A DNA stretch of 64,000 nucleotides, taken from Paenibacillus xylanexedens (GTDB taxonomy: Bacteria > Bacillota > Bacilli > Paenibacillales > Paenibacillaceae). Each line of letters starts with the position of its first letter. Positions within the stretch are counted from its first letter, which is position 1. Below the pieces are notes generated by a model. The model searched no databases. It was given only the letters and a program-made list of their open reading frames with translations, and was not told the DNA's origin. This document shows, in pieces, positions 1-64,000 of this stretch. The translations under genes were made by a program, and so were the position numbers. Location: NCBI RefSeq assembly GCF_017874615.1, contig NZ_JAGIKV010000008.1, forward strand, positions 62,001 to 126,000. The letters are read 5' to 3'.

Positions 1-419
1 TCGGTGTGAGTAACTTCCAGATTCATCATCTCGAAGACCTGATGCAGGATGCCAAAGTGAAACCGATGGTCAATCAGGTGGAATACCACCCTCGCCTGAC
101 TCAGGTTGAGCTTAAGGCTTTCTGTGAGAAGCATGGTATCCAGCTTGAAGCTTGGTCGCCTCTGATGCAAGGTCAACTGTTGGACAACCCAGTGCTCACG
201 GCTATTGCTTCAGACAAAGGCAAATCGGTTGCACAAGTCATCCTGCGTTGGGATTTGCAAAATGGAGTCATTACTATTCCGAAGTCTACTAAGGAACAGC
301 GGATTATCGAGAACTCCTCCATCTTCGACTTTGAACTTTCAAATGAAGAGATGGATCAGATCAGTGCTCTGAACGAAGATGTACGCGTTGGACCTGATCC
401 GGACAACTTCGATTTCTAA
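1..419 (+). CDS. Aldo/keto reductase, C-terminal part (5' end outside window)
   Basis: NADPH-dependent aldo/keto reductase that reduces carbonyl compounds in the cytoplasm. The frame is open to the left edge and begins with the conserved GVSNF strand-loop. It continues with MVNQVEYHP, the EAWSPL segment, and the cofactor-binding IPKSTKEQRIIEN motif close to the C terminus. These are hallmarks of AKR family members such as YvgN/YtbE-type enzymes. The catalytic Asp/Tyr/Lys/His part lies upstream and is not visible. The gene ends at a TAA and is followed by a strong bidirectional hairpin, so it is the last gene of its unit. The substrate cannot be inferred. Confidence 0.9.
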   Translation, partial: GVSNFQIHHLEDLMQDAKVKPMVNQVEYHPRLTQVELKAFCEKHGIQLEAWSPLMQGQLLDNPVLTAIASDKGKSVAQVILRWDLQNGVITIPKSTKEQRIIENSSIFDFELSNEEMDQISALNEDVRVGPDPDNFDF

Positions 420-457
420 TGAACAGCCTTTTTGGAGCCTACTTTGTTTAACATAAC

Positions 458-500
458 ATAACGAAAAACCACCGGACCAGGGCCGGTGGTTTTTCGTTAT
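458..500. terminator. Bidirectional intrinsic terminator
   Basis: Perfect 18-bp inverted repeat (458-475 with 483-500) around a 7-nt loop. The GC core is ACCACCGG/CCGGTGGT, flanked by A-runs and T-runs on both sides. It lies between the convergent reductase and chitinase genes and should stop transcription from both. Confidence 0.92.
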
Positions 501-572
501 ATTCTCTTCCCTATAGCCAAGCCTCGCTAAAACTGCACGTTTCAATTCAAAATGTTGTAATTCATTTTTTAA

Positions 573-2672
573 CTATTGGACCTGCCACAATGCAGGGACA
601 TTGGATGGTTCCCACCCAGACAAGGATGTGTGGGATTGCAAACATTTATACGTCTTACCGCTATAGGTGACCAGCTGTCCTACAGTATAGGCTGTATTCA
701 CCTGCCAGGCGGAAACGCCCGGATTTGTCGTTCCTGCTGTTGTTTTCACGGTCACCGCATTGCTCGCAGCAGAACCATTACCCGCCGCATCCTTTGCTTT
801 TACCGTAAATGTATACGAGGTATCCGCTGCAAGCCCGCTGATCGTTGCTGTCGTTCCGGTCACGGATGTCGCCAGAGCCGCTCCATTGTACACATCATAA
901 CCCGTTACACCCACGTTATCCGTGGATGCCGCCCAGCTCAGCGTTATGCTGGATGTTGTTTGCGCAGTTGATGCCAGATTGGTTGGTGCAGTTGGCGCTT
1001 GCGTATCACCTCCCGGCTGAGTCGTAGTGCTTACGGTTACAGCATTACTGGCTGCAGACAGATTGCCGGCCGCATCTTTTGCTTTGATCGTAAAGGTATA
1101 GGAAGTACCCGCGGACAGGCCGCTGATTGTTGCGGTCGTTCCGTTGACGGAGGCAGCAAGATTGGCACCATTGTAGACGTTATACCCAGTAACCCCCACA
1201 TTATCCGTTGAAGCATTCCAGGCCAGCGTTACCGAGTTTGCCGTCACGCCTGTCGAACGGGCATTTCCCGGTACGCTTGGCGCCGTCGTGTCTGCTGGAG
1301 GCACTGTACCTCCGGTAGGCAGATCGGCTTTCAGTTTATTTTGAAGTGTTTTATTCCGGTCACCGCTAAGCTCCCAGAACATCGCTCCGCCGAGTCCTTT
1401 GCTTTTGATATAAGCGGTTTTATATCCAACAGACTCCGCATCATCATAGCTAATAAATCGCTTGTTGGTCGCATTATAGAGATATGGCACCTTGGCCGTG
1501 TCATTCCAGTAACGCGTGTACCCGTTTTTGTTAATGTAGTTGGTCTCCAGATCATAGAAATCAAAGGAGCCTGCTTCCCATGTTCCAACGGAAGAACCTC
1601 CCGTGCAGGTCTGATACTGACCATTGCTTGCCTGTGCGCATCCATCCCAGCCACGGCCATAGAATGGAACACCAAGCACAAGTTTGGCCGCTGGTACCCC
1701 AGCATTCAGATGCCCTTGTGCTCCGGCAGCCACATTAAATGTATTGGCATCTGGCACCCCAGCAGCCGAAGCCGCTGGGTCATAGTTCAACGGCGCGTTA
1801 TGCGCGCTGACTTTTTGCCAGGCCCCGTTAAAATCGTATGTCATAATATTAATCCAGTCGACGATGGCAGCTATATTGGCAAGCTCTGTATTCGCAGCAT
1901 AGGTCGTCGATGCACCGCTTGCAATCGTAAGCAGATACTTCTTGCCGTCCACAGCTCCGGCAGCATCCAGCTTCTCACGGATTTTGCTCAGAAGCAGTGT
2001 GTAATTCTGCTTATCCTCAGGACGTTTGCTGTTACCATCAAGTCCGCCTGATACCGGGTACTCCCAGTCCAGATCTACCCCGTCAAAATTGTATTTCCGG
2101 AGGAAGTCGACGGCAGAGTTTGCAAAAACCTCTCGCGTTGCAGCAGTCGCAGCTACATCAGAGAAGCGGTTGGACCATGTCCATCCTCCCACGGAGATGA
2201 TTGTCTTCAGATTAGGATTGATCTGTTTCAGCTTGTTAAGCTGGTTGATATTGCCTGCAATGGGCTGATCCCACGTATCCCCTGCAAATGTCTTGCCGGT
2301 ATCAATCCATGGATCGCCAAGCACAATCGTTCCATTGGGTACATTGATTGTCTGGCTCTTCTCATTCTGACACGTCCAGGTCACCGGGTTAGGGCCCGAA
2401 GGGTCCGGATTTCCATGAATACCGTTCCAGCAAATATCGGCAAAAGCATAGTTGATATGCGTGACTTTGGTTGGGTCGATATCCGTTACATTATAGGTTC
2501 TCCCATACGCAGCCCATGACGGGTAATAACCAACAATTTTATAAGAATCTGCAGCTGCTGCCGTAGCGGGTTGGAGCACAAAAGAAGGAATAATGACGGA
2601 TAAGAGCAGGGATAGACCCAAGAGAAACTTTGCGGTTTTCTTGAAAGCAGTGTGTTTATTTAAATGTATCAT
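573..2672 (-). CDS. Secreted GH18 chitinase, GH18-Fn3-Fn3-CBM5/12
   Basis: Endo- or processive chitinase of glycoside hydrolase family 18, secreted to degrade chitin. Residues 1-41 form a signal peptide ending in ATAAAA. The GH18 barrel spans about 43-455, with the SVGGW strand at 160-164 and the DxxDxDxE catalytic motif as D197-G-V-D-L-D-W-E204. The MTYDF substrate-site motif is at 277-281. Two fibronectin type III domains follow (about 462-549 and 556-643), then a C-terminal CBM5/12 chitin-binding module (about 654-699, with [10 protein letters not shown] and [12 protein letters not shown]). The ATG directly follows the TAG of the upstream chitinase gene, and its AAGGAGG (2684-2690) lies inside that gene, so translation is probably coupled. 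Confidence 0.96.
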
Positions 2673-4244
2673 CTAATACACAACCTCCTTTGTCGTTTGC
2701 GTACTCAGCCCGTTCAGGAACGGACGATGTGCGCTCGAAAACTGGTTATTCGTATATGCGTCCCAGTTGATTGACCAGGTCATAATCCCTTTTATCCCCG
2801 CATAGCCCGTAGACTGGTGCAGGAAATAGGAACCGCCGTACGACACACCTTTGATTAGATAATTCAACGCCTTTTGCAGATCGGCTGGCTTTGTATAACC
2901 ACCTCCAGCAGCCTGTTGGGAAGCCGGTACACCGATTGCAATCTGATCCGGTCGCAAGGGACTAAAGAAAGGGCCTGTGCTGCCGCCTACATGAAAGCCT
3001 TGAAGCAACATCTCCGCCATGGCCACATGGAAATCAGCTGTTCCTTGGGCGTAAGAGCGCCCATCCAGCCCCACCATGGAGCCCGTGTTATAGTGCTGTA
3101 CATGAAGCAGGGTCAGATCATTACGCAAGGCATGGATAACTGGCAGGTATGCTCCCCAAGGACCGCCGTAGCTCAGATATCCACCCTGTACATAGGCCGT
3201 CTCCGGCGCAGCCGTCAGGATGAAATTGGCGCCGAAGTGTGACTTAACCGCTTTCACGCCTTGGATGAGGTTAACAATTTTCGGTGTAGTTGGACTACGG
3301 AAATCGGTATCCCCTGCATTCAGAGACAGGGAGCTTCCTTCCAGATCGATATCTAGACCATTGAAACCATACGTGGAAATGATTGATTTTAACGAATCTT
3401 CGAATTGCTGTCTCTTGGTCGCATCGGTGAGCTCAATGGTACCGTTGGCTCCCCCCATGGAAAGCAGTACTTTTTTTCCTTGGCTCTGAAGGTAGGCAAT
3501 ATCGGATTTGAATTCGGCTACCGTTGCATTGTATGGAGTAAAAGCAAGTGTTCCGCTGCCATGTGAAATGGGTTCGGCAAAGGAGACATTAATGACGTCA
3601 TAGGCTGTTGATACGTTACGAAGTCTGATGTTCGTTGAACCATTGTCGAAGTTATGCCAGTAACCGATCAGCCATTTGCCGCCGGTTGGCCCCGGATTGG
3701 AAGATCCATTGGAAGTTGTCACACTGAGGGAGTTGCTCGCAGTGGATATATTGCCTGCGGCATCTTTGGCTTTTACCGAAAAAGCATAAGTCGTGCTAGC
3801 TGTCAGTCCAGTGACTACAGCTGTTATAGTTGAAGTACTTGTCACAAGAACGCCGTTCCGGTACACCTCATACCCCGCTACGCCCACATTATCCGTGGAT
3901 GCATTCCAGGAAAGACTCACGGAGGTGTCCGTGATGGAGGATGAAGTCAGACCCGCAGGAACAGAAGGTGGTGCCGTATCTGGCGTTGGCGTTTCCCCGT
4001 CCGAACCTTCCCCGACATATTTCCACAACGCGGGCACAACAGAGGGCTCCCATCCGGTCAAAGCTGTGTGTGCCTGAATACACTCATAATCTTTATTTTG
4101 ATATGTTACGAGGTCTCCTTTCTTGTATGCGGTGCCTGCCTGCCACTGGGCGGCGGCATCGGCTCTCGGTGCAAACCACGAAATAAGTAGAAGAAATGCC
4201 AAAGCAAATGTAATGACCGGGCGGAATCGAACAGCTTGATTCAA
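2673..4244 (-). CDS. Secreted GH18 chitinase, CBM5/12-Fn3-GH18
   Basis: Second chitinase, 523 residues from the chosen start. A signal peptide (about 1-30, ending RADAAA) is followed by an N-terminal CBM5/12 module (about 32-78), one Fn3 domain (about 88-177) and a ChiD/ChiC-type GH18 barrel (about 188-520). The catalytic motif reads N-G-L-D-I-D-L-E near residues 295-302. The first Asp of DxxDxDxE is Asn, but the DxDxE core and the SMGGA strand are intact. I chose the TTG at 4242-4244 because AGGAGG (4253-4258) is ideally spaced and the resulting signal peptide is clean. A GTG at 4277 would add 11 residues without a ribosome site. It is the first gene of a two-chitinase operon. Confidence 0.94.
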   Translation of the reverse strand: MNQAVRFRPVITFALAFLLLISWFAPRADAAAQWQAGTAYKKGDLVTYQNKDYECIQAHTALTGWEPSVVPALWKYVGEGSDGETPTPDTAPPSVPAGLTSSSITDTSVSLSWNASTDNVGVAGYEVYRNGVLVTSTSTITAVVTGLTASTTYAFSVKAKDAAGNISTASNSLSVTTSNGSSNPGPTGGKWLIGYWHNFDNGSTNIRLRNVSTAYDVINVSFAEPISHGSGTLAFTPYNATVAEFKSDIAYLQSQGKKVLLSMGGANGTIELTDATKRQQFEDSLKSIISTYGFNGLDIDLEGSSLSLNAGDTDFRSPTTPKIVNLIQGVKAVKSHFGANFILTAAPETAYVQGGYLSYGGPWGAYLPVIHALRNDLTLLHVQHYNTGSMVGLDGRSYAQGTADFHVAMAEMLLQGFHVGGSTGPFFSPLRPDQIAIGVPASQQAAGGGYTKPADLQKALNYLIKGVSYGGSYFLHQSTGYAGIKGIMTWSINWDAYTNNQFSSAHRPFLNGLSTQTTKEVVY

Positions 4245-4616
4245 GCAAAATCCCTCCTGTACTAAGGATACGTTCACCTTGCAAACAAAACTTCAATTGT
4301 CCACCTGCATCTGATCTGTGATCGATTAGAGCCAACCTCATTCAGTCATCTGATGTTGCGTGTCACTTCACTCCCTTCCTCCAAAATGGACCTTCCCTCT
4401 CGTGTTCTTTTTTTGCAGGCACCATCCAAATTTTACAGGGAATTTACAGATCCTCACCCTGTATTTAATCAGTAAAATGCAAAAGAGATAAGGGATAAAA
4501 TAGTTCTATTGGGGGCGAAAAATGTAATATAGCGCACAAAAAAGGTTTTCTTTCAACTCCTTAGGAGACTTGAAAGAAAACCCTTGTTAGATATTGCGCA
4601 GAGAAGAGGGCGTATC
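4245..4616. other. Intergenic region upstream of the chitinase operon
   Basis: About 370 bp without a gene. The left part must contain the leftward chitinase promoter and leader, but I cannot assign -35/-10 boxes with confidence. The right part carries the terminator of the pectin operon at 4544-4582. A long AT-rich stretch (4425-4535) separates them. Confidence 0.6.
4538..4582 (-). terminator. Terminator of the pectin-degradation operon
   Basis: Inverted repeat GGTTTTCTTTCAA (4544-4556) with TTGAAAGAAAACC (4570-4582). An inner CTCC/GGAG stem closes on a TTA loop. On the minus strand it is followed by a run of Ts (complement of 4538-4543), as expected for a rho-independent terminator 35 bp after the pectinesterase stop. 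Confidence 0.88.
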
Positions 4617-5681
4617 TTACTGCCGCTGCTCCCCTCTCCTTTCCAAAGGCTGCCATCCATCCACGCCGGACAGAATTAGAGGTACAGTGTACTCGGCCGC
4701 TTCCTGATCGGTCAGTATTTTGGCCCAAGGCACACGATCAGCAGCACTTCCGGCACCAGGCCCGGCGCTGTTATATTCCGTATACTGAACGGTCTGCTCT
4801 GCATCCGTCTTGTTCCAGTTGTGCCATCCCTCCCGCTTCACATGAGCGCCGATCCAGCAGTTCAGAAAACAGACTTTGGCATGATGACGCCACGGTCTGC
4901 CCAGATACACCGACTGCGGCGGAGCATTGCTGGTCAGATCACAGTCCAGAAACACATAGCCGTAACGCACATCCTCCGGCGTAGAGGCTGCGGTAATCCA
5001 ACCGTTCACTTGTCCATCCGCAGCCTCCGCTTCAGTCAGACGATTCTTCGTAAAGATCTCGCAGCCCTTAAACACCACCGTAGCCGAACCAAAAATAAAA
5101 TCGATATCACCTTCGATGTAACAGTCCTCGAAATACTGCCGCAGTTTGCGCCGCTCGGCACCATCGCGTGGCCCGCCAAAATAACTGCGATCCATGGGCT
5201 GCTCCGGCAGCGGGCCGGTGAAGATCGTATCCTGATGGCCCATAAAGCGACAACTGCGGAAGGCCGCGCGGTCTCCATCCACGTACACCGCCAAAGCCTG
5301 ACCCACTACCTTTCCCGGCCCGGCTGAGTTAACAAAAGAAAGTCTCTCTGCTGTAAAATCGTCTGCTCCGATGAAGGCTGTATAGGAATAAAAGGTATGA
5401 TACTGCGACCCATCCGGGAACTTCTTGAGCGCATAATCATCATATGTAATGACAGTATGCTCCGCCCCCTCACCGATCAGATGAATCATAGGCTTCTCAA
5501 TATCCAGCTTCTCGTAATATACGCCTGCCTTAATTCGGATCGTGAAGCTTTCGGTTCCGTTGTCCGGAACGGCATCAATCGCGGCTTGAATGGTAGGATA
5601 ATCCCCCGTCCCATCCAGAGCAACGGTATAATATCGCGTCGATTGATCCATATCTATATTCGGTGACATCTGCTTGCTCAT
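4617..5681 (-). CDS. Pectin methylesterase (CE8), probably intracellular
   Basis: Right-handed beta-helix pectinesterase, 354 residues, which removes methyl esters from galacturonate residues. The N terminus DGTGDYPTIQAAIDAVP is the classic CE8 opening. Catalytic residues appear in GHQDT (D151) and GDIDFIFG (D194), and the substrate Arg/Trp is in YLGRPWR. No signal peptide is present, so it probably acts on short methylated oligosaccharides imported by the neighbouring ABC transporter. Its ATG overlaps the stop of the GH105 gene by 4 bases (5678-5681), so the two are translationally coupled. It is the last gene of the leftward operon. Confidence 0.94.
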   Translation of the reverse strand: MSKQMSPNIDMDQSTRYYTVALDGTGDYPTIQAAIDAVPDNGTESFTIRIKAGVYYEKLDIEKPMIHLIGEGAEHTVITYDDYALKKFPDGSQYHTFYSYTAFIGADDFTAERLSFVNSAGPGKVVGQALAVYVDGDRAAFRSCRFMGHQDTIFTGPLPEQPMDRSYFGGPRDGAERRKLRQYFEDCYIEGDIDFIFGSATVVFKGCEIFTKNRLTEAEAADGQVNGWITAASTPEDVRYGYVFLDCDLTSNAPPQSVYLGRPWRHHAKVCFLNCWIGAHVKREGWHNWNKTDAEQTVQYTEYNSAGPGAGSAADRVPWAKILTDQEAAEYTVPLILSGVDGWQPLERRGEQRQ

Positions 5682-6790
5682 GGCAATCGCTCCATTTCCA
5701 GTGCAGCCAGCAATAGCGGAGCCATGCCCATAAAGGAATCGCTTACAATTTCTTCGCTCACATAGTAGCTGTAAGAGCCATCCCGATCCAGGCTTAGTCC
5801 TGCGCCATGACAGATCCCGTTTAACCGAACGCCGTCAGCCGTCTCCTCCACCAATCTGGACGAGAGTCCATGCCATCCTTTCTCCGCCGCCTCTCTGAAA
5901 TGTGGCTCCAGATAACGCAACCGCACACCCTTCGCAAGTGCATATACAAACATGCTCGACCCGGATGCTTCCAGATAGTTTCCTTTGCGGAAGCCCTGAT
6001 CCAGCACCTGGAACCATAACCCGCTCTCCTGCTCCTGCACCCGTACCAAAGCGTGGCACATCCGTTCGAAGATACCAATGATGGTTCCGCGCTTTGGATG
6101 ATTAACGGGGAAATGCTCCACGCTGTCTACAATCGCCATGGCATACCAACCCATCGCCCGGCTCCAGAAGTGTGGCGAGCACCCTGTCGATGAATCTGCC
6201 CAGACCTGTTCCTTCGATTCATCCCAGCCATGATAGAGTAGCCCGGTCCGCGGATCACGGGTCTGGCGTTCGATCAGCAGAATCTGATGTGCAACTTCAT
6301 CCCATAACTCGGGATGATGAAATGTCTTTGCATACTCGGACAGAAAGGGAGACGACATATACAGGCCGTCCAGCCACATCTGGAATGGATAGATTTTTTT
6401 GTGCCAGAAACCACCCTCCGACGTGCGGGGTTGCCCTGCGAGCTGTGCTGCCAGGAGATGCGCCGCTTCTGCGTAACGCTGATCTTCAGCACCATCCAGT
6501 AATGCAAACAGGTTTTTCCCCTGATTAATCTGATCCAGATTATATTCTTCCAAAGTATAGGTGCCAATAGAGCCGTCCGGCTGGATATACAGGTCCATAT
6601 GTTTTTTCATAAAATCAACATACTCTTGCTTGCCATAATACTGGCCGGTTCGGGCCATCGCCATCAAGGTCATGCCTTCCACGTATGCCCATCGTCCCGA
6701 AGGGAACGCATGATAACCGTCCCCGTCACATTGCTGGATGATCGTTGCTGCAATTCGCTCAGACCAGGATAACTGTGTCTGTACCTGCAT
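5678..6790 (-). CDS. GH105 unsaturated rhamnogalacturonyl/glucuronyl hydrolase (YteR-like)
   Basis: Cytoplasmic (alpha/alpha)6-barrel hydrolase that removes the unsaturated uronic acid left by pectin lyases from oligosaccharides. The family signature WLDGLYMSSPFLSEYA is present. Its Asp (about residue 141 from the chosen start) corresponds to the catalytic Asp of B. subtilis YteR. The ADSSTGCSPHFWSRAMGWYAMA segment is typical of GH105/GH88. I place the start at the ATG at 6788-6790, preceded by AAGGAGG with 8-nt spacing. A longer frame to 6820 has no ribosome site. The gene sits between the LacI regulator and the pectinesterase in the same operon. Confidence 0.94.
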   Translation of the reverse strand: MQVQTQLSWSERIAATIIQQCDGDGYHAFPSGRWAYVEGMTLMAMARTGQYYGKQEYVDFMKKHMDLYIQPDGSIGTYTLEEYNLDQINQGKNLFALLDGAEDQRYAEAAHLLAAQLAGQPRTSEGGFWHKKIYPFQMWLDGLYMSSPFLSEYAKTFHHPELWDEVAHQILLIERQTRDPRTGLLYHGWDESKEQVWADSSTGCSPHFWSRAMGWYAMAIVDSVEHFPVNHPKRGTIIGIFERMCHALVRVQEQESGLWFQVLDQGFRKGNYLEASGSSMFVYALAKGVRLRYLEPHFREAAEKGWHGLSSRLVEETADGVRLNGICHGAGLSLDRDGSYSYYVSEEIVSDSFMGMAPLLLAALEMERLP

Positions 6791-6878
6791 AAGCAATTCC
6801 TCCTTGAATGTTGTACTCACCTAATACATACATGTATGACTAACGGATAACCGCTTCACTCTTCAAAGGTTGCTGTCC

Positions 6879-7853
6879 TTATTGCCGGCACATTGCCGTT
6901 GAATTGCGAAGGTTCAGCTTGGGCTGAATAACTACCGGAACGTCGACCTGTTCATCACGGATTAACGAGACAATCAGCTCTGCTGCCTGTACGGCCAGTT
7001 CATCCAGAGACGGGCCAATTGTAGTCAAGGCCACTTCGGCATATTGCATATCCGGCAGATCATCATACCCGATTAACGAGATATCGCGTGGAACGCTGTA
7101 ACCTGCCTCAAGCAAAGCCCGTAGTGCACCTCGGGTGACCAGGTTGTTCAGTCCAATAAAAGCTGTCGGCGAATCCGCCCCAAACGCATGATTACGTATG
7201 GCAAAATACCCGTCTTCCCAAGAGGAATGCGCTGGCAGCACATGGTCTTCGTTAAAAGCCAGACCCGTACGCTGCAACGCTTCCCGGTACCCCTCCAGCT
7301 TGACGTGCTGGGAGTTGCCGATGAATCCGATTCGGCTGTGGCCCAGCGATTTCAGATGCTCCACTGCTTTGAACAGCCCTTCTTTGCGATCAATCTTGAT
7401 GTAAGGAGAGTTCGGCGCTTCATCTGTACCCAGCACAAAACATGGCATGTTGAGTGTTGCGAACTTTTTCCAGAACATCTCCCGATTGTCCAGTGCATAG
7501 TCCCACAGAATACATCCGTCCACGCGCAGCTGGCTGAAGACATCCACGCCATCATCCGCCACAACCAGGATCATCTGGTATCCCCGCTTCTTCAGCTCGG
7601 TGTGCAGACGGCCGGAAATGTTCGAGAATAACGGATTGCTCAGCTCATCCAGCACAAAACCGATGATGTTGCTCCTGCCGGTCGAGAGCTGCCGAGCCAA
7701 CATATTTTTCCGATATTGATGTTTCTCCGCGACCGCAAGCACCTTCTGCTTTGTTGCCGGTTTGATCGCGGGATCATCATTCAGCGCCTTCGATACCGTG
7801 CTATAGCTCACCCCCGCCAGTTTGGCAATGTCTTTAATGGTTATCAAAATCAA
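6879..7853 (-). CDS. LacI-family transcriptional regulator of the pectin operon
   Basis: LacI/GalR repressor, 324 residues. The N-terminal helix-turn-helix reads TIKDIAKLAGVSYSTVSKALND, followed by the hinge helix (ARQLSTGRS) and a periplasmic-binding-protein-like effector domain (about 60-320) containing GFIGNS and GYDDLPDMQYAEVALTTIGPS. It is encoded inside the operon it presumably controls, between the binding protein and GH105. The start is a TTG. A second TTG two codons later (7845-7847) is better spaced from GAGAGGTG, so the true protein may begin ITIKDIA. The likely operators are the dyads at 11404 and 11581. Confidence 0.92.
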   Translation of the reverse strand: MILITIKDIAKLAGVSYSTVSKALNDDPAIKPATKQKVLAVAEKHQYRKNMLARQLSTGRSNIIGFVLDELSNPLFSNISGRLHTELKKRGYQMILVVADDGVDVFSQLRVDGCILWDYALDNREMFWKKFATLNMPCFVLGTDEAPNSPYIKIDRKEGLFKAVEHLKSLGHSRIGFIGNSQHVKLEGYREALQRTGLAFNEDHVLPAHSSWEDGYFAIRNHAFGADSPTAFIGLNNLVTRGALRALLEAGYSVPRDISLIGYDDLPDMQYAEVALTTIGPSLDELAVQAAELIVSLIRDEQVDVPVVIQPKLNLRNSTAMCRQ

Positions 7854-7886
7854 TCAACACCTCTCATACGCCTAAAACCCTATTTC

Positions 7887-9482
7887 CTATTTCTGTGCAG
7901 ATTTATAACGATCATATTGTGCCTGTCTGCCCGCAATAACCTGCTCTATATTCATCTTCTTCAACGTCTCAATATAACTGTCAAACTGGTCCAGACTGGC
8001 GTCACCGCTAATAAACTTAAAGTTCATCTCTTCCACATATGTGGTGATGTCAGGCATCGCCATGCTTTCCACACTCGCTTCATCCGGCAGGGCATAGACA
8101 AACGGGAACGGTTCGCGCACATACGGCTCCAGTTCCTTATCCATCTTCGCATGCCAAGGGGCTACGACGGAATCGGCAGAATCGGTGGATTGGATGTTCG
8201 GCAGATTCACCGGACCAATGCCAAGCTTCTGGATGTATTCATTGTCCTTGCCTTTATCCGTGAATGTCTTCACGCCATTCTCTTCCGTATACGTGTCATC
8301 CTTGATGCCCCACGTATAATACGTCTGTGCTTCCTCACTTACGGCATAATCCAGAAAGCGGAAAGCAAGTTCGGGATTTTTACTATCACGTGTAATGCCA
8401 AAGATGCCACTCACTGGTGTACGTCCTACATAGAACTGATCCCCGTGCGGTCCTTTCAGTGGCAAAATGCCTTTGATGATTGGCTCTTCCGGATTGTAAT
8501 CCTTGAACAACGGACTGTAGACCATCGACATATACCAGCTAAAATTAAACGTTGCTCCTGTCACATCCTGAGAGATGCGCGATGTGACCTGATCACTCGT
8601 GGTACTCGCATAATCCACCCCAAGCAGACCTTCCTTGTACAGTCCGTTCAGATAGGTCAAGTACTCCTTATAGGTAGGCTCATAATAGCTGAAATGTACT
8701 TTGCCCTGATCGTCTGCATAGAACTGGTTGGACAGATCAAGTCCAAACGCGGGGCCAAAGGCCATGGACACAAATTTTGCTTCCATGGACAGCGGAATCT
8801 CATCGGCTTTTCCGTTGCCGTTCGGGTCGTCTGTCTTGAACTTGCGCAGCATCGCCGTGAACTCATCCAGCGTGGTAGGCTCGCTTAATCCCAACTTATC
8901 GAGCCAGCGCACATTAACCATAAATACCGGCATATAGTTGCGGGTTAACGTCTGCTGCGGAATATAATACATTTTACCATCTGGCGTCGTTAAACTGGCT
9001 TTAACCGAAGGCGACTTTTCATATATTTTTTTGAGATTCACGCCGTACTTCTCTACCAGTTCATTAATCGGAATGAATAGACCGCTGTTAATGTACTTCA
9101 TCAGCTGATCCTGATCCGGCAGGTACACGATATCGGGCAAGCCGGTACCGGCAGCCAGCCTCGGATTGACGGCATCCGCATAGTTCTGCGGCGGAATCAG
9201 ATCCCAATCCACCGTCACACCGGCGTTGCTCTCAATTTTCTTAACGATGGCTGCGGTGGACAAGTCCACATTGGTCGTCCAAGCGTTGGTGCCGAGAATA
9301 GACAACTTGGCATCCGGTTGATCCGTCACCGGCCCTGCTCCGGTATAATTGAAGGCTGGCTCCGAACTGGACGGGGTGCTCCCCGCATCCGTTCCCGCCC
9401 CTGTTCCGCCGCTACATCCCGCCAGGCTGATTGCCAGTATCGCTGCGATTACACTTTTTCTTCCTGCCCCTTTAAATCTCAT
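7887..9482 (-). CDS. Lipoprotein sugar-binding protein of an ABC importer (YtcQ/LipO type)
   Basis: Large (531-residue) extracellular solute-binding lipoprotein. The signal ends in the lipobox LAGC, followed by a Gly/Ser/Thr-rich tether. The mature part has the NPRLAAGTGLPDIVYL and NGNGKADEIPLS segments typical of the LplA/YtcQ group that binds oligogalacturonides and rhamnogalacturonan fragments. It lies downstream of two permease genes and upstream of the LacI regulator. No ATPase is encoded nearby, as usual for importers served by the shared MsmX ATPase. Confidence 0.93.
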   Translation of the reverse strand: MRFKGAGRKSVIAAILAISLAGCSGGTGAGTDAGSTPSSSEPAFNYTGAGPVTDQPDAKLSILGTNAWTTNVDLSTAAIVKKIESNAGVTVDWDLIPPQNYADAVNPRLAAGTGLPDIVYLPDQDQLMKYINSGLFIPINELVEKYGVNLKKIYEKSPSVKASLTTPDGKMYYIPQQTLTRNYMPVFMVNVRWLDKLGLSEPTTLDEFTAMLRKFKTDDPNGNGKADEIPLSMEAKFVSMAFGPAFGLDLSNQFYADDQGKVHFSYYEPTYKEYLTYLNGLYKEGLLGVDYASTTSDQVTSRISQDVTGATFNFSWYMSMVYSPLFKDYNPEEPIIKGILPLKGPHGDQFYVGRTPVSGIFGITRDSKNPELAFRFLDYAVSEEAQTYYTWGIKDDTYTEENGVKTFTDKGKDNEYIQKLGIGPVNLPNIQSTDSADSVVAPWHAKMDKELEPYVREPFPFVYALPDEASVESMAMPDITTYVEEMNFKFISGDASLDQFDSYIETLKKMNIEQVIAGRQAQYDRYKSAQK

Positions 9483-9550
9483 CCATCATTCCTCCTTGGT
9501 ATGAACCATTTTGAACTCCCTTGAATGACATGACACTTAAGTAAGTAAAG

Positions 9551-10432
9551 CTATCCTTTCACGGCTCCGAGGGTAATTCCCTTAACGAAGTACCGTTGGA
9601 TAAACGGGTAGATCGTAACAATAGGCAGAATGCTGACCACAATGGATACATAACGAACCTGAAGGGAGGAGACCGCCAGCGCACCGGATGTCATCGTACC
9701 GCCCATCTTCTGCATCACTTCCGGCGAAGCCATGATCAGCACTCTTCGCAGGAACATCTGTAAGGGCTGCATATCCTGTTTGCCCAGATATAATAGGGCC
9801 GAGAAAAAGTTGTTCCAGTGGAATACCGCATAGTACAGCGTGAGTACAGCCAGTGTTGGCTTAATGATCGGAACCGCCAGACGATACAGCATCGTCATCT
9901 CGTTGGCCCCGTCTATACTGGCACTTTCGAAAATTTCATTCGGAATGCCTTCGAAAGCTGAGCGGCAGATCATGACGTTAAACGTAATCACCAGCACAGG
10001 CAGCACCATAACCCAGCGAGTGTTGTACAGCCCAAGCGAGGTAATAAGCATGTAGACCGGAATGAGTCCACCCGAGAAATACATGGTGAAGGCGATGAAA
10101 AAATTCAGCTTGCGACGTAAGAAAAACTGCTGTCTGGATAATGGAAACGCGGCAAGACATGTTGCCACAATGTTCAACAGTGTGCCTACCACGGTGTACC
10201 AGAGGGTGTTGTAGAACGAAACCCACAACTCCTTGTATTGCAGTACCATTTGGTAACCTGACAGGGTAAATCCAACGGGCCACAATACAACTTTTTGTTT
10301 GTCGATGGCATCCACCGAGCTGAATGAAATACTAATGACGTACAGAAAGGGATACAACGTGACAACAACCGCCAGTATGGTCAGCAGGTAGACACATCCG
10401 TAGAACAAACGGTCACTTCTCGATTTTTGCAT
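9551..10432 (-). CDS. ABC sugar permease, MalG/YtcP type
   Basis: Inner-membrane subunit, 293 residues with about six transmembrane helices. The EAA loop ESASIDGANEMTMLYRLAVPIIKP contacts the ATPase. The C terminus ending ITLGAVKG is characteristic of the YtcP/LplC family of carbohydrate permeases. It pairs with the upstream permease (10462-11379) and the binding protein at 7887-9482 to form the importer of the pectin operon. Confidence 0.94.
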   Translation of the reverse strand: MQKSRSDRLFYGCVYLLTILAVVVTLYPFLYVISISFSSVDAIDKQKVVLWPVGFTLSGYQMVLQYKELWVSFYNTLWYTVVGTLLNIVATCLAAFPLSRQQFFLRRKLNFFIAFTMYFSGGLIPVYMLITSLGLYNTRWVMVLPVLVITFNVMICRSAFEGIPNEIFESASIDGANEMTMLYRLAVPIIKPTLAVLTLYYAVFHWNNFFSALLYLGKQDMQPLQMFLRRVLIMASPEVMQKMGGTMTSGALAVSSLQVRYVSIVVSILPIVTIYPFIQRYFVKGITLGAVKG

Positions 10433-10461
10433 ACAGGTCTCCTTTGGTCCGGGGTATAGTC

Positions 10462-11379
10462 TTACCAGAGTGACATCTTGGTCAGGCGGCGGGTCATGGA
10501 ATTGGCAGCAAACACAAGGATAAAGGTGATGATGGAGTTGAACAGGCCGACCGCTGTGGCGAAGCCGTAATTCTGGCCCTCAATCCCCATCCGGTATACA
10601 TAGGTGGACAAGACATCTGCCGTTTCGTAGGTGGCTCCGTTGTAGAGCAGATATACCTTCTCGAAACCTACACTCATAATACCGCCAAGCGACAGAAGCA
10701 GAAGAATGACGATGGTTGGTTTGATACTGGGAAGGGTCAGGTGCCATAGCTCCTGGAATTTGTTGACGCCGTCGATTTTGCCGGAATCATACATCTCGGG
10801 GTCGATCCCCATAATGGCTGCAATGTAGATGATGGAGCTGAAGCCAAAGCTCTGCCAGATGTCGGAACTTGTGAAGATGGTACGGAACCAGCTGGCATCC
10901 ATCATGAAGTTCACTTTTTCCATGCCAAGACTCGCGATGAGGGTGTTCACGATACCGTCTGTTGGTGACAGGAAGTTAATAATCATGCCGGCTACAACAA
11001 CAGTGGAGATGAAGTGAGGAAGGTACGTAACGGTCTGGGCAAATCGTTTGAATGTTCGGTTCTTGATCTCCACGATGCAGACAGCGAATAAAATCGGAAT
11101 GGAGAAACCGAACAGGAGCGGCAAGAAGGCAAGCAGAAATGTGTTACGCAGCAGTCGCCAGAAGTAAATGGAATTCACGAACTGTTCGAACCAGCGCAGT
11201 CCCACCCATTCCCCGCTGAGCATGCCCTGCCCCGGCAAGAAATTACGAAATGCCAACAGCACGCCAGGCATCGGAAGGTACATGAAGATGAGGTAATACA
11301 GAAAGATAGGCGAAAACATCAGTAGCAAATATTTATCCCGTCTGATCAGGCTGAACAGCGTGGACATGCGTTTTTTCAA
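10462..11379 (-). CDS. ABC sugar permease, MalF/YteP (LplB) type
   Basis: First gene of the leftward pectin operon, 305 residues. The N-terminal segment FSPIFLYYLIFMYLPMPGVLLAFRNF and the EAA-type loop MYDSGKIDGVNKFQELWHLTLPSIKP identify it as a YteP/LplB permease. There are six predicted transmembrane helices. It follows a 355-bp regulatory region holding two LacI-type dyads and a cre match, so control of the whole operon converges here. Confidence 0.94.
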   Translation of the reverse strand: MKKRMSTLFSLIRRDKYLLLMFSPIFLYYLIFMYLPMPGVLLAFRNFLPGQGMLSGEWVGLRWFEQFVNSIYFWRLLRNTFLLAFLPLLFGFSIPILFAVCIVEIKNRTFKRFAQTVTYLPHFISTVVVAGMIINFLSPTDGIVNTLIASLGMEKVNFMMDASWFRTIFTSSDIWQSFGFSSIIYIAAIMGIDPEMYDSGKIDGVNKFQELWHLTLPSIKPTIVILLLLSLGGIMSVGFEKVYLLYNGATYETADVLSTYVYRMGIEGQNYGFATAVGLFNSIITFILVFAANSMTRRLTKMSLW

Positions 11380-11403
11380 CGTGAAACACTCCCCTTCACT
11401 ACA

Positions 11404-11421
11404 TAATTACAACGTTTGAAT
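11404..11421 (-). promoter_or_regulatory. LacI-type operator, proximal imperfect copy
   Basis: AATTACAACGTTTGAATT shares its first 12 bases with the perfect dyad at 11581-11598 and keeps the central CG characteristic of LacI-family operators. It lies about 25 bp before the first permease start codon, where a bound repressor would block initiation or elongation. Confidence 0.65.
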
Positions 11422-11580
11422 TTTTGAATAAAAAAGAACTGTCATTTCACTGACGTGTTTGTTATTCATCTCATTCACATTTTGTAACAACCTATATTAT
11501 TATACGTAATAACAAGATATTAACTTGGAATAGTCCTCCTTACACCGTATTTCTTTCTTTTCAATGCTTGCCATAACCAT

Positions 11581-11598
11581 AATTACAACGTTGTAATT
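11581..11598 (-). promoter_or_regulatory. LacI-type operator, distal perfect palindrome
   Basis: AATTACAACGTTGTAATT is an 18-bp perfect palindrome with a central CG step, the form expected for a LacI/GalR-family site. It starts 177 bp from its imperfect copy, which would suit DNA looping or dual occupancy. The regulator encoded at 6879-7853 is the obvious candidate. Confidence 0.72.
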
Positions 11599-11607
11599 TT
11601 AATCTAA

Positions 11608-11623
11608 ATGTATACGCTTACAT
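11608..11623 (-). promoter_or_regulatory. Candidate cre (CcpA catabolite repression) site
   Basis: On the minus strand ATGTAAGCGTATACA fits the cre consensus WTGNAANCGNWNNCA at every defined position. It is 10 bp beyond the distal operator and upstream of the sugar operon. This implies carbon catabolite control in addition to substrate induction. Confidence 0.65.
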
Positions 11624-11734
11624 AAACTTTTTCCCATCTTAGCAAAGTCTTCAATGTTTGGCAACAACAAAAATCAGTGGCATGCTGTAACCTACTAAAT
11701 ACAGTCTCGCATATGCGAGACTGCCTGTTAAAAT

Positions 11735-12538
11735 CTACACATGATTCCGATATTCCATCGGTGTCATAACATACACTCGCTGAAAGGCTCTGTAAAACTG
11801 ACTGACGCTGGAAAATCCCAGTTCATAACTGATTGTGGTCACTGAATCTGTTGTATGGCGAAGCCTCCTGGACGCTTCTTCTACGCGCAAATTCAGCAAA
11901 TATTGATACGGTGTTGTTCCCGTAAGAGCCTTGAAAGAACGCATAAAATGATACCGGCTCTGATGCGCGACCATCGCCATCGAATCAATATCCATTGGGC
12001 CTGTATAGGCACTGTGAATGTAATCCAGCACTCGTTGGAGATGAGGATCAATGAATGTACCGGGATTTACAGTCTTTTTTCCATTTTCCTGCCCCGTCAA
12101 CATACGTTTTAGATACGTCTCGATCGCCATTTCTGTTTCCTGCACTTGCAGTATTTCGGGCACATCATCTAACAAAATGGAATTCCAGCCTCGAAACAGA
12201 CTGCTGATCTCAGCAGGATCAAATGTCTGGGTAGGTCGAAACTCAGCTCGCCCCCCACTTAACTCCGCACCTTCGAAACTGCCTAATGGCGGTTTACGGA
12301 ACTTGATTACAATGACAGCCGAATCCGACCCTATCTCAAAATAATGCTCAGTCTGGGGATGAGCAATAATCCCTATGCCTGCTGTTAGCGGGTATGCATG
12401 CCGTTCCTGTACCAGATGACACTGGCCTCTGACCGGCAGCGTTAACTGATACCAGTCGTCATGTACATGCGGCTCATTCGCAAACCCTCCGGTAGCTTTC
12501 CATAATTCTAACCCATTTAGCGTCATGTTTAATTCCAT
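11735..12538 (-). CDS. AraC-family transcriptional regulator with cupin sensor domain
   Basis: 267 residues from the chosen ATG (12536-12538), which has AGGTGAG six bases upstream. A longer frame to 12559 would start inside the -10 box. The N-terminal half (about 1-140) looks like an AraC-type cupin (HVHDDWYQLTLPVRGQCHL). The C-terminal 100 residues contain two helix-turn-helix units, DSMAMVAHQSRYHFMRSFKALTG and TISYELGFSSVSQFYRAF, and end with MTPMEYR. It is divergent from the MFS pump at 12656 with a 117-bp shared intergenic region and may control it. Confidence 0.92.
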   Translation of the reverse strand: MELNMTLNGLELWKATGGFANEPHVHDDWYQLTLPVRGQCHLVQERHAYPLTAGIGIIAHPQTEHYFEIGSDSAVIVIKFRKPPLGSFEGAELSGGRAEFRPTQTFDPAEISSLFRGWNSILLDDVPEILQVQETEMAIETYLKRMLTGQENGKKTVNPGTFIDPHLQRVLDYIHSAYTGPMDIDSMAMVAHQSRYHFMRSFKALTGTTPYQYLLNLRVEEASRRLRHTTDSVTTISYELGFSSVSQFYRAFQRVYVMTPMEYRNHV

Positions 12539-12557
12539 CGTTTGCTCACCTGCTGAC

Positions 12558-12585
12558 ATTATAGCAAATCGTGCTCACTTTCCAA
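12558..12585 (-). promoter_or_regulatory. Promoter of the AraC-type gene
   Basis: On the minus strand TTGGAA (12580-12585) and TATAAT (12558-12563) are separated by 16 bp. They place transcription start just before the AGGTGAG ribosome site, which supports the shorter start codon. Confidence 0.55.
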
Positions 12586-12655
12586 GCACTTTTCACAAAG
12601 ACATGATCTGCCCCCATCTTTTATCATAGAAAAAAATAATTCGAGGTGATCTCCC

Positions 12656-13879
12656 ATGGCTCAGGCCACTTTAAGCAAAATGCAAATCAACTCCTCCGCC
12701 AATTGGGCGCTTGCCGGAGTCAGCTTCGCCCATCTGCTGAATGATGCGATGCAGACAGTGGTTCCGTCTGCATTCCCGTTATTCCAGCAGACCATGCAAC
12801 TCAGTTTCGCCCAGATGGGCTGGATTGCCTTCACCCTGAATATTACCGCATCTGTCCTTCAGCCACTGGTCGGTTATATGTCAGACCGCAAGCCAATGCC
12901 AATCCTGCTTCCCGGAGGCATGTTATTCTCCCTGATCGGTGTTCTCGGCTTAGCCTTGTCTTCCGAGTTATGGATGCTGCTTGTTGCGGCAGCATTGATT
13001 GGTATAGGCTCATCCATCCTCCACCCCGAATCCTCACGCGTGGCTCATATGGCAGCCGGCCGTGGACGAGGAATGGCACAGTCGATCTTCCAGGTGGGAG
13101 GCAACACAGGACAGGCTATTGCTCCATTACTGGTCGCCTTCATCCTGCTGCCACATGGGCAGCGTAGTTTTCTATGGCTGATGGGCTTTGCCCTGATCGG
13201 CATCTTCATTCAGTCTTTGGTCAGTCGTTGGTACAGAGACCAGCTTGCCGAGACTCACATTCGTCAGCAACGCCCTCTAAAATCAAGCGGCCCAGAGCCA
13301 GCAGCTCGGCCTGTAAGCCGGGGATTCATCGCTTTTACAATGGGAATTCTCATCCTGCTGCTGTTCTCCAAATTCGTATATATTGCAGGCATGACCGGAT
13401 ACTACGCCTTCTATTACGCCGATGCATATGACTTGCCGCTCTCCCAGGCACAGATCTGTCTATTTGTTCTGCAATTTGCAGGCATGGTCGGAACCTTGCT
13501 CGGCGGCCCACTTGCTGACCGCTATGGACGTAAACCGATGATCTGGTTCTCCATTGCAGGCACTGCACCGTTTTCCCTACTACTACCTTATGCGGGCCCC
13601 GTCCTGTCGATGGTGTTGTGCGGAATGATTGGACTCATCCTGATGTCCGGCTTCAGCGTCATCATTGTTTATGCACAGGAATTGCTTCCTCGTCATATTG
13701 GAACGGTATCCGGATTGTTTTTTGGCCTGTCATTCGGCATGGCTGGACTTGGCTCGGTTGTGTTAGGTTCCTTAATTGACGTGACCAGCATTGCGTTTGT
13801 TATCAAGTTATGTTCGTTTTTGCCACTGCTTGGTGTGTGTGCTGTATTTCTGCGCAAGGACCAACCAAGAACAGCGTGA
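12656..13879 (+). CDS. MFS transporter, fosmidomycin resistance (Fsr) family
   Basis: Twelve-helix major facilitator, 407 residues, likely a drug/proton antiporter. The start HLLNDAMQTVVPSAFPLFQ is diagnostic of the Fsr subfamily. The cytoplasmic loop motifs GYMSDRKPMPILLPGGM and GGPLADRYGRKPMIWFSIAGTAPF match MFS motif A in both halves. GAGGTGATC precedes the ATG. It is divergent from the AraC regulator. The true substrate may be another small molecule, since Fsr homologues are often annotated by family only. Confidence 0.9.
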   Translation: MAQATLSKMQINSSANWALAGVSFAHLLNDAMQTVVPSAFPLFQQTMQLSFAQMGWIAFTLNITASVLQPLVGYMSDRKPMPILLPGGMLFSLIGVLGLALSSELWMLLVAAALIGIGSSILHPESSRVAHMAAGRGRGMAQSIFQVGGNTGQAIAPLLVAFILLPHGQRSFLWLMGFALIGIFIQSLVSRWYRDQLAETHIRQQRPLKSSGPEPAARPVSRGFIAFTMGILILLLFSKFVYIAGMTGYYAFYYADAYDLPLSQAQICLFVLQFAGMVGTLLGGPLADRYGRKPMIWFSIAGTAPFSLLLPYAGPVLSMVLCGMIGLILMSGFSVIIVYAQELLPRHIGTVSGLFFGLSFGMAGLGSVVLGSLIDVTSIAFVIKLCSFLPLLGVCAVFLRKDQPRTA

Positions 13880-13957
13880 TAACCGTTGAAACCTCTTTCG
13901 TTTTGTGGCTACAATACATCTAGGAGAATTGAGGATAACAGAAGGAAGGAATAACGC

Positions 13958-14740
13958 ATGATTATTGATGTACAGCATGTTACTTGGAAAAGGGGACCAC
14001 TTACCCTATTGAACGATGTGAACTGGCAGGTGAATGACGGTGAACACTGGGCGTTGCTCGGCCTGAATGGCTCCGGTAAAACAACACTCCTGAACATGAT
14101 CACCGGGTATCTCTGGCCGACCGAAGGCAAGATATCCGTGTTAGGCCATGAATATGGTGATGTGGATCTGAGACAGCTTCGCAAATCCATTGGCTGGGTC
14201 AGTTCATCTCTGCAAGAGAAATTGCATGGCACAGACCGCACACAGTATGTCGTGATCAGCGGCAAACACGCCACCATTGGCCTGGATGACAAGCTGTCAG
14301 ATGATGATCTGGATCAGGCACAGGAATTGATGCGAACGCTGGGCTGTCAGCACCTGTGGGATCGCGAATATCGTACCTGTTCTCAAGGCGAGAAACAGAA
14401 ACTTCTTATTGCCCGAGCACTTATGGCCAATCCACGTGTACTTATTCTGGACGAGCCTTGCAATGGACTGGATCTGTTCTCAAGAGAGCGATTGCTGGAG
14501 AGCATCCGTGAATTATCACAGCGCCCAGATACCCCTTCACTCATCTATGTCACCCATCATACCGAGGAAATATTGCCTGTCTTTAGTCACAGCCTCCTGC
14601 TTCGCCGAGGTAAAATAGTCCATAGCGGATTAACTAGCGAGCTGATGAACACCGAAGTGCTTAGCGACTTCTTCGAGGCACCTGTGGAAGTTGATCGGCA
14701 TGGAGAACGTGTCTATGTCAGAGCTGCGGCGGATTTATAA
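13958..14740 (+). CDS. ABC transporter ATP-binding protein (YlmA/ModF-like)
   Basis: Stand-alone ATPase, 260 residues. Walker A is GLNGSGKTT, the signature loop is CSQGEKQK (a variant of LSGGQ), and Walker B is VLILDEPCNGLD, followed by the switch histidine in YVTHHTEE. The KRGPLTLLNDVNWQVNDGEHWALLG opening matches the YlmA/ModF group of soluble ABC proteins that have no adjacent permease. No transmembrane partner is encoded nearby. It may act with a distant permease or in molybdate- or metal-related functions, and its role is uncertain. An intrinsic terminator follows. Confidence 0.9.
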   Translation: MIIDVQHVTWKRGPLTLLNDVNWQVNDGEHWALLGLNGSGKTTLLNMITGYLWPTEGKISVLGHEYGDVDLRQLRKSIGWVSSSLQEKLHGTDRTQYVVISGKHATIGLDDKLSDDDLDQAQELMRTLGCQHLWDREYRTCSQGEKQKLLIARALMANPRVLILDEPCNGLDLFSRERLLESIRELSQRPDTPSLIYVTHHTEEILPVFSHSLLLRRGKIVHSGLTSELMNTEVLSDFFEAPVEVDRHGERVYVRAAADL

Positions 14741-14787
14741 TTGCGGGGTTATACACAGCAAACGTAACATAGCTGAAGAAACTTAAC

Positions 14788-14840
14788 AGTAAAAAGCCCA
14801 ATATCTTATCCACATGTGGATAGATTTTGGGCTTTTTACT
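14788..14840 (+). terminator. Terminator after the ABC ATPase gene, containing DnaA-box-like loop
   Basis: AGTAAAAAGCCCA (14788-14800) pairs with TGGGCTTTTTACT (14828-14840), a 13-bp stem ending in a T-run. The loop holds an inverted TTATCCACA/TGTGGATAG pair. Confidence 0.85.
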
Positions 14841-14939
14841 CCTATATCTAGTGTTATCCACCGTTTTCTGTGTAGAACTTTCTAATTTATGAGTATAACT
14901 TTACGGTTCATCTATTTATCTATACGTTTCACCACTATC

Positions 14940-15668
14940 CTATTTTCGCACACCTAAAAACAGAAATAGCGGAATGCGTTGCCTGCGCAGATAGGTTTCC
15001 TCGTTTACAAAATAAGCACGTTGTGGTGCTGACTCGCGCAAATGTTCTACATGGAACCCTGCCCGCTGCAATGCCATAAAATACGATTCAATGGAACGAT
15101 GCATCTTTTTCACAGAACCGCCCAGCCACTGCTGCTCCCGATATCCTTCTACAAAATACTGATCAACCACCCAATCCGTTCGAGTCCCGGAGGGTTGCAG
15201 TGTGGACGTGATCACAGGATGTTCTACCGAGAATATGAATGTGCCATTTTCATTTAACGTGTTATATATCTTGTGGAATAGGCTCTCCACATCCTCGATG
15301 TAGTGAACAGCCAGTCGGGATATAACCAGATCGTATGTACCTACCGGATAGGTCCAGTCTTCCATGAATGCCTGTTCAATCTGTGCATTCGTGCCTTTAA
15401 CCGATTCGTTAGCTGCCCGCACCATATTCAGTGAACCTTCAACTCCCGTGTAAGTTGCACCCTCTTGACCAGAACGGAGCAATTCTACGCCAAACCTCGC
15501 ATCCCCGCAGCCAAGATCCAGTATGCTCTTGCCCGCAACGTCTCCGATCAGCTCTAGCATAACGGGTTTCTCTAACGTATCATTGGCATTCTCCTGCCAC
15601 TGGCGGCGTTCCATATACTTCTCAAAGTTTTCCTCATTATCGTAAAACTCAGGTCCCCTGTAGCCCAT
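14940..15668 (-). CDS. Class I SAM-dependent methyltransferase
   Basis: 242 residues from the ATG at 15666-15668, which is preceded by GGAGG with 8-nt spacing. The longer frame to 15797 has no ribosome site. The SAM-binding motif I is ILDLGCGDARFGVELL, the post-I acidic residue is in YTGVEGS, and the motif IV region is YDLVISRLAVHYIED. The substrate is not recognisable; the family includes small-molecule methyltransferases. It lies 147 bp downstream of the glycosyltransferase gene on the same strand and could be a read-through member of the exopolysaccharide operon. Confidence 0.88.
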   Translation of the reverse strand: MGYRGPEFYDNEENFEKYMERRQWQENANDTLEKPVMLELIGDVAGKSILDLGCGDARFGVELLRSGQEGATYTGVEGSLNMVRAANESVKGTNAQIEQAFMEDWTYPVGTYDLVISRLAVHYIEDVESLFHKIYNTLNENGTFIFSVEHPVITSTLQPSGTRTDWVVDQYFVEGYREQQWLGGSVKKMHRSIESYFMALQRAGFHVEHLRESAPQRAYFVNEETYLRRQRIPLFLFLGVRK

Positions 15669-15814
15669 TCCACACGCCTCCGTTTCCTTTATGCAACGTT
15701 CAATATGTACAGCCTGAAAGAGTATACATAATGCCAACCAATCTTTCCATAGTAAAAAAGACTGCCTTCTGAACGAATCCAGAAAACAGCCCTTCATTTA
15801 TAAGTTGATGTTTC

Positions 15815-17110
15815 TCAGCCAAAACGCTGCGTTTTGTACCATTTGGTTTCTCTCCGGAATAGCTTATCTCCAATAAGCGAGATAAATGCTTTGACGGATA
15901 TGACCAGAAATAACTGGGCATATGTGAAATAGGAGAGGCAGGCCACAATAAAATTCTGCGTATTGCTTTGCCCAATATCTGCTGATAGTGCGAGATTAAT
16001 TTGTAGTACATAAATGTAGTACATTAATGCCCATGCTATTACGAGATACACGTAAACATCCCCTGAGAACTGGAAGGGAGAAATGACATTCGGATTAAAT
16101 AATGCAATAACCTGATACACTAGATTCGAGACAAAAATAATATCCGATACAATAATAGCGATCATAAACCAGAAATAACTTGCAGCATAGTACAGAACAT
16201 GCAGTTTAATTCTCCAGCTAGTACGGTCAAATAAATGCTTCACATTGTCGATAACAACCTGATAATTTCCCTTGGACCAGCGCTGGCGCTGTTTCATATA
16301 TACCGATAATTGCTCAGGTTCCTGCTGGTAAGCCTCTGCTTGTGGCGCTAATGCAATAAGCTGACCCCGAGTAAGAATATCAAACGACACGGCCGTATCT
16401 TCCGTGATCGCATCAGGGTCCCATCCACCAATCTCACGGATCAGTGCTGCCTTGATAATATAGTTCGTACCAGGAATCGTGCCCAGTTTGAATAACTCCC
16501 ATAGCCCCGTATGGTGAACACGTTGGACCGTTACAAGTTCCAGATTAATGCAACGGGAGAGAAAATTCTGACCCCGATTACGAGCTTTGTTTCGACCAAA
16601 TACAGCACCATACTTCTCCGGGTTTTCCAATGCTTTTTGTGTCAAAAACATCAATGCATTCCGCTCAGGCGCCGCATCTGCGTCATAGATACATATCCAT
16701 TCTCCCCACGCCAGTTCAAGGCCATCATTCAAAGCTCCCGACTTCCCACCTGTACCGGCACGCTCCAGAATGGTAAAGTCACGATCTGCATAACTCGTCT
16801 TGGCCTTGAGTTCCTTCAGGCGCTCTGCTGTATTATCTGTACAATTATCTGCAATAACAATAACTTGAACTTTATGCTCAGGGTAGTTCAGACGCAATAT
16901 ATGCTCAACGGTAGACACGATAACTACCCCTTCATTATGCGCAGGCACCATGACAGTCACAGTGGGGTAATCATCCATACTTTCAGGAATTTGAATTCCC
17001 TTTTTTTCTTGTTTGTTAATGAAACGAATAGCTCCAGCCATAATGACAATCGACTCGGTGACGGATATCCAAATACTGAGGATGGACATCAACAGCAGGA
17101 AATCAGCCAT
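15815..17110 (-). CDS. Family 2 glycosyltransferase, processive exopolysaccharide synthase (YdaM/IcaA-like)
   Basis: Membrane glycosyltransferase, 431 residues, predicted to polymerise an extracellular polysaccharide. One N-terminal helix (about 5-28) precedes the GT2 domain, which has VPAHNE (55-60), DNCTDNT (88-94), DADAAPE (143-149), the TED triad at 236-238 and the processive-synthase motif QRQRW (274-278). Three or four C-terminal helices (about 300-420) form the translocation channel. A GGAGG with 7-nt spacing supports the start. Its first 8 bases overlap the end of a 47-residue membrane-protein gene. The operon resembles B. subtilis ydaJKLMN, whose YdaM is the synthase. Confidence 0.93.
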   Translation of the reverse strand: MADFLLLMSILSIWISVTESIVIMAGAIRFINKQEKKGIQIPESMDDYPTVTVMVPAHNEGVVIVSTVEHILRLNYPEHKVQVIVIADNCTDNTAERLKELKAKTSYADRDFTILERAGTGGKSGALNDGLELAWGEWICIYDADAAPERNALMFLTQKALENPEKYGAVFGRNKARNRGQNFLSRCINLELVTVQRVHHTGLWELFKLGTIPGTNYIIKAALIREIGGWDPDAITEDTAVSFDILTRGQLIALAPQAEAYQQEPEQLSVYMKQRQRWSKGNYQVVIDNVKHLFDRTSWRIKLHVLYYAASYFWFMIAIIVSDIIFVSNLVYQVIALFNPNVISPFQFSGDVYVYLVIAWALMYYIYVLQINLALSADIGQSNTQNFIVACLSYFTYAQLFLVISVKAFISLIGDKLFRRETKWYKTQRFG

Positions 17111-17246
17111 TCAATTTCCTCCGATCATATTTCCTGTTAATTTTCCCTCGAAAACGAAGAGTCGCAAAGGTTAATATAAGAATCGTAATGGCAAAGAAAC
17201 TGCTAACTACAATACATAATGGAACAAACCATGTTAAATAATTCAC
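17103..17246 (-). CDS. Small membrane protein (47 aa) coupled to the exopolysaccharide synthase
   Basis: Short gene found by reading the gap between two operon members. The GTG start (17244-17246) is preceded by GGGGAGGAG with 7-nt spacing. The predicted protein has one hydrophobic helix (about 6-30, rich in V, I, F and L). A basic tail follows (RFRGKINRKYDRRKLNG), which should be cytoplasmic by the positive-inside rule. The TGA overlaps the glycosyltransferase ATG (ATGGCTGA), so synthesis of the two is coupled. I know no named family for it. By position it could be an accessory subunit in the manner of IcaD or other small synthase partners, but it shares no recognisable motif with them. Confidence 0.75.
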   Translation of the reverse strand: MNYLTWFVPLCIVVSSFFAITILILTFATLRFRGKINRKYDRRKLNG

Positions 17247-17270
17247 AGAAATACTCCTCCCCCATAGCAT

Positions 17271-18146
17271 CTAGATGTATTCACCAATGAGATCTGTCTC
17301 TGTGTTCCGTTCCAGTGCCGCAATAACAGCATCGATATCCTCATACTTACTGAATTGTTCCTTCTGGAATACCAGTGCACCCGATCGAATAACCGTCTGC
17401 AACTCATTTCCCTTTTTATCGATGATTTGCAGATCCATCATGGCTTTTTTGATCCGTTGTGTCAGGATGGGCAAGTACTCCACATTGGTCATTGGACAGA
17501 TAATCACAAAACGTCCTCGATCCACAAAAAATTTATAATCCTCAAACCGAATCTGCTTCTGTATGGTAGTGGATAGTTCAAGAAGGAACTGTGCATAACG
17601 TACGGAACCGAGTGATTCCAGTACCAACGGCAAAAACTCGATCTTGAACATCGCCATGCTGAATCCATATTGCTCCGAATAACGTCTGGCTAGATTACTT
17701 TGCTTAACAAGCGTATCCGCAAGTGCATCCTTATTGCCCAGAGAGGTATCCAGATCAATCTCCGGATTACGCTCCTGAAGCTCCTGCAGACGCTCCATGA
17801 CACGCGCATTGCGCACAAGACTTGCCTTGATAAAAGCAGCCACAGCCACATTGGCTGGAATGAGCAGCCACCAAGAGAACGTAAGTACACTTACATCCGC
17901 GTAGGTAACAAGCCATACAAAATAAGAGACCAGATAGATAAATCCGGCGACGACAGATACCCCGACAGGTATCACAAAACCCAGGATCAGCGCTCCAAGT
18001 GACACAATGCTAAACACCACATCCAGTGTAGTATAACTCTGATTCATATAAATCTTAAGATAGACAACGAGCTGCTGGATTACGGCTAATCCAATCAAAC
18101 TCGCATATCCCCATGCAATACGAAGGATGGGTGCTTTATTCCTCAT
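17271..18146 (-). CDS. Membrane protein with degenerate GGDEF domain, probable c-di-GMP receptor (YdaK/PssE-like)
   Basis: 291 residues from the ATG at 18144-18146, which has GGAGAG upstream; a frame to 18221 adds an unlikely leader. About four transmembrane helices occupy the first 105 residues. A GGDEF-fold domain follows, opening with DTSLGNKDALADTL. At the active site GGDEF is replaced by DRGRF, so cyclase activity is not expected. The inhibitory I-site RxxD is intact as RFED, exactly five residues before it, as in true diguanylate cyclases. This is the signature of YdaK-type c-di-GMP receptors that activate exopolysaccharide synthases. The gene lies in the operon immediately before the small membrane protein and glycosyltransferase. 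Confidence 0.9.
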   Translation of the reverse strand: MRNKAPILRIAWGYASLIGLAVIQQLVVYLKIYMNQSYTTLDVVFSIVSLGALILGFVIPVGVSVVAGFIYLVSYFVWLVTYADVSVLTFSWWLLIPANVAVAAFIKASLVRNARVMERLQELQERNPEIDLDTSLGNKDALADTLVKQSNLARRYSEQYGFSMAMFKIEFLPLVLESLGSVRYAQFLLELSTTIQKQIRFEDYKFFVDRGRFVIICPMTNVEYLPILTQRIKKAMMDLQIIDKKGNELQTVIRSGALVFQKEQFSKYEDIDAVIAALERNTETDLIGEYI

Positions 18147-18258
18147 AGGTTTCTTCTCTCCAGTAGATTGGTTAGTGATATTTCGAGTAAACAATATATG
18201 ACATGAATAGACAAACATCATGTTAACACATTGTTGAATATATTAAATGACATTTTTA

Positions 18259-19368
18259 TTACTTTTTAAGTAACTTTTGTAATTCAGTCTCCCCAAGCAA
18301 AGGAAACAGGTTATCAAACATATGTGTGTTTCCACTAAATACATATCCGCCTGGATAACTGGCGTCCAGACTACGCATGCTGATCATATGCTTATACAGC
18401 TGTTTCGCCCATTTTGGATCACCTGACTGAACCGCAAGCAGCATCGCGAGTCCATATACGGATGGAGATTGGTAAGATACCGCAGGTGTGCGAGTACTAC
18501 GCTTATATTGTCCCGGCAGCTGATGACGGGTATTGAATTCTTTTTTCAAAAAAGCAATGAGCTTGTCCGGTTTGCGGCTGGTCGCAGTTAGATGGTTCGC
18601 TACGATCAGCTGATCAATCAGATTCACTGTGTCATCATATGTATACTCTTTCGTCCCCACATTGAATGTTTTCGGATAAAATATCCCGTCATCCGGCATA
18701 CTCTTCAACATGGATTCGTACTTGGCATATGTGCCCGGCTCCAGCATTTCATGCTTCTCCATTAATTGGAGAGACGGTAGATCCACATAAACCAGGCTTA
18801 ACATATCCGCGGAGTAACCATTGCCAAAATCGTGAAAATCAACATAATATCCTTTATTCTGAACCGACTGCGTCAGTGTACGGGAAATATCCGAGGCCGT
18901 TGCCAGTTTGGCTTCTCTTCCCTGTTGCCATTGATCTGCTGCCTTTAATAAGGCACCGACAATTCGGAAATCATCACCGAGCGCGTTGGTGGTCACGTGA
19001 GATTTTCCCTCAGCATCCAGCTTCCAGGCAATATATTTTTGCGGCATGAGGAAATAGGTCGTCAGCAGTTCATAGCTTTCCTCGAATAACGCCTGATCAT
19101 TCTTGGCTACAGCATATTGCATCCAAAGACCAAGTGACTCAGATAAAGCCTCTCTGCCTGCTACGATGTCCGCTTTTTCGGATTTGGCATCCTGCAAATA
19201 GGACGCAAGTAAACCATTGGGATTGGTCATATGATCTTGGACAAAGGATACTGTAGGGGATAATTCATTCATCACGAACCGCTCCTTCATGAAAATAATG
19301 AACGCTGCTGCAATACTGACCACCAATATGACCAACCACGTTACTGTTTTCCGGTTCATTCTCTTCAT
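18259..19368 (-). CDS. Membrane-anchored GH8-like glycosidase of the exopolysaccharide operon (YdaJ-like)
   Basis: 369 residues from the ATG at 19366-19368 (AGGAGG upstream); a frame to 19473 is longer but lacks a ribosome site. An N-terminal basic segment and one helix (about 8-27) anchor the protein, with the rest extracellular. The catalytic region resembles family 8 glycosidases: ALSESLGLWMQYAV, with the putative acid Glu at about 77, followed by AKNDQALFEESYELL. B. subtilis YdaJ and cellulose-operon GH8 enzymes are the closest parallels, and such hydrolases trim or release the nascent polymer. It is the first structural gene after the MarR regulator. Confidence 0.82.
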   Translation of the reverse strand: MKRMNRKTVTWLVILVVSIAAAFIIFMKERFVMNELSPTVSFVQDHMTNPNGLLASYLQDAKSEKADIVAGREALSESLGLWMQYAVAKNDQALFEESYELLTTYFLMPQKYIAWKLDAEGKSHVTTNALGDDFRIVGALLKAADQWQQGREAKLATASDISRTLTQSVQNKGYYVDFHDFGNGYSADMLSLVYVDLPSLQLMEKHEMLEPGTYAKYESMLKSMPDDGIFYPKTFNVGTKEYTYDDTVNLIDQLIVANHLTATSRKPDKLIAFLKKEFNTRHQLPGQYKRSTRTPAVSYQSPSVYGLAMLLAVQSGDPKWAKQLYKHMISMRSLDASYPGGYVFSGNTHMFDNLFPLLGETELQKLLKK

Positions 19369-19469
19369 GATTCCCTCCTGTACTTTTGCTATTGTGAGAT
19401 AATGACTCTGCTCCTTGAGATCGGTTCGGCTAGGGTCTGAGATGTAGGGGTCAAGGATAGAGGTATTGT

Positions 19470-19949
19470 TCATTCTAAGATATCCATGTAGGGTCGCCGT
19501 CCGCCCTTTTTGACAAATTTCCAGTCCACCTCGATATTATGTCGCATTCGGCGGAGAAGCATGACCGCGGTCTCGATCTCTTCCTCCGTCAGACCATCCA
19601 GAGTCACCTGATCCGAATGCACGCCCTCTTTACGAATGAATTCCCATGCTTCAAGCCCAGCTTTGGTGGGATACAACACCTTATTCTTTTTATTACCCAT
19701 TGCTGGCTGTTTAATAATGAACCCATCGGATTCGAGTTTGCTAATAGCTCTGGCCGCCGTTGTGCGATCCACTTTGATCAGTTCAGCAAGCTGATTCGGA
19801 ATAATGCCCGGATTCTCACAGATTCGATACAGATATAGATATTGTCCACGGGACAGGTTCAGATGCTGAAACTCAACATTACTGATTGAATCCAGACAGC
19901 GGGCAATCATACCAATTTCACGCAGCACTTCTTTTTTCTCAGTCAACAC
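19470..19949 (-). CDS. MarR-family transcriptional regulator
   Basis: Winged-helix regulator of about 159 residues. Helix-turn-helix NQLAELIKVDRTTAARAISKLESDGFI and wing KQPAMGNKKNKVLYPTKAGLEAW are typical MarR features. The start is uncertain. I chose the GTG at 19947-19949 because AGGGGCG sits 7 nt upstream; an ATG at 19976 has no ribosome site. It precedes the GH8-like, GGDEF-like and glycosyltransferase genes on the same strand by about 100 bp and may regulate them and itself. The divergent promoter region (19977-20120) contains a GTTAAA/TTTAAC inverted repeat at 20005-20027 that could be its site. Confidence 0.88.
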   Translation of the reverse strand: MLTEKKEVLREIGMIARCLDSISNVEFQHLNLSRGQYLYLYRICENPGIIPNQLAELIKVDRTTAARAISKLESDGFIIKQPAMGNKKNKVLYPTKAGLEAWEFIRKEGVHSDQVTLDGLTEEEIETAVMLLRRMRHNIEVDWKFVKKGGRRPYMDILE

Positions 19950-20120
19950 ACTCACGCCCCTATAAAATTGTTGCATTCACAACATAAATAGTGATATAAC
20001 TACAGTTAAATTGCATTAAATTTTAACCATGATACTCACATGGAACGGCTGCAATGATTATGCTATATACCAGTTTATCACGTCAGGATAACATTACGAT
20101 CACCCAAAGGAGAAACATTC

Positions 20121-20564
20121 ATGAATACAACGATTGTTGAAGTTACTAATCAGGAATTGCTTGATGCGTGCTTCGCCATTCGCACCGCTATTTTCGTCGA
20201 AGAACAAGGCGTACCCGCATCGGATGAATTCGATGCTTATGATACATTAGACGCGGAGGCGCGCCACATTCTGCTCTACGTAGACGGTGTACCTGCTGCT
20301 TCCTCCAGACTGCGCATTGTGGAACAAGTCGCCAAATTGGAACGGATCTGTGTCATGCTCGATTACCGCAAACACGGCCTGGGCCGTGTGCTGATCGACA
20401 AGCTGGAGCAGATGGCTGTTGCCGATGGTCTTGAGAAAGCCAAGCTGCATGCACAGGTACAAGCTTCCGGGTTCTACGAACGTCTCGGATATGCACCCGC
20501 GTCGGAAGTATTTATGGAAGACGGCATTCCCCATCTGCTGATGACCAAAAAACTGAAATCATGA
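20121..20564 (+). CDS. GNAT N-acetyltransferase (YjcF/ElaA-like)
   Basis: 147-residue acetyl-CoA-dependent transferase. The N-terminal segment AIRTAIFVEEQGVPASDEFDAYD is typical of the ElaA/YjcF group. The acetyl-CoA loop is RKHGLGRVLIDKLE, and the C-terminal HAQVQASGFYERLGY strand motif is conserved. The substrate is unknown. It is preceded by AAAGGAG and divergent from the MarR regulator, and is followed by an intrinsic terminator. Confidence 0.9.
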   Translation: MNTTIVEVTNQELLDACFAIRTAIFVEEQGVPASDEFDAYDTLDAEARHILLYVDGVPAASSRLRIVEQVAKLERICVMLDYRKHGLGRVLIDKLEQMAVADGLEKAKLHAQVQASGFYERLGYAPASEVFMEDGIPHLLMTKKLKS

Positions 20565-20572
20565 CATTCCAA

Positions 20573-20617
20573 AAAACGCCTCCGTTATCACTTCTCAGTG
20601 ATATACAGAGGCGTTTT
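20573..20617 (+). terminator. Terminator after the GNAT gene
   Basis: AAAACGCCTC (20573-20582) pairs with GAGGCGTTTT (20608-20617), a 10-bp stem with A- and T-runs on the flanks. It can also serve the convergent rlmN gene. Confidence 0.85.
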
Positions 20618-20730
20618 GCATTCAGGCAACGCATTCGCGAACCCAACAACGGTAGATGGCACGTACAAAGTACAGGCACTGATTATAACAACCAAGTATC
20701 CTAACTTACTTGCCAGATCCGCGTTGTATC

Positions 20731-21825
20731 TTATCCCAGTGCCAGACGGCCTGGCTCGGATTCGGCAGTGTTGTTCTTCATTTGTTTACTGCGCAACTGT
20801 CCGCAGGCAGCATCGATATCCGTACCATGTTCCATACGTACAGTGGAGTTGATGTTGTTCTTTTTGAGCGTATCATAGAAGCCCAGAATCGACTCTTCTG
20901 TACTCCGTTGATACTGACTGTGCTCATCCACCGGGTTGTATGGAATCAGGTTCACACTGACCATACTTCTGCGACTGGATAACAGTTCAGCGAGCTCCGC
21001 GGCATGCTCACGTTGATCGTTAACATCACGTAACAGGATGTACTCAAACATGATGCGTTTGTTGGTTTTAGCCAGATAATAATCCACCGCATCCATCAAT
21101 TGCTCGATCGGGAAAGCCCGGTTGATCTTCATAATGTGCGTACGCAGTTCATTATTAGGTGCATGCAGAGAGATCGCCAGGTTGACCTGCAGACTACTGT
21201 CTGCAAATTCCTTGATCTTGTCCGGAAGGCCACTCGTGGACACAGTAATCCGTTTGGCGGCAAGTGCCAGTCCTTTGCGATCCTTAATGACTTCGATGAA
21301 ATCACTCATGTGCTGGAAGTTGTCGAACGGTTCGCCAATCCCCATCACAACCACGTTCGTTACCCGCTCGTCTTGACCCGCTGCATCCAAATGTCGCTGT
21401 ACATGCATAATCTGCTCCACAATCTCTCCAGCAGTCAGATCACGGCTCTTCTTGATCAATCCGCTCGCACAGAAGCTACAGCCAATATTACAGCCGACTT
21501 GTGTGGTCACACATACGGTAAGTCCGTATTTTTGTCGCATTAATACCGTCTCAATCAGGTTGCCGTCCTGCATCCGTAGCAGAAATTTCACGGTACCATC
21601 TGCCGATTCCTGCTTCACATGTTCGCTCAGCGAGTTCATTGTGAAATGCTCAGAGAGAACGTCCAGACATTCTTGACGGACATCGGTCATTGCCGGAAAA
21701 TCGTGTACACGCTCGTGATATAACCATTCCCAAATCCGGGATGCACGGGATTTTTTCTGCCCATGCTCCGGTAGCCAGGAACGTAATTGCTCTAATGTTA
21801 ATCCATATATGGATGATTTGTTCAT
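20731..21825 (-). CDS. rlmN: Dual-specificity 23S rRNA/tRNA adenine-C2 methyltransferase RlmN
   Basis: Radical SAM enzyme that methylates C2 of A2503 in 23S rRNA (and A37 in some tRNAs). The iron-sulfur cysteines are in CNIGCSFC (about 112-119 from the chosen start). [10 protein letters not shown]-type motif [13 protein letters not shown] and the C-terminal [10 protein letters not shown] with the methyl-carrying cysteine are all present. Sequence features follow B. subtilis RlmN more closely than the antibiotic-resistance enzyme Cfr. The ATG at 21823-21825 is preceded by AAAGAGGAT. The frame extends to 21942 but without a ribosome site. Many Paenibacillus genomes carry more than one rlmN-like gene, so this may be an additional copy. 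Confidence 0.92.
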
Positions 21826-22004
21826 TGTATAATCCTCTTTTCGCAAAAAAGCATATGGCTTATCGGTCCTACCCAAAAAACCTCTACTCCGTATTGTCCC
21901 AAAATTGACGAGGGAAAACAAGGGCTTTTGCATTTCTTCCAAGAGGCTTTATCCATGGTAAATCTGCACAACAGACCATATTTCACCCTATCGGGTCTTC
22001 ACCA

Positions 22005-23360
22005 TTAGAAGTGAATGATGCCGGATGTGTGTAGTAGAACCAGCAGAACCAGGATCGGAGCTACGTAACGCAGCATGAACAGCCACACCCGGAACCATCC
22101 GGAACGCAGGCCGGAAGCTTCAGCAGCCGTTTTCCAGAAGTATCCGGCAAAAATCGTCACAAGCAGTCCACCGACAGGCAGCAGGATGTTGGATGCTACA
22201 AAGTCCATCCAGTCGAACACACTCTTCGATCCAATCGTCCATTCAGGCAGCAAGCCGAGCGACAATACCGAAGGAAGTCCCACGATGAAGACCGCTAGAG
22301 AGATAACCCACACCGAACGACTGCGGCTCCAGGACAAACGTTCCATGAAATATTTCACCGGAACTTCCAGCAAGGATACCGCCGAAGTCATTGCCGCAAT
22401 AGCCAGTAGAATGAAGAACAGTCCACCAAACAGGAAGCCGAGCGGCATGGCCGAGAATGCCGCCGGCAGAGCCACGAAGATCAGTGACGGTCCTTGGTCT
22501 GGTGCAATACCAAACGAGAATGTCGTTGGGAAGATAATCAGACCAGCAATGAACGCATAGATCAGGTCACCTGCACCGACGGCGACGGTTGCCGCACCGA
22601 GGGATTGATTTTTATCCACATACGAACCGTAGGTTACAAGAATACCCATCCCAAGTGACAGGGAGAAGAAGGCATGTCCAAGCGCCACCAGTGCAGATTC
22701 AGTTGTAAGCTGCGAGAAGTCCGGATTCAGGAAGAAGGAGACACCAGCTCCTGCACCCGGCAATGTAACTGCACGGATCATCAGGATAATAAGCAGCACC
22801 AACATCGCCGGAATCAGTACCTTGTTGAACTTTTCGATTCCGTTGGATACTCCTTTGGCTACAATCCAGCCTGTAATTAGAACCGCAACCAGTTGCCATA
22901 CAATCGGCATATAGCCACCTATGAAGGAATCGAACTGTCCGGCATAATCCGGATTGTTAAACAATGTGCCACTGAATGACGTAATTGCATATTGCAAGGT
23001 CCAGCCTGCAATAATGACATAAAAGGACAGGATGATAAACGGCGTCAGTACCTGCAGCAAGCCGGCTGCGAGCCAGCCCTTATGTCCACCTGCTTTGATA
23101 AAAGCCGTAGCTGCACTACCTCTGCCACTGCGGCCAATCGCGAGTTCAGCCAGGAGCACTGGCAGACCGATGAGCAGCAAACAGACGATGAAGAGCAGGA
23201 AAAACGCAGCCCCTCCGTTCTCACCCGTAATGTACGGGAATTTCCACATGTTGCCCAGACCAACCGAACTACCAATGGCTGCCAGGATAAATCCAGCTTG
23301 GGAGAAACGTTCTCCTTTGCCAGCGTTGTCTTGATCTAGATTAGGCTTACTAAAATTCAT
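22005..23360 (-). CDS. Neurotransmitter:sodium symporter (NSS/SNF) family amino-acid transporter
   Basis: 451-residue LeuT-fold transporter with 11-12 transmembrane helices, importing amino acids with sodium. The N-terminal signature AAIGSSVGLGNMWKFPYITGENGGAAFFL (sodium/substrate site on helix 1) and the helix-6 region FFSLSLGMGILVTYGSYV are conserved. The substrate (tryptophan, tyrosine, leucine or similar) cannot be assigned. A triplet of TCGAAAT repeats lies 65-90 bp upstream. Confidence 0.93.
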   Translation of the reverse strand: MNFSKPNLDQDNAGKGERFSQAGFILAAIGSSVGLGNMWKFPYITGENGGAAFFLLFIVCLLLIGLPVLLAELAIGRSGRGSAATAFIKAGGHKGWLAAGLLQVLTPFIILSFYVIIAGWTLQYAITSFSGTLFNNPDYAGQFDSFIGGYMPIVWQLVAVLITGWIVAKGVSNGIEKFNKVLIPAMLVLLIILMIRAVTLPGAGAGVSFFLNPDFSQLTTESALVALGHAFFSLSLGMGILVTYGSYVDKNQSLGAATVAVGAGDLIYAFIAGLIIFPTTFSFGIAPDQGPSLIFVALPAAFSAMPLGFLFGGLFFILLAIAAMTSAVSLLEVPVKYFMERLSWSRSRSVWVISLAVFIVGLPSVLSLGLLPEWTIGSKSVFDWMDFVASNILLPVGGLLVTIFAGYFWKTAAEASGLRSGWFRVWLFMLRYVAPILVLLVLLHTSGIIHF

Positions 23361-23587
23361 CGTATCTACTCCATCACTTTAAAGTTTTCCCGTAATTATA
23401 TACTACTCACCTTGTCAGGTCATTCGAAATTCGAAATTTGTCGAAATGTTATTTTTTTTACATAAAAAACACAAGGAAATCTCCATCTCATAAGTTCCTT
23501 AAACACAGTATGTGATAAAGTCCGTTAGTCCAACCGTATGAAGTTTCAACAAATCCATATTCCCAACCATTCAAAGCCCAATAGAAT

Positions 23588-23640
23588 AAAAAAGAGGTGT
23601 CCCCTCAGCCACTTGGATGACTGCGGAGCACCTCTTTTTT
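23588..23640 (-). terminator. Terminator after greA
   Basis: AAAAAAGAGGTG (23588-23599) pairs with CACCTCTTTTTT (23629-23640), a 12-bp stem 5 bp beyond the greA stop. It is flanked by A and T runs, so it can act in both directions. Confidence 0.9.
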
Positions 23641-23644
23641 TGAA

Positions 23645-24121
23645 TTACACTTTAATTTGAAGTAACTCGTACTTGATAACGCCCATCGGAGCATTGACAT
23701 GAATGACGCTGCCCACTTCTTTGCCCATTATCTCCTTGCCCAGCGGGCTCTCGTACGAAATTTTATTATCCGCAACATCGGCCTCTGCAGGACCAACCAC
23801 TTTATATTCAATCTTCTCGGCGAACTCAATGTCATTAAGCAACACCGTCGATCCAATGCTCACTTTGTTGGAGTCTATATTATCTGAAGAGATGACTCTT
23901 GCTTTTGTCAGCATCTTCTCCAGAATCAAAATCCGGGTCTCCATAAAGGCCTGATCATCTTTGGCTGAATGATACTCACTATTTTCCTTCAGGTCACCGT
24001 AACTGATCGCCAGTTTTAGACGCGCAGCCAATTCCTTACGCTTCACCGACTTCAAATCCCTCAGTTCGTCCTCCAGCTTTTCCAAGCCTTCCTGTGTCAA
24101 AATCACTTCATCATTAGCCAT
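23645..24121 (-). CDS. greA: Transcription elongation factor GreA
   Basis: 158-residue factor that enters the RNA polymerase secondary channel and stimulates cleavage of backtracked transcripts. The coiled-coil N-terminal domain (about 1-75) carries the tip acidic residues in GDLKENSEY (D43, E46). The C-terminal FKBP-like domain contains SPLGKEIMGKEVGSVIHVNAP. Length and sequence match Bacillales GreA. It is a single-gene unit with its own terminator. Confidence 0.97.
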   Translation of the reverse strand: MANDEVILTQEGLEKLEDELRDLKSVKRKELAARLKLAISYGDLKENSEYHSAKDDQAFMETRILILEKMLTKARVISSDNIDSNKVSIGSTVLLNDIEFAEKIEYKVVGPAEADVADNKISYESPLGKEIMGKEVGSVIHVNAPMGVIKYELLQIKV

Positions 24122-24411
24122 TTTTCCATCTCCTAATCCTGCTATCTATCTATATTCTAACCTATATCCACTCCAAAGGGTTAGCATACCCCAGAAAAAG
24201 AAATAGCCCATCCATATATTGTATTTCAATGAGATCAGAACCATGCCCATCTCTTGAGATGAATTTCAAGGCTTTGTTCAATAATTGTACCGTTACAATC
24301 TGCGCAACTGATGATGTTGTTTTCATCCGTTCACTTTTACAATGAACTCAGGGCTGCAGAAGTTTATAAAAATGTTGGCTGCAGCCCACTATATGACGTG
24401 AGGTGATCTGA

Positions 24412-25284
24412 ATGATTGAACTATTGAATACAGCTGAAATACAGGCCTATCTGAAACGGATCGGCATAGATGATATAAAGGAACCTACACTGAAATTCTT
24501 ATTTGAACTCCAGCGAGCACATGTACAATATTTATCCTGGCAAACGGTCGATATTTTTGCAGGTCGTCCTGCGGAAATCAGTCTTCAAGATTCAATTCAG
24601 CTTATATTACAGGGACGCAGCGGCTACTGTTTTCATCTAAATGGTGCATTTAGTGTTCTTCTCCGCTCGCTGGGTTATACGGTTGATTGGCATCGCGGTG
24701 GAGTACAGCCTCATGGGGAACAACCCCGCGTGAACTCATTCCATCTCGGTCTATCTGTGCTTCTGCCAGATGCTGACCCGACAGTTGAACGCTGGATTGT
24801 AGATGTAGGTCTCGGCGGAATGCCCTTTGAACCTCTGCCACTTCGTTATGGAACCTATGGTTCAGCTCCGTTTACGTACCAATTGATGCCATCATCTGTT
24901 TTGGCTGGGGGATGGAGGCTTGAGTACGAGCCGAATGGGCCAAGTGAAGGAGTCGACTATGCTCCTGAAGCAATTTCCAGCCTGGAGGAGTTCATTCCCA
25001 AACATGAATTCTACAGTCGGGCGGCCGAATCACCTTGGCATAACGTATTTTTGCTTCGTCAGCGGAATGAGATCCGCAGTAATGAACTACGTGGATGTAT
25101 ACTCCGAACACATGATATCGAAGGAATCCGGAAAACGGAGATCCGGAATTATACCGAGTGGCGTAACGTATTAACTGAACTATTCCATGAACCCTTGGTG
25201 AATTACAGCGAACTGGAATGCCAAGATATGTGGGAGCGAGTGCAGTCTGCGCATACAGAATGGAAACGAGTACAGGAAGCATGA
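24412..25284 (+). CDS. Arylamine N-acetyltransferase
   Basis: 290-residue NAT enzyme that transfers acetyl groups from acetyl-CoA to arylamines or hydrazines. The catalytic triad is visible as Cys73 in RSGYCFHLNGAF, His111 in NSFHLGLSV and Asp131 in IVDVGLGG. The C-terminal domain shows the usual FYSRAAESPWHNVFLL region. GAGGTGATCTGA precedes the ATG. A GGGCTGCA/TGCAGCCC inverted repeat (24351-24387) lies in the leader. The Sfp-type gene follows 160 bp downstream. Confidence 0.93.
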   Translation: MIELLNTAEIQAYLKRIGIDDIKEPTLKFLFELQRAHVQYLSWQTVDIFAGRPAEISLQDSIQLILQGRSGYCFHLNGAFSVLLRSLGYTVDWHRGGVQPHGEQPRVNSFHLGLSVLLPDADPTVERWIVDVGLGGMPFEPLPLRYGTYGSAPFTYQLMPSSVLAGGWRLEYEPNGPSEGVDYAPEAISSLEEFIPKHEFYSRAAESPWHNVFLLRQRNEIRSNELRGCILRTHDIEGIRKTEIRNYTEWRNVLTELFHEPLVNYSELECQDMWERVQSAHTEWKRVQEA

Positions 25285-25444
25285 TGAAGAAGATGCACAA
25301 CCTGAGGCCTTAACATAAAAAGCGAGACAACCGGCTTGCTTTTTAGGGGCATCCGTATAGTGATGATTTGGGAGGAAGAGTTGAGGGGACGTTCCATATA
25401 AAGGAAAGTTACTGATCCACGCCGAATATGTCCTCAGGTGATTA

Positions 25445-26131
25445 ATGATGATAACTATTCGTGTACTTCAAGTTCCAGAAGTATTGCCCGAGGCGAAATG
25501 GAACCAATTGCTATCGCAAGTTTCTGCGGAGCGATGTGCTCAGGCTTCGCGTTTTCTGCGTCAGGCTGACGCGTATCGCTCCGTGCTGGGAGAAATATTG
25601 ACTCGTGTGACTTTGAGCAAGTTAACTGGACTGAGACCTGCTGACCTTTCTTTTACCCGTAATTCCTACGGCAAACCTTCGCTCAGTCACCATTCGGATG
25701 TACAATTCAACGTCTCCCATTCTGGTGATTGGATTGCGCTGATCTCCGGCAGTACAGATGAACTGGGCGTGGATGTGGAAAAAATAGCTCCAATTGACAT
25801 GCAGATTGCAGAGCGTTTCTTCTCTCCTAAGGAGAGCCAGTTCTTAGCTGCCGAGCCTGACGATCGTCGGCTGGAAACCTTCTACCGTCTATGGACGCTG
25901 AAGGAAAGTTATATCAAGGCAGTGGGTATGGGGTTGTCCATACCCCTGAACTCATTCGCCATCCTTCCCAATGAGCGGGAAGATTGGGATTGCAAACAGG
26001 CTGCGGCACATCGCTTCTATAGTCGGCGACTGGATGATGGACATATGCTTGCGGCATGTTCGGCTGGGGGAGAACTGCCGAGCAAGCCGGAAATCGTAAC
26101 CTTAGAGGATCTGTATACAGAGTTAGTATAG
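25445..26131 (+). CDS. 4'-phosphopantetheinyl transferase (Sfp type)
   Basis: 228-residue enzyme that loads phosphopantetheine onto carrier proteins of nonribosomal peptide or polyketide synthases. The magnesium/CoA motif is LGVDVEKI and the second motif is FYRLWTLKESYIKAVGMGL (WxxKEA-type). The N-terminal SYGKPSL and FNVSHSGDWI segments are also characteristic. No synthetase cluster is present in this window, so it probably serves clusters elsewhere. Either of two adjacent ATGs (25445 or 25448) could start it, behind CAGGTGAT. Confidence 0.94.
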   Translation: MMITIRVLQVPEVLPEAKWNQLLSQVSAERCAQASRFLRQADAYRSVLGEILTRVTLSKLTGLRPADLSFTRNSYGKPSLSHHSDVQFNVSHSGDWIALISGSTDELGVDVEKIAPIDMQIAERFFSPKESQFLAAEPDDRRLETFYRLWTLKESYIKAVGMGLSIPLNSFAILPNEREDWDCKQAAAHRFYSRRLDDGHMLAACSAGGELPSKPEIVTLEDLYTELV

Positions 26132-26212
26132 AGTGGTGCTGGGCCTCAACGAATTGGAATCAGTTGAGTTTTGTAAGGGCGGCCATTAAGGAAATTCTGC
26201 TAATGTTAATCA

Positions 26213-26252
26213 AAAAAAGCTAACGACGTGAGTATCACGCGTTAGCTTTTTA
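26213..26252. terminator. Terminator between sfp-type and Bax-inhibitor genes
   Basis: AAAAGCTAACG (about 26215-26225) pairs with CGTTAGCTTTT (26240-26250). A- and T-runs on both sides suit the convergent gene pair. Confidence 0.85.
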
Positions 26253-26297
26253 GCTTTAAATTTACAATCCGTTTACGTCTCTGACGTATGGATAGGA

Positions 26298-27044
26298 CTA
26301 ATCCCGGCTCCGCAATTTGCCAAGCAGACGGATAATCTCAATGTACAACCATACGAGCGTCACCATCAATCCAAATGCACCGTACCACTCCATGTACTTG
26401 GGCGCACCACGTTCAGCACCACCCTCGATGAAGTCGAAATCCAGGACCAGATTGAGGGCAGCCACAATGACGATAACGACCGAAATACCAATGCCGATCA
26501 AGCTGTTATCATGCAGATAAGGAATTGAAATGCCGAAGAAACTAAGTACAAAGCTCAACAGATACATGATCATGATACCGCCAGTTGCAGCCACGACCCC
26601 AAGCTTGAAGTTCTCCGTAGCTTTGATCAATCTAGTTTTGTATGCCACCAGCAGAGCGATGAATACAGCCATGGTCAACAGAGCCGCCTGTAAGGTAATT
26701 CCGTTATACAGGGACTCATAGGTTGCAGAGAGTGCTCCAAGGAAAAGGCCTTCTGCCACAGCATAGATAGGTACTAGATACGGTGCCGCTACTGGTTTGA
26801 ACGAAATCACAAGTGCCAGAATGAAACCAACGATCAATCCGCCATAAGCGAGCGGCATCACTTGTTGTCCGTTAAAGAACATCATCCATGTTGCAAACGC
26901 ACTGCCCAGCAGGATCACAAGCGTAATAAACGCTTTGTTAACCGTACCGTTGATCGTCATGTAATTCTGATACCGATCTTCTCCATATCCTCTGTTTTCA
27001 AACGTGCTGTCTTTAAGTGTAGGGTTACCGCTACGACCGATCAA
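26298..27044 (-). CDS. Bax inhibitor-1/YccA-family membrane protein
   Basis: About 248 residues with seven transmembrane helices, of the BI-1/TMBIM superfamily that includes proposed calcium-leak channels and YccA-type FtsH modulators. Recognisable elements are the YLVPIYAVAEGLFLGALS helix and the C-terminal LDFDFIEGGAERGAPKYMEWYGAFGLMVTLVWLYIEIIRLL with paired acidic residues. The start is not fixed: AAGAGGTG suggests GTG 27047 or TTG 27044, whereas the frame extends to 27110 without a ribosome site. The leader contains a perfect 10-bp hairpin at 27160-27183. Confidence 0.88.
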   Translation of the reverse strand: MIGRSGNPTLKDSTFENRGYGEDRYQNYMTINGTVNKAFITLVILLGSAFATWMMFFNGQQVMPLAYGGLIVGFILALVISFKPVAAPYLVPIYAVAEGLFLGALSATYESLYNGITLQAALLTMAVFIALLVAYKTRLIKATENFKLGVVAATGGIMIMYLLSFVLSFFGISIPYLHDNSLIGIGISVVIVIVAALNLVLDFDFIEGGAERGAPKYMEWYGAFGLMVTLVWLYIEIIRLLGKLRSRD

Positions 27045-27159
27045 CACAATCACCTCTTCATATGCATTTGATATATCTGTGATACTAAGTTTGGGCGTAC
27101 TACGGTTCAATTCTACAAGCTACTCCCTCGAAAAGATCGGGATGGCACCAGAAGGAATC

Positions 27160-27183
27160 GGATGCAATCCTTCGATTGCATCC
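27160..27183 (-). repeat. Perfect 10-bp hairpin in the leader of the Bax-inhibitor gene
   Basis: GGATGCAATC pairs with GATTGCATCC around a 4-nt loop. There is no T-run, so it is not a terminator. It would form in the 5' leader of the Bax-inhibitor mRNA. Confidence 0.6.
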
Positions 27184-27251
27184 TTACCCACTGGCGCAAC
27201 ACTTAGGACATATGTCCCAGACATTGCATGTTCATGTGCTTTTTAAGCGTT

Positions 27252-27617
27252 TTATTTGTACAAGACTTTATCTACATTGTATTTCGCACGCATCGTGTTG
27301 ATGATATAGGTCTCGTAAATTTCACGATCTACTGGATCTTCAATCACGCATACTTCAATCTTCGTTACTTCCTCGCGGTGATTCTTGATTGGTGATACAG
27401 TGTCTTCAAAATGCTTTTTGATACGTGGTCTTAATTTTCGTGCTTTCCCGACAAATAACAACTCTCCAGCGGCATTGTAAAACATGAAAATCCCGCCTAG
27501 TTCCCGGGTAATCAGGTGAAAATCAGTAAATCCATAAATGTGGCTAAGCTGTGGATCAGCCTGCTTTGTGATGGTTACATCCGGTGTTGGCACGGTAATA
27601 TTAATCAATAGGCTCAC
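27252..27617 (-). CDS. GIY-YIG domain protein (UvrC N-terminal/Cho-like)
   Basis: About 121 residues. The core GGIFMFYNAAGELLFVGKARKLRPRIKKHF is a GIY-YIG nuclease fold as in UvrC and Cho, where the family consensus is GVYxFxDxxGxxLYVGKAxxLxxRV. The catalytic Tyr of the first motif is Phe here (GIF). Arg in KLRPRI is kept, and a downstream Glu occurs in REIYETYIINT. It lacks all other UvrC domains, so it could be a small repair endonuclease or an inactive relative. The start is uncertain: GTG 27617 is used here, since an earlier GTG at 27650 lies directly behind a TATAAT box. Confidence 0.8.
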   Translation of the reverse strand: MSLLINITVPTPDVTITKQADPQLSHIYGFTDFHLITRELGGIFMFYNAAGELLFVGKARKLRPRIKKHFEDTVSPIKNHREEVTKIEVCVIEDPVDREIYETYIINTMRAKYNVDKVLYK

Positions 27618-27659
27618 TTCCTCATTATCTATAGGTTTACATCCTATCACATATTATAA

Positions 27660-28280
27660 AGGGACACCATTTCAATCTATATGAAGTACAATTCACGCAA
27701 TTTTCGCTATTACGACAAATATTTCAAAAAAAAGGTTAACTTCCCTGATTCAAAGTGGTACTATAGGGGTATGAGGAAGAAATTGGGCACTGAGACATAC
27801 GTCTTTATATCTACCTCCGTCTATTGTACCCTATGATTGAAACTCTTTTTCATGCTGAATTCTGTTACGTGATCACGACAAGAGTACAGTTAGCAAGAAC
27901 CCTAGCTTATAGATTGTGGATTCATCATCTAATCGACCCTTGCAGCAAGCAAACCTAGAAAGACCTAGATTCATGATTCACTGTAGATTTTAAGTATCAC
28001 CTAGAAAGCCTGCAATTATAGTCGTACTGAAGTTAATAGACACACGTAGAAGGTCAGATAGCTATCGATCCTAGAGAGACTAGTCATGCAATACAACTGT
28101 AGAAATTATAGCAGCAGTACTATAGAAAATGGATCAAGTTTCACCACCAGGCCCCGGCATACTGCCAGGGCTTTTTGCGTTTGTGCGAACAACCAACCAC
28201 ACGCTCAGGGAAACAGAGGTATCGTGGTTCTTTCTGCTGGGTTTATAATATGGCAAGATACCAGTAGAGGGAGTGATGGG
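27660..28280 (+). other. Long leader or noncoding region upstream of the MocR-ddl operon
   Basis: About 620 bp without a convincing gene. It contains quasi-repeats around ACCTAGAAAG (27953, 28000) and TCCTAGAGAG (28069), plus CTGTAGA repeats (27981, 28098). A rho-independent terminator (28152-28176) and a TATAAT box (28244-28249) just before the regulator gene follow. The frame of the regulator is open through part of this region, but no ribosome site supports an earlier start. Confidence 0.5.
28152..28177 (+). terminator. Intrinsic terminator upstream of the MocR regulator
   Basis: GCCCCGGCA (28152-28160) pairs with TGCCAGGGC (28164-28172) with one mismatch and is followed by TTTTT on the plus strand only. 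It lies about 105 bp before the regulator start, so it could end a short leader RNA or act as an attenuator. Confidence 0.65.
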
Positions 28281-29732
28281 ATGTATTCCGATCTGCAACT
28301 GACGGAGGACCGCCCTGTATATATACAAGTCAAAGATTATATGAAGCGATTGATGCTCAAAGGCGGCCTGCAAGCCAAACAAAAGCTGCCCTCGACCCGT
28401 GAACTCAGCACACTCATGAAGGTTAGTCGCAGCACGGTCCTGCTCGCTTATGCCGAGCTTGAAGATGAAGGTCTGATCTATGCAGTCAAAGGCAAGGGCA
28501 ATTACGTCAGTGCCTCCATCGAAACACCTGAGGCAGCAGCGAACTGGGAACTGGACTGGACGACAGAGGTAAGCGAGTATGCAATTCAGGCAGAGCAGTA
28601 CGATCTGATGAAGCATGGCTCCGGAGCAGAGCGCGGTGAGATATCGTTTACCAGCATAGCACCGGATGAAAAGCTGTTTGATCTGCACAACGTGAAACGG
28701 GCTTTTCTGGATCGCATGTCACTTGAAGGCGAAGTACTGCTGAATTACGGATATGCGCAAGGATACAGACCGCTGATGAACTATTTACTACGATATATGG
28801 AGAACAAAGGTGTTGACCTCCGTGGCAAGGACATTCTGATCACCAACGGATTCACGGAAGGTTTCGATCTGGTGCTTGGAGCGTTGCGCAAAAAAAGCGG
28901 AAAAGCGCTCTGCGAGAATCCAACGCACCACACGGCGATCAAAAATCTAAAGTTGCACCAGTTCCACCTGACCGGTGTGAACATGGAGCCGGATGGCTTG
29001 GACTTGAAGCAACTGGAACATGAACTTGAGGCAAGTCCATATGATCTGGCATATCTCGTGCCATCCTATCACAATCCAACCGGGATTGTGACGTCCCCTG
29101 CGAAACGGGTAGAGATCATCCGGTTGATGAACAAGTATCAGGTACCGATTATTGAGGACGGGTTCAACGAAGAATTGCGATATTCCGGTTCGCATGTCTC
29201 TCCCCTGATCGCCAGCATGGGCAAAGGCAATGGACTGGTGTATCTGGGCAGCTTCTCCAAAGTCCTGTTCCCAGGTCTGCGGGTAGGTTGGATTATTGCG
29301 GATGCGGCGCTGATTGATTATCTGGAGAGTATGAAACGGGCACGCAGCATCCATACCTCCACGCTGGACCAATCGTTATTGTATCAATATCTGAGCAACG
29401 GTAATTTCGAGAAATATTTGAAGCGAGCTCGCACGGAGTATAAGCGAAAATATGAATTGGTTGTGCGTTGCCTGAAGCAGTATCTGCCAATGTGCCGGAT
29501 TTCCGGTGCGGGTGGTCTGCATCTGTTCGTGCAGTTCCCGTCCGAATACAGAACCCGTGAACTGCTGGCGGCCTGTAAAGTGAAAGGTGTGACGTTCACA
29601 CCAGGGGATACCTTTTATCTGGAACCCGGTCAAGGTGTAAACACGATGCGTCTGGGTTTCTCCAGAGTCAGCGATGAGAATATACGTAAAGGCATTCGCA
29701 TCATTGGCGAGACAGCAGCTCAAATGAGATAA
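28281..29732 (+). CDS. MocR/GntR-type PLP-dependent regulator, DdlR-like
   Basis: 483 residues. The N-terminal GntR winged helix (RPVYIQVKDYMKRL, TRELSTLMKVSRSTVLLAYAELEDEGLIYAVKGKGNYV) is fused to an aminotransferase-fold domain (about 125-480). That domain has the PLP lysine in YLGSFSKVLFPGLRVGWI and the NPTG motif in SYHNPTGIVTSP. The ATG at 28281 follows AGAGGGAGTG. The gene is followed within 12 bp by ddl. In Brevibacillus brevis a MocR protein, DdlR, controls ddl in response to D-alanyl-D-alanine-related ligands, so this is very probably the same system. A longer frame to 28086 crosses the leader terminator and is rejected. Confidence 0.92.
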   Translation: MYSDLQLTEDRPVYIQVKDYMKRLMLKGGLQAKQKLPSTRELSTLMKVSRSTVLLAYAELEDEGLIYAVKGKGNYVSASIETPEAAANWELDWTTEVSEYAIQAEQYDLMKHGSGAERGEISFTSIAPDEKLFDLHNVKRAFLDRMSLEGEVLLNYGYAQGYRPLMNYLLRYMENKGVDLRGKDILITNGFTEGFDLVLGALRKKSGKALCENPTHHTAIKNLKLHQFHLTGVNMEPDGLDLKQLEHELEASPYDLAYLVPSYHNPTGIVTSPAKRVEIIRLMNKYQVPIIEDGFNEELRYSGSHVSPLIASMGKGNGLVYLGSFSKVLFPGLRVGWIIADAALIDYLESMKRARSIHTSTLDQSLLYQYLSNGNFEKYLKRARTEYKRKYELVVRCLKQYLPMCRISGAGGLHLFVQFPSEYRTRELLAACKVKGVTFTPGDTFYLEPGQGVNTMRLGFSRVSDENIRKGIRIIGETAAQMR

Positions 29733-29744
29733 GGAGGATTTTAC

Positions 29745-30665
29745 ATGAAAGTTGGCGTGATTATGGGCGGTACATCTTCAGAGCGGGATATTTCCCTGCT
29801 CACCGGACAGGAGATGATGGCAAACCTGAATAGAGACAAATACGAGGTTGTACCCATTGAGCTGAATACCAAGCGTGATCTAATCGACAAGTCAGCGGGG
29901 ATTGATGTGGCACTGCTTGCACTGCATGGCAAATACGGCGAAGACGGTACGGTTCAAGGCACATTGGAATCCCTGGGTATTCCCTACACAGGCTGTGGTG
30001 TGCTGGCAAGCAGTGTATGCATGGATAAAGACATGTCCAAACAACTCATGCAGCATGCAGGTGTGCTTACCGGGGAATGGCAGCGGGTGAACCATATGGA
30101 GGAACTGTCCTCTATTGCTGTTCAACAATTAACGTACCCCGTGGTGGTCAAACCCAATTCAGGCGGTTCCAGCATTGGTACCCAGGTCGTGAAGGAAGCT
30201 TCCGTCCTGCCGACTGCTGTAGAGGCTGCCCTCGCCTGGGATGATACGGTCATGATTGAACAGTATATCGAAGGTGAAGAGATTACCTGTGCTATTCTGG
30301 ATGGTAAGATGCTGCCAGTGATCTCCATTCGTTCGAACGCCGAGTTTTTCGACTATGCTTCCAAATATGATGACCACGGGGCCGATGAGCAGGTTGTGCA
30401 ATTGCCTGTGGACCTTCACCATCGCGTTGAAGCCGCGGCCTTGGCCTGTTATCAGGTGCTCAAATGTAGCGTCTACGCACGCGTGGATATGATGATTCGG
30501 GAAGGCATGCCGTATGTGCTTGAAGTGAACACGCTGCCGGGTCTTACCCGTAACAGTCTGCTGCCCAAAAGTGCAGCCGCTGCAGGCATTTCTTTTGCAG
30601 AGCTGCTGGATACCATTATTGAACTTTCATTGAAGGAAAGATCCAAGGAGGATACAACATTATGA
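29745..30665 (+). CDS. ddl: D-alanine--D-alanine ligase
   Basis: 306-residue ATP-grasp ligase that makes the D-Ala-D-Ala dipeptide of peptidoglycan. The N-terminal GVIMGGTSSERDISLLTG, HGKYGEDGTVQGTLESLGIPYTG, KPNSGGSSIG, and C-terminal ARVDMMIREGMPYVLEVNTLPGLTRNSLLPK segments carry the conserved ATP, magnesium and D-Ala binding residues. GIPYTGCG is consistent with a D-Ala-D-Ala (not D-lactate) enzyme, though specificity cannot be proven here. The ribosome site AAGGAGG overlaps the end of the regulator gene. Confidence 0.96.
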   Translation: MKVGVIMGGTSSERDISLLTGQEMMANLNRDKYEVVPIELNTKRDLIDKSAGIDVALLALHGKYGEDGTVQGTLESLGIPYTGCGVLASSVCMDKDMSKQLMQHAGVLTGEWQRVNHMEELSSIAVQQLTYPVVVKPNSGGSSIGTQVVKEASVLPTAVEAALAWDDTVMIEQYIEGEEITCAILDGKMLPVISIRSNAEFFDYASKYDDHGADEQVVQLPVDLHHRVEAAALACYQVLKCSVYARVDMMIREGMPYVLEVNTLPGLTRNSLLPKSAAAAGISFAELLDTIIELSLKERSKEDTTL

Positions 30666-31120
30666 GCCTGGATGTGACGATTAGACATAGCTCCCCTACC
30701 GATCTGCAAGATATGGTCATTCTGATGGACCAACTTGGTTATCCCACCACGTACGCGGAGATGGAGGAGCGCTATACCCATATCTCTACGGACGCAAACT
30801 TTACTACACTGGTTGCTGAAGCACGAGGCCGCGTAGTTGGACTGATCGGATTACAGACGTCTTATCTGTATGAAAAAAACGGAAGACACTGCCGTATCTT
30901 GGCATTGGTTGTACACGATCAGTTCAGGGGCTCAGGCATCGGCCCATTGCTCATTCTGGAAGCTGAGCAATGGGCCGCCACACATGACGTGGACTCCCTG
31001 TCTCTGAACAGTGGCAATCGCCCAGAACGTGAAGCTGCACATGAATTCTATCGCCAGATGGGCTTTACAGCCGGGAGTACCGGGTTTAGCAAAAAGCCGC
31101 AGATTCTACAGCACACTTAA
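30662..31120 (+). CDS. GNAT N-acetyltransferase
   Basis: 152-residue acetyltransferase. The acetyl-CoA site is ALVVHDQFRGSGIGPLLILEAE, and the C-terminal NRPEREAAHEFYRQMGFT motif is typical. Its ATG overlaps the ddl stop by 4 bases (30662-30665) and a ribosome site (AAGGAGG) lies inside ddl, so it is the third gene of the regulator-ddl operon. A role linked to cell-wall precursors is possible by context, but not shown. Confidence 0.9.
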   Translation: MSLDVTIRHSSPTDLQDMVILMDQLGYPTTYAEMEERYTHISTDANFTTLVAEARGRVVGLIGLQTSYLYEKNGRHCRILALVVHDQFRGSGIGPLLILEAEQWAATHDVDSLSLNSGNRPEREAAHEFYRQMGFTAGSTGFSKKPQILQHT

Positions 31121-31156
31121 TCTGCCGGATACGGGATACGCGCCCTTGAATATCAA

Positions 31157-31206
31157 ACCAAAAAAAGAACGCCCCAATCCGCACATTGGCGAAAAAGGGC
31201 GTTCTT
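31157..31206 (-). terminator. Terminator of the SDR gene
   Basis: AAGAACGCCC (31165-31174) pairs with GGGCGTTCTT (31197-31206). On the minus strand the stem is followed by a T-run (complement of 31159-31166). It also lies 3' of the GNAT gene. Confidence 0.82.
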
Positions 31207-31252
31207 CAGTATATATCTATGCCGCATTGATGAACCATTGATGATTATGGGA

Positions 31253-32038
31253 TCAATATTTGGCTGACTGCGCACCATCAATCGGAATAATGGCTCCATT
31301 GATAAATGGTGCTTCGCCGGACAGCAAGAAGGCAACGAGACGCCCTACTTCCTTCGGTTCACCCAAGCGCTTCGCCGGGTTGTCCTTCACGAACTCTTTG
31401 GATGCTGACTCCCAGTCATTCGGATTGATCTGTTTGAACGAGCCGATAACCATATCTGTCAGAATGGCTCCGGGTGCAATTGCATTAACGCTGATCCCAT
31501 GCTCGGCGTATTCAATCGCTGCATCTTTGGTCATGCCGGCTACGGCATGTTTGCTCGCTCCGTAGGCAACCAGGTTTGGCACGGCGCGAATCCCTCCAAC
31601 AGAGGACGCGTTCACGATGTAGCCTTCGCCCTGTTTTTTCATCACAGGTAGAACGTGCTTCAACCCGAAAAATACACCCTTCAGATTGATATCGATAACT
31701 TTATTAAACATCTCCGTCTCGTAGTTTTCAATCAGGTTTTGCTTGCCTTCAATGCCTGCATTGTTGAAAAATGCATCGATACGTCCGAACTCATTGACCG
31801 TATCACTAACATACTTCTTCACAGCTTCTTCGTCAGATACGTCACCTTCGATTAACAGAAACTCGGCATGCTGTACCTCTTCCGAGATCACACGCTTGGT
31901 CTCTTCCAGCGCCTTCATGTTCACATCCACCAGGGCAAGCTTCGCCCCTTCACGTGCAACTTCCACAGCAGCTGATCGTCCAAGACCGGAGCCACCGCCT
32001 GTAATCAGGACCACTTTACCCGCAAATCGTTCAGTCAT
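31253..32038 (-). CDS. Short-chain dehydrogenase/reductase
   Basis: 261-residue NAD(P)-dependent oxidoreductase from the ATG at 32036-32038 (AGGGAGG upstream). The cofactor loop is TGGGSGLG, followed by NNAG and the catalytic Ser/Tyr/Lys as NASSVGG and YGASK. An Asp at the end of strand 2 (LVDVNMK) favours NAD over NADP. The C terminus has VAFLLSGEAPFINGAIIPIDGA. The substrate is unknown. It is a single-gene unit. Confidence 0.92.
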   Translation of the reverse strand: MTERFAGKVVLITGGGSGLGRSAAVEVAREGAKLALVDVNMKALEETKRVISEEVQHAEFLLIEGDVSDEEAVKKYVSDTVNEFGRIDAFFNNAGIEGKQNLIENYETEMFNKVIDINLKGVFFGLKHVLPVMKKQGEGYIVNASSVGGIRAVPNLVAYGASKHAVAGMTKDAAIEYAEHGISVNAIAPGAILTDMVIGSFKQINPNDWESASKEFVKDNPAKRLGEPKEVGRLVAFLLSGEAPFINGAIIPIDGAQSAKY

Positions 32039-32181
32039 ACTCCATAGACCTCCCTTTGCTGTTTTGACATCCTCCATACGTAAATACCCATTTCTTCATT
32101 TGCTCTAATCTAACGGGGAACAGTTACAGCCATCATCTCAACCGGATTAGTATGCTTCCGTATTGGCCCTGCCATTCCTCC

Positions 32182-33645
32182 TCAGGACTTCATAGCCTCA
32201 TAGGCTGCAAGTAATTTCTCTACTTCTACTCCATTGATCTTCATCCCGGTCACTTGACATTGTTCCAACTGAACCCCAGATAGATCGCAATCGATAAAAC
32301 GACTTCCCCCAAGATCACAATGCGCCCAATGCATGGGTACACGGTCAGATCCAAGATGTGTGTCCTGGAATTGAACGCCATCCAAAGCACAGAATTCAAT
32401 CTTGCTATCGGTTAGGCGTAAATCAGCCAGCAATATATTGGTCATATTTAGATTGGTAAATTTGCTTCCACTCAGGTTGCAGTCAGTGATCCGACTATTG
32501 GTCAGGTTACTGGTGCTGTAACGGACTGAGTCCAGATTAGCTTGAACATATTCAACCACCGACTCACCCGAGTCCTTGGCTAATGTCTCATCACATGTTG
32601 GATCAAAAGGATCAGTTGACATGTTTTTCTCATATCCAAACTCATCCTCAGATGCATAGATACGAACATATCCCATTTTTTCGTAAAAATGATGATTATC
32701 CAGCTGCCGACCTGAGGTCTCCAGCTTCCAGGTTTCAATCTGCGGAAATTCAGCTTCAATAAACCTCATGACTTGAGTTCCCACGCCACGGCCCTGGCAT
32801 ACGGGGTCAATATAGATCTTATCGATCCTGGCATGTTTTCGTCCAAGCACGTTAACACTCACTCCACCAATGGCACATCCGTCGGATTCTACAACATAAT
32901 AATCCCATTCACGGATCACGTAACGATGCATGCGAACTGACGAATAATCAGGCGGGCATAGATTGTTATCGATATCCTTCTCATTATCCGCCCAGACTTT
33001 TATGACATGATCAAAAGCACGAGTGCAAATCTCTGTAAGTACAACAGCATCTTCCTGCTCTGCTCGTCGTAAGCGAATTTCAGAATGTACCTGCTTCGGT
33101 TGCACCGGTTCGGACTTTACTTTAAGCAGTTCAAAATAATCGTAGTTCTCCTGATCCACAAGTTTCCTGCGAGAGATATAACGAAAACCCGCATGCTCCA
33201 GAACTTTGCGTGACGGCTGGTTGAACGGCTTCACAATACCCACAATTCGATCCAGCAAGGTATGCTCAAATAAATATGCTGTTAGGGCATGCACCGCCTC
33301 TGTGACATATCCTTTATTCCGGTAATCACGGGAGATAGCGTAGGCCACTTCACGGTCAGCACGATCCAGCAGGTCATTTGGAAATACGCCACACCAACCA
33401 ATGATACGCTGATCTTTATTGTGTACAACGGCAAGCAGGATACGTACATCTTCCGGGTTGAACTGTTCATATCTGCCAACGACAAATTTCAAAAATTCGC
33501 GCAACTGCTCCTCGGTCATCTTCCAATCTGGCAGGACATCTGTGATTTCAGGTTGTTGGGTTAGTGCATACACGGCAGCCTGATCTTCAAGCGTAAATGG
33601 ACGCAACGTAACGGAGTTTGAATGGATGAATAATTGACTTTTCAT
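32182..33645 (-). CDS. GNAT-GNAT-pentapeptide-repeat fusion protein
   Basis: 487 residues with three parts. Residues about 5-170 are a RimJ/RimL-type GNAT (VTLRPFTLEDQAAVYAL, REVAYAISRDYRNKGYVTEAVHALTAYLF, HAGFRYISRRKL). Residues about 190-345 are a second GNAT (IRLRRAEQEDAVVL, KIYIDPVCQGRGVGTQVMRFIEAE, FYEKMGYVRIYASEDEF). Residues about 375-480 are a run of pentapeptide repeats (SNLTNSRITDCNLSGSKFTN, DLGGSRFIDCDLSGVQLEQC). The start ATG at 33643-33645 follows AGAGGTG. I know GNAT and pentapeptide proteins as separate families; the triple fusion is unusual. Both acetyl-CoA loops look intact. Substrates are unknown. Confidence 0.86.
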   Translation of the reverse strand: MKSQLFIHSNSVTLRPFTLEDQAAVYALTQQPEITDVLPDWKMTEEQLREFLKFVVGRYEQFNPEDVRILLAVVHNKDQRIIGWCGVFPNDLLDRADREVAYAISRDYRNKGYVTEAVHALTAYLFEHTLLDRIVGIVKPFNQPSRKVLEHAGFRYISRRKLVDQENYDYFELLKVKSEPVQPKQVHSEIRLRRAEQEDAVVLTEICTRAFDHVIKVWADNEKDIDNNLCPPDYSSVRMHRYVIREWDYYVVESDGCAIGGVSVNVLGRKHARIDKIYIDPVCQGRGVGTQVMRFIEAEFPQIETWKLETSGRQLDNHHFYEKMGYVRIYASEDEFGYEKNMSTDPFDPTCDETLAKDSGESVVEYVQANLDSVRYSTSNLTNSRITDCNLSGSKFTNLNMTNILLADLRLTDSKIEFCALDGVQFQDTHLGSDRVPMHWAHCDLGGSRFIDCDLSGVQLEQCQVTGMKINGVEVEKLLAAYEAMKS

Positions 33646-33731
33646 ATACAACACCTCTGGGGATTTATTTAGGATGAAACGACAAAGAGAAGCACCTCCA
33701 ATAGAGGCACTCCCCGATCCGTTTCATCATT

Positions 33732-33863
33732 TCAGAAACGCCGAAGCTCCTCGTAATGGGTCAAAAGGACACACGTATCCCGTTCATGGTCAAACGGAAT
33801 TTTTGCGGTGTTCTTTTCACGATCATTACGAGAAATCTGGCATACTCTGAAATCCCCTCTCAT
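33732..33863 (-). CDS. Candidate small protein (43 aa), unrecognised
   Basis: Open frame between the stalk-domain lipoprotein and the GNAT fusion, with the ATG at 33861-33863 and TGA at 33732-33734. The product is hydrophilic and charged: residues 14-19 are DREKNT, 24-30 are PFDHERD and the end is HYEELRRF. Codon use looks normal, and the sequence reads like protein rather than noise. There is no good Shine-Dalgarno site, however, and the same segment contains inverted repeats (CTCGTAATG 33751-33759 with CATTACGAG 33826-33834). It could instead be a structured RNA or a remnant. Confidence 0.35.
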   Translation of the reverse strand: MRGDFRVCQISRNDREKNTAKIPFDHERDTCVLLTHYEELRRF

Positions 33864-33889
33864 ACTAAGGCTTACTTACAACGTCTCAC

Positions 33890-35425
33890 TTAAGGACGGT
33901 CAATGTAAATCCAGCCTGTTTCTTGTTCCTTATCTACAGTAGCTCCAAGGGATTCAGCCATAAAGCGCAGCGGCACATACGTCTTGCCGTCTTTGCCTAC
34001 ATAAGCGGATTCCACCATAGTCACTTCTTTACCAGCAACGGTTGCCTTCTTGGAACCTACGGTCAGGACAATCTCATCACCAGTGATGTCGTCAATGACA
34101 ACAATTTGGTTTGAGCCTTTGGTCCATTTCACTTCAGCATCCAATTCTTCAGACACGTAGCGAAGCGGAACAAATGTTGTGTTCTTAACCGTGATCGCCC
34201 CAGCGTATTCATCATCCGGGAAGAGCACTACACTTTTACTCGTGATCCCAGCCTCATCTTTCAGCAATTGGTATGCCAGTGAATTGGAATCAAAATTGCG
34301 CAGCATCTGTCCAGGCGTAATATCATCCTTCATCAGATCCATAACGCCGCCCGAAACATCCACTTCATCAACTGCAACTGTGCCACCGATATTCCACTGT
34401 TCACTATCTCCACTTACCGTTACAGAGTTCACCGGCAGATCCTCAGAAGCAGGCAGCGCTACTTTCAGTTCAAAGTTTTGCTTGCGAATATCCAGCTTGC
34501 TGTCGAGATAAAAGTCCAATTTCAGTTTGGTTTCTGTGCCAAATACCGTTTTGAATTCGGGGGTCTCATTCAACAGGTTGTTCAGCTCCTGATCATAATT
34601 GACCAGCATACTGTCCAGTCCTACTTTGATGATGGCATATAGTGACGCAACGGCTTCATCTTTCGATTCAGGAACGATCGAATTCAGCGTGTCGTCTCCC
34701 CCACCTTCTACCTCATTCACTGCTTCCAATACAGGGTAGAACACATCGTACAGATCTCCAATCAGGTCTTTCAGTCCTTGCTCATCCTTCGAAATACTCG
34801 TCAGGAACGGTTTAACCATGGCAAGCATCTCTTCACCACTAACTTCCAGATGCAGCTTGGAGAGGCTAAGTGCTTCGCCATTCACGGATTCCTGTACCGG
34901 TGTTACGGAGATGTTCTTCGGATTGGACAGATGCTTCAGGACAAAAGAGAACAGTTTCGGGGAAAGTTCCTCGAGTTGTTTCTCCAGAGCCTTCGTATCT
35001 ACCATTGGAAGCGCTTGTGCATCCTGCAACGTATCCAGAGATATGTACAGCGGTTTCTGGGCTCCGTCCAGATCAATGACCAATTGGGACTCATTCATGG
35101 ACAGGTGGAAAGGTAACTTCGTTCCCTCCATGCTCAGTGTACCTTTGATCGATGCTGTCTTCGCATCTTTCATTTTGGCTTGATCAATATCCAGGGAAAT
35201 GGAATTAATTAGTTCGATCATTTCAAGGTCTTTATCTGTAGCAAATTCCTTAGCCGGTTCTATGTTTATATTCATGGATTGTCTGGATTCACCGGACTTG
35301 ATACTCGCGCCATTGGCCATTGCTTTGCCAACGTCTACTCCACCCACAGCCTGACATCCTGTAAGAACAACCATTAAAAGTACTAGTGGCACTGCCATCC
35401 ATTGGACTAACTTCCGATTCGTAAT
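33890..35425 (-). CDS. Lipoprotein with C-terminal copper-amine-oxidase-like stalk domain; ATT start
   Basis: 511 residues from an ATT codon at 35423-35425. AAGGAGGAG (35431-35439) lies at ideal distance before this ATT, and no ATG/GTG/TTG is there. The first ATG (35398) would be 33 nt from the ribosome site and would remove the positive n-region. From ATT the protein starts MTNRKLVQW, followed by a hydrophobic stretch and the lipobox LTGC. The middle is a large domain of unknown function that resembles LppX/LolA-like lipoproteins only loosely. The last about 110 residues form a stalk domain (TFVPLRYVSEELDAEVKW and TYVPLRFMAESLGATVDK), typically wall-associated in Paenibacillus. Confidence 0.85.
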   Translation of the reverse strand: MTNRKLVQWMAVPLVLLMVVLTGCQAVGGVDVGKAMANGASIKSGESRQSMNINIEPAKEFATDKDLEMIELINSISLDIDQAKMKDAKTASIKGTLSMEGTKLPFHLSMNESQLVIDLDGAQKPLYISLDTLQDAQALPMVDTKALEKQLEELSPKLFSFVLKHLSNPKNISVTPVQESVNGEALSLSKLHLEVSGEEMLAMVKPFLTSISKDEQGLKDLIGDLYDVFYPVLEAVNEVEGGGDDTLNSIVPESKDEAVASLYAIIKVGLDSMLVNYDQELNNLLNETPEFKTVFGTETKLKLDFYLDSKLDIRKQNFELKVALPASEDLPVNSVTVSGDSEQWNIGGTVAVDEVDVSGGVMDLMKDDITPGQMLRNFDSNSLAYQLLKDEAGITSKSVVLFPDDEYAGAITVKNTTFVPLRYVSEELDAEVKWTKGSNQIVVIDDITGDEIVLTVGSKKATVAGKEVTMVESAYVGKDGKTYVPLRFMAESLGATVDKEQETGWIYIDRP

Positions 35426-35509
35426 ATGAACTCCTCCTTAGAAAAATATGGTTCATTTCCATTATGAAGGTATGGGTAATTCTTGTAAACGGATACGCAA
35501 AAAAATAAA

Positions 35510-35534
35510 CCAAAAGGCCGGAGCATGTCCGACC
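35510..35534 (-). terminator. Terminator after the small acidic gene
   Basis: GGCCGGA (35516-35522) pairs with TCCGACC (35528-35534) with a wobble. On the minus strand the stem is followed by TTTTGGTTTATTTTTTT, a T-rich tail. Confidence 0.6.
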
Positions 35535-35606
35535 TCTGGTCTATCTATATTTCAGCATATCGTATGTTTCGATAAAACATCCTGCTTCATTGTGCAATGC
35601 TGGGAG

Positions 35607-35735
35607 TTATTCTTGCTCCTGATCTTCTGCGAGTTTCTCATCCGTTTCTTCATCTTCCGCAGTTGCGGGAGTCTCGAATTGATCCGGCTCGTCCTCTTGA
35701 ATCGCTTTGTTCTCTTCGTTCTGATCCTGTGTCAT
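35607..35735 (-). CDS. Small, strongly acidic protein (42 aa)
   Basis: Short gene read by hand. The ATG at 35733-35735 has GAGAGGGAATGCGAT upstream and the TAA is at 35607-35609. The product starts MTQDQNEENKAIQEDEPDQF. About 40 percent of its residues are Asp or Glu and there is no hydrophobic segment, so it is probably disordered and cytoplasmic. A terminator-like hairpin follows at 35510-35534. No named family is known to me. The strong ribosome site and own terminator make it a credible gene. Confidence 0.65.
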   Translation of the reverse strand: MTQDQNEENKAIQEDEPDQFETPATAEDEETDEKLAEDQEQE

Positions 35736-35875
35736 ATCGCATTCCCTCTCTTCTACCGGATTGTCATGTCATCAAGGCCTGAGCCTTGTGTCTATCAATA
35801 ACCCGAATAGGCTTAGTTCAAACCTACTTCAGTCAGTGTCGGCCATAGAATTCCCATCTTAATTTTAGTGCTCAT

Positions 35876-36343
35876 TTAGAAAACATAAAAGATGATCCCG
35901 TTCCCACTTGCAGCCGTGGCCTGAAACAAGGCCTGGACATCATCTACAGTCTGAACGATCTCCTGAAATGTCTCTTCCGCGTCCCAATCTTCCATGACAG
36001 GATAGACACCTTCAGCGATCATCTGGTCCAGACTATACCGTTGCTTCAATTCCTCCGGTGTGAGCTGCTCCAATGCCATGTAGGCTTCCAGCACCTGCTC
36101 GTTACTAAGCAAAAATAGATCCATGTCCAAATAGTTTCCCGCGTATTGCTCACCTGCGAGAGGCACCACATAACCGAGAGGTGGTTCCCCCTGTACCAGG
36201 TTACCGTTCAGCGTGAACTGCAGCATTTGCCATGTTTTATCGATATCCAGATCCACTGCACAATCATGCACACTAACCTCACCTGACTTGATGGATTCAA
36301 CTAGCTCCTTCGTAACCACAAGATATCTGCCGGACATTCCCAT
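35876..36343 (-). CDS. DUF1877 (YfbM-like) protein
   Basis: 155 residues from the ATG at 36341-36343 (AGGAGG upstream); a longer frame to 36571 overlaps the divergent gene and lacks a ribosome site. The opening MGMSGRYLVV, the DIDKTWQMLQFTLNG segment and the GYVVPLAGEQYAGNYLDMDLFLLSNEQV stretch are characteristic of DUF1877, a family of small soluble proteins related to E. coli YfbM with no established function. It is divergent from the DUF4385 gene with 96 bp between starts. Confidence 0.85.
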   Translation of the reverse strand: MGMSGRYLVVTKELVESIKSGEVSVHDCAVDLDIDKTWQMLQFTLNGNLVQGEPPLGYVVPLAGEQYAGNYLDMDLFLLSNEQVLEAYMALEQLTPEELKQRYSLDQMIAEGVYPVMEDWDAEETFQEIVQTVDDVQALFQATAASGNGIIFYVF

Positions 36344-36439
36344 ACCGTTATCCCTCCTGTGTAATTGATTCTGTTGTTCCCCATTAACCGTGCTTGATGT
36401 AAAAGAATCGGGGTAATCCCTATCAAGGAGGGCGTATAC

Positions 36440-36904
36440 ATGAAAAAATTTGATTACAGTCTCAATTATGATGAGTTGGATCTGCGCAAACATCCTGAGT
36501 TGTACACCGTAGGTCGGGGCGAGCAGGGTGTTCTGATGGTAGAGCCGTACAAAGGCGAGATTCTGCCACACTGGCGGTTCAAAACACCCGAGATTGCGAC
36601 AGAGTCATCGGAGAAAATCTATGAGCTATTTTTGGACTATAAGAAAAAGGGAGATTTCGTGGGTATGGATATGGCTCGCAAATTTCTCCAGATGGGTTAT
36701 ACACGGGCCAGGCGGTATACAAATCACAAAGGAGGACGCAAATACTCGAAGGAGGATGGCTCGATCCTGCCCTATCAGAATGATAAGGTGAAGGCAGAAG
36801 CCGCCGCCATATTCAAAGCGCAATGGGAGATTGCGAAGACCGATCCAGACTATGTGAAGATGAAGAAGGAGCATCAGGAAAAGTACGAGTCTGATGAAGC
36901 GTAG
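36440..36904 (+). CDS. DUF4385-family protein
   Basis: 154 residues. The sequence FDYSLNYDELDLRKHPELYTVGRGEQGVLMVEPYKGEILPHWRF and the Arg/Lys-rich MGYTRARRYTNHKGGRKY match DUF4385, a cytoplasmic family of unknown function with many basic residues, possibly nucleic-acid associated. AAGGAGG precedes the ATG. It lies about 105 bp before the TerD-VWA gene on the same strand, and the two are probably co-transcribed. Confidence 0.84.
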   Translation: MKKFDYSLNYDELDLRKHPELYTVGRGEQGVLMVEPYKGEILPHWRFKTPEIATESSEKIYELFLDYKKKGDFVGMDMARKFLQMGYTRARRYTNHKGGRKYSKEDGSILPYQNDKVKAEAAAIFKAQWEIAKTDPDYVKMKKEHQEKYESDEA

Positions 36905-37008
36905 GATCAACGGTGAAAAGATTGACTTATGGAAACATTTGTCTCAGAATCGATCTTGTTACTGTACATTTTCAACCATTATATTGGAGAAGAGAGGCGC
37001 ATCCGATT

Positions 37009-38316
37009 ATGACAGATTCGTTCATCCACTTAAACACAGGCCAGAATATCAGTATCAACGAATGTGCTCAACTTCAGGTAACCATTCAATGTACTTTATC
37101 TCCTTCTCCCTTGGATGTTAGCTGCTTTATGGTGAACGAAGAGGGAAAGGTCCCATCTGACGACTATTTTGTATTTTATAATCAGAAGGCCGATCCCCAT
37201 CAAAGTGTACTTCTGCAACAGGCAGAGGAACTGAAATCCTCTTTTGTACTGGATACAAATCAATTACGGCAGGCCCCTGTGGAAAAATGTGTGTTTACGG
37301 CTACTCTGGATGCGGGAGGGACTTTCGCCGATGTTCAGGCATGTCAGGCGATTGTACAAGCGGGTTCCCAGCAGATCACCTATGAGATCACGCAGGTCAC
37401 TGCGGAAACAGCACTTATTCTCATTGAAATCTATAAGTATCGTGACGGGTTCAAAGTTCGTGCGATTGGACGAGGTTTCTTTGGTGGATTGCAGCCGCTG
37501 GCAGAGTCATTTGGTGTTGAAATTGAGAGTAACGACACCTCGGAAGCCGAACAGGTTCTTCTCACAGCACAAGCTGAAGTAGCAGCGGCCTCTCCAGAAG
37601 TCTTGGCACCTGTTGCTGCACCAAACACGAATCATCCACCGCTTAACCTGACCAAGATTGATCTCCTCAAGCGTAAAGTAACCCTGTCTCTGCAAAAGAA
37701 AAAGATTGAACCTATCCAGGCACGTGTTGCCGTTGTATTTGATGCATCAGGCTCCATGTACCATCTGTATCGCAAAGGCATCGTGCAAGAGGCCTTCGAG
37801 CGTATCCTGGCGATTGCATCAGCGTTTGATGATAATGGGGAGTTGGACGTCTGGTTCTTCGCCAAAGACTTCTTGCGTGCACCTAGCGTCACCGCCAGGG
37901 ATTTCGAGAATTATATTGAACGCACATATACGCTGGGAAGCAAAGGCGGTACCAATAACGAACCTCCTGTGATGCAGGATGTCATTCGCAAATACACGAT
38001 CGAGGAACCCAATGTGAAGATGCCAACGTATATTATCTTTTTTAGCGATGGTGGAGTCAGTCAAAAAGGGAAAATCATGCGGCTTATTACCGAAAGCTCA
38101 ACCAAAAACCTGTTCTGGCAATTTGTTGGCCTAGGCCAAGCCAATTACGGTATTCTGGAGAAACTCGATGACATGACTGGACGTTTCATCGATAATGCTG
38201 ACTTTTTTGCTCTCGACGACATTTCCAAGATCAGCGATGAAGAATTGTACGATCGTCTCCTCACTGAATTTCCAGGTTGGATAAAGGAAGCTCGGGCCAA
38301 AGGCATTTTGGCCTAA
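37009..38316 (+). CDS. TerD-like/VWA domain protein (TerF-like)
   Basis: 435 residues from the ATG at 37009; a GTG at 36913 is less likely because the TerD domain would then not be N-terminal. Residues about 1-165 form a TerD-type calcium-binding stress domain (DDYFVFYNQ, IEIYKYRDGFKVRAIGRGFFGGL). A linker rich in Ala/Glu/Pro is followed by a von Willebrand A domain with the MIDAS signature DASGSM, the Thr in SKGGTNNEP and the Asp in FFSDGG. TerD-VWA fusions occur in tellurite/stress (ter) systems, usually with other ter genes. Here it stands with only a DUF4385 gene. Confidence 0.87.
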   Translation: MTDSFIHLNTGQNISINECAQLQVTIQCTLSPSPLDVSCFMVNEEGKVPSDDYFVFYNQKADPHQSVLLQQAEELKSSFVLDTNQLRQAPVEKCVFTATLDAGGTFADVQACQAIVQAGSQQITYEITQVTAETALILIEIYKYRDGFKVRAIGRGFFGGLQPLAESFGVEIESNDTSEAEQVLLTAQAEVAAASPEVLAPVAAPNTNHPPLNLTKIDLLKRKVTLSLQKKKIEPIQARVAVVFDASGSMYHLYRKGIVQEAFERILAIASAFDDNGELDVWFFAKDFLRAPSVTARDFENYIERTYTLGSKGGTNNEPPVMQDVIRKYTIEEPNVKMPTYIIFFSDGGVSQKGKIMRLITESSTKNLFWQFVGLGQANYGILEKLDDMTGRFIDNADFFALDDISKISDEELYDRLLTEFPGWIKEARAKGILA

Positions 38317-38338
38317 AGCTTTTACCCTATACCACTAA

Positions 38339-39154
38339 TCAGGTTTGTATTTTTTTTGGTTTAACACCCTCGGAACGTGGACGGAGCATACTTCCTACGA
38401 TTCGCAACATGGACTTGCGTGGTATGAGGCGGGTGAGCTGTGCTGTCCAATAATTCCTGGCCCCCGGCACAGCATAAGGTTTGCCTGACTCCAGTGCCCT
38501 CATGGCTACGGCCACGACATGCTCAGGTGTATCACGTTTGCCCACCGAGGCTTCATCAGCACCTACTACATCAAAGAACGAGGTCTCGGTTGAGCCTGGG
38601 CATAGTGCCAAAAACTGTACGCCACGCTTCCTATTTTCTTCGTATAATGCCTCTGTAAAAGAAAGTACAAATGCCTTCGTTGCTCCATACACAGCCATAT
38701 ACGGATCAGGTTGAAAGGCAGCCGTCGAAGACACATTAATGACAGCACCATTTTTCTTCTGTAACATGCCTGGCAAGAAAAGATGTGTCATGTTTGTCAA
38801 GGCGAGCACGTTCAACATAATCTCGTCCTGTTGCCTTGAACCATCAACCTGTTCAAAACATCCATGGGTAGCAAATCCCGCATTGTTGATCAGCATATCG
38901 ATGTGTATTCCCCGATTCTGACATTCCTCATATACGTTCTGAGGTGCCTCTACTTCGGAAAGATCCGATACGATTACCTCAGCCCTTACTTGATATGTAC
39001 GTTCTATTCGCTCTGCCAATTGATTCAGTTTGGATTCTGTTCTGGCCACCAGCACAATATTTTTACCCTTAGAAGCCATTTCGAGTGCAAAAATTTCCCC
39101 AATACCTGAAGAAGCACCTGTAATAAGTACCCATTGATGCTGTTCCTTTATCAT
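38339..39154 (-). CDS. Short-chain dehydrogenase/reductase controlled by the divergent TetR regulator
   Basis: 271-residue NADP-type reductase. The nucleotide loop is TGASSGIG, Arg follows strand 2 (LVARTESKL, typical of NADP preference), and the catalytic motif is SSTAAFQPDPYMAVYGATK. A C-terminal extension (about 245-271) ends in a basic stretch. It belongs to the YqjQ/DltE-like group. Its promoter (39225-39253) is followed by one of two matched operator dyads. The tetR gene is divergent, so induction by an exogenous compound is likely. Confidence 0.92.
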   Translation of the reverse strand: MIKEQHQWVLITGASSGIGEIFALEMASKGKNIVLVARTESKLNQLAERIERTYQVRAEVIVSDLSEVEAPQNVYEECQNRGIHIDMLINNAGFATHGCFEQVDGSRQQDEIMLNVLALTNMTHLFLPGMLQKKNGAVINVSSTAAFQPDPYMAVYGATKAFVLSFTEALYEENRKRGVQFLALCPGSTETSFFDVVGADEASVGKRDTPEHVVAVAMRALESGKPYAVPGARNYWTAQLTRLIPRKSMLRIVGSMLRPRSEGVKPKKIQT

Positions 39155-39198
39155 CTCTCATCCATCCTCTATGCATAATTTAAACACTTGTTTTCATT

Positions 39199-39216
39199 AG
39201 GAAACACTGTTTCTGT
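39199..39216 (-). promoter_or_regulatory. TetR operator, SDR side
   Basis: AGGAAACACTGTTTCTGT, containing the palindrome GAAAC-ACT-GTTTC. The flanks and arms are identical to the copy at 39354-39371. It lies 9 bp downstream of the SDR -10 box, a repressing position. Confidence 0.78.
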
Positions 39217-39224
39217 ATAGAACC

Positions 39225-39253
39225 ATCGTAACCAAATTGCATGACGCTGTCAA
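39225..39253 (-). promoter_or_regulatory. Promoter of the SDR gene
   Basis: On the minus strand TTGACA (39248-39253) and TACGAT (39225-39230) are 17 bp apart. The operator follows immediately. Confidence 0.7.
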
Positions 39254-39311
39254 ATGCATTTGTTAAATTTGGGCTTAGAACGGGGTGCTCACTTACTAAA
39301 CTCGGATTAAA

Positions 39312-39341
39312 TTGACGTTATCCGGCGTAAAACAGTAGAAT
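39312..39341 (+). promoter_or_regulatory. Promoter of the tetR gene
   Basis: TTGACG (39312-39317) and TAGAAT (39336-39341) are 18 bp apart on the plus strand. The second operator copy lies 12 bp downstream. Confidence 0.65.
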
Positions 39342-39353
39342 GACCATAAGCGA

Positions 39354-39371
39354 AGGAAACGTAGTTTCTGT
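39354..39371 (+). promoter_or_regulatory. TetR operator, tetR side
   Basis: AGGAAACGTAGTTTCTGT, containing GAAAC-GTA-GTTTC. It differs from the SDR-side copy only in the three central bases, and lies 23 bp before the regulator start codon. Confidence 0.78.
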
Positions 39372-39394
39372 TCAACAACAATACGGTTACGAGG

Positions 39395-40063
39395 ATGAAA
39401 TCAATGAAGGATCTTAATTCGGGTTCCACGGAATCTGCACATACGGTAACAACCTTTCAGGAAGCCAGACTGCAGCACTCGGATAATCTGCGGCAAAATA
39501 TCGTACATGCTGCTGCTGCTTTACTGCAAGAGCATGGACCAGAAGCTGTCACGGTACGCCGTGTAGCTGAACGCATGGAGTGCTCCACCAAAATCATATA
39601 TAACCTTTTTGGCAAAAAAGAAGGGTTGGCCAAACATCTGTATCTAGAGGGATGCTCCCTCATGGCCCAGCGTTTTGAAACTATACCCCGGCAGGCATCG
39701 TTCGAACAATATTTCCGTGATCTGGCCTACGTCTACTGGGACTTCGGCATTTCTCAATCCAGCTTCTATCAGCTGATGTTTGGAGGATCTTTTTCCGAAT
39801 TCAAACCAGATGGAGAAACCTTACAGGGAACAGCGACTGCACTTAAGCAAGTGTCTGCCTTAGTGGAGGTAGCCATTGAACAGGGAATGCTTCAGGTACA
39901 AGATCCCATGCTTGCAGTTCGGATGATCTGGGCTCCCTTACACGGTGTTATTCATCTGTATTTGGGAGGCCATATTGAGAGCGAAGAAGCTGCCAAAACC
40001 CTCTATGATCATTCGTTGTCAATGGTTATACACTCCCTTGTGAGTACATCTGCGAATGGATAG
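39395..40063 (+). CDS. TetR/AcrR-family repressor
   Basis: 222 residues. The N-terminal DNA-binding domain (about 30-78) has IVHAAAALLQEHGPEAVTVRRVAERMECSTKIIYNLFGKKEGLAKHLY, the standard TetR helix-turn-helix. The C-terminal ligand domain has the TetR_C-type WAPLHGVIHLYLGG segment. It is divergent from the SDR gene, and the shared region contains two copies of an 18-bp dyad, so it very probably represses both itself and the SDR. The ligand is unknown. Confidence 0.92.
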   Translation: MKSMKDLNSGSTESAHTVTTFQEARLQHSDNLRQNIVHAAAALLQEHGPEAVTVRRVAERMECSTKIIYNLFGKKEGLAKHLYLEGCSLMAQRFETIPRQASFEQYFRDLAYVYWDFGISQSSFYQLMFGGSFSEFKPDGETLQGTATALKQVSALVEVAIEQGMLQVQDPMLAVRMIWAPLHGVIHLYLGGHIESEEAAKTLYDHSLSMVIHSLVSTSANG

Positions 40064-40108
40064 ACATTAAACCTGTGCTGTTTTAGATACTTTTAGAAGA
40101 TAAACGAA

Positions 40109-40154
40109 AAAGGAGCAGACCCATTGGCGTAATACGCCTAGGGCATGCTCCTTT
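40109..40154. terminator. Bidirectional terminator between tetR and the LLM oxidoreductase gene
   Basis: AAAGGAGCA (40109-40117) pairs with TGCTCCTTT (40146-40154), with an inner GGCGT/ACGCC stem (40126-40138). Confidence 0.8.
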
Positions 40155-40195
40155 ATTTGGTTGACTCTATCTAGTTCCGTATCGATTTCAGTCGA

Positions 40196-41257
40196 TTAAC
40201 GTGCCTCTTGGTTCTCCGCTTCCCAACGTGCAATTTCTTTACGCACGATTGGAGCGACTTCTTTACCAAGCAGTTCGATCGCTCTCATGACCTCGTTGTG
40301 CGGCATGGTGCCGAGTGGGGTGTGCAACATGAAGCGTGTAATCCCAACTTCCTTGCGCAGGTAAATAATTTTCTGAGCTACGGTCTCCACATCACCTACA
40401 TACAAAGCACCCTCAAGGCTACGCGCCGCATCAAATGTCGCACGGCTGTAGTGTCCCCAGCCACGTTCACGGCCCAGTATGTTCATGACCGCTTGCGCTG
40501 GCGGGAAGAATTTCTCCACGGCTTCGTCTGTTGTATCGGCAATGAAGCCGTGAGAGTGAGAAGCAACCGTCAGCTTGGAAGCATCATGTCCCGCATGTGC
40601 AGCTGCTTTCTTGTACAGCTCCACCAGTGGTGCGAATTGCACCGGACGACCACCGATAATGGCAAGCACCAGTGGCAAACCGAGCAGTCCTGCACGAACT
40701 ACCGATTCCTGATTACCACCACTGCCAATCCATACCGGAAGTTTTTCCTGTACAGGGCGCGGGTAGATGCCCAGATTGTTAAAGGAAGGGCGGTGTTTGC
40801 CTTCCCAGGTTACTTTTTCCGAATCACGCAGCTTGAGCAACAAATCCAGTTTCTCGTCGAATAACTCATCGTAGTCGTTCAGATCGTAGCCGAACAATGG
40901 GAACGATTCAATAAATGATCCCCGCCCTGCCATAATCTCTGCACGTCCGTTCGAAATGCCGTCCAGTGTAGCAAAATCCTGATATACCCGTACCGGATCA
41001 TGCGATGACAGCACCGTTACCGCACTCGTCAAGCGAATATTCTTGGTCTGTGAAGCTGCGGCCGCCAGAATGACAGCTGGTGATGAAGCGGCGTAGTCGG
41101 CACGATGATGTTCTCCCACGCCATATACATCCAAACCCACCTGATCTGCCAAAACAATCTCTTCAACAACATCGCGAATGCGCTGCGCATGACTGATAAG
41201 TTCTCCTGTTTTTACATCCGGATTCGTCTCCACAAATGTACTAATTCCGATTTCCAT
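40196..41257 (-). CDS. LLM-class flavin-dependent oxidoreductase (luciferase-like)
   Basis: 353 residues from the ATG at 41255-41257, preceded by GGGAGGAACAGACA. A TIM-barrel luciferase-like monooxygenase using FMN or F420. Recognisable segments are EIVLADQVGLDVYGVGEHHRADYAASSPAV, TSAVTVLSSHDPVRVYQDFATLDGISNGRAEIMAGRGSF, and PVWIGSGGN. The closest group is annotated as LLM oxidoreductase, Atu2307 or YwcH-like. The substrate is unknown. Confidence 0.91.
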   Translation of the reverse strand: MEIGISTFVETNPDVKTGELISHAQRIRDVVEEIVLADQVGLDVYGVGEHHRADYAASSPAVILAAAASQTKNIRLTSAVTVLSSHDPVRVYQDFATLDGISNGRAEIMAGRGSFIESFPLFGYDLNDYDELFDEKLDLLLKLRDSEKVTWEGKHRPSFNNLGIYPRPVQEKLPVWIGSGGNQESVVRAGLLGLPLVLAIIGGRPVQFAPLVELYKKAAAHAGHDASKLTVASHSHGFIADTTDEAVEKFFPPAQAVMNILGRERGWGHYSRATFDAARSLEGALYVGDVETVAQKIIYLRKEVGITRFMLHTPLGTMPHNEVMRAIELLGKEVAPIVRKEIARWEAENQEAR

Positions 41258-41448
41258 TGTCTGTTCCTCCCTGGTATGAAGCGATCCGTTGTTCATCTTA
41301 CCTATTGTAAGTAGATCACCTTTTGTTATGTATCTTAATATTGAACTATTTTGATGAAAAACACAAGTACCCCCTGTTTCCAGAGGGCACATTTATGTTT
41401 ATTTTCTATAATTATGGCTTGATCAAATTCCATAAACCTCTGAAATTT

Positions 41449-41706
41449 TCATCGAGGACCTCTCATGCCAACATATCGTTCTCTTGCCACAACTTCTGGA
41501 CGTGAAGTGTGAAAAAAGCAGTATTCCCGTCTGGGATCTTCCTGATGCAATTCACCATAACGTTTTAGTGCCTTTGTAGAATCATCAAATGAATCAATCA
41601 CTGCCATCTCTTCAATGTAACGCTGGCCTTCTCTAGAGTACGCCTTGGTTGCCTCAAAAACGACCCATTCATTAGGGAATCGCTCCTGAACTTCCTTCCA
41701 TTGCAT
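41449..41706 (-). CDS. Small conserved hypothetical protein (85 aa)
   Basis: Preceded by GGAGGTGTCACT with good spacing to the ATG. The product is soluble, starts MQWKEVQERFPNEWVVFEA and contains FHTSRPEVVARERYVG near the C terminus. I recall no function. Its composition (aromatic and charged) and strong ribosome site make it a real gene. A similar short family occurs in Bacillales, but I cannot name a domain. Confidence 0.75.
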   Translation of the reverse strand: MQWKEVQERFPNEWVVFEATKAYSREGQRYIEEMAVIDSFDDSTKALKRYGELHQEDPRREYCFFHTSRPEVVARERYVGMRGPR

Positions 41707-41815
41707 AGTGACACCTCCAGACCATTAGATAGAAATATTATATCATGTGCAAACAGCATTCTATGGACTGATATTCTAAAATACATAGATTTTTAGAGCA
41801 TTGCCTGTAAGTCTA

Positions 41816-42628
41816 TTATTTCTTCCTCCCGATGTACAGCAGATGAGACGAGATTCCCAATATGGAAGGGTCTTTGGCGGCTTCAATCATATATTGAATG
41901 AGTTCTTCGTACTCGCCACGCTCTTTCCAATATTGCTGTTGCTCGTCCATGAGCATCGCTCTAAGGCTGGATGAACCAATCAAATCAACGGTTTCAAATC
42001 CATGTTGCTCCATGAAGGGTGTAACGTCCTGAATATTAAAATAGTATGCTCCCGTAAATCGTCCTTGATCCTGATGATCGAATATACCCTTTTCCACAAA
42101 AGATCGGATTGCTGCCATGTTATCATTTGGTTTCCATTGCTGCGGAGATTGTAACGAATTGATACTCATGCGCATTCGGCTTTGCATAGCTACAAACACC
42201 ACGCCCCCTCGCTTGGTCACACGGTACAACTCCCGCACAGCAGCCGTGCGCTCTTCGTCTGTCTGCAAATGATATAACGGCCCCAGCATGAGGGACGCAT
42301 CGTACGTCTCATCAGCCATACCGGAGAGCGAAGTGGCATCGAGAACATGGAACCCATCGAATTGCTGTGTCAAACCAAACTCCTGAGCCTTTTGCCTCGC
42401 AGTATCCACAGAGGAAGGTGTCAGATCCGATAAAGTGACCTGGTACCCCAGCTTCGCAAGCTCCATGGCATACTTTCCCGGTCCTGCGCCATTATCCAGA
42501 ATACAACCAGTAGCGGGGAGATGCTGCCTGATGTAATGCATGTTAATGATGAACTCAATTGGTTCCCGCTCCAGTCTGCCCCACTCATCAAACCCGGAAT
42601 AATATTCAATAATATGATCTCTCTTCAT
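41816..42628 (-). CDS. Class I SAM-dependent methyltransferase
   Basis: 270 residues. The start DHIIEYYSGFDEWGRLEREPIEF leads into motif I GCILDNGAGPGKYAMELAKLGYQVTLSDLTPSSV, with Asp after strand 2. Motif IV is YDASLMLGPLYHLQTDEERTAAVRELYRV, of the YrrT/UbiE type. The substrate is not predictable. It is a single-gene unit on the minus strand. Confidence 0.9.
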   Translation of the reverse strand: MKRDHIIEYYSGFDEWGRLEREPIEFIINMHYIRQHLPATGCILDNGAGPGKYAMELAKLGYQVTLSDLTPSSVDTARQKAQEFGLTQQFDGFHVLDATSLSGMADETYDASLMLGPLYHLQTDEERTAAVRELYRVTKRGGVVFVAMQSRMRMSINSLQSPQQWKPNDNMAAIRSFVEKGIFDHQDQGRFTGAYYFNIQDVTPFMEQHGFETVDLIGSSSLRAMLMDEQQQYWKERGEYEELIQYMIEAAKDPSILGISSHLLYIGRKK

Positions 42629-42731
42629 CGCTCTGACACCTGCCTTTTCTTATATGTAGACCACCCAACTATAATCAGAAAAATTAAATTCCAACCAGTA
42701 TATATCTACTAAATATTTCCTGTCAAACAAA

Positions 42732-42769
42732 AAACGTTCAATTCCCATTGAATGCGGAACAGAACGTTT
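42732..42769 (-). terminator. Terminator after phnA
   Basis: AAACGTTC (42732-42739) pairs with GAACGTTT (42762-42769). On the minus strand the stem is followed by TTTTTTG, 12 bp beyond the phnA stop. Confidence 0.7.
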
Positions 42770-42781
42770 CTCAATATGATC

Positions 42782-43123
42782 TTATATCTTTTTCACAAAC
42801 TCAGACTTCAACTTCATCGCACCCAAGCTGTCGATCTTGCAATCAATATCATGATCCCCATTAATCAGGCGGATATTCTTCACCTTCGTGCCTTGTTTAA
42901 CCACAAGTGAGCTACCTTTTACCTTCAGATCTTTAATGACGGTAACGGTATCGCCATCACTTAGCACATTTCCGTTGGCATCGCGGATTACTTTTGCATC
43001 CTCTGCGTTATCATTGTCTGCTTCCAAAGACCATTCATGCGCACACTCCGGGCAAACCAACAGGTTACCATCCTCGTACGTGTACTCTGAATTACATTTG
43101 GGGCAGTTAGGCAAATTAGACAT
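42782..43123 (-). CDS. phnA: PhnA/YjdM zinc-ribbon protein
   Basis: 113 residues from the ATG at 43121-43123 (GGAGAG upstream). The N-terminal zinc ribbon is [29 protein letters not shown] (CxxC...CxxC), and the C-terminal PhnA beta-barrel has [31 protein letters not shown]. Despite the name phosphonoacetate/alkylphosphonate protein, PhnA of this type is not a phosphonate hydrolase and its role is unclear. A frame to 43204 has no ribosome site. Confidence 0.92.
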
Positions 43124-43361
43124 ATGTATTAAACTCTCCATTCTACGATTGGCATTCCCGCAAGTATACGGGATTTCGACGGTATATTCCATACGCTTGG
43201 TCACTGCATGGATGGATTTAAACCAAATTTAAGGTTCATGCATCCCTCACTTTAAGGGTAACTACTTATGATGTAACTATTAGATACGCACTACACATAC
43301 ATGAATTTTTATGTCTCTATGAATTGTTATATTATATTTAATACCAAAGGAGTTCCTACTC

Positions 43362-44513
43362 ATGTCCTCATATGTTTTCCCTGTGCAAACGGCTTTTTTG
43401 ATCTTTGTTGTTGCGGCCATGTTCTTGCTGGTGCCTTGGTTGATCTATGGTTATCGCAAAGACGGCTTCTTCAGTTGGTCACGGTTTGGCATCAGCTTTT
43501 CGTTTATCTTTTATATTCTGGCCGCCTATTGCCTCGTCATTCTGCCGTTTCCGACTACGCGAGATACCTGTGCGCAGCAAGCCGCTGACACGATCTACTA
43601 CAATCTGGTTCCATTCACTTTTGTCAAAGACATCATGAAGGAAACACCCATTGTATGGACCCAGCCTTCCAGCTATCTCAGCATGATTCAGGGCAGAGCC
43701 TTTCTGCAAGTTCTATTTAACGTCCTGCTTCTCATGCCGCTGGGTGTATATATCCGTTACTTTTTTCAAAAGAGATCATTCTGGAAGTACGCCCTGCTTG
43801 GTGGATTCGGGCTTTCCTTATTCTTCGAGATCACTCAAATCACCGGATTCTACGGGTATTATAATTGTCCTTACCGCCTCTTCGATGTAGATGATCTGTT
43901 ATTGAATACTTCGGGAGCAGTCATTGGATTCTTCACAGCGCCCATCCTGCTTGCTTTATTCCCATCACGTGCAAGCATTCAGGCGAAAAGTGAACAGCTT
44001 GTGGAGCAAAACCGAGTGTATACTATGCCTCAATTGCTCGCGTTAATTATCGATGGAGTCGTTGTTGTCTTCCTTTCGAATCTGATATCGATCTTCACAG
44101 CATCTGATGTGATCAGTGATGCGCTAAGTACATCCATTGCTATGGTCATTGTACTGTTCTTCATACCTTGGGTGCGAAATGGGATAACTCCAGGCTCGGC
44201 CATCTTGCGATTCCGCTATGTGAATCGTCAGACCGGCACACCTACCAGTGAATCGTTATTCAAAAGATTTGCCGCACTCTATGTTCCATGGCTGCTCGTT
44301 ACGATCATTCGCTTGGTCAACGATTATGCTTTTTCAGGTCATCAGGATGTTATGCTTCAGCCTTATCAAATGTGGATCTCCTTGGGAACATTCGGCATCT
44401 ATATGTTAGTCTACGCCGTGCTCTTTGTTCATGTCTTGATCGTGCTCTTCTCCCGTGAAAAACGTTCCTTCTACTTCGATGAAGTGTCCCGCACACGTGC
44501 CTCTCGTAAATAA
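43362..44513 (+). CDS. VanZ-RDD membrane fusion protein
   Basis: 383 residues. The N-terminal half (about 1-205) is a VanZ-like domain with NVLLLMPLGVYIRYFF, GFGLSLFFEITQITGFYGYYNCPYRLFDVDDLLLNTSGAVIGF. The C-terminal half (about 220-370) is an RDD domain with RD at LLALIIDGVVV (Asp), followed by RFAALYVPWLLV. About nine transmembrane helices are predicted. VanZ relatives lower teicoplanin susceptibility in enterococci; in Bacillales their native function is not established. A 17-bp terminator stem follows. Confidence 0.9.
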   Translation: MSSYVFPVQTAFLIFVVAAMFLLVPWLIYGYRKDGFFSWSRFGISFSFIFYILAAYCLVILPFPTTRDTCAQQAADTIYYNLVPFTFVKDIMKETPIVWTQPSSYLSMIQGRAFLQVLFNVLLLMPLGVYIRYFFQKRSFWKYALLGGFGLSLFFEITQITGFYGYYNCPYRLFDVDDLLLNTSGAVIGFFTAPILLALFPSRASIQAKSEQLVEQNRVYTMPQLLALIIDGVVVVFLSNLISIFTASDVISDALSTSIAMVIVLFFIPWVRNGITPGSAILRFRYVNRQTGTPTSESLFKRFAALYVPWLLVTIIRLVNDYAFSGHQDVMLQPYQMWISLGTFGIYMLVYAVLFVHVLIVLFSREKRSFYFDEVSRTRASRK

Positions 44514-44588
44514 TGTTTGGAGTATAACAAGGCATAATGTACCTCTAATTAGTGCTTACGTTCTGCTTACTTCGTTAGCCAGATTACA

Positions 44589-44627
44589 AAAAGAGGACGT
44601 TCATTCTCAGAATGAACGTCCTCTTTT
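44589..44627 (+). terminator. Strong terminator after the VanZ-RDD gene
   Basis: AAAAGAGGACGTTCATT (44589-44605) pairs perfectly with AATGAACGTCCTCTTTT (44611-44627) around a 5-nt loop. It is symmetrical, and so bidirectional with the convergent esterase gene. Confidence 0.93.
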
Positions 44628-44680
44628 GATCGGGCACATAGCAGTTATTCAGAGTATTCATACACAATAACCCACCTGCA

Positions 44681-46138
44681 TTATAATCCTAACAGCTCTC
44701 GCTTGGCTGCATCCGGATCATGTACGACCTCAATCTCATGGTTGAAGATTAGTGTCGCACGATCCTGCTCATATTCAGGCCAGTTCACACCTGCAACTTC
44801 AGGTTTGCCGTTCTTGGCAAAGGAAATCCAGGCATCCTGTACCTTGAGGGCAAGTGCCGCAGCAGCTTCATCCGGCTCTGCATTCATGAATTTGAGGACA
44901 TGCAGTGTATTAAACACAAAGAACATTTCGATGCTGTGAATTGCTCTTTTTAACAGGGGATGTTCCGGCATCACCCAATCAAATCGATACATCCACACTG
45001 GGGCATACTTCTGCTGTGCCGCAGCATATTGCAGCGCTGACCGCCAGAAGAACATATCGGTCATCACTTGAGCTTGTCCATCTGCCGTTTTTGGATAACT
45101 ATCCGCGATGGCTACCCGGTTCTCCAGATCTGGCGTCATAAAGTCTACGCCCTGAACCATATCGATTTCTTTTGAAAAAGGCACATGTGGCTGGATGAAC
45201 AGTGCACCCTCGTGTAATGTCGTACCAATCAGCACCGGAATATCCTGCGCTGAGCCTTCGCTCACTGCCTGAAGTGGCATCTGTGGTAGTGTCTGCCCAT
45301 CCAATACAGGTTGGAACAATAATGCCATACCCGCCCCGCTCTGCTGTTTGACCGTTTCACCCGCTGCAATAATCTGCTCTACAGGAATTGTATTTAACTT
45401 CTGCAGGTTGTCCCGGTTCACCCCAAGAATCTTTAACATCCCTTCCCGCAACGCTGAAGCTTGCTCTGCCGGCATGAACTGGGATGCACCGCTCTCCATA
45501 ATGGCACGTTGGAACAGTCCTTTGGCCGCTGGCATCGCCATCAGTGCTGCAATACTCATACTGCCTGCTGATTCGCCGAACACCGTAACTTGATCCGGGT
45601 TACCACCAAAAGCAGAGATATTATCCTTCACCCACTGTAATGCCGCAACTTGATCCAGCAGACCTGCATTGGATACATATGAATCACCCAATGGAGCCAT
45701 ATGCAGGAAACCCAAAGGTCCTAATCGGTAGTTGATCGTCACAACGATGACGTCCCCCCGAACCGCTAACTGTGTACCATCATACATCGGCTGGCTACCT
45801 GAACCTGTTACAAAGGAACCACCGTGAATCCATACCATGACCGGCAGTGGTGTTGCTCTTTTTTCCTTAGGTGCCCAGATGTTCAGATATAGACTATCTT
45901 CTGACTCATTCGGAATTTCTGTCTGGCCTTCTGATTGATGATTTCGTGGTTGTATATTCTCAGGTCCAAATTGATTGGCCTGTCTGATTCCATCCCATGA
46001 CTCGGGCTGTACCGGAGCCTTGAAACGCAGCTCACCTACTGGAGGTTTCGCATAGGGAATGCCTTTCCATACGCTTGCATCGTGCAAAAGTTCGCCTTGA
46101 ACTGTACCATATGTCGTTTGAACCTGAAGTTCTCTCAT
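44681..46138 (-). CDS. Type-B carboxylesterase (PnbA-like)
   Basis: 485 residues from the ATG at 46136-46138, close to the 489 residues of B. subtilis p-nitrobenzyl esterase. Alpha/beta-hydrolase features are the opening TTYGTVQGELLHDASVWKGIPYAKPPVGELRFKAP, the oxyanion HGGSFVTGSG, and the nucleophile elbow VFGESAGSMS. The catalytic Glu and His should lie in the TLHEGALFIQ region and near the C-terminal EMFFVFN. No signal peptide. The frame extends to 46225 without a good ribosome site. The probable parS site lies 130 bp upstream. Confidence 0.92.
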   Translation of the reverse strand: MRELQVQTTYGTVQGELLHDASVWKGIPYAKPPVGELRFKAPVQPESWDGIRQANQFGPENIQPRNHQSEGQTEIPNESEDSLYLNIWAPKEKRATPLPVMVWIHGGSFVTGSGSQPMYDGTQLAVRGDVIVVTINYRLGPLGFLHMAPLGDSYVSNAGLLDQVAALQWVKDNISAFGGNPDQVTVFGESAGSMSIAALMAMPAAKGLFQRAIMESGASQFMPAEQASALREGMLKILGVNRDNLQKLNTIPVEQIIAAGETVKQQSGAGMALLFQPVLDGQTLPQMPLQAVSEGSAQDIPVLIGTTLHEGALFIQPHVPFSKEIDMVQGVDFMTPDLENRVAIADSYPKTADGQAQVMTDMFFWRSALQYAAAQQKYAPVWMYRFDWVMPEHPLLKRAIHSIEMFFVFNTLHVLKFMNAEPDEAAAALALKVQDAWISFAKNGKPEVAGVNWPEYEQDRATLIFNHEIEVVHDPDAAKRELLGL

Positions 46139-46264
46139 GCCGCTTCTACTTCCTCTCCGTAAATAGGTTAAATTAACGAGTACGTGCATATCATGTGTAC
46201 TTATTTGAGTATAGTTTGTAGTCATACCTATTTACAACTTTACCCAACTCTAGCCTCCCCTGCT

Positions 46265-46282
46265 ACGTTTCACGTGGAACTT
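46265..46282. promoter_or_regulatory. Probable parS site (Spo0J/ParB binding)
   Basis: The core GTTTCACGTGGAAC (46267-46280) is identical to the inner 14 bases of the B. subtilis parS site TGTTCCACGTGAAACA read on the other strand. Only the two outermost bases differ. It lies in the 280-bp intergenic stretch between the carboxylesterase and metallophosphoesterase genes, a typical parS location. Confidence 0.75.
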
Positions 46283-46418
46283 TATGGGGTGGATGATCTG
46301 ATACATATCCTTAAGATGGATACCAAAAAGGCCACCCTTTGAGCAATGTCATCAAGTTTTACTTGTCTTAATGGCATTGACCCTTAGAGTAACCCTTTCC
46401 TTTTTACCACCCAAATAA

Positions 46419-47513
46419 CTACCCTTCTACAGGATAACTTACCGTAAACTCAGCACCCTCGATCCATTCACACGCGACAAAATCCCGTCCTTTCACAACA
46501 ACTCGATCCTTATAAATCTCCACATGAAGCCCTTCGCTGCCCTCCAGATGCTCATCCTGATCCGTCCATAAATAACCTACTGACGACGCATTGAACATCG
46601 TTGGCATGTGGCCTGCACCATCGTACATCGTATGCTGTGCCTCCAACTGCCAATGGGTGTGACCCGAGAAAAGGATCGCTTGCGGGTAATTGGCCAGAAC
46701 GGCCTTGAGTTCAACATCCTGATTCACACCATACCATCCCTGTTCCTTCAACGATCCAGCTACCGTATCCATAAGCGGCTGGTGCAAGAAAATGAAGATG
46801 GGATGTTCTGGCGTTGCACGCTCAGACAATTTGGCATCCAGCCACTCCAATTGTTCGGCCGACATATCACAATCCTTCGGATGAGGTTGCTCGGTGCCCA
46901 GGAAAATATAATGATACCCATCAATCCAATGGTCGTGGTAAGAGCCCTTCATGCCGGTTGTCCCTTCAAAATCACTTAATCGACGCTGCCATAACCCGGC
47001 GACTGTAATGGGGTCCATTCCTGAAGAGATAGTTTCCCCGTCTTGGCCCTCCTGCTCCGAAGGTGCAGCAGGCAACGTATAGGTCCCGCCGGATAGTTGC
47101 TCAATCAGTGCAGCTGATTCAGCAGCGGTTTGTTTTGTGACCAGCTCGATATCTGCTTCCTGCTCCAACAACTCGGCTACTTCATCTTCTTTCATCTCAA
47201 GCAAAACGATCGGTGGATCTTGCCATACCACGGCTCCAATATCATGATTACCTACCGTGTACCGAATATCCGGCAAGCTCTCCGCATGTTGCTTCCAGAT
47301 GCGCTGCAACTCACGATATTCGCTCGGCAGCCCCCGATCCGTCACATCGCCCACATGCATAATCCCGCTGCTCCCCTGACTGAATGTTGCTATGTCGGCT
47401 AATGCTTGGTCCAGATGCCGGTTATGAATATGGTCTGCCTCATCTCGCACATGTGTGTCCGTAATAACCTGAAAGCTGGCAAGAGGTTGCTCCGGTGTAT
47501 GTTCATTTCCCAT
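46419..47513 (-). CDS. Calcineurin-like metallophosphoesterase
   Basis: 364 residues from the ATG at 47511-47513, whose bases overlap the TGA of the SMR gene (TGATG). The dinuclear-metal motifs are present in order: DTHVRDE, GDVTDRG, GNHD, then a His in FLHQP and the GHTHWQ motif. A Glu/Asp-rich insertion (about 115-190) separates the second and third blocks. No signal peptide. It is the last gene of the operon that starts with the Ugp-like importer. Substrate could be a phosphodiester or phosphomonoester. Confidence 0.91.
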   Translation of the reverse strand: MGNEHTPEQPLASFQVITDTHVRDEADHIHNRHLDQALADIATFSQGSSGIMHVGDVTDRGLPSEYRELQRIWKQHAESLPDIRYTVGNHDIGAVVWQDPPIVLLEMKEDEVAELLEQEADIELVTKQTAAESAALIEQLSGGTYTLPAAPSEQEGQDGETISSGMDPITVAGLWQRRLSDFEGTTGMKGSYHDHWIDGYHYIFLGTEQPHPKDCDMSAEQLEWLDAKLSERATPEHPIFIFLHQPLMDTVAGSLKEQGWYGVNQDVELKAVLANYPQAILFSGHTHWQLEAQHTMYDGAGHMPTMFNASSVGYLWTDQDEHLEGSEGLHVEIYKDRVVVKGRDFVACEWIEGAEFTVSYPVEG

Positions 47514-47851
47514 CAAGAATCACTCCATTTCAGTCCAATAATGCCAATCAGAATAAAACCGATCCAGACCATAGACGTGAGCCGCAGACGTTCACCAAAA
47601 AAGTAATGCCCCACGACGCCAATGAGCGTAATGCCCACGCCAGACCAGATCGCATAGGCCACAGCCAGCGGCATATACTTCACTGCAAAGTTGAGAAACG
47701 TAAAACTTGCGCCATAACAGACAAACATCAACACCGAAGGCCATAACCGCGAGAATCCATCCGATACTTTCAGCAAAATGGTAGCGCTCAGCTCCAGCCC
47801 GATGGCCAGTGCCAACAGTACCCAGCCCAAGTAGGCGTGACTGTTCGTCAT
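47513..47851 (-). CDS. SMR-family transporter (QacE/EmrE-like)
   Basis: 112 residues, four transmembrane helices. The conserved Glu for drug/proton exchange is in ALAIGLELSATILLKVSDGFSR, and the helix-3/4 signature AVAYAIWSGVGITLIGVVG and ERLRLTSMVWIGFILIGIIGLK is complete. Some SMR proteins export guanidinium or quaternary cations. Its start overlaps the HAD stop by 4 bases and its stop overlaps the metallophosphoesterase start by 1 base, a tightly coupled trio. Confidence 0.93.
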   Translation of the reverse strand: MTNSHAYLGWVLLALAIGLELSATILLKVSDGFSRLWPSVLMFVCYGASFTFLNFAVKYMPLAVAYAIWSGVGITLIGVVGHYFFGERLRLTSMVWIGFILIGIIGLKWSDS

Positions 47852-48618
47852 CGATTCAGCCCACCATTCAGCAATTCATGGAAGGATTGAATCGTTCTAT
47901 CCGCCAAGCGGATTTTTCCCGGTTCTCCAATGCCAATCCTGTACCCCGCACCGGCGGTTCGTGCCATCTCCATGTCTCCGTCCGTATCTCCAATAACCAC
48001 AGTATGTTGTACAGATACTCCCAACCGTTCACAGGCAAGCAGTAGCATATCGGGAAAAGGTTTGCCCCGCTCCACCAGATCCGTACCAATCACCACGTCA
48101 AAAAAGGAATCCAGTCCCATCCACTGTAAATGTTTAATTGCACTGGGTGTATCATCTGCCGTCACGACACCCATAGCGACACCTTCGCTACGGCACTGTT
48201 CAAGGAATTCTTGAACTCCCGGTAACGGACATGCCGGACGATGCTGCTCCATCTCTTCCTCCGCTCGCGCCAAACACTCCCGAACCATGATCTTGGCTTC
48301 CGCCCAGCTAAGACCCGCACGATATCCATGCCACGTCAGCACGGCATACACTTCATCCATGGTTCCCATCGCAAGTGGCCCCCGCACGTCATACCCATTC
48401 ATTCGGCCTTGTTCATCGTGGAATGTACCCCAGATCTGTGGAAGTTCATCTGTATTGATACGAAGTCCCCTGGTCGCCAACTGATCTCTGAAGTCGTTCA
48501 ACACACAATCGGTCCAGAACCCCCACATGCCCGTAAAATCAAGTAATGTCCCGTCCTTGTCGAACAAAACGGCTTCAATCGGATTTGGTAATCCGTCTAC
48601 ATACGTTTCATCTTGCAT
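47848..48618 (-). CDS. HAD-superfamily phosphatase (phosphoglycolate phosphatase-like)
   Basis: 256-residue HAD hydrolase. Motif I is LFDKDGTLLDF (catalytic Asp pair), motif II is the Thr in VVTADDT, motif III Lys is in ERGKPFPDM, and motif IV is VVIGDTDGDMEMA. The alpha-helical C1 cap (about 40-135) is of the phosphoglycolate phosphatase type. AAGGGAG precedes the ATG. It follows the binding-protein gene after a 96-bp gap containing a strong hairpin. A role in dephosphorylating the imported substrate or its product is plausible by context. Confidence 0.91.
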   Translation of the reverse strand: MQDETYVDGLPNPIEAVLFDKDGTLLDFTGMWGFWTDCVLNDFRDQLATRGLRINTDELPQIWGTFHDEQGRMNGYDVRGPLAMGTMDEVYAVLTWHGYRAGLSWAEAKIMVRECLARAEEEMEQHRPACPLPGVQEFLEQCRSEGVAMGVVTADDTPSAIKHLQWMGLDSFFDVVIGTDLVERGKPFPDMLLLACERLGVSVQHTVVIGDTDGDMEMARTAGAGYRIGIGEPGKIRLADRTIQSFHELLNGGLNR

Positions 48619-48652
48619 TGGTTAACTCCCTTGTCTGCGATCTTTATGAACG

Positions 48653-48684
48653 GAAAGGACGGTACAGCATGTACCGCCCCTTTC
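48653..48684 (-). promoter_or_regulatory. Intercistronic hairpin between binding protein and HAD genes
   Basis: CGGTACA (48660-48666) pairs with TGTACCG (48670-48676), extended by GAAAGG/CCTTTC (48653-48658 with 48679-48684) with a small internal loop. There is no T-run on the minus strand, so it looks like an mRNA-stabilising or processing hairpin rather than a full terminator. Confidence 0.65.
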
Positions 48685-48714
48685 GCTTAATTCACGTGCC
48701 TGTATATAAGTTTA

Positions 48715-50088
48715 TTATTTCGTTACACGATCCAGTTCCTTCTGTGCTTTCTCTTTCGCTTCCTTCAGCGCTTGTTCCGCTGGCATATTATTGATCTGTA
48801 CCTGATCAGCTGCATCCTTCAATGCATCATTGATTTTGCCACCCGTTGGATCCTGGAATGGAGCCGAAGCGTGAGCTGCCTGTTGCAGTGGTACGGTGAT
48901 CTGCGGATTTTCCTCACTGAACTTCATGAACTCTGGATCTTGTTGAGCCGATTGACGTACTGCAATATATCCGGTGTTCATGGACCATGAAGCTGTGTTT
49001 GAAGTCTCAGAGAAATACGTAAGCCATTTGTATGCTGCCTGTTGTTGTTCAGGCGTTGCAGCTGACGGAATACCTGCCGAAATGGCACTTGCTACCGGTT
49101 TTCCTTCACCAATACCTTCCCAGCCTGGTTGTTGCATTGCAGCGACTACGCTAAAGTCCAAGTCACCTTGGTCACCACTAGATCCGGTGTAACCTGCTGC
49201 TTTATTTTTCATCACATCATCAATCGTTTTGTACCAGTACTCCCAGCCCTGACCTCCATAGTGAATGCCCATAATCTTGTCTTCGTTAATCCATTTACGG
49301 AACAATTCCCATGTCTCGATCCATTCCGGAGAGTCGATCATAACGGTTTTTCCATCGTCGCTAAGAATCTGTCCGCCCTTACCCAGCACGGCATCAATCA
49401 TATTGTCTCTACCCCACATCGGTTCCCAACCATAGAAGGTGGTCTTGCCATTTTCTTGCTTGCTCATCTTCGCTGCCGCCTCAGCCAGCTTCTCCCAAGT
49501 CGTCAGACTCGCTGGGTCGATTCCATTCTCCTTGAACGTATCCATACGGTAATACATGATCTGAGTTGTACCGTACATTGGCAAAAAGTATTGCTTTCCA
49601 TCCACCTGTCCCTGGTTCAGGAATGTCTGAATGAAATCGTCTTTCTTAAAATTCGGATCAGCGGCAATCATCTCATCCATGGGTGCATAATATCCTTTGC
49701 GTGCCCAGTCTATATTGGAGCTGAGTACAGCGGCTGGAACCTTCTTGGAAGCAATTGCTGCTTGCAGCTTCTGTTCCGTTTCCGTGTAATCTGCTTGTAC
49801 AATTCCTTTTACAACGACTTCGTTCTGGGAGGCGTTGAACGCATCAATCGTCTTTTTCATGTTATCGCCCAGATTACCACCCAGACCATACCAGAACTCA
49901 ATCTCCACCGGATCTTTCGCCTGAGCTTCGGTTCCACTGGCAGCAGCCGTCGTGCCTGATTCTGCGGGTGCTTGTGTTCCACAAGCAGTCAGCAGTGCAA
50001 AGCTTGTCGCGAGTACCAGCGACATGCCACTCTTCCAGTTCAACCTCAATCTCTTTTTCCATGTCATGCTTGTCTGACTCCAATTCAT
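48715..50088 (-). CDS. Lipoprotein sugar/glycerol-phosphate-binding protein (UgpB-like)
   Basis: 457 residues from the ATG at 50086-50088 (GGGAGGAACAACA upstream). A basic n-region is followed by a hydrophobic stretch and the lipobox LTAC, then an Ala/Ser/Thr-rich tether. The mature part (IEFWYGLGGNLGDNMKKTIDAFNASQNEVVVKGIVQADYTETEQKLQAAIASKKVPAAV) resembles family 1 binding proteins such as UgpB. The C terminus is helical and Lys/Gln-rich. It is the third gene of the importer. Confidence 0.91.
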   Translation of the reverse strand: MNWSQTSMTWKKRLRLNWKSGMSLVLATSFALLTACGTQAPAESGTTAAASGTEAQAKDPVEIEFWYGLGGNLGDNMKKTIDAFNASQNEVVVKGIVQADYTETEQKLQAAIASKKVPAAVLSSNIDWARKGYYAPMDEMIAADPNFKKDDFIQTFLNQGQVDGKQYFLPMYGTTQIMYYRMDTFKENGIDPASLTTWEKLAEAAAKMSKQENGKTTFYGWEPMWGRDNMIDAVLGKGGQILSDDGKTVMIDSPEWIETWELFRKWINEDKIMGIHYGGQGWEYWYKTIDDVMKNKAAGYTGSSGDQGDLDFSVVAAMQQPGWEGIGEGKPVASAISAGIPSAATPEQQQAAYKWLTYFSETSNTASWSMNTGYIAVRQSAQQDPEFMKFSEENPQITVPLQQAAHASAPFQDPTGGKINDALKDAADQVQINNMPAEQALKEAKEKAQKELDRVTK

Positions 50089-50125
50089 TGTTGTTCCTCC
50101 CGTTTTAGGTGAATGGTAGTGCATA

Positions 50126-51031
50126 TCAGTTCTTGTTCACACCAGCCGTGATATTCACGCTCTGCATGATGGTCTTCTGGGTGAACAGGAAGAGAATAAG
50201 TAGGGGTGCGATGGTGAAGGCACTCGCAGCCATAATCTGTGGCCAAGCCAGTCCATATGCCCCGCCCTCTACAAAGAAACTGCGCAGACCCGCCGATACC
50301 AGCTGTAAATCAGGGTCTTTGGTGATGAGCATAGGCCAGAAATAGTTGTTGTACTGCTCAATAAACGTAATCAGCACCATCACGGCGAAGCTTGAGCGAA
50401 CAAGCGGCGTAATAATCGTCCAGAGAATCCGGAAGTGGGATGCACCGTCCAGCTGTCCGGCTTCCACCAATTCATGAGATACCTGCATGAACGCCTGCCG
50501 AATCAGGAAGATGGAGAACACGCTGACGCAGTTGGATACAATCAAGCCTGTGTAGGAATCCAGCAGGTTAAGCTCACTAAGTACCAAGTAACTAGGCAGA
50601 TACACGGCCGTACTCGGTATCATATAACCCACCAGAATCAGGGATGTTAGTGCACCTTTGAGACGGAATTTCATATGTGTCAGGGCGTACGCCATCATAC
50701 TGGAGTTGACGATCTGAAATAGACAGATGGCTAATGCCACCCCGGTACTGTTCAGGATATAACGGGCAAATGGTGCCGCATTCCAGGCATCCACATAGTT
50801 GCTCCACAGGAATGTCTCCGGCCAGAAGGTCGGCGGAAACTGCCAGATCTCATCATTGGTTTTGAATCCGCTAATGACCATCCAATAGAAGGGAAAGGCT
50901 GTACCCAGCGCGATAATGGCTAGCAGAAGGTAGCGGATTAATTTACTTATTTTAAAATTCGGTTGTGACACGTTCTGCAACTCCTTGCGCTTCATCCGTT
51001 TAGACTTTTTGTTGGGCAATGTCATTGTCAT
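50126..51031 (-). CDS. ABC permease, UgpE/MalG type
   Basis: 301 residues, six transmembrane helices. The basic N terminus (PNKKSKRMKRKEL) is cytoplasmic. The EAA-like loop is ELVEAGQLDGASHFRILWTIITPLVRS, and the C terminus has the KTIMQSVNITAGVNK ending typical of UgpE/AraQ-type permeases. Its ATG overlaps the stop of the upstream permease (TAATG). Confidence 0.93.
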   Translation of the reverse strand: MTMTLPNKKSKRMKRKELQNVSQPNFKISKLIRYLLLAIIALGTAFPFYWMVISGFKTNDEIWQFPPTFWPETFLWSNYVDAWNAAPFARYILNSTGVALAICLFQIVNSSMMAYALTHMKFRLKGALTSLILVGYMIPSTAVYLPSYLVLSELNLLDSYTGLIVSNCVSVFSIFLIRQAFMQVSHELVEAGQLDGASHFRILWTIITPLVRSSFAVMVLITFIEQYNNYFWPMLITKDPDLQLVSAGLRSFFVEGGAYGLAWPQIMAASAFTIAPLLILFLFTQKTIMQSVNITAGVNKN

Positions 51032-51906
51032 TAGTAGTGCACCAGACGTCTTCCAAGCAGGAAGGATACTCCCGACAGCAACACGCAGATCAGAATAATC
51101 ACAACGGCGATGGACGAAGCTTCACCTACATTAAAGGATTCGAATGCAGACTGGTAATACATGTACAGCAACGTTCTCGTTGATCCTGCCGGTCCACCCT
51201 GCGTCATGACATTGATCTGGTCATAGGCTTGCAAGGACTGGATGGTAAGAATAATTGAGAGAAAAAACGTCGTTGGTGAGATCAGCGGCAATGTGATACT
51301 TCTGAACTTGTCCCAACCGTTGGCCCCATCGATTGAAGCTGCTTCGAGCAGATCGGATGGTAGATTTCGTAGCGCAACGAGATAAAATACCATCGCCCAC
51401 CCAATCGACTTCCAGAGCGTGACGATCAGAACGGCAACCAGTGCCCAGTCCGCGTCACGCAACCAGCCGATCGGAGATACGCCAACCCAGCCCAGCATCA
51501 GATTAGCGAGTCCCACTTCGGGCTCGAAGATCCAGGACCACGCAATGGACACCGCAACTGTCGGGGTGACCCAAGGTGAGAAGAGTAATGTCCGGAAGAT
51601 GCCGGATGATTTGATTTTGCTATTCATGAGCATCGCAAGTGCCAATCCGCCTACAATAGTTGGGATTACACTTCCCAGTCCGAATAACAAGGTTACTTTC
51701 AGTGATCGATAGAATTCAGAGTTTGTCAGCAGATAACTGTAATTGTCCAAACCAACAAACAGCTTGTCCGGGCTCATGAAGTCCCAATCGGTGAAACTGA
51801 GATAAACGATATATCCCAGAGGTCCCAGCCAGAAGATCAGCAATGGGATTAGAGCTGGCAGCGTGAATAGAACTGCTTCAGACTCCCTCCATAGTTTTAA
51901 ACGCAA
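51031..51906 (-). CDS. ABC permease, UgpA/MalF type
   Basis: 291 residues, first gene of the importer operon. The sequence has LFTLPALIPLLIFWLGPLGYIVYLSFTDWDF at the N terminus and the EAA loop DLLEAASIDGANGWDKFRSITLPLISPTTFF. I chose the TTG at 51904-51906, because AAGGAG is 8 nt upstream; a GTG at 51915 is too close to it. Transcription starts in the 190-bp region shared with the divergent GbsR-like gene. Confidence 0.92.
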   Translation of the reverse strand: MRLKLWRESEAVLFTLPALIPLLIFWLGPLGYIVYLSFTDWDFMSPDKLFVGLDNYSYLLTNSEFYRSLKVTLLFGLGSVIPTIVGGLALAMLMNSKIKSSGIFRTLLFSPWVTPTVAVSIAWSWIFEPEVGLANLMLGWVGVSPIGWLRDADWALVAVLIVTLWKSIGWAMVFYLVALRNLPSDLLEAASIDGANGWDKFRSITLPLISPTTFFLSIILTIQSLQAYDQINVMTQGGPAGSTRTLLYMYYQSAFESFNVGEASSIAVVIILICVLLSGVSFLLGRRLVHY

Positions 51907-51981
51907 ATCCCCCACTCCTTACTGTCCAATTTTTCTTTAATGATTGGGAATTTTTGAGTATAATCAGCTTTATACTTATTC

Positions 51982-52001
51982 TGTACAAAATTGATTGTAC
52001 A
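51982..52001. promoter_or_regulatory. Dyad in the divergent region upstream of the importer operon
   Basis: TGTACAA (51982-51988) and TTGTACA (51995-52001) form a perfect 7-6-7 inverted repeat. It lies 76 bp before the importer start and 104 bp before the GbsR-like start, so it could be an operator for the latter. Confidence 0.55.
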
Positions 52002-52104
52002 CTCGTATTGAAAATTTTAATTCCGGCTTATGTTAAAATTGGAGCAAGTCATGTAAAATATGAGGCAGCTAGTGGGAACGCTATCATAAACCAGAGGTGA
52101 CATT

Positions 52105-52671
52105 GTGGGAAAAGAAACTGCCGGGAACCCGAACCATTCTTCGTTACCTGATCGGCATGCGCTGAGGGAGAGAGTCATTGAGGCCATCGCCAATACGATG
52201 GATCTATATGGGGTTAATCATACGTTTGGCAAATTGTACGGCATCATGTATTTTGAGGATCGACCGATGACACTTGAAGAGATGAAAAACTCGATGAATA
52301 TGAGCAAGAGCAACATGAGCTATGCGGTTCGTTCGCTTACAGAATCACAGATGATCTATAAACTGGAGGAAAAGAAGGATCGCCAGGATCAATATCTGGC
52401 TGAGACCGACTTCTATCGTACGTTCCAAAATTTCTTCGGGGCCAAGCTCCAACGGGAAGTAGATGTCATGTTAGAAGGTATTCGTGAGGTCATTCCTGAC
52501 CTGTCGACAATGATCCTTTCGGAGCATACCTCTTCTGAAGATCGAGATGATGCACTGCGTGATCTGCACAAACTCCAACACGCGGAGCAGTATTACGTCT
52601 GGCTCCAAGAATTCGTGGATAAGTTGCGAGACGGTAAATTTTACGAGAGTTCTCTTCCGAAGAATGACTAA
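52105..52671 (+). CDS. GbsR/MarR-family transcriptional regulator
   Basis: 188 residues with a GTG start (GAGGTGACATT upstream). The sequence has ANTMDLYGVNHTFGKLYGIMYFEDRPMTLEEMKNSMNMSKSNMSYAVRSL, matching the GbsR/OpcR group of winged-helix repressors known from choline and glycine-betaine control in Bacillus. It ends in a long helical region (about 105-188). In this position it is divergent from an Ugp-like importer operon and may control it. The link to osmoprotectants is not supported by the neighbours. Confidence 0.87.
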   Translation: MGKETAGNPNHSSLPDRHALRERVIEAIANTMDLYGVNHTFGKLYGIMYFEDRPMTLEEMKNSMNMSKSNMSYAVRSLTESQMIYKLEEKKDRQDQYLAETDFYRTFQNFFGAKLQREVDVMLEGIREVIPDLSTMILSEHTSSEDRDDALRDLHKLQHAEQYYVWLQEFVDKLRDGKFYESSLPKND

Positions 52672-52732
52672 TGTGCAGTAGTGAAAGAGAATCGAGATCA
52701 GCTTAAAGCAAGATAGGAAAAGTAAGAATTCC

Positions 52733-52766
52733 AAAACGGTATGGGAAAAAATCCTGTGCCGTTTTT
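52733..52766 (+). terminator. Terminator after the GbsR-like gene
   Basis: AAAACGG (52733-52739) pairs with CCGTTTT (52759-52765) and is followed by further Ts. Confidence 0.65.
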
Positions 52767-52911
52767 TGATACAAGCAAGGACAATTTCTTAATGGACTAA
52801 CGACTACGTCGCCATCGGCATTATATTTGGGCAATCGGTAACACAAAATGGGCTAATGCATAGACTGGGACTAAATAAAAACCAGATTCTTATGCATTGG
52901 AGATGTGAACA

Positions 52912-53631
52912 TTGAGTAATACAAAAAATAAGGTTAAGACTCAGCAAATTCCCATGAAAAAAATTGCTCCCGTAAGCATGATATCGGAGCTCCCAACCGT
53001 CCGCGGTAATGTAAGAACTTCCTCCTCAAATCCTAAGCCCATCTACTATGAAAAAGATACATCCTCGGCTATCAATGAATGTGTAGATCGCGCTTTTCGT
53101 ATTCCGACCTTTTTGAGTACAACCAACACGGTAAATGACCTGCAAGGACAATTTCTGAACCGTCTTATTGCGGAAATTGAAGATGCATTGCTCTTCCCCC
53201 GCACATTGCCCGTAAGCGAACAATATCCGGAAAATATCCTGACGAATATACGGCGCTTGGTTTTTTCGAGCTATGGCTTGCTCGCCATCAACTTCCAACG
53301 ATTTTTTGTTCAAATTCTTAAATCCAATGTAGGAGGGCCACCAACAAACACCCCATTCTGGGAAGGATCTACTTTTTCTCAAATCGAGCCTGCCATGGCT
53401 TTTCAATTCGGGATTCCAATTTTATTAGTTAGAGAGACGGGAACTGACGTCAGTAATGGAATTTGGGCTGGAGGAATTACACCTCTCAACATATTTGTTG
53501 ATTGGGATTCCGAAAACCAATCCGTAGAGGATTTCTTTAACAGTGTTCAATGGAGAGAGGTCTTTGCATACTGGGCTGCAGAGGTACGGGGTAACTATTT
53601 GCTCCGAACAGAACCCCTGTTCAATAATTAA
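52912..53631 (+). CDS. Unrecognised 239-residue protein, possible NDT/TIR-like Rossmannoid fold
   Basis: TTG start behind GGAGATGTGAACA. The first about 60 residues are polar and probably disordered (many Ser, Pro and Lys). The rest alternates strands and helices: IPTFLSTTN, then LFPRTLP, a SSYGLLAIN strand, IEPAMAFQFGIPILLVRE and IWAGGITPLNIFVDWDS. The Glu in the IEPAMAFQFGIP helix before a GIPxLLVRE strand is reminiscent of nucleoside 2-deoxyribosyltransferase/TIR-like folds, in which such a Glu is catalytic. That is only an impression from pattern, not an assignment. The gene stands alone between two terminators, with no partner gene. No signal peptide or membrane segment. Confidence 0.7.
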   Translation: MSNTKNKVKTQQIPMKKIAPVSMISELPTVRGNVRTSSSNPKPIYYEKDTSSAINECVDRAFRIPTFLSTTNTVNDLQGQFLNRLIAEIEDALLFPRTLPVSEQYPENILTNIRRLVFSSYGLLAINFQRFFVQILKSNVGGPPTNTPFWEGSTFSQIEPAMAFQFGIPILLVRETGTDVSNGIWAGGITPLNIFVDWDSENQSVEDFFNSVQWREVFAYWAAEVRGNYLLRTEPLFNN

Positions 53632-53701
53632 ATCATTACCATGAATTCAAAGGTATGTCAGTTGAACCTCGGGTTTGCCCTTTCTTGAACTTATGGATAC
53701 A

Positions 53702-53740
53702 AAAAAGAGCGGGTTATCTTATCGATAACCTGCTCTTTTT
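53702..53740. terminator. Bidirectional terminator between the 239-residue gene and the SLH gene
   Basis: AAAAAGAGCGGGTTATC (53702-53718) pairs with GATAACCTGCTCTTTTT (53724-53740), 17 bp with one G-T wobble. It has A- and T-runs at the two ends. Confidence 0.9.
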
Positions 53741-53774
53741 CTTCATTTTGAACTCTGTGATTCTGTAACAGATA

Positions 53775-56700
53775 TTACTTTTGCGCTGCGGCTTCGATAT
53801 CAGCATATGCCCAGTGTGTTGCTGGTACATCACTGAACGTTAGCGTAACTGCGCCAGTTAGGGGTGTCCGGTTGAACAGTACGTTCAACACTTTCACCGC
53901 TTCAGCACGCGTCAGCTTACTATCCGGTTTGAATGTACCATCGTTGTATCCAACCATCAGGCCAGCCGATTGCACGTATGCAATCGCATCTGCTGCCCAC
54001 AGGTCTGCGGATACGTCTGTGAAGGAAACTGCTGGACCATTCACGGTTGTTGCACTCGCTTGTTGCTGCGTCCAGCGATACGCAATCGTTGCCATCTGTG
54101 CACGGGTGATCGAACCTTCCGGTGCAAATTGAGTGTTGCTCATGCCGTTCATGATACCAGCGGATTGAGCCTTTTGAATCTCACTTGTTGCCCAGTGTGT
54201 TGCAGATACATCCTTGTAACTCACGCTATTCCCGGAACCTGCTTTTTCAGTTGGAAGATTGCGAGCCAGCATGGCTGCCATTTGTGCACGTGTTACGAAT
54301 GCGTCTGGACGGAAGTCAGCACCGAAACCTTGGATGTACGGTTGATGTGTACTTTGTGAAGCTTTCAGTCCATCCACAACAACGAGGGTGAACGTACTGA
54401 ATTTCGTTACAACAAACTCAATGCCTTCGCTGTTATCCGCGAGTTGCACCAATTTGCCTTGAATCAATTCTTTTGTGCCGTCACTGTGTTCGATATAGAT
54501 CGCCAGGTTGTCCAATGCTTGCTGACGAGCAGCCGGATCAGTTGGCAGACTGTCACGCAGTGGCAACGTGAGTGTCACTTCGCGGCTCTGCATATTCGTG
54601 TCGATCTCTACCGGACGAGCCAGCACGCGTACATTCGTGTTTGGAGCAACCTGTTGAATCAATTGCTCTTTCTTCGCACGTTCTTCCACTTCTTTGCGTT
54701 CGGATTCCTTTTTCAGTGGAACCACACGGAAGTATAAGTCTTGATCGAATCCGGCGATGGAATTCGTCGGAACGGAAATCACTACATTTTCAGTGGAAAT
54801 CTCCAGCTTAAGCGAACCATCATTCAATTCTTTCACCGCTGCCTTTGGCAGTTCAATACGTGTCTCGGACACGGAATCTTTGGTGTCTGGGATGACAATG
54901 CGTGCGGTGTTCATGTTCAATTGCTTCGCTTTTTCAACAGATTCCTTGGCAATCGCTTCGGTCATTTTCACCAGGTCTTTGATCGTGCCGTTGGTTTCGG
55001 TTGTACGGGTAATCGGCGTTTTGGTCAGGTTCGTGCCGTTTGTTCCATTAACGTCAACCACGATCTGCTCTTGTTTCGTTGTTGGTGCAGGTGTAGACGT
55101 TACAGGCGTAGTCGTAGATGATCCGCCACCACCACCTGTGTTTCCACCCGGGTTAGGCGTTGGAGTATTGCCATTATCTGTGCTGCTATCACCATTTTGT
55201 GTAAAGACAAACTTCACAGCGCGGCCTGGCAGTTCATCGCTGATTGCTTTGCAACGAACCCATACCGTTTTGTTGCCGCTAAGGTCCATTTTTTGAATGA
55301 AGGCAACATCAATCCAGTGCAGCTTATTGTCAAAGGATATCTCCATCGTGCTGTCCAAGCCCGTTAGGGTGTTATTAATGTCATTACCCTTCACATTAGG
55401 AGCCGTAAAGAATCGATTAAATACATATTGCAGATTCCCAACATCCTCATAGCTGTCTTGTTCATTTAGGACCCATTCAGCCAATTCCTTCTGGCCTTCA
55501 GTACTGAGTTCTGCCCTTTTGGATAAATCAAGAGCGCCTCTAAGATTAAATTTGTATTTGCTGAAGAATGCTTCACCTTTACTCTGATCTTTCATTGCTT
55601 TATCAAGCCATTGATCCATTCGCGGTATAGAAGTAGCTTGCTCAAATGAATCGATAGGCATAGAGAGGAGATTCAGGACAATATCAGGATCAACAATATC
55701 CCCTTTAGACACTCCTTCCAACCTTTCGAATGCAACTAGATGCAAGTAATTATATGCCAGTACACCTTTATCTACTTTGCTACGTTCCAAATGTTGTTGT
55801 CCAAGGCTGCGTAGCACATAGGTCTGTTGGTCATTAAAGTGATTAGGTCCATTTACTAGTTGCTGAGCGAGCAGATCCAGCTTATTCCTAAGAACATTGA
55901 GTTCCCTCTGCTCCCAAACAGATTGTGCCAATACACCAAGTTCAATCATATATTGGACCTGTTCTTTATTTTTGTAATCTTTATTTACATATTCAATCAA
56001 GAATCCCGCAATGAAATCTCTAACCTGCAAAGACAAGGCACCGTATCCGTTAGGAAGAGTGATACCCAGCTCTGGATCTTCCATAGCCATTCGCATTGCT
56101 TCGATATTACTGTTGCTCTTTGCAGTATTTAAGACAGTCAATGGATCGCTTTCGTTATCATCAGGGAAAAATTTATTAAATGCAGTCTGGATTTCTTCAA
56201 AACTTGTATATCCTTCATCCGGTCTTTCACTAAGCATAAGATCAGCCAATTGCTCCTGCTCTTCGGATGAGAGGTTTTCCCATTTGCTGATATCCAAAGG
56301 GAAACTTCCAAGTGGTTTTTCTTGGTTTTCTTCTTTGGAGTTATACGATTCTATACCTTCTTGAATTTCAAACATCTCATCTAATACTTTCATCATATCT
56401 TCTGACGATACTACCTTATTTATAAAAGGAGTATCACTTACTACTGAATCCCTATAACCCAGAATCTTCTTAATGGAAGGGTTACCTATGATTTTACGCT
56501 CATATATATAAGCAGTCATACGTTTTTCAATATCTGAAGAGTTGAGATACAGATCAATACGTTCATAGTATCCCTCTTCGACACTAGGATAATCAAAATG
56601 CAGTTTCCGCTCTGCTAGCTTTCCATAAAATTCATCAAGGACTATTCTGGAGTCTGATCCTCCAATTTTACGGGGAAGTTCCAGAGCTTGCAGAGCCAAC

Positions 56701-57374
56701 TGCACCAGATATTGAACTTGTCCCTTATTCTGATATCCATCGCTAGTTGGTGGATCGAGACTCAGTACATGTGCTGCGAGTTCAATCTGATCGCCTTCAG
56801 ATAACGAATTAAAATCAGGATCGGTTATGAATTGTTTATTACGAAAAAGGTCTATAACTTCCTGTTTAAAGTCAGAAGTATCGCCCTGCTTTATCTTTTT
56901 TTTGATTTCGTTAAACTGATCCAATTCACTCAGCTGTGTGCTAGGGTTAAAAGATTGCATCTTGTATGCAGTTTCCAACCCATTTTTATCTACAACCATT
57001 ACATTATAATAGTACGTTTCGGTGTTGCTTAAACCCGTGATTTTTTTAGAGAATGTGCCGTCCGGAGACTCTGAACCCAACACCCACTCCTCATCTCCAT
57101 ACTCAAGTTTTTCTCTAATTTCTTGCATGTTGTTCAGGTCGGCAACACCGGAAACGAAGACCTGGTATTTTAATTCATAGGATGGAGTAGAATCAGAGCC
57201 AGCATACCTCCAATGTACTTCAACGTTATGATCTTCCGTCCGCTTGATTGTGATTAGGCCATCATTTCCTGGTACAGGAAATGATGCTCCGGCACTAACC
57301 TTCCCTGCTGGTGCCAACCATGGAGCTACTAACACCATAATGAGCATCAAACTAATTATTTTTCTGTAATTCAT
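53775..57374 (-). CDS. Large SLH-domain cell-surface protein with helical repeats
   Basis: 1199 residues. A signal peptide (about 1-29) is followed by an Fn3-like region (about 35-145). A long helical part (about 150-690) contains four degenerate repeats of the form LSxxxQxxLAxxVL...GYxxxxxVQ (around 187, 365, 442 and 640). Then come a low-complexity Pro/Gly/Ser/Thr linker (about 738-765), a beta-rich domain with DSLPTDPAARQQALDNLAIYIEHSDG, and three C-terminal SLH domains (about 1025-1199: FVTRAQMAAMLAR, SITRAQMATIAYRW, KLTRAEAVKVLNVLF). The SLH domains bind pyruvylated wall polymer, so the protein is surface-anchored. GGGAGG precedes the ATG. The function of the helical region is unknown. 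Confidence 0.92.
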   Translation of the reverse strand: MNYRKIISLMLIMVLVAPWLAPAGKVSAGASFPVPGNDGLITIKRTEDHNVEVHWRYAGSDSTPSYELKYQVFVSGVADLNNMQEIREKLEYGDEEWVLGSESPDGTFSKKITGLSNTETYYYNVMVVDKNGLETAYKMQSFNPSTQLSELDQFNEIKKKIKQGDTSDFKQEVIDLFRNKQFITDPDFNSLSEGDQIELAAHVLSLDPPTSDGYQNKGQVQYLVQLALQALELPRKIGGSDSRIVLDEFYGKLAERKLHFDYPSVEEGYYERIDLYLNSSDIEKRMTAYIYERKIIGNPSIKKILGYRDSVVSDTPFINKVVSSEDMMKVLDEMFEIQEGIESYNSKEENQEKPLGSFPLDISKWENLSSEEQEQLADLMLSERPDEGYTSFEEIQTAFNKFFPDDNESDPLTVLNTAKSNSNIEAMRMAMEDPELGITLPNGYGALSLQVRDFIAGFLIEYVNKDYKNKEQVQYMIELGVLAQSVWEQRELNVLRNKLDLLAQQLVNGPNHFNDQQTYVLRSLGQQHLERSKVDKGVLAYNYLHLVAFERLEGVSKGDIVDPDIVLNLLSMPIDSFEQATSIPRMDQWLDKAMKDQSKGEAFFSKYKFNLRGALDLSKRAELSTEGQKELAEWVLNEQDSYEDVGNLQYVFNRFFTAPNVKGNDINNTLTGLDSTMEISFDNKLHWIDVAFIQKMDLSGNKTVWVRCKAISDELPGRAVKFVFTQNGDSSTDNGNTPTPNPGGNTGGGGGSSTTTPVTSTPAPTTKQEQIVVDVNGTNGTNLTKTPITRTTETNGTIKDLVKMTEAIAKESVEKAKQLNMNTARIVIPDTKDSVSETRIELPKAAVKELNDGSLKLEISTENVVISVPTNSIAGFDQDLYFRVVPLKKESERKEVEERAKKEQLIQQVAPNTNVRVLARPVEIDTNMQSREVTLTLPLRDSLPTDPAARQQALDNLAIYIEHSDGTKELIQGKLVQLADNSEGIEFVVTKFSTFTLVVVDGLKASQSTHQPYIQGFGADFRPDAFVTRAQMAAMLARNLPTEKAGSGNSVSYKDVSATHWATSEIQKAQSAGIMNGMSNTQFAPEGSITRAQMATIAYRWTQQQASATTVNGPAVSFTDVSADLWAADAIAYVQSAGLMVGYNDGTFKPDSKLTRAEAVKVLNVLFNRTPLTGAVTLTFSDVPATHWAYADIEAAAQK

Positions 57375-57602
57375 GTACTTGATCCTCCCTATCTCATGTT
57401 TTTTACATATAAATTCAATCCATCTGATACGTAAGGCCTATTGTAGTGCACTGCGATAAACAGAATCTAAACAAAAAGAGTAAATAAAAGGAAAAAGATC
57501 CACCCTGTAGTACAAAAACAGGATAGATCTCAACTTTTTTCGCCATAATTCATCATTTTATTTTAAAGAAAGTATTCTTTTGGGCCTATATAACTCCGGC
57601 TC
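57375..57602. other. Upstream region of the SLH gene with a hairpin
   Basis: No gene seen. An imperfect inverted repeat (57495-57531, AGATCC...GATCT with an inner CCTG/CAGG) lies between T-rich flanks and could terminate either strand. No confident promoter was identified for the SLH gene. Confidence 0.45.
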
Positions 57603-57704
57603 TTAAATCAAGGTGTACCCGCCATCCACATACAATGTGCTGCCCGTCGTGAACGTATTGGCCATCAGATACGTAACTGTATGTGCAATTTCTTCCTTGT
57701 GCCA
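57603..57704 (-). pseudogene. C-terminal remnant of a short-chain dehydrogenase
   Basis: The frame reads EEIAHTVTYLMANTFTTGST followed by LYVDGGYTLI and a TAA at 57603-57605. This is the standard C terminus of an SDR enzyme (xxIAxxVxYLxxxxFxTGxxLxVDGGxT). It is preceded in frame by a TGA (57705-57707), and no upstream SDR sequence is visible. Only about 33 codons remain of an expected 250. Confidence 0.8.
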
Positions 57705-57869
57705 TCAAGGGTAAAGATAACGCGAACGAAGCAACCTGAACGACAACTATACAATGGAACTTCACAGTAAAAAACGAGAGACAGATCACCTGATATCAGG
57801 CATATCCGTATCCCGTCTTTGTCACATCGCATTCCAATCCGACCCTATAAGATCCAGATGGTCACTGAT
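57705..57869. other. Gene-free stretch with a 12-bp palindrome
   Basis: No gene or obvious promoter. CCTGATATCAGG (57789-57800) is a perfect palindrome of unknown role. Confidence 0.4.
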
Positions 57870-59027
57870 CTAAGAAAGTAGACCCAGCTTCAGTACTCTA
57901 GCAATATTCTCGGTGGTACGTTCCACATTCTCCGGGCCTTCTCGCAATATTCGATCCAGATCTGCTGCCCCAGGCACAATACCAAATATGGCATCAATAC
58001 CTTCTGCGTAGAGGGTGTCGATCCCTTCGCCCACATAGCCTGCAAGAGCAATCACGGGTTTACCCGCTTCCTTGGCTGCTCGAGCAACACCATAGGGGGT
58101 CTTGCCAAATTTCGTTTGGAAGTCGATACCGCCTTCACCCGTAAATACCACATCCGCAGCAATCAACTTTTCACGCAACTCAGTATATTCAATGACAATT
58201 TCAATCCCTTTACGTAACACAGCCTGTGTAAAAATCAAAAGTCCCGCGCCCAATCCCCCAGCCGCTCCGGCTCCTGGTACATCACGGATATCCTTGTGCA
58301 GCTGCTGTTTCACCACATCTGCATAATGGGACAGATTCGTATCCAGCTGCTCCACCATCTCTGGAGTTGCCCCTTTTTGTGGTCCAAACACCCTTGATGC
58401 GCCATACTCCCCACATAGGGGATTGGTCACATCACAGGCCACAATGAACTCCACTTCTTGCAAACGCTCATCCAGACCAGATACATCAATCTGAGCCAGT
58501 TGATCCAGAACCCCGCCACCACGCGCAAGCGGACGACCCTCTGCATCCAGAAACTTGGCACCAAGCGCTTCAGCCATGCCAGCCCCACCATCGTTGGTCG
58601 CACTACCACCAATACCAATGATGATCTTGCGTATGCCGAGGTCCAGACATGCGCGAATCAACTCGCCTGTTCCATAGGTTGTCGTCCGGAGCGGGTCCCG
58701 GGTCTCCTTGGTAACCAAGTGGATGCCGCTGGCAGACGCCATTTCGATGGCCGCCGTTGTTCCGCTACCCAGAATGCCATACTGTGCAGTGACTGTCTGA
58801 CCCAATGGTCCGCTCACCTCGTGCTGGTGAAGGACGCCGCCGGAAGCGTCCACAAGGGACTGCACCGTACCTTCCCCACCATCTGCCATAGGTACATGAA
58901 TATAGCCTGCCGTCGGGTATATTTTACGCAAACCTTTTTCCATCGCGATACATACTTCTTTCGCTGTCATGCTTTCTTTGAACGAATCCGGTGCCAGAAC
59001 AAATGTCTTCTCTCTAGTCTCTCTCAT
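57870..59027 (-). CDS. Glycerate kinase (GlxK/GarK type)
   Basis: 385-residue glycerate 2-kinase-like enzyme. The N terminus FVLAPDSFKESMTAKEV, the PMADGGEGTVQSLVDA motif and the GIGGSATNDGGAGMAEALGAKFLD segment are diagnostic of this family. The reaction is phosphorylation of D-glycerate, linking glyoxylate or glucarate catabolism to glycolysis. Its ATG starts three bases after the Lrp-type gene stop, without a clear own ribosome site, so translational coupling is likely. Confidence 0.95.
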   Translation of the reverse strand: MRETREKTFVLAPDSFKESMTAKEVCIAMEKGLRKIYPTAGYIHVPMADGGEGTVQSLVDASGGVLHQHEVSGPLGQTVTAQYGILGSGTTAAIEMASASGIHLVTKETRDPLRTTTYGTGELIRACLDLGIRKIIIGIGGSATNDGGAGMAEALGAKFLDAEGRPLARGGGVLDQLAQIDVSGLDERLQEVEFIVACDVTNPLCGEYGASRVFGPQKGATPEMVEQLDTNLSHYADVVKQQLHKDIRDVPGAGAAGGLGAGLLIFTQAVLRKGIEIVIEYTELREKLIAADVVFTGEGGIDFQTKFGKTPYGVARAAKEAGKPVIALAGYVGEGIDTLYAEGIDAIFGIVPGAADLDRILREGPENVERTTENIARVLKLGLLS

Positions 59028-59030
59028 ATC

Positions 59031-59465
59031 TTAAAGGAGAACACGGTTTTCCATAATATTTTTCATGCTGATATGGGATTTGGAGGGTCCCAGCTTCACC
59101 AGTGAATCCTGAAATTCGGCAAGCTCTTCAATGGACGCCGTCTGTACCTTGATCAGATAGTTATACTCACCGCTAATCCGATAGACATCCGTGACTTCGA
59201 TAGCCTGTTCACAGAACTGGACCAACTCTTCGCAATACTCTGTTTTGAGTAAAATAAACGTCGTGGTTCCACGGTTTAACCGGGCCAGATTATAGATGGT
59301 TGAATAGCCGGTTATTACACCTCTCTCCTCCAGTTTCAGAATTCTTTCCTTAACCGAAGGTTGGGACATGTTAATTTCTTTGCTTATCTGTGCAACGGGG
59401 ATACGTGCATGATGTTGCAGCAAGCGCATAATCTGCTGATCGATTTCATCTATCATGTGTTCCAT
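59031..59465 (-). CDS. Lrp/AsnC-family transcriptional regulator
   Basis: 144 residues. The N-terminal helix-turn-helix (RIPVAQISKEINMSQPSVKERILKLEERGVI) is followed by an alpha/beta ligand domain (RAM, about 65-140, with VYRISGEYNYLIKVQ). GGAGGTC precedes the ATG. It forms an operon with the glycerate kinase and probably senses a metabolite in that pathway. A promoter (59544-59573) and two adjacent dyads (59508-59533) are upstream. Confidence 0.93.
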   Translation of the reverse strand: MEHMIDEIDQQIMRLLQHHARIPVAQISKEINMSQPSVKERILKLEERGVITGYSTIYNLARLNRGTTTFILLKTEYCEELVQFCEQAIEVTDVYRISGEYNYLIKVQTASIEELAEFQDSLVKLGPSKSHISMKNIMENRVLL

Positions 59466-59507
59466 TTGTAAGACCTCCGAGTCGTCGACTTATTTAATAA
59501 GGTTTTT

Positions 59508-59533
59508 CTAATGAATTAGCTAAAAATAGTTAG
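59508..59533 (-). promoter_or_regulatory. Adjacent dyads downstream of the Lrp-type promoter
   Basis: CTAATGAATTAG (59508-59519) is directly followed by CTAAAAATAGTTAG (59520-59533). Both have CTAA/TTAG ends. They lie between the -10 box and the start codon, suitable for autorepression. Confidence 0.5.
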
Positions 59534-59543
59534 ATTTCATCTC

Positions 59544-59573
59544 ATTATATCCTTTGATATTGTATGGTTCCAA
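59544..59573 (-). promoter_or_regulatory. Promoter of the Lrp-glycerate kinase operon
   Basis: On the minus strand TTGGAA (59568-59573) and TATAAT (59544-59549) are 18 bp apart. Confidence 0.6.
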
Positions 59574-59626
59574 TGCGATATCAACCCTATAATTTAGAAT
59601 ACAATCTGAAAAAGGAGCGATGTAAT

Positions 59627-60094
59627 GTGAGTGTTATTGGACTTGCACATGTAGCCATTCAGGCTCGTAATTACGAAGATACTCTGGCGTTTTATACAAA
59701 AGTATTGGGATTCAAGGTCGGTCACTCCTGGAGTTTGCCTTCCTTCCACATTACCGAGGCATGTATGCTGATCTCTCCGGATCAGCGTACCTGTATTGAG
59801 GTATTTGACCCAAAAGCCGTCATTCCCGCCGAGGGTGAACCTGCCACCTCTCCTGAAGCGGTCCGGCACGGCGCACTGTTACACTTCGCCTTTTACGTGC
59901 ATGATGTAGAAGATATCTATGACCGAGCGCTCGCCCATGGAGCCAAAGCCTATGTTGAACCGGATTGGATATCGCTTGGCGAACCTGCACTTCGGGTTAG
60001 AAATGCGCTCGTCCACAGTCCGAACGGTGAAGTGATCGAATTCCTTGAAGCGGTTGATTTTGACCGATCCTCATCCTCACCATCATCCATATGA
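59627..60094 (+). CDS. VOC/glyoxalase-family protein
   Basis: 155 residues from the GTG at 59627-59629 (AAAGGAGCG upstream); a frame to 59564 lacks a ribosome site. The vicinal-oxygen-chelate fold is seen as two beta-alpha-beta-beta-beta modules: IGLAHVAIQARNYEDTLAFYTKVLGFKV and LLHFAFYVHDVEDIYDRALAHGAKAY, ending NGEVIEFLEA. Metal-ligand His and Glu are in place. The substrate is unknown. It is divergent from the Lrp-type gene. Confidence 0.92.
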   Translation: MSVIGLAHVAIQARNYEDTLAFYTKVLGFKVGHSWSLPSFHITEACMLISPDQRTCIEVFDPKAVIPAEGEPATSPEAVRHGALLHFAFYVHDVEDIYDRALAHGAKAYVEPDWISLGEPALRVRNALVHSPNGEVIEFLEAVDFDRSSSSPSSI

Positions 60095-60185
60095 AGTACA
60101 CAAACAGCCTGTTGCCTCGTCATTCGTGGCAGCAGACTGTTTCATGGTTCGATTTCCTTGGCAAGCATCAGCACACGCACCTACC

Positions 60186-60740
60186 CTACTCTTGCTCTGC
60201 ATTCCCCAGCGTATACTCGCTTAGCTTTCCTTCATAGACCAATTGCAATCGTTCACTCTGGCGAAAATCATCCGGTGTCACCAGCGCCGGCAGTTTATTC
60301 CACAGTTTGATTCCCGAACGCTGTAGAATCTCGGCTACAAATTGGGAACAGAAGTAGGAGTTGCTGAACTCCACCGGCTCCTTGAGCGTAATGCCAATCA
60401 CGCCGAGCAGATTGTACATATATTTCTGGCGGCTGCGGATGAAGATGTGCAGCACACGTTTCATCTTTTCCACTTCACGATCCGTTACCTGAAGCTCATA
60501 TATGACACATGTAGTATTGGGATACTTGCTGTATGTACCTGTCTGAATATCTTCCTTCACAAACCCGCCGTTAAGCGGATTGCTCGGATGCTTGCGGCCG
60601 AAGCTGTACAGCTCGGTTAACTCCTGGTCAAATGAGATCGATGCGTGATTATATGGCGCTCGGGTGTAACTCTGAATAACCTTGGTAAACAGCGTTCCTG
60701 TATTCGTAAGCAGGATATAGATGGAGCGTTCATCTGTCAT
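60186..60740 (-). CDS. Permuted papain-like (NlpC/P60-type) protein
   Basis: 184 residues from the ATG at 60738-60740 (AAGGGG upstream). A His in APYNHASISFD near the N terminus precedes a Cys in SYFCSQFVAEIL. This is the reversed order of the permuted NlpC/P60 or YiiX/YebB-type amidases. A Lys/Arg-rich helix lies between (about 95-125). No signal peptide is present, so it probably works in the cytoplasm on amide or thioester bonds, substrate unknown. Confidence 0.75.
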   Translation of the reverse strand: MTDERSIYILLTNTGTLFTKVIQSYTRAPYNHASISFDQELTELYSFGRKHPSNPLNGGFVKEDIQTGTYSKYPNTTCVIYELQVTDREVEKMKRVLHIFIRSRQKYMYNLLGVIGITLKEPVEFSNSYFCSQFVAEILQRSGIKLWNKLPALVTPDDFRQSERLQLVYEGKLSEYTLGNAEQE

Positions 60741-60836
60741 AGCAAAATTTCCCCTTATCAAGTTGGTACTATTCCTTCATAATAACATAGGTACCCTATA
60801 ATGGAATCTTACTTTGAATAAGCAGGTGATCGGTAC

Positions 60837-61754
60837 GTGAGCAGTTCACTCTTTACACTAACGTTAATCTTCATAGCTTTACTTGTGATACATATCGTGT
60901 ACAAAATTATTGCAAAGCTTCAGCCAAGCAAAGACTATTCAGGCATCGGCCAAAAAATCAAAACCTGGTGGGGTATGTTTGTGATCTTCTGCCTCGCCAC
61001 CCTTTTTAACCCCATCGTGTCCCTCATCTCCCTTATGGTGCTTGCATTCTTCTCACTCAAAGAATACTTCTCCATGATTCGCAGTACACGCAAAGCCGAC
61101 CGCAGGCTGTTCCTGTGGGCGTATCTGGCGATCCCGGTTCAGTTCTACTGGATCTACATTGGATGGTATGGCATGTTTATCGTGTTTATTCCCCTATATG
61201 TGTTCCTGGTGCTGCCCTTGCCACGCCTGATTAACAAAGGTACGGTCGGTTTCCTGCGCAGTGTCAGCTCCACACAATGGGGACTAATGCTGATGGTGTT
61301 TGGGCTGAGCCACCTGGCCTATTTCCCATTTGCCACACCGGAGTACGGGTCCAAGCTGGTGTTGTTCCTGGTCGTGTTAACACAGCTTAATGATGTGGTG
61401 CACTATCTCGTCTCTCTCTATCTGGGCAAACGAAAAGTGGTGCCTACAGCCAATCCATTTGTCACCTGGGAAGGGTTCGCGTGTGCATTCATAGTGACAA
61501 CAGCTACGTCTTATTTTATTCATCCCTACCTGACGCCATTTGATTGGAAGTTCTCGCTGTTCATCGGGGTGTTGATCAGTTTGGCCGGATTCTTCGGAAG
61601 TCTGACGGTGTCTGTACTGAAGCGCGATCTGTTAATTGGAGATGACAACAAGTTCGATTCGCTCAAAAAAAGCTACCTGAGCCGGGTGGACAGCCTGACC
61701 TATACCTCGCCGGTTATGTTCCACGTGGTCCGTTATTTCTTTGACTTTATGTAG
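60837..61754 (+). CDS. CdsA-like membrane protein (CDP-diglyceride synthase family)
   Basis: 305 residues with seven or eight helices; GTG start behind AGGTGATC. The C-terminal region NDVVHYLVSLYLGKRKVVPTANPFVTWEGFACAF and SLTVSVLKRDLLIGDDN...LSRVDSL follow the phosphatidate cytidylyltransferase pattern. The usual SxxKRxxxxKD...PGHGGxxDR signature, however, has lost the PGHGG part. E. coli YnbB is a similar paralogue. A terminator follows. It may use a different lipid phosphate substrate. Confidence 0.8.
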   Translation: MSSSLFTLTLIFIALLVIHIVYKIIAKLQPSKDYSGIGQKIKTWWGMFVIFCLATLFNPIVSLISLMVLAFFSLKEYFSMIRSTRKADRRLFLWAYLAIPVQFYWIYIGWYGMFIVFIPLYVFLVLPLPRLINKGTVGFLRSVSSTQWGLMLMVFGLSHLAYFPFATPEYGSKLVLFLVVLTQLNDVVHYLVSLYLGKRKVVPTANPFVTWEGFACAFIVTTATSYFIHPYLTPFDWKFSLFIGVLISLAGFFGSLTVSVLKRDLLIGDDNKFDSLKKSYLSRVDSLTYTSPVMFHVVRYFFDFM

Positions 61755-61794
61755 CAACAGATAGATCGGCGATCTTGTAATTAAGTATGTCAAA

Positions 61795-61819
61795 AAAAGC
61801 AGCCCAAGTGGCTGCTTTT
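61795..61819. terminator. Terminator between the CdsA-like and lipoprotein genes
   Basis: AAAAGCAGCC (61795-61804) pairs with GGCTGCTTTT (61810-61819). It has a short loop and flanking A- and T-runs. Confidence 0.82.
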
Positions 61820-61863
61820 CCTGTTCAACAGGCTCTAGATGGAGCCTTCATGATATGCCTGCG

Positions 61864-62442
61864 TTACTTCAACGTGATTTCTTTTTCGGACATGATTTCG
61901 TTCCCCTCATCATTTGTGAAGACAAATGTGGCTTTGCCCCGCTCGCCCTTCATCTCATCCGAATAGATAAAGCCGGAGAATTGTCCATTGCCGCTAAAGT
62001 AAAACCCCTCTTCACCATTTCCACCATGTTCGATGGCTTCCTGTAGCGAATTTACAATCGTCACCGTGTTAGACGTCCACCGCATCTCCGTTAGTGTATA
62101 CCCCTTCGGGACCTGTTTAATTCCAAAATCAAAGCTGTTACCCTCGCTCGGTTTCTCCGTCTGGTCAATGACAATATCAATCTGCTCAGACGGTTCAGTG
62201 GATTCCGATTGAGCCGTAGGCTTGCCCTCATCACCACTGGCACTGCCTTGGTTATTGTTATTCTTCGCATCCGCATTCGGAACAGAGTTTTCTCCAGCTT
62301 CCTCTACGGGTTGCTTCGATTGTGGATAGGCGTGCTCCTGAACCGATTCACCATTATTCTGGACTCCACAGGCACTAACTAAGAGCGAAATGCAGAGCAC
62401 AGACATGCAAAGTGCAGATTTCTTTATATTTATTTTCATCAT
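61864..62442 (-). CDS. Small lipoprotein of unknown function
   Basis: 192 residues. A basic N terminus (MKINIKKSALC) and hydrophobic core lead to the lipobox LVSAC. The next about 70 residues are low-complexity (Asn, Gln, Glu, Ser, Pro), a wall-spanning tether. The C-terminal about 100 residues (FGIKQVPKGYTLTEMRWTSNTVTIVNSLQEAIEHGG...FYFSGNGQFSGFIYSDEMKGERGKATFVFTNDEGNEI) form a beta-rich domain that I do not recognise. Confidence 0.8.
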   Translation of the reverse strand: MMKINIKKSALCMSVLCISLLVSACGVQNNGESVQEHAYPQSKQPVEEAGENSVPNADAKNNNNQGSASGDEGKPTAQSESTEPSEQIDIVIDQTEKPSEGNSFDFGIKQVPKGYTLTEMRWTSNTVTIVNSLQEAIEHGGNGEEGFYFSGNGQFSGFIYSDEMKGERGKATFVFTNDEGNEIMSEKEITLK

Positions 62443-62537
62443 CTACTTCTCCCTTCATCCATTTACAGCACATATATCTATATCAGTTGAACTAGTCATT
62501 TACACGATAACGGAGAGGACAGAAAAAACCTGAAAAA

Positions 62538-62647
62538 GCGAAGCGTTCGCCTAAAAGCTTTCTGAAAGAAAGCTGCATCGGAAGCATACGCTATCCCCGG
62601 ATTTTCCCTTTAAGAAAAGGGAATCAAAAAATCTGGGGATAACAGCG
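62538..62647. repeat. Three-hairpin structured element
   Basis: Within a gene-free 400-bp stretch there are three successive hairpins: GCGAA/TTCGC (62538-62550), AGCTTTC/GAAAGCT (62556-62574), and a long one. In the last, TATCCCCGGATTT (62592-62604) pairs with AAATCTGGGGATA (62629-62641), continued by inner TTCCCTTT/AAAGGGAA (62604-62611 with 62616-62623). The pattern suggests a dispersed repeat or structured RNA. Confidence 0.6.
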
Positions 62648-62847
62648 ATTGGAAGGTTATTCTGTCATCGTAGTGTCAGTGTAAATATTCTTTAGTTCAA
62701 CTTATATAGCACGCCACTTATTAATCACTACACCATATCGTCCCACATGAAGCTCCATTATATGTAAATGATTAATAAATTCAGTATGTAACTGCACCTC
62801 GATGAATAAAAAAAGAACTCTGTTCATGACGTCATGCACCGTTTATT

Positions 62848-63225
62848 TTATCGATCAAATCCAGGCAAGACCAACACTTGTCCAATCTGAATGGCGTTAT
62901 GCTCAATTTTGTTCACTTTCTTGATAGCTTCTACATACACACGAGTGTCCATCTGCTGAGGTTTATGTGCCAATGAAATGCCCCACAGTGTATCTCCCTG
63001 AGATACAACGATCTGGTCCCCCGATAATAATTGCTCATCTCCGGCAAATGCAGTGAATACAGCACTACACCCTATGATTATAATTAGAGTTATAGTTACG
63101 ATCTTCATTAGCCAGGTTGGCGTCTTCACACGCTGCATGAAATGATCTTTAACATACACGGTGCGAGACTCGGACGTTTTGGTATAAACGGATTCATAAA
63201 TACTTTTGTACGTAGAATATCTCAT
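62848..63225 (-). CDS. LysM-domain membrane protein (YneA-like)
   Basis: 125 residues from the ATG at 63223-63225, preceded by GGAGGTCGACTAGA. A cytoplasmic basic segment and one transmembrane helix (about 37-60, MKIVTITLIIIIGCSAVFTAFA) precede a single LysM domain (about 70-123, IVVSQGDTLWGISLAHKP, KVNKIEHNAIQIGQVLVLPG). The layout and size are those of B. subtilis YneA, the SOS-induced division inhibitor. It is divergent from ada. I did not find a clear LexA box. Confidence 0.82.
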   Translation of the reverse strand: MRYSTYKSIYESVYTKTSESRTVYVKDHFMQRVKTPTWLMKIVTITLIIIIGCSAVFTAFAGDEQLLSGDQIVVSQGDTLWGISLAHKPQQMDTRVYVEAIKKVNKIEHNAIQIGQVLVLPGFDR

Positions 63226-63529
63226 TCTAGTCGACCTCCAAACTTTCATTCCGCTAATCTTTAATTTCATGTTTACCTATGTATTTTTCATATAACAATG
63301 AATGATCAATAACTCACTTTTTCACCATATAGGTATCTTTGCCTAAGTTTCCCTGCCCTGATAGGTCTATACTACCAGTTCACTCTAAACAAATTCTGAA
63401 CAACCGAATTTCAATGTTATATCCGATTTAATCTATCCAATATTCATGCCTGATTTTCGGCGATGCTTGCTGCAACGTTTTTCTATAATAGGTATAGATA
63501 AAGATTCTAATGAGTAAGGACGTGCCCCC
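63226..63529. other. Divergent region between the LysM-protein and ada genes
   Basis: About 300 bp, AT-rich, without a gene. A TATAAT (63484-63489) may be the -10 box of ada; a -35 box at proper distance is not evident. No canonical LexA box (CGAACNNNNGTTCG) is seen. Confidence 0.45.
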
Positions 63530-64000
63530 ATGATTTCTGCTGATCTGAAGGAACAATATTACGAGGCGCTTGTGGCCAAGGATTCGGAATACGAGGGTTT
63601 ATTCTATGTTGGAGTCCGAACCACAGGTGTGTTCTGTCGTCCCACATGCCCTGCGCGAAAGCCAAAATTCGAAAACTGCGAATTCTATGAAACGGCACAG
63701 CAGGCACTTCTGGCCTCTTATCGCCCTTGCCAGCGCTGTCGTCCACTTTCTCACCCTAACCAAGTATCCGATGTCGTTCGCATATTAGTGGAAGCTGTGG
63801 AGAAAAATCCGGAGAAACGCTGGAAAGGACAGGATTTCAAGGCCCTCTCCATCGACGAATCCACGGCTCGCCGACAGTTCAAGAAGCGGTTCGGCATGAC
63901 CTTTGTAGAATATGCTCGCGCTCGCCGCATGGGACTTGCCCTGAAAAATATTCGCTCCGGCCGCACCGTGATTGATAGCCAATTATCTACCGGATATGAA
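63530..64000 (+). CDS. ada: Ada-type methylphosphotriester-DNA methyltransferase/AraC regulator, N-terminal part
   Basis: Frame from the ATG at 63530 to the right edge (157 codons, 3' end missing). The N-terminal Ada zinc domain (about 1-85) carries its four cysteines in GVFCRPTCPARKP (C38, C42) and RPCQRCRP (C69, C72). One of these is the methyl acceptor from DNA phosphotriesters. An AraC helix-turn-helix follows (about 100-157; DESTARRQFKKRFGMTFVEYARARRM). AAGGACG precedes the ATG. Whether a C-terminal O6-methylguanine methyltransferase is fused cannot be seen. Confidence 0.9.
   Translation, partial: MISADLKEQYYEALVAKDSEYEGLFYVGVRTTGVFCRPTCPARKPKFENCEFYETAQQALLASYRPCQRCRPLSHPNQVSDVVRILVEAVEKNPEKRWKGQDFKALSIDESTARRQFKKRFGMTFVEYARARRMGLALKNIRSGRTVIDSQLSTGYE

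Follow-up and report, generated by a model that had tools for sequence, protein, structure and literature searches.

A probable compact exopolysaccharide synthase locus with a 47-residue membrane protein and a predicted c-di-GMP receptor in Paenibacillus xylanexedens

A 64,000-nucleotide window of the P. xylanexedens genome (assembly GCF_017874615.1, contig NZ_JAGIKV010000008.1, forward-strand positions 62,001 to 126,000) carries a locus that, in our judgement, likely encodes a compact synthase-dependent exopolysaccharide machine that is gated by c-di-GMP and exports its own polymer. The bacterium probably makes a sticky sugar polymer when c-di-GMP rises. The locus looks like a distinct and widespread version of a known machine, one that lacks two large helper proteins and has in their place an easily overlooked membrane protein of 47 residues. 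Its genes lie on the minus strand in the order MarR-type regulator, GH8-like enzyme, GGDEF-fold protein, 47-residue ORF and GT2 synthase (Table 1). All five genes and their order had been named in the original prediction, and Pfam families above cut-off were found for four of them; the boundaries given there, 17103 to 19949, leave the GT2 gene outside.

Table 1. Features of the locus, in positions of the window.
Feature	Position	Strand	Basis or remark
MarR-family regulator	19470..19976	-	PF01047, 41.4 bits; 4-nt overlap with GH8 gene
GH8-like hydrolase	18259..19473	-	PF01270, 29.2 bits (cut-off 24)
Degenerate GGDEF receptor, 291 aa from likely start	17271..18146	-	PF00990, 31.6 bits (cut-off 23.8)
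Codons of the I-site RFED, receptor residues R200-D203	17538..17549	-	Sequence
Degenerate active site DRGRF, receptor residues 209-213	17508..17522	-	Sequence
Receptor C-terminal tail ETDLIGEYI, residues 283-291, candidate docking element	17274..17300	-	Motif counts
47-aa membrane protein (predicted)	17103..17246	-	Stop overlaps GT2 start by 8 nt
GT2 synthase, 431 aa	15815..17110	-	Glyco_tranf_2_3, 96.9 bits (cut-off 27)

Conservation was evaluated in 70 loci of the host family, comprising the 30 best and 40 chosen for diversity, from 97 genomes. The core of the system, i.e., the receptor, the 47-residue protein and the GT2 (hereafter the trio), occurs together in 68 of these loci. Among the genomes searched, the receptor was found in 97 of 394 and the GT2 in 97 of 388, with 96 genomes common to both. 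No description of the trio was seen among the titles and abstracts listed by searches of the open-access literature.

The receptor carries the features of a c-di-GMP-binding protein that has lost its cyclase activity. Its longest ORF starts at 18221; the ATG at 18146 agrees better with relatives. As originally predicted, the I-site precedes the degenerate active site by exactly five residues (RFED-YKFFV-DRGRF). Loss of the RxxD motif in close relatives had been set beforehand as the refuting test and was not seen: the I-site arginine and aspartate are present in 70/70 loci, down to 39% identity, and in the same 70 loci the third and fourth residues of the GGDEF motif are substituted. At these counts, conservation of the motif pair is beyond chance. 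In a 34-row alignment with a mean column identity of 63%, the I-site arginine and aspartate are among 22 invariant columns. The predicted structure comprises four N-terminal helices followed by a GGDEF fold, of which residues 131-289 match GGDEF domains with a Z-score of 19.6 and an rmsd of 2.1 over 148 residues; c-di-GMP-bound domains are among the fold matches. Confidence in this model is intermediate overall (mean pLDDT 74, pTM 0.51) and low for the C-terminal tail (35 in the last block). A phmmer search of the receptor against the PDB returned no match at 0.01. The N-terminal helices, degenerate active site and correctly spaced RxxD place the protein among YdaK/PssE-type receptors, linked to a processive-type GT2, as had been proposed. 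In such systems, the YdaK substitutions R202A and D205A are reported to abolish exopolysaccharide (PMC5422440), and PssE is reported to bind c-di-GMP with a Kd of 0.79 μM and to be essential for exopolysaccharide (PMC4125290). The host genome also has 15 GGDEF matches, one being the trio receptor, and three EAL matches.

The 47-residue protein has, by eye, a single hydrophobic stretch and a basic tail, and its ORF a GTG start preceded by a GGAGG-like site. It is present in 68/70 host-family loci, and in 60 of those 68 its end and the beginning of the GT2 gene share 8 nt. Compared with 23 relatives, changes at codon positions 1, 2 and 3 number 243, 89 and 466, respectively, with 289 synonymous and 267 non-synonymous codons. 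Residues W6, F7, R33 and R42 are invariant across 36 rows. Searches of Pfam and NCBIfam yielded no Pfam family over cut-off and no match to the PgaD or IcaD models. Weak profile matches at nine further loci (L135, L137 and L143-L149) were taken as chance; the loci fetched lack a GT2.

The GT2 has the motifs of a processive synthase: D88, D92, DAD, the ED of TED, and QRxRW. Across 54 rows, D88, D92, D143-A-D145, E237-D238, Q274-R275 and R277 are invariant and W278 is nearly so. Its AlphaFold model (pLDDT 89.9) has one long N-terminal helix and several long C-terminal helices, and the top fold matches are hyaluronan synthase and BcsA. The best NCBIfam match, PgaC_IcaA (TIGR03937, 163.5 bits), invites the reading that the locus makes PNAG with an ica/pga-like synthase. 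We consider this quite improbable, as the score lies far under the curated cut-off of 422.3 bits, the 47-residue protein matches neither partner model, and the related yda polymer is reported to contain α-D-Gal and/or GalNAc residues (PMC13274460). Similarly, the cellulose synthase model TIGR03030 scores 96.9 bits against a cut-off of 699.1. Listeria PssC, for comparison, is reported to resemble PNAG synthases and cellulose synthases to much the same degree (PMC4125290). Unlike BcsA-BcsB cellulose synthase, the host system thus has no CelA-level match and no BcsB, and Pfam detected no PilZ match in the GT2 at E ≤ 1. In terms of how the system may work, E. coli PgaCD and staphylococcal IcaAD offer a comparison: each pairs a GT2 with a small membrane partner on which activity is reported to depend (PMC8461298, PMC7112194), as in the dependence of PgaC on PgaD (PMC8461298). 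In contrast to these partners, the host protein is only 47 residues long with one hydrophobic stretch, and the host possesses a dedicated GGDEF receptor.

The original prediction drew a parallel with B. subtilis ydaJKLMN and noted that no YdaL- or YdaN-like gene was visible. This absence extends to the whole genome: BcsB (PF03170) and DUF2334 (PF10096) models, each of which detects its B. subtilis control, gave no matches. Part of the parallel stands, in that a GH8 gene, a degenerate GGDEF receptor and a GT2 are clustered in this order in both. The yda receptor is likewise reported to have four membrane helices and an RxxD five residues before a broken active site (PMC5422440, PMC7064775). In 12 of 18 yda-type loci, a suitable choice among the candidate starts would also give an 8-nt overlap before the GT2. 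Nevertheless, the host has the 47-residue protein instead of YdaL and YdaN, and its receptor ends in ETDLIGEYI. The corresponding motif, ExD[LIV]xxE[YF], occurs in 67/70 host-family receptors and 71/79 other trio receptors, but in 0/24 BcsB-type receptors and in neither of two host-family paralogues that lack the small protein and GT2 (L070 and L071). The Listeria pssA-E operon, with the glycosidase PssZ, resembles the host locus in its I-site receptor PssE, its GT2 PssC and a GH8-like enzyme, and differs in having the DUF2334 and BcsB components that are without a match in the host genome. Pss-type operons occur in the host family itself (L091, L151 and L165), encoding in this order GH8, a membrane protein, DUF2334, GT2, BcsB and PssE.

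The GT2s themselves separate the two types of machine. In a tree of 60 of the collected GT2 sequences, built with FastTree only and without an outgroup, 36 small-partner and 24 BcsB-partner sequences are split by one branch with a support of 100. At the genome level, BcsB was found in 39 of 348 genomes and a strong match to the small protein in 17, with no overlap. At this base rate, mutual exclusion is not significant alone, so the separation rests on the GT2 tree. Based on these data, the idea of a reduced operon awaiting export and modification factors is not supported as first stated: the synthase forms a separate lineage with a constant 47-residue partner of its own, which the original prediction had named simply as a small membrane protein. 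What holds of that interpretation is the receptor type, its linkage to the GT2, and a genome bearing GGDEF and EAL proteins; simple reduction of ydaJKLMN does not.

A related view concerns the origin of the locus and is compatible with the machine proposed here: the 47-residue protein may be the shrunken C-terminal anchor of YdaL (DUF2334), the operon having arisen from ydaJKLMN once YdaN and the ectodomain of YdaL had been lost. The similarity hints at homology to YdaL or BcsB anchors but does not decide it. The gene occupies the same position directly before the GT2, with the possible overlap described above; in a profile comparison with YdaL tails it reaches 20.8, a score that none of 49 control membrane windows attains (maximum 16.6); and a YdaL-tail HMM run over 8969 short ORFs ranked eight true small ORFs in its top 10. 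In a phylum-wide sample, moreover, the trio was found only inside the class, and 14/14 other GT2 loci examined carry BcsB. Against this, the best single E-value is 0.019 and the hhalign probability 35%, BcsB tails score nearly equally (19.7; six of the top 10) and supply the top control window, and the DUF2334 tails of pss-type loci give low scores and lack the 8-nt overlap. Membrane stretches with basic tails are also alike in general, and the GT2 trees are unrooted by an outgroup. On balance, we regard descent from YdaL as plausible while leaning somewhat against it.

The trio extends beyond the host family. In Streptococcus, Lactobacillaceae, Lactococcus and Enterococcus, the same core of receptor-like ORF, small ORF and GT2 was found in 79 of 80 loci. 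None of the 79 receptors from these genera has a canonical RxxD, and c-di-GMP control can therefore not be assumed for the system as a whole. Furthermore, no GGDEF match was detected in 30 of 49 searched genomes of these genera, nor in seven of eight genomes of another sample (six with the trio and one, G541, with only a weak small-protein match); the two samples overlap, since some records represent the same strain. Together, the missing I-site and the genomes without GGDEF matches indicate that the receptor subunit has a c-di-GMP-independent role, which could hold partly in the host too. Taken further, these data would fit a reading in which the degenerate GGDEF protein has become a subunit for structure or assembly that no longer responds to c-di-GMP, its I-site is a relic, and MarR-dependent transcription alone sets output. 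That the C-terminal tail is kept more widely than the I-site fits such a role. However, a relic would drift, whereas the I-site pair is kept throughout the host family, and the host genome has 14 further GGDEF matches besides its EAL matches. Similarly, G597, the sole examined trio genome outside the family to keep the I-site, has 13 GGDEF matches including the trio receptor. We therefore judge a purely structural receptor to be unlikely in the host and retain the c-di-GMP-gated machine as the preferred reading. The proposal that I-site loss tracks cyclase loss in lactic acid bacteria was rejected: Companilactobacillus and Lactiplantibacillus loci (L246-L249) lack the I-site arginine, and their genomes have five to nine GGDEF matches, counts that include the trio receptor itself.

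Of the systems described in these genera, L. acidophilus gts (GtsA, the GT2 GtsB and PdeB), compared by description, is alike in having, upstream of the GT2, a membrane protein without a recognised domain, and in a link to c-di-GMP (PMC6123363). It differs in its receptor, which is reported to be of a degenerate EAL type; GtsA is described with two membrane spans. L. gallinarum (L220) carries the trio plus GH8. A streptococcal c-di-GMP module is reported with a cellulose synthase-like protein, but with other genes (PMC10333796). PMC4082707, considered as a related report, was a false lead.

The two remaining genes are less constant. The GH8-like protein has a hydrophobic stretch at its N-terminus, by eye, and is related to PDB chains 3ren and 6r2m (phmmer E-values of 5e-25 and 2e-20, respectively), with which its LSES and DDFRI stretches align. 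The aligned glutamate and first aspartate presumably correspond to the GH8 active-site positions and, together with the Pfam score, place the protein in GH8. The gene occurs in 55/70 host-family loci. The MarR gene, the first of the cluster in close relatives, occurs in 32/70: 30 closest and two of the 40 others, a count for which the 30 closest loci are partly cut by locus ends. Promoter and terminator scans at the locus were near shuffle level.

Based on the genes and their conservation, we infer the following mechanism. The GT2 would polymerize a nucleotide sugar and push the chain out via its own membrane channel, and in a one-membrane bacterium a further exporter would be unnecessary. The membrane-bound degenerate GGDEF protein would no longer make c-di-GMP and would instead bind it at the I-site, its state being relayed to the GT2 by the conserved C-terminal tail and the 47-residue protein. 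The latter may be an obligate third subunit of the complex, playing a part like that of PgaD/IcaD or the BcsB membrane anchor. The GH8-like enzyme may trim or release the polymer outside and would be dispensable; the MarR protein may be a local transcriptional switch. However, ydaL, ydaM and ydaN are reported to be essential for exopolysaccharide in B. subtilis (PMC13274460), so a system operating without YdaL and YdaN is an extrapolation. More tentatively, and at a little short of an even chance, the trio may define a Bacilli-wide synthase class with three obligate subunits: the GT2, a single-pass protein of ~45-55 residues, and a pseudo-GGDEF protein docking by its ETDLxxEY tail. The pseudo-GGDEF subunit would act as a c-di-GMP switch in soil lineages, while streptococci and lactic acid bacteria would have lost its ligand site and kept the subunit, once a second-messenger receptor, as a fixed part of the enzyme.

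The locus looks like a compact trio variant of the known c-di-GMP-receptor/GT2 polysaccharide machines. The suggested replacement for the missing parts is a microprotein of a kind easily missed by annotation. The trio also occurs in common inhabitants of the mouth, the gut and foods, whose receptors are poorly caught by the Pfam GGDEF model: of three tested, two had no match and one was sub-threshold. Since natural variants exist with and without an I-site, the regulatory step is open to direct study. The trio may be the smallest synthase set for examining how the c-di-GMP signal is passed to a GT2 without a PilZ domain, and which functions BcsB has apart from chain guidance.

Pfam searches bore out the gene types that the original prediction had assigned to the locus, but its coordinates left out the GT2 gene. 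The only Pfam match of the 47-aa protein was a weak one to LapA_dom (15 bits vs. 28).

Genes of the putative c-di-GMP-related exopolysaccharide locus in the window
Gene	Position	Strand	Pfam
MarR-family gene	19976-19470	-	above cut-off
GH8-like gene	19473-18259	-	above cut-off
Degenerate GGDEF receptor gene	18146-17271 (start likely)	-	GGDEF above cut-off
47-aa ORF	17246-17103	-	no family over cut-off
GT2 gene	17110-15815	-	above cut-off

Elsewhere, the window encodes a GH18 chitinase that carries CBM5/12 and two fn3 stretches (573-2672), a pectinesterase and, close by, an extracellular solute-binding protein (4617-5681 and 7887-9482), and a 1199-aa protein whose only Pfam matches at 1e-5 are S-layer homology domains at its C-terminus (53775-57374).

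The predicted motif text, RFED-YKFFV-DRGRF, was read exactly in the receptor sequence. In all 70 loci read from the window's own group ("the family"), the I-site (RxxD) arginine and aspartate were retained, and the catalytic D/E pair of the GGDEF site was substituted. The predicted receptor model comprised four helices followed by a GGDEF fold (mean pLDDT 74.4, pTM 0.51). It matched 5llx with a Z of 19.6 and an rmsd of 2.1 over 148 residues, and the other fold matches included structures in complex with c-di-GMP (6zxm and 4zmm, for example). In PMC5422440 and PMC7064775, YdaK is described as having four membrane helices and an RxxD five residues before SDERI, and its R202A or D205A substitution as abolishing EPS. 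The modelled window receptor shares this plan of four helices and an RxxD five residues before a broken active site.

Receptor homologues were found in 97 of 394 family genomes and GT2 homologues (E ≤ 1e-130) in 97 of 388; 96 genomes were common to both lists, the two genome samples differing slightly. The 70 family loci comprised the 30 best matches and 40 regions picked for diversity. They contained the receptor in 70 cases, the small protein and the GT2 in 68 each, GH8 in 55 and MarR in 32. Every other neighbour (ORFs ≥ 90 aa) was seen in at most 12 of the 40 longer family loci. The two loci without the small protein, L070 and L071, are paralogues in which a GGDEF gene lies beside GH8 in a locus without small gene or GT2. 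This second receptor of genomes G095 and G101 (about 7000-8860 in L070 and L071) is 39% identical to that of the window. The complete trio loci of these genomes (L072 and L053) show no GH8, which adjoins the second receptor instead and may act in trans. Locus L034 (G133) is a broken copy, in which the receptor, and likewise the GT2, runs across two frames.

The 7.0-Mb genome of the window yielded 15 GGDEF matches, this receptor included, and 3 EAL matches. The reported lack of YdaL- and YdaN-like genes held genome-wide, with no BcsB or DUF2334 match. Since both models detect their targets in a B. subtilis control, and the assembly has a listed completeness of 100%, this absence is likely real.

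Searched against 348 genomes of the class, the small-protein profile matched 17 strongly (E < 1e-23), of which G597 alone lies outside the family; weaker matches were also obtained. Of the weaker matches fetched, those in five 2-Mb genomes (L138-L142) and G655 (L136) have the trio, with GGDEF-like gene, small ORF and GT2 adjacent; nine others lacked these three side by side. L138 (G474) is a broken copy, with its GT2 in two ORFs. Comparison of the family with the outside group using hhalign gave 97% (E = 1.5e-10) for the small proteins and 99.6% (E = 6e-24) for the receptors. Named genomes were scanned using a GT2 alignment headed by the L140 row, keeping the best 80 of 195 relatives. The hosts were Streptococcus (parasanguinis, sanguinis, oralis and others), Lactobacillus, Limosi-, Ligi-, Liquori-, Compani- and Lactiplantibacillus, Weissella, Leuconostoc, Lactococcus, Enterococcus, Vagococcus and two records titled Bifidobacterium. 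The gene order was receptor, small, GT2, GH8. The small protein was detected by profile in 70 of these loci, and a short hydrophobic ORF took its place in the other 10. Within flanks of up to 4 kb, profiles detected the receptor in 64, GH8 in 61, and BcsB and DUF2334 in none. A receptor-like ORF was alignable in 79 (two partial; none in L207).

BcsB-type loci (L091-L094, L150-L169) combine a GT2 with GH8, receptor and BcsB in yda or pss order, and with a DUF2334-type protein where a single-sequence model or position shows one. In a FastTree phylogeny of 60 GT2 sequences, a single branch (support 100) split 36 with a small-protein partner from 24 with a BcsB partner. A quick tree of 73 GT2s, with L141 not BcsB-type, agrees. 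In a phylum sample, 26 genomes had a GT2 match, and 20 of these were read: 6, all from the window's class, had the trio, and the other 14 all had BcsB. On this distribution we lean towards a derived trio, although the trees have no root. Three family genomes without a window-receptor match carry a full pss-type operon (L091, 6850-15442; L151; L165) ordered GH8, membrane protein, DUF2334, GT2, BcsB, PssE.

The RxxD was in place in none of the 79 named-scan receptors; in 47, the arginine is displaced outwards by one position and D or E is retained. Pfam analysis of three such non-family receptors found GGDEF absent in two and sub-threshold in the third. No GGDEF match (E ≤ 0.001) was found in 30 of 49 host genomes searched, the sole match in G770 and G771 was the trio receptor itself, and several Liquorilactobacillus hosts had one or two. 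In a second, overlapping sample, 7 of 8 genomes lacked any GGDEF or EAL match. A strict tie of I-site loss to cyclase loss was rejected: Companilactobacillus/Lactiplantibacillus hosts lack the arginine, yet have 5-9 GGDEF matches, trio receptor included. The streptococcal trio host G737 (L178) had just one strong GGDEF match (E = 9e-34), which possibly belongs to the transferred module described in PMC10333796.

The motif ExD[LIV]xxE[YF] occurred near the receptor C-terminus in 67/70 family, 71/79 named-scan and 0/24 BcsB-type sequences. The eight named-scan receptors without the exact motif look like near-forms; the family receptors without it were the broken-frame L034 and the paralogues L070 and L071, which lack small gene and GT2. 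From these sequence patterns, we infer that the tail would contact the GT2 or the small protein.

The family small protein comprises 44-48 aa, is located between receptor and GT2, and has invariant W6, F7, R33 and R42 (36 rows). The end of its gene and the beginning of the GT2 gene share 8 nt in 60/68 family loci; such an overlap is possible at 40/70 small-GT2 junctions of lactic acid bacteria and in 12/18 yda-type loci. Relative to the window copy, changes in 23 relatives fell at codon positions 1/2/3 in 243/89/466 cases (289 synonymous and 267 non-synonymous codon changes), the pattern of a constrained coding gene. The small gene occupies the position of ydaL, directly before the ydaM equivalent. 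Its protein profile scored 20.8 against YdaL tails, with a maximum of 16.6 among 49 control windows, reached by a BcsB tail. Yda-type BcsB tails scored 19.7, close to the YdaL value, and across 8969 scanned short ORFs the two kinds of tail were not told apart. Descent from the YdaL anchor is a tentative reading, given somewhat less than an even chance.

In 54 GT2 sequences, D88, D92, D143-A-D145, E237-D238, Q274-R275 and R277 were invariant and W278 nearly so. The best fold matches of the GT2 model (pLDDT 89.9) were hyaluronan synthase and BcsA, which extrude their own polymer. By this modelled likeness, a cell with a single membrane can probably do without a separate exporter. Tested for two of the genes that define ydaJKLMN, BcsB/YdaN and DUF2334/YdaL, the window locus has neither and was therefore not filed as a member. 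Judged from sequence, it is best described as a variant of the Yda/Pss kind that would work like a c-di-GMP-gated synthase.
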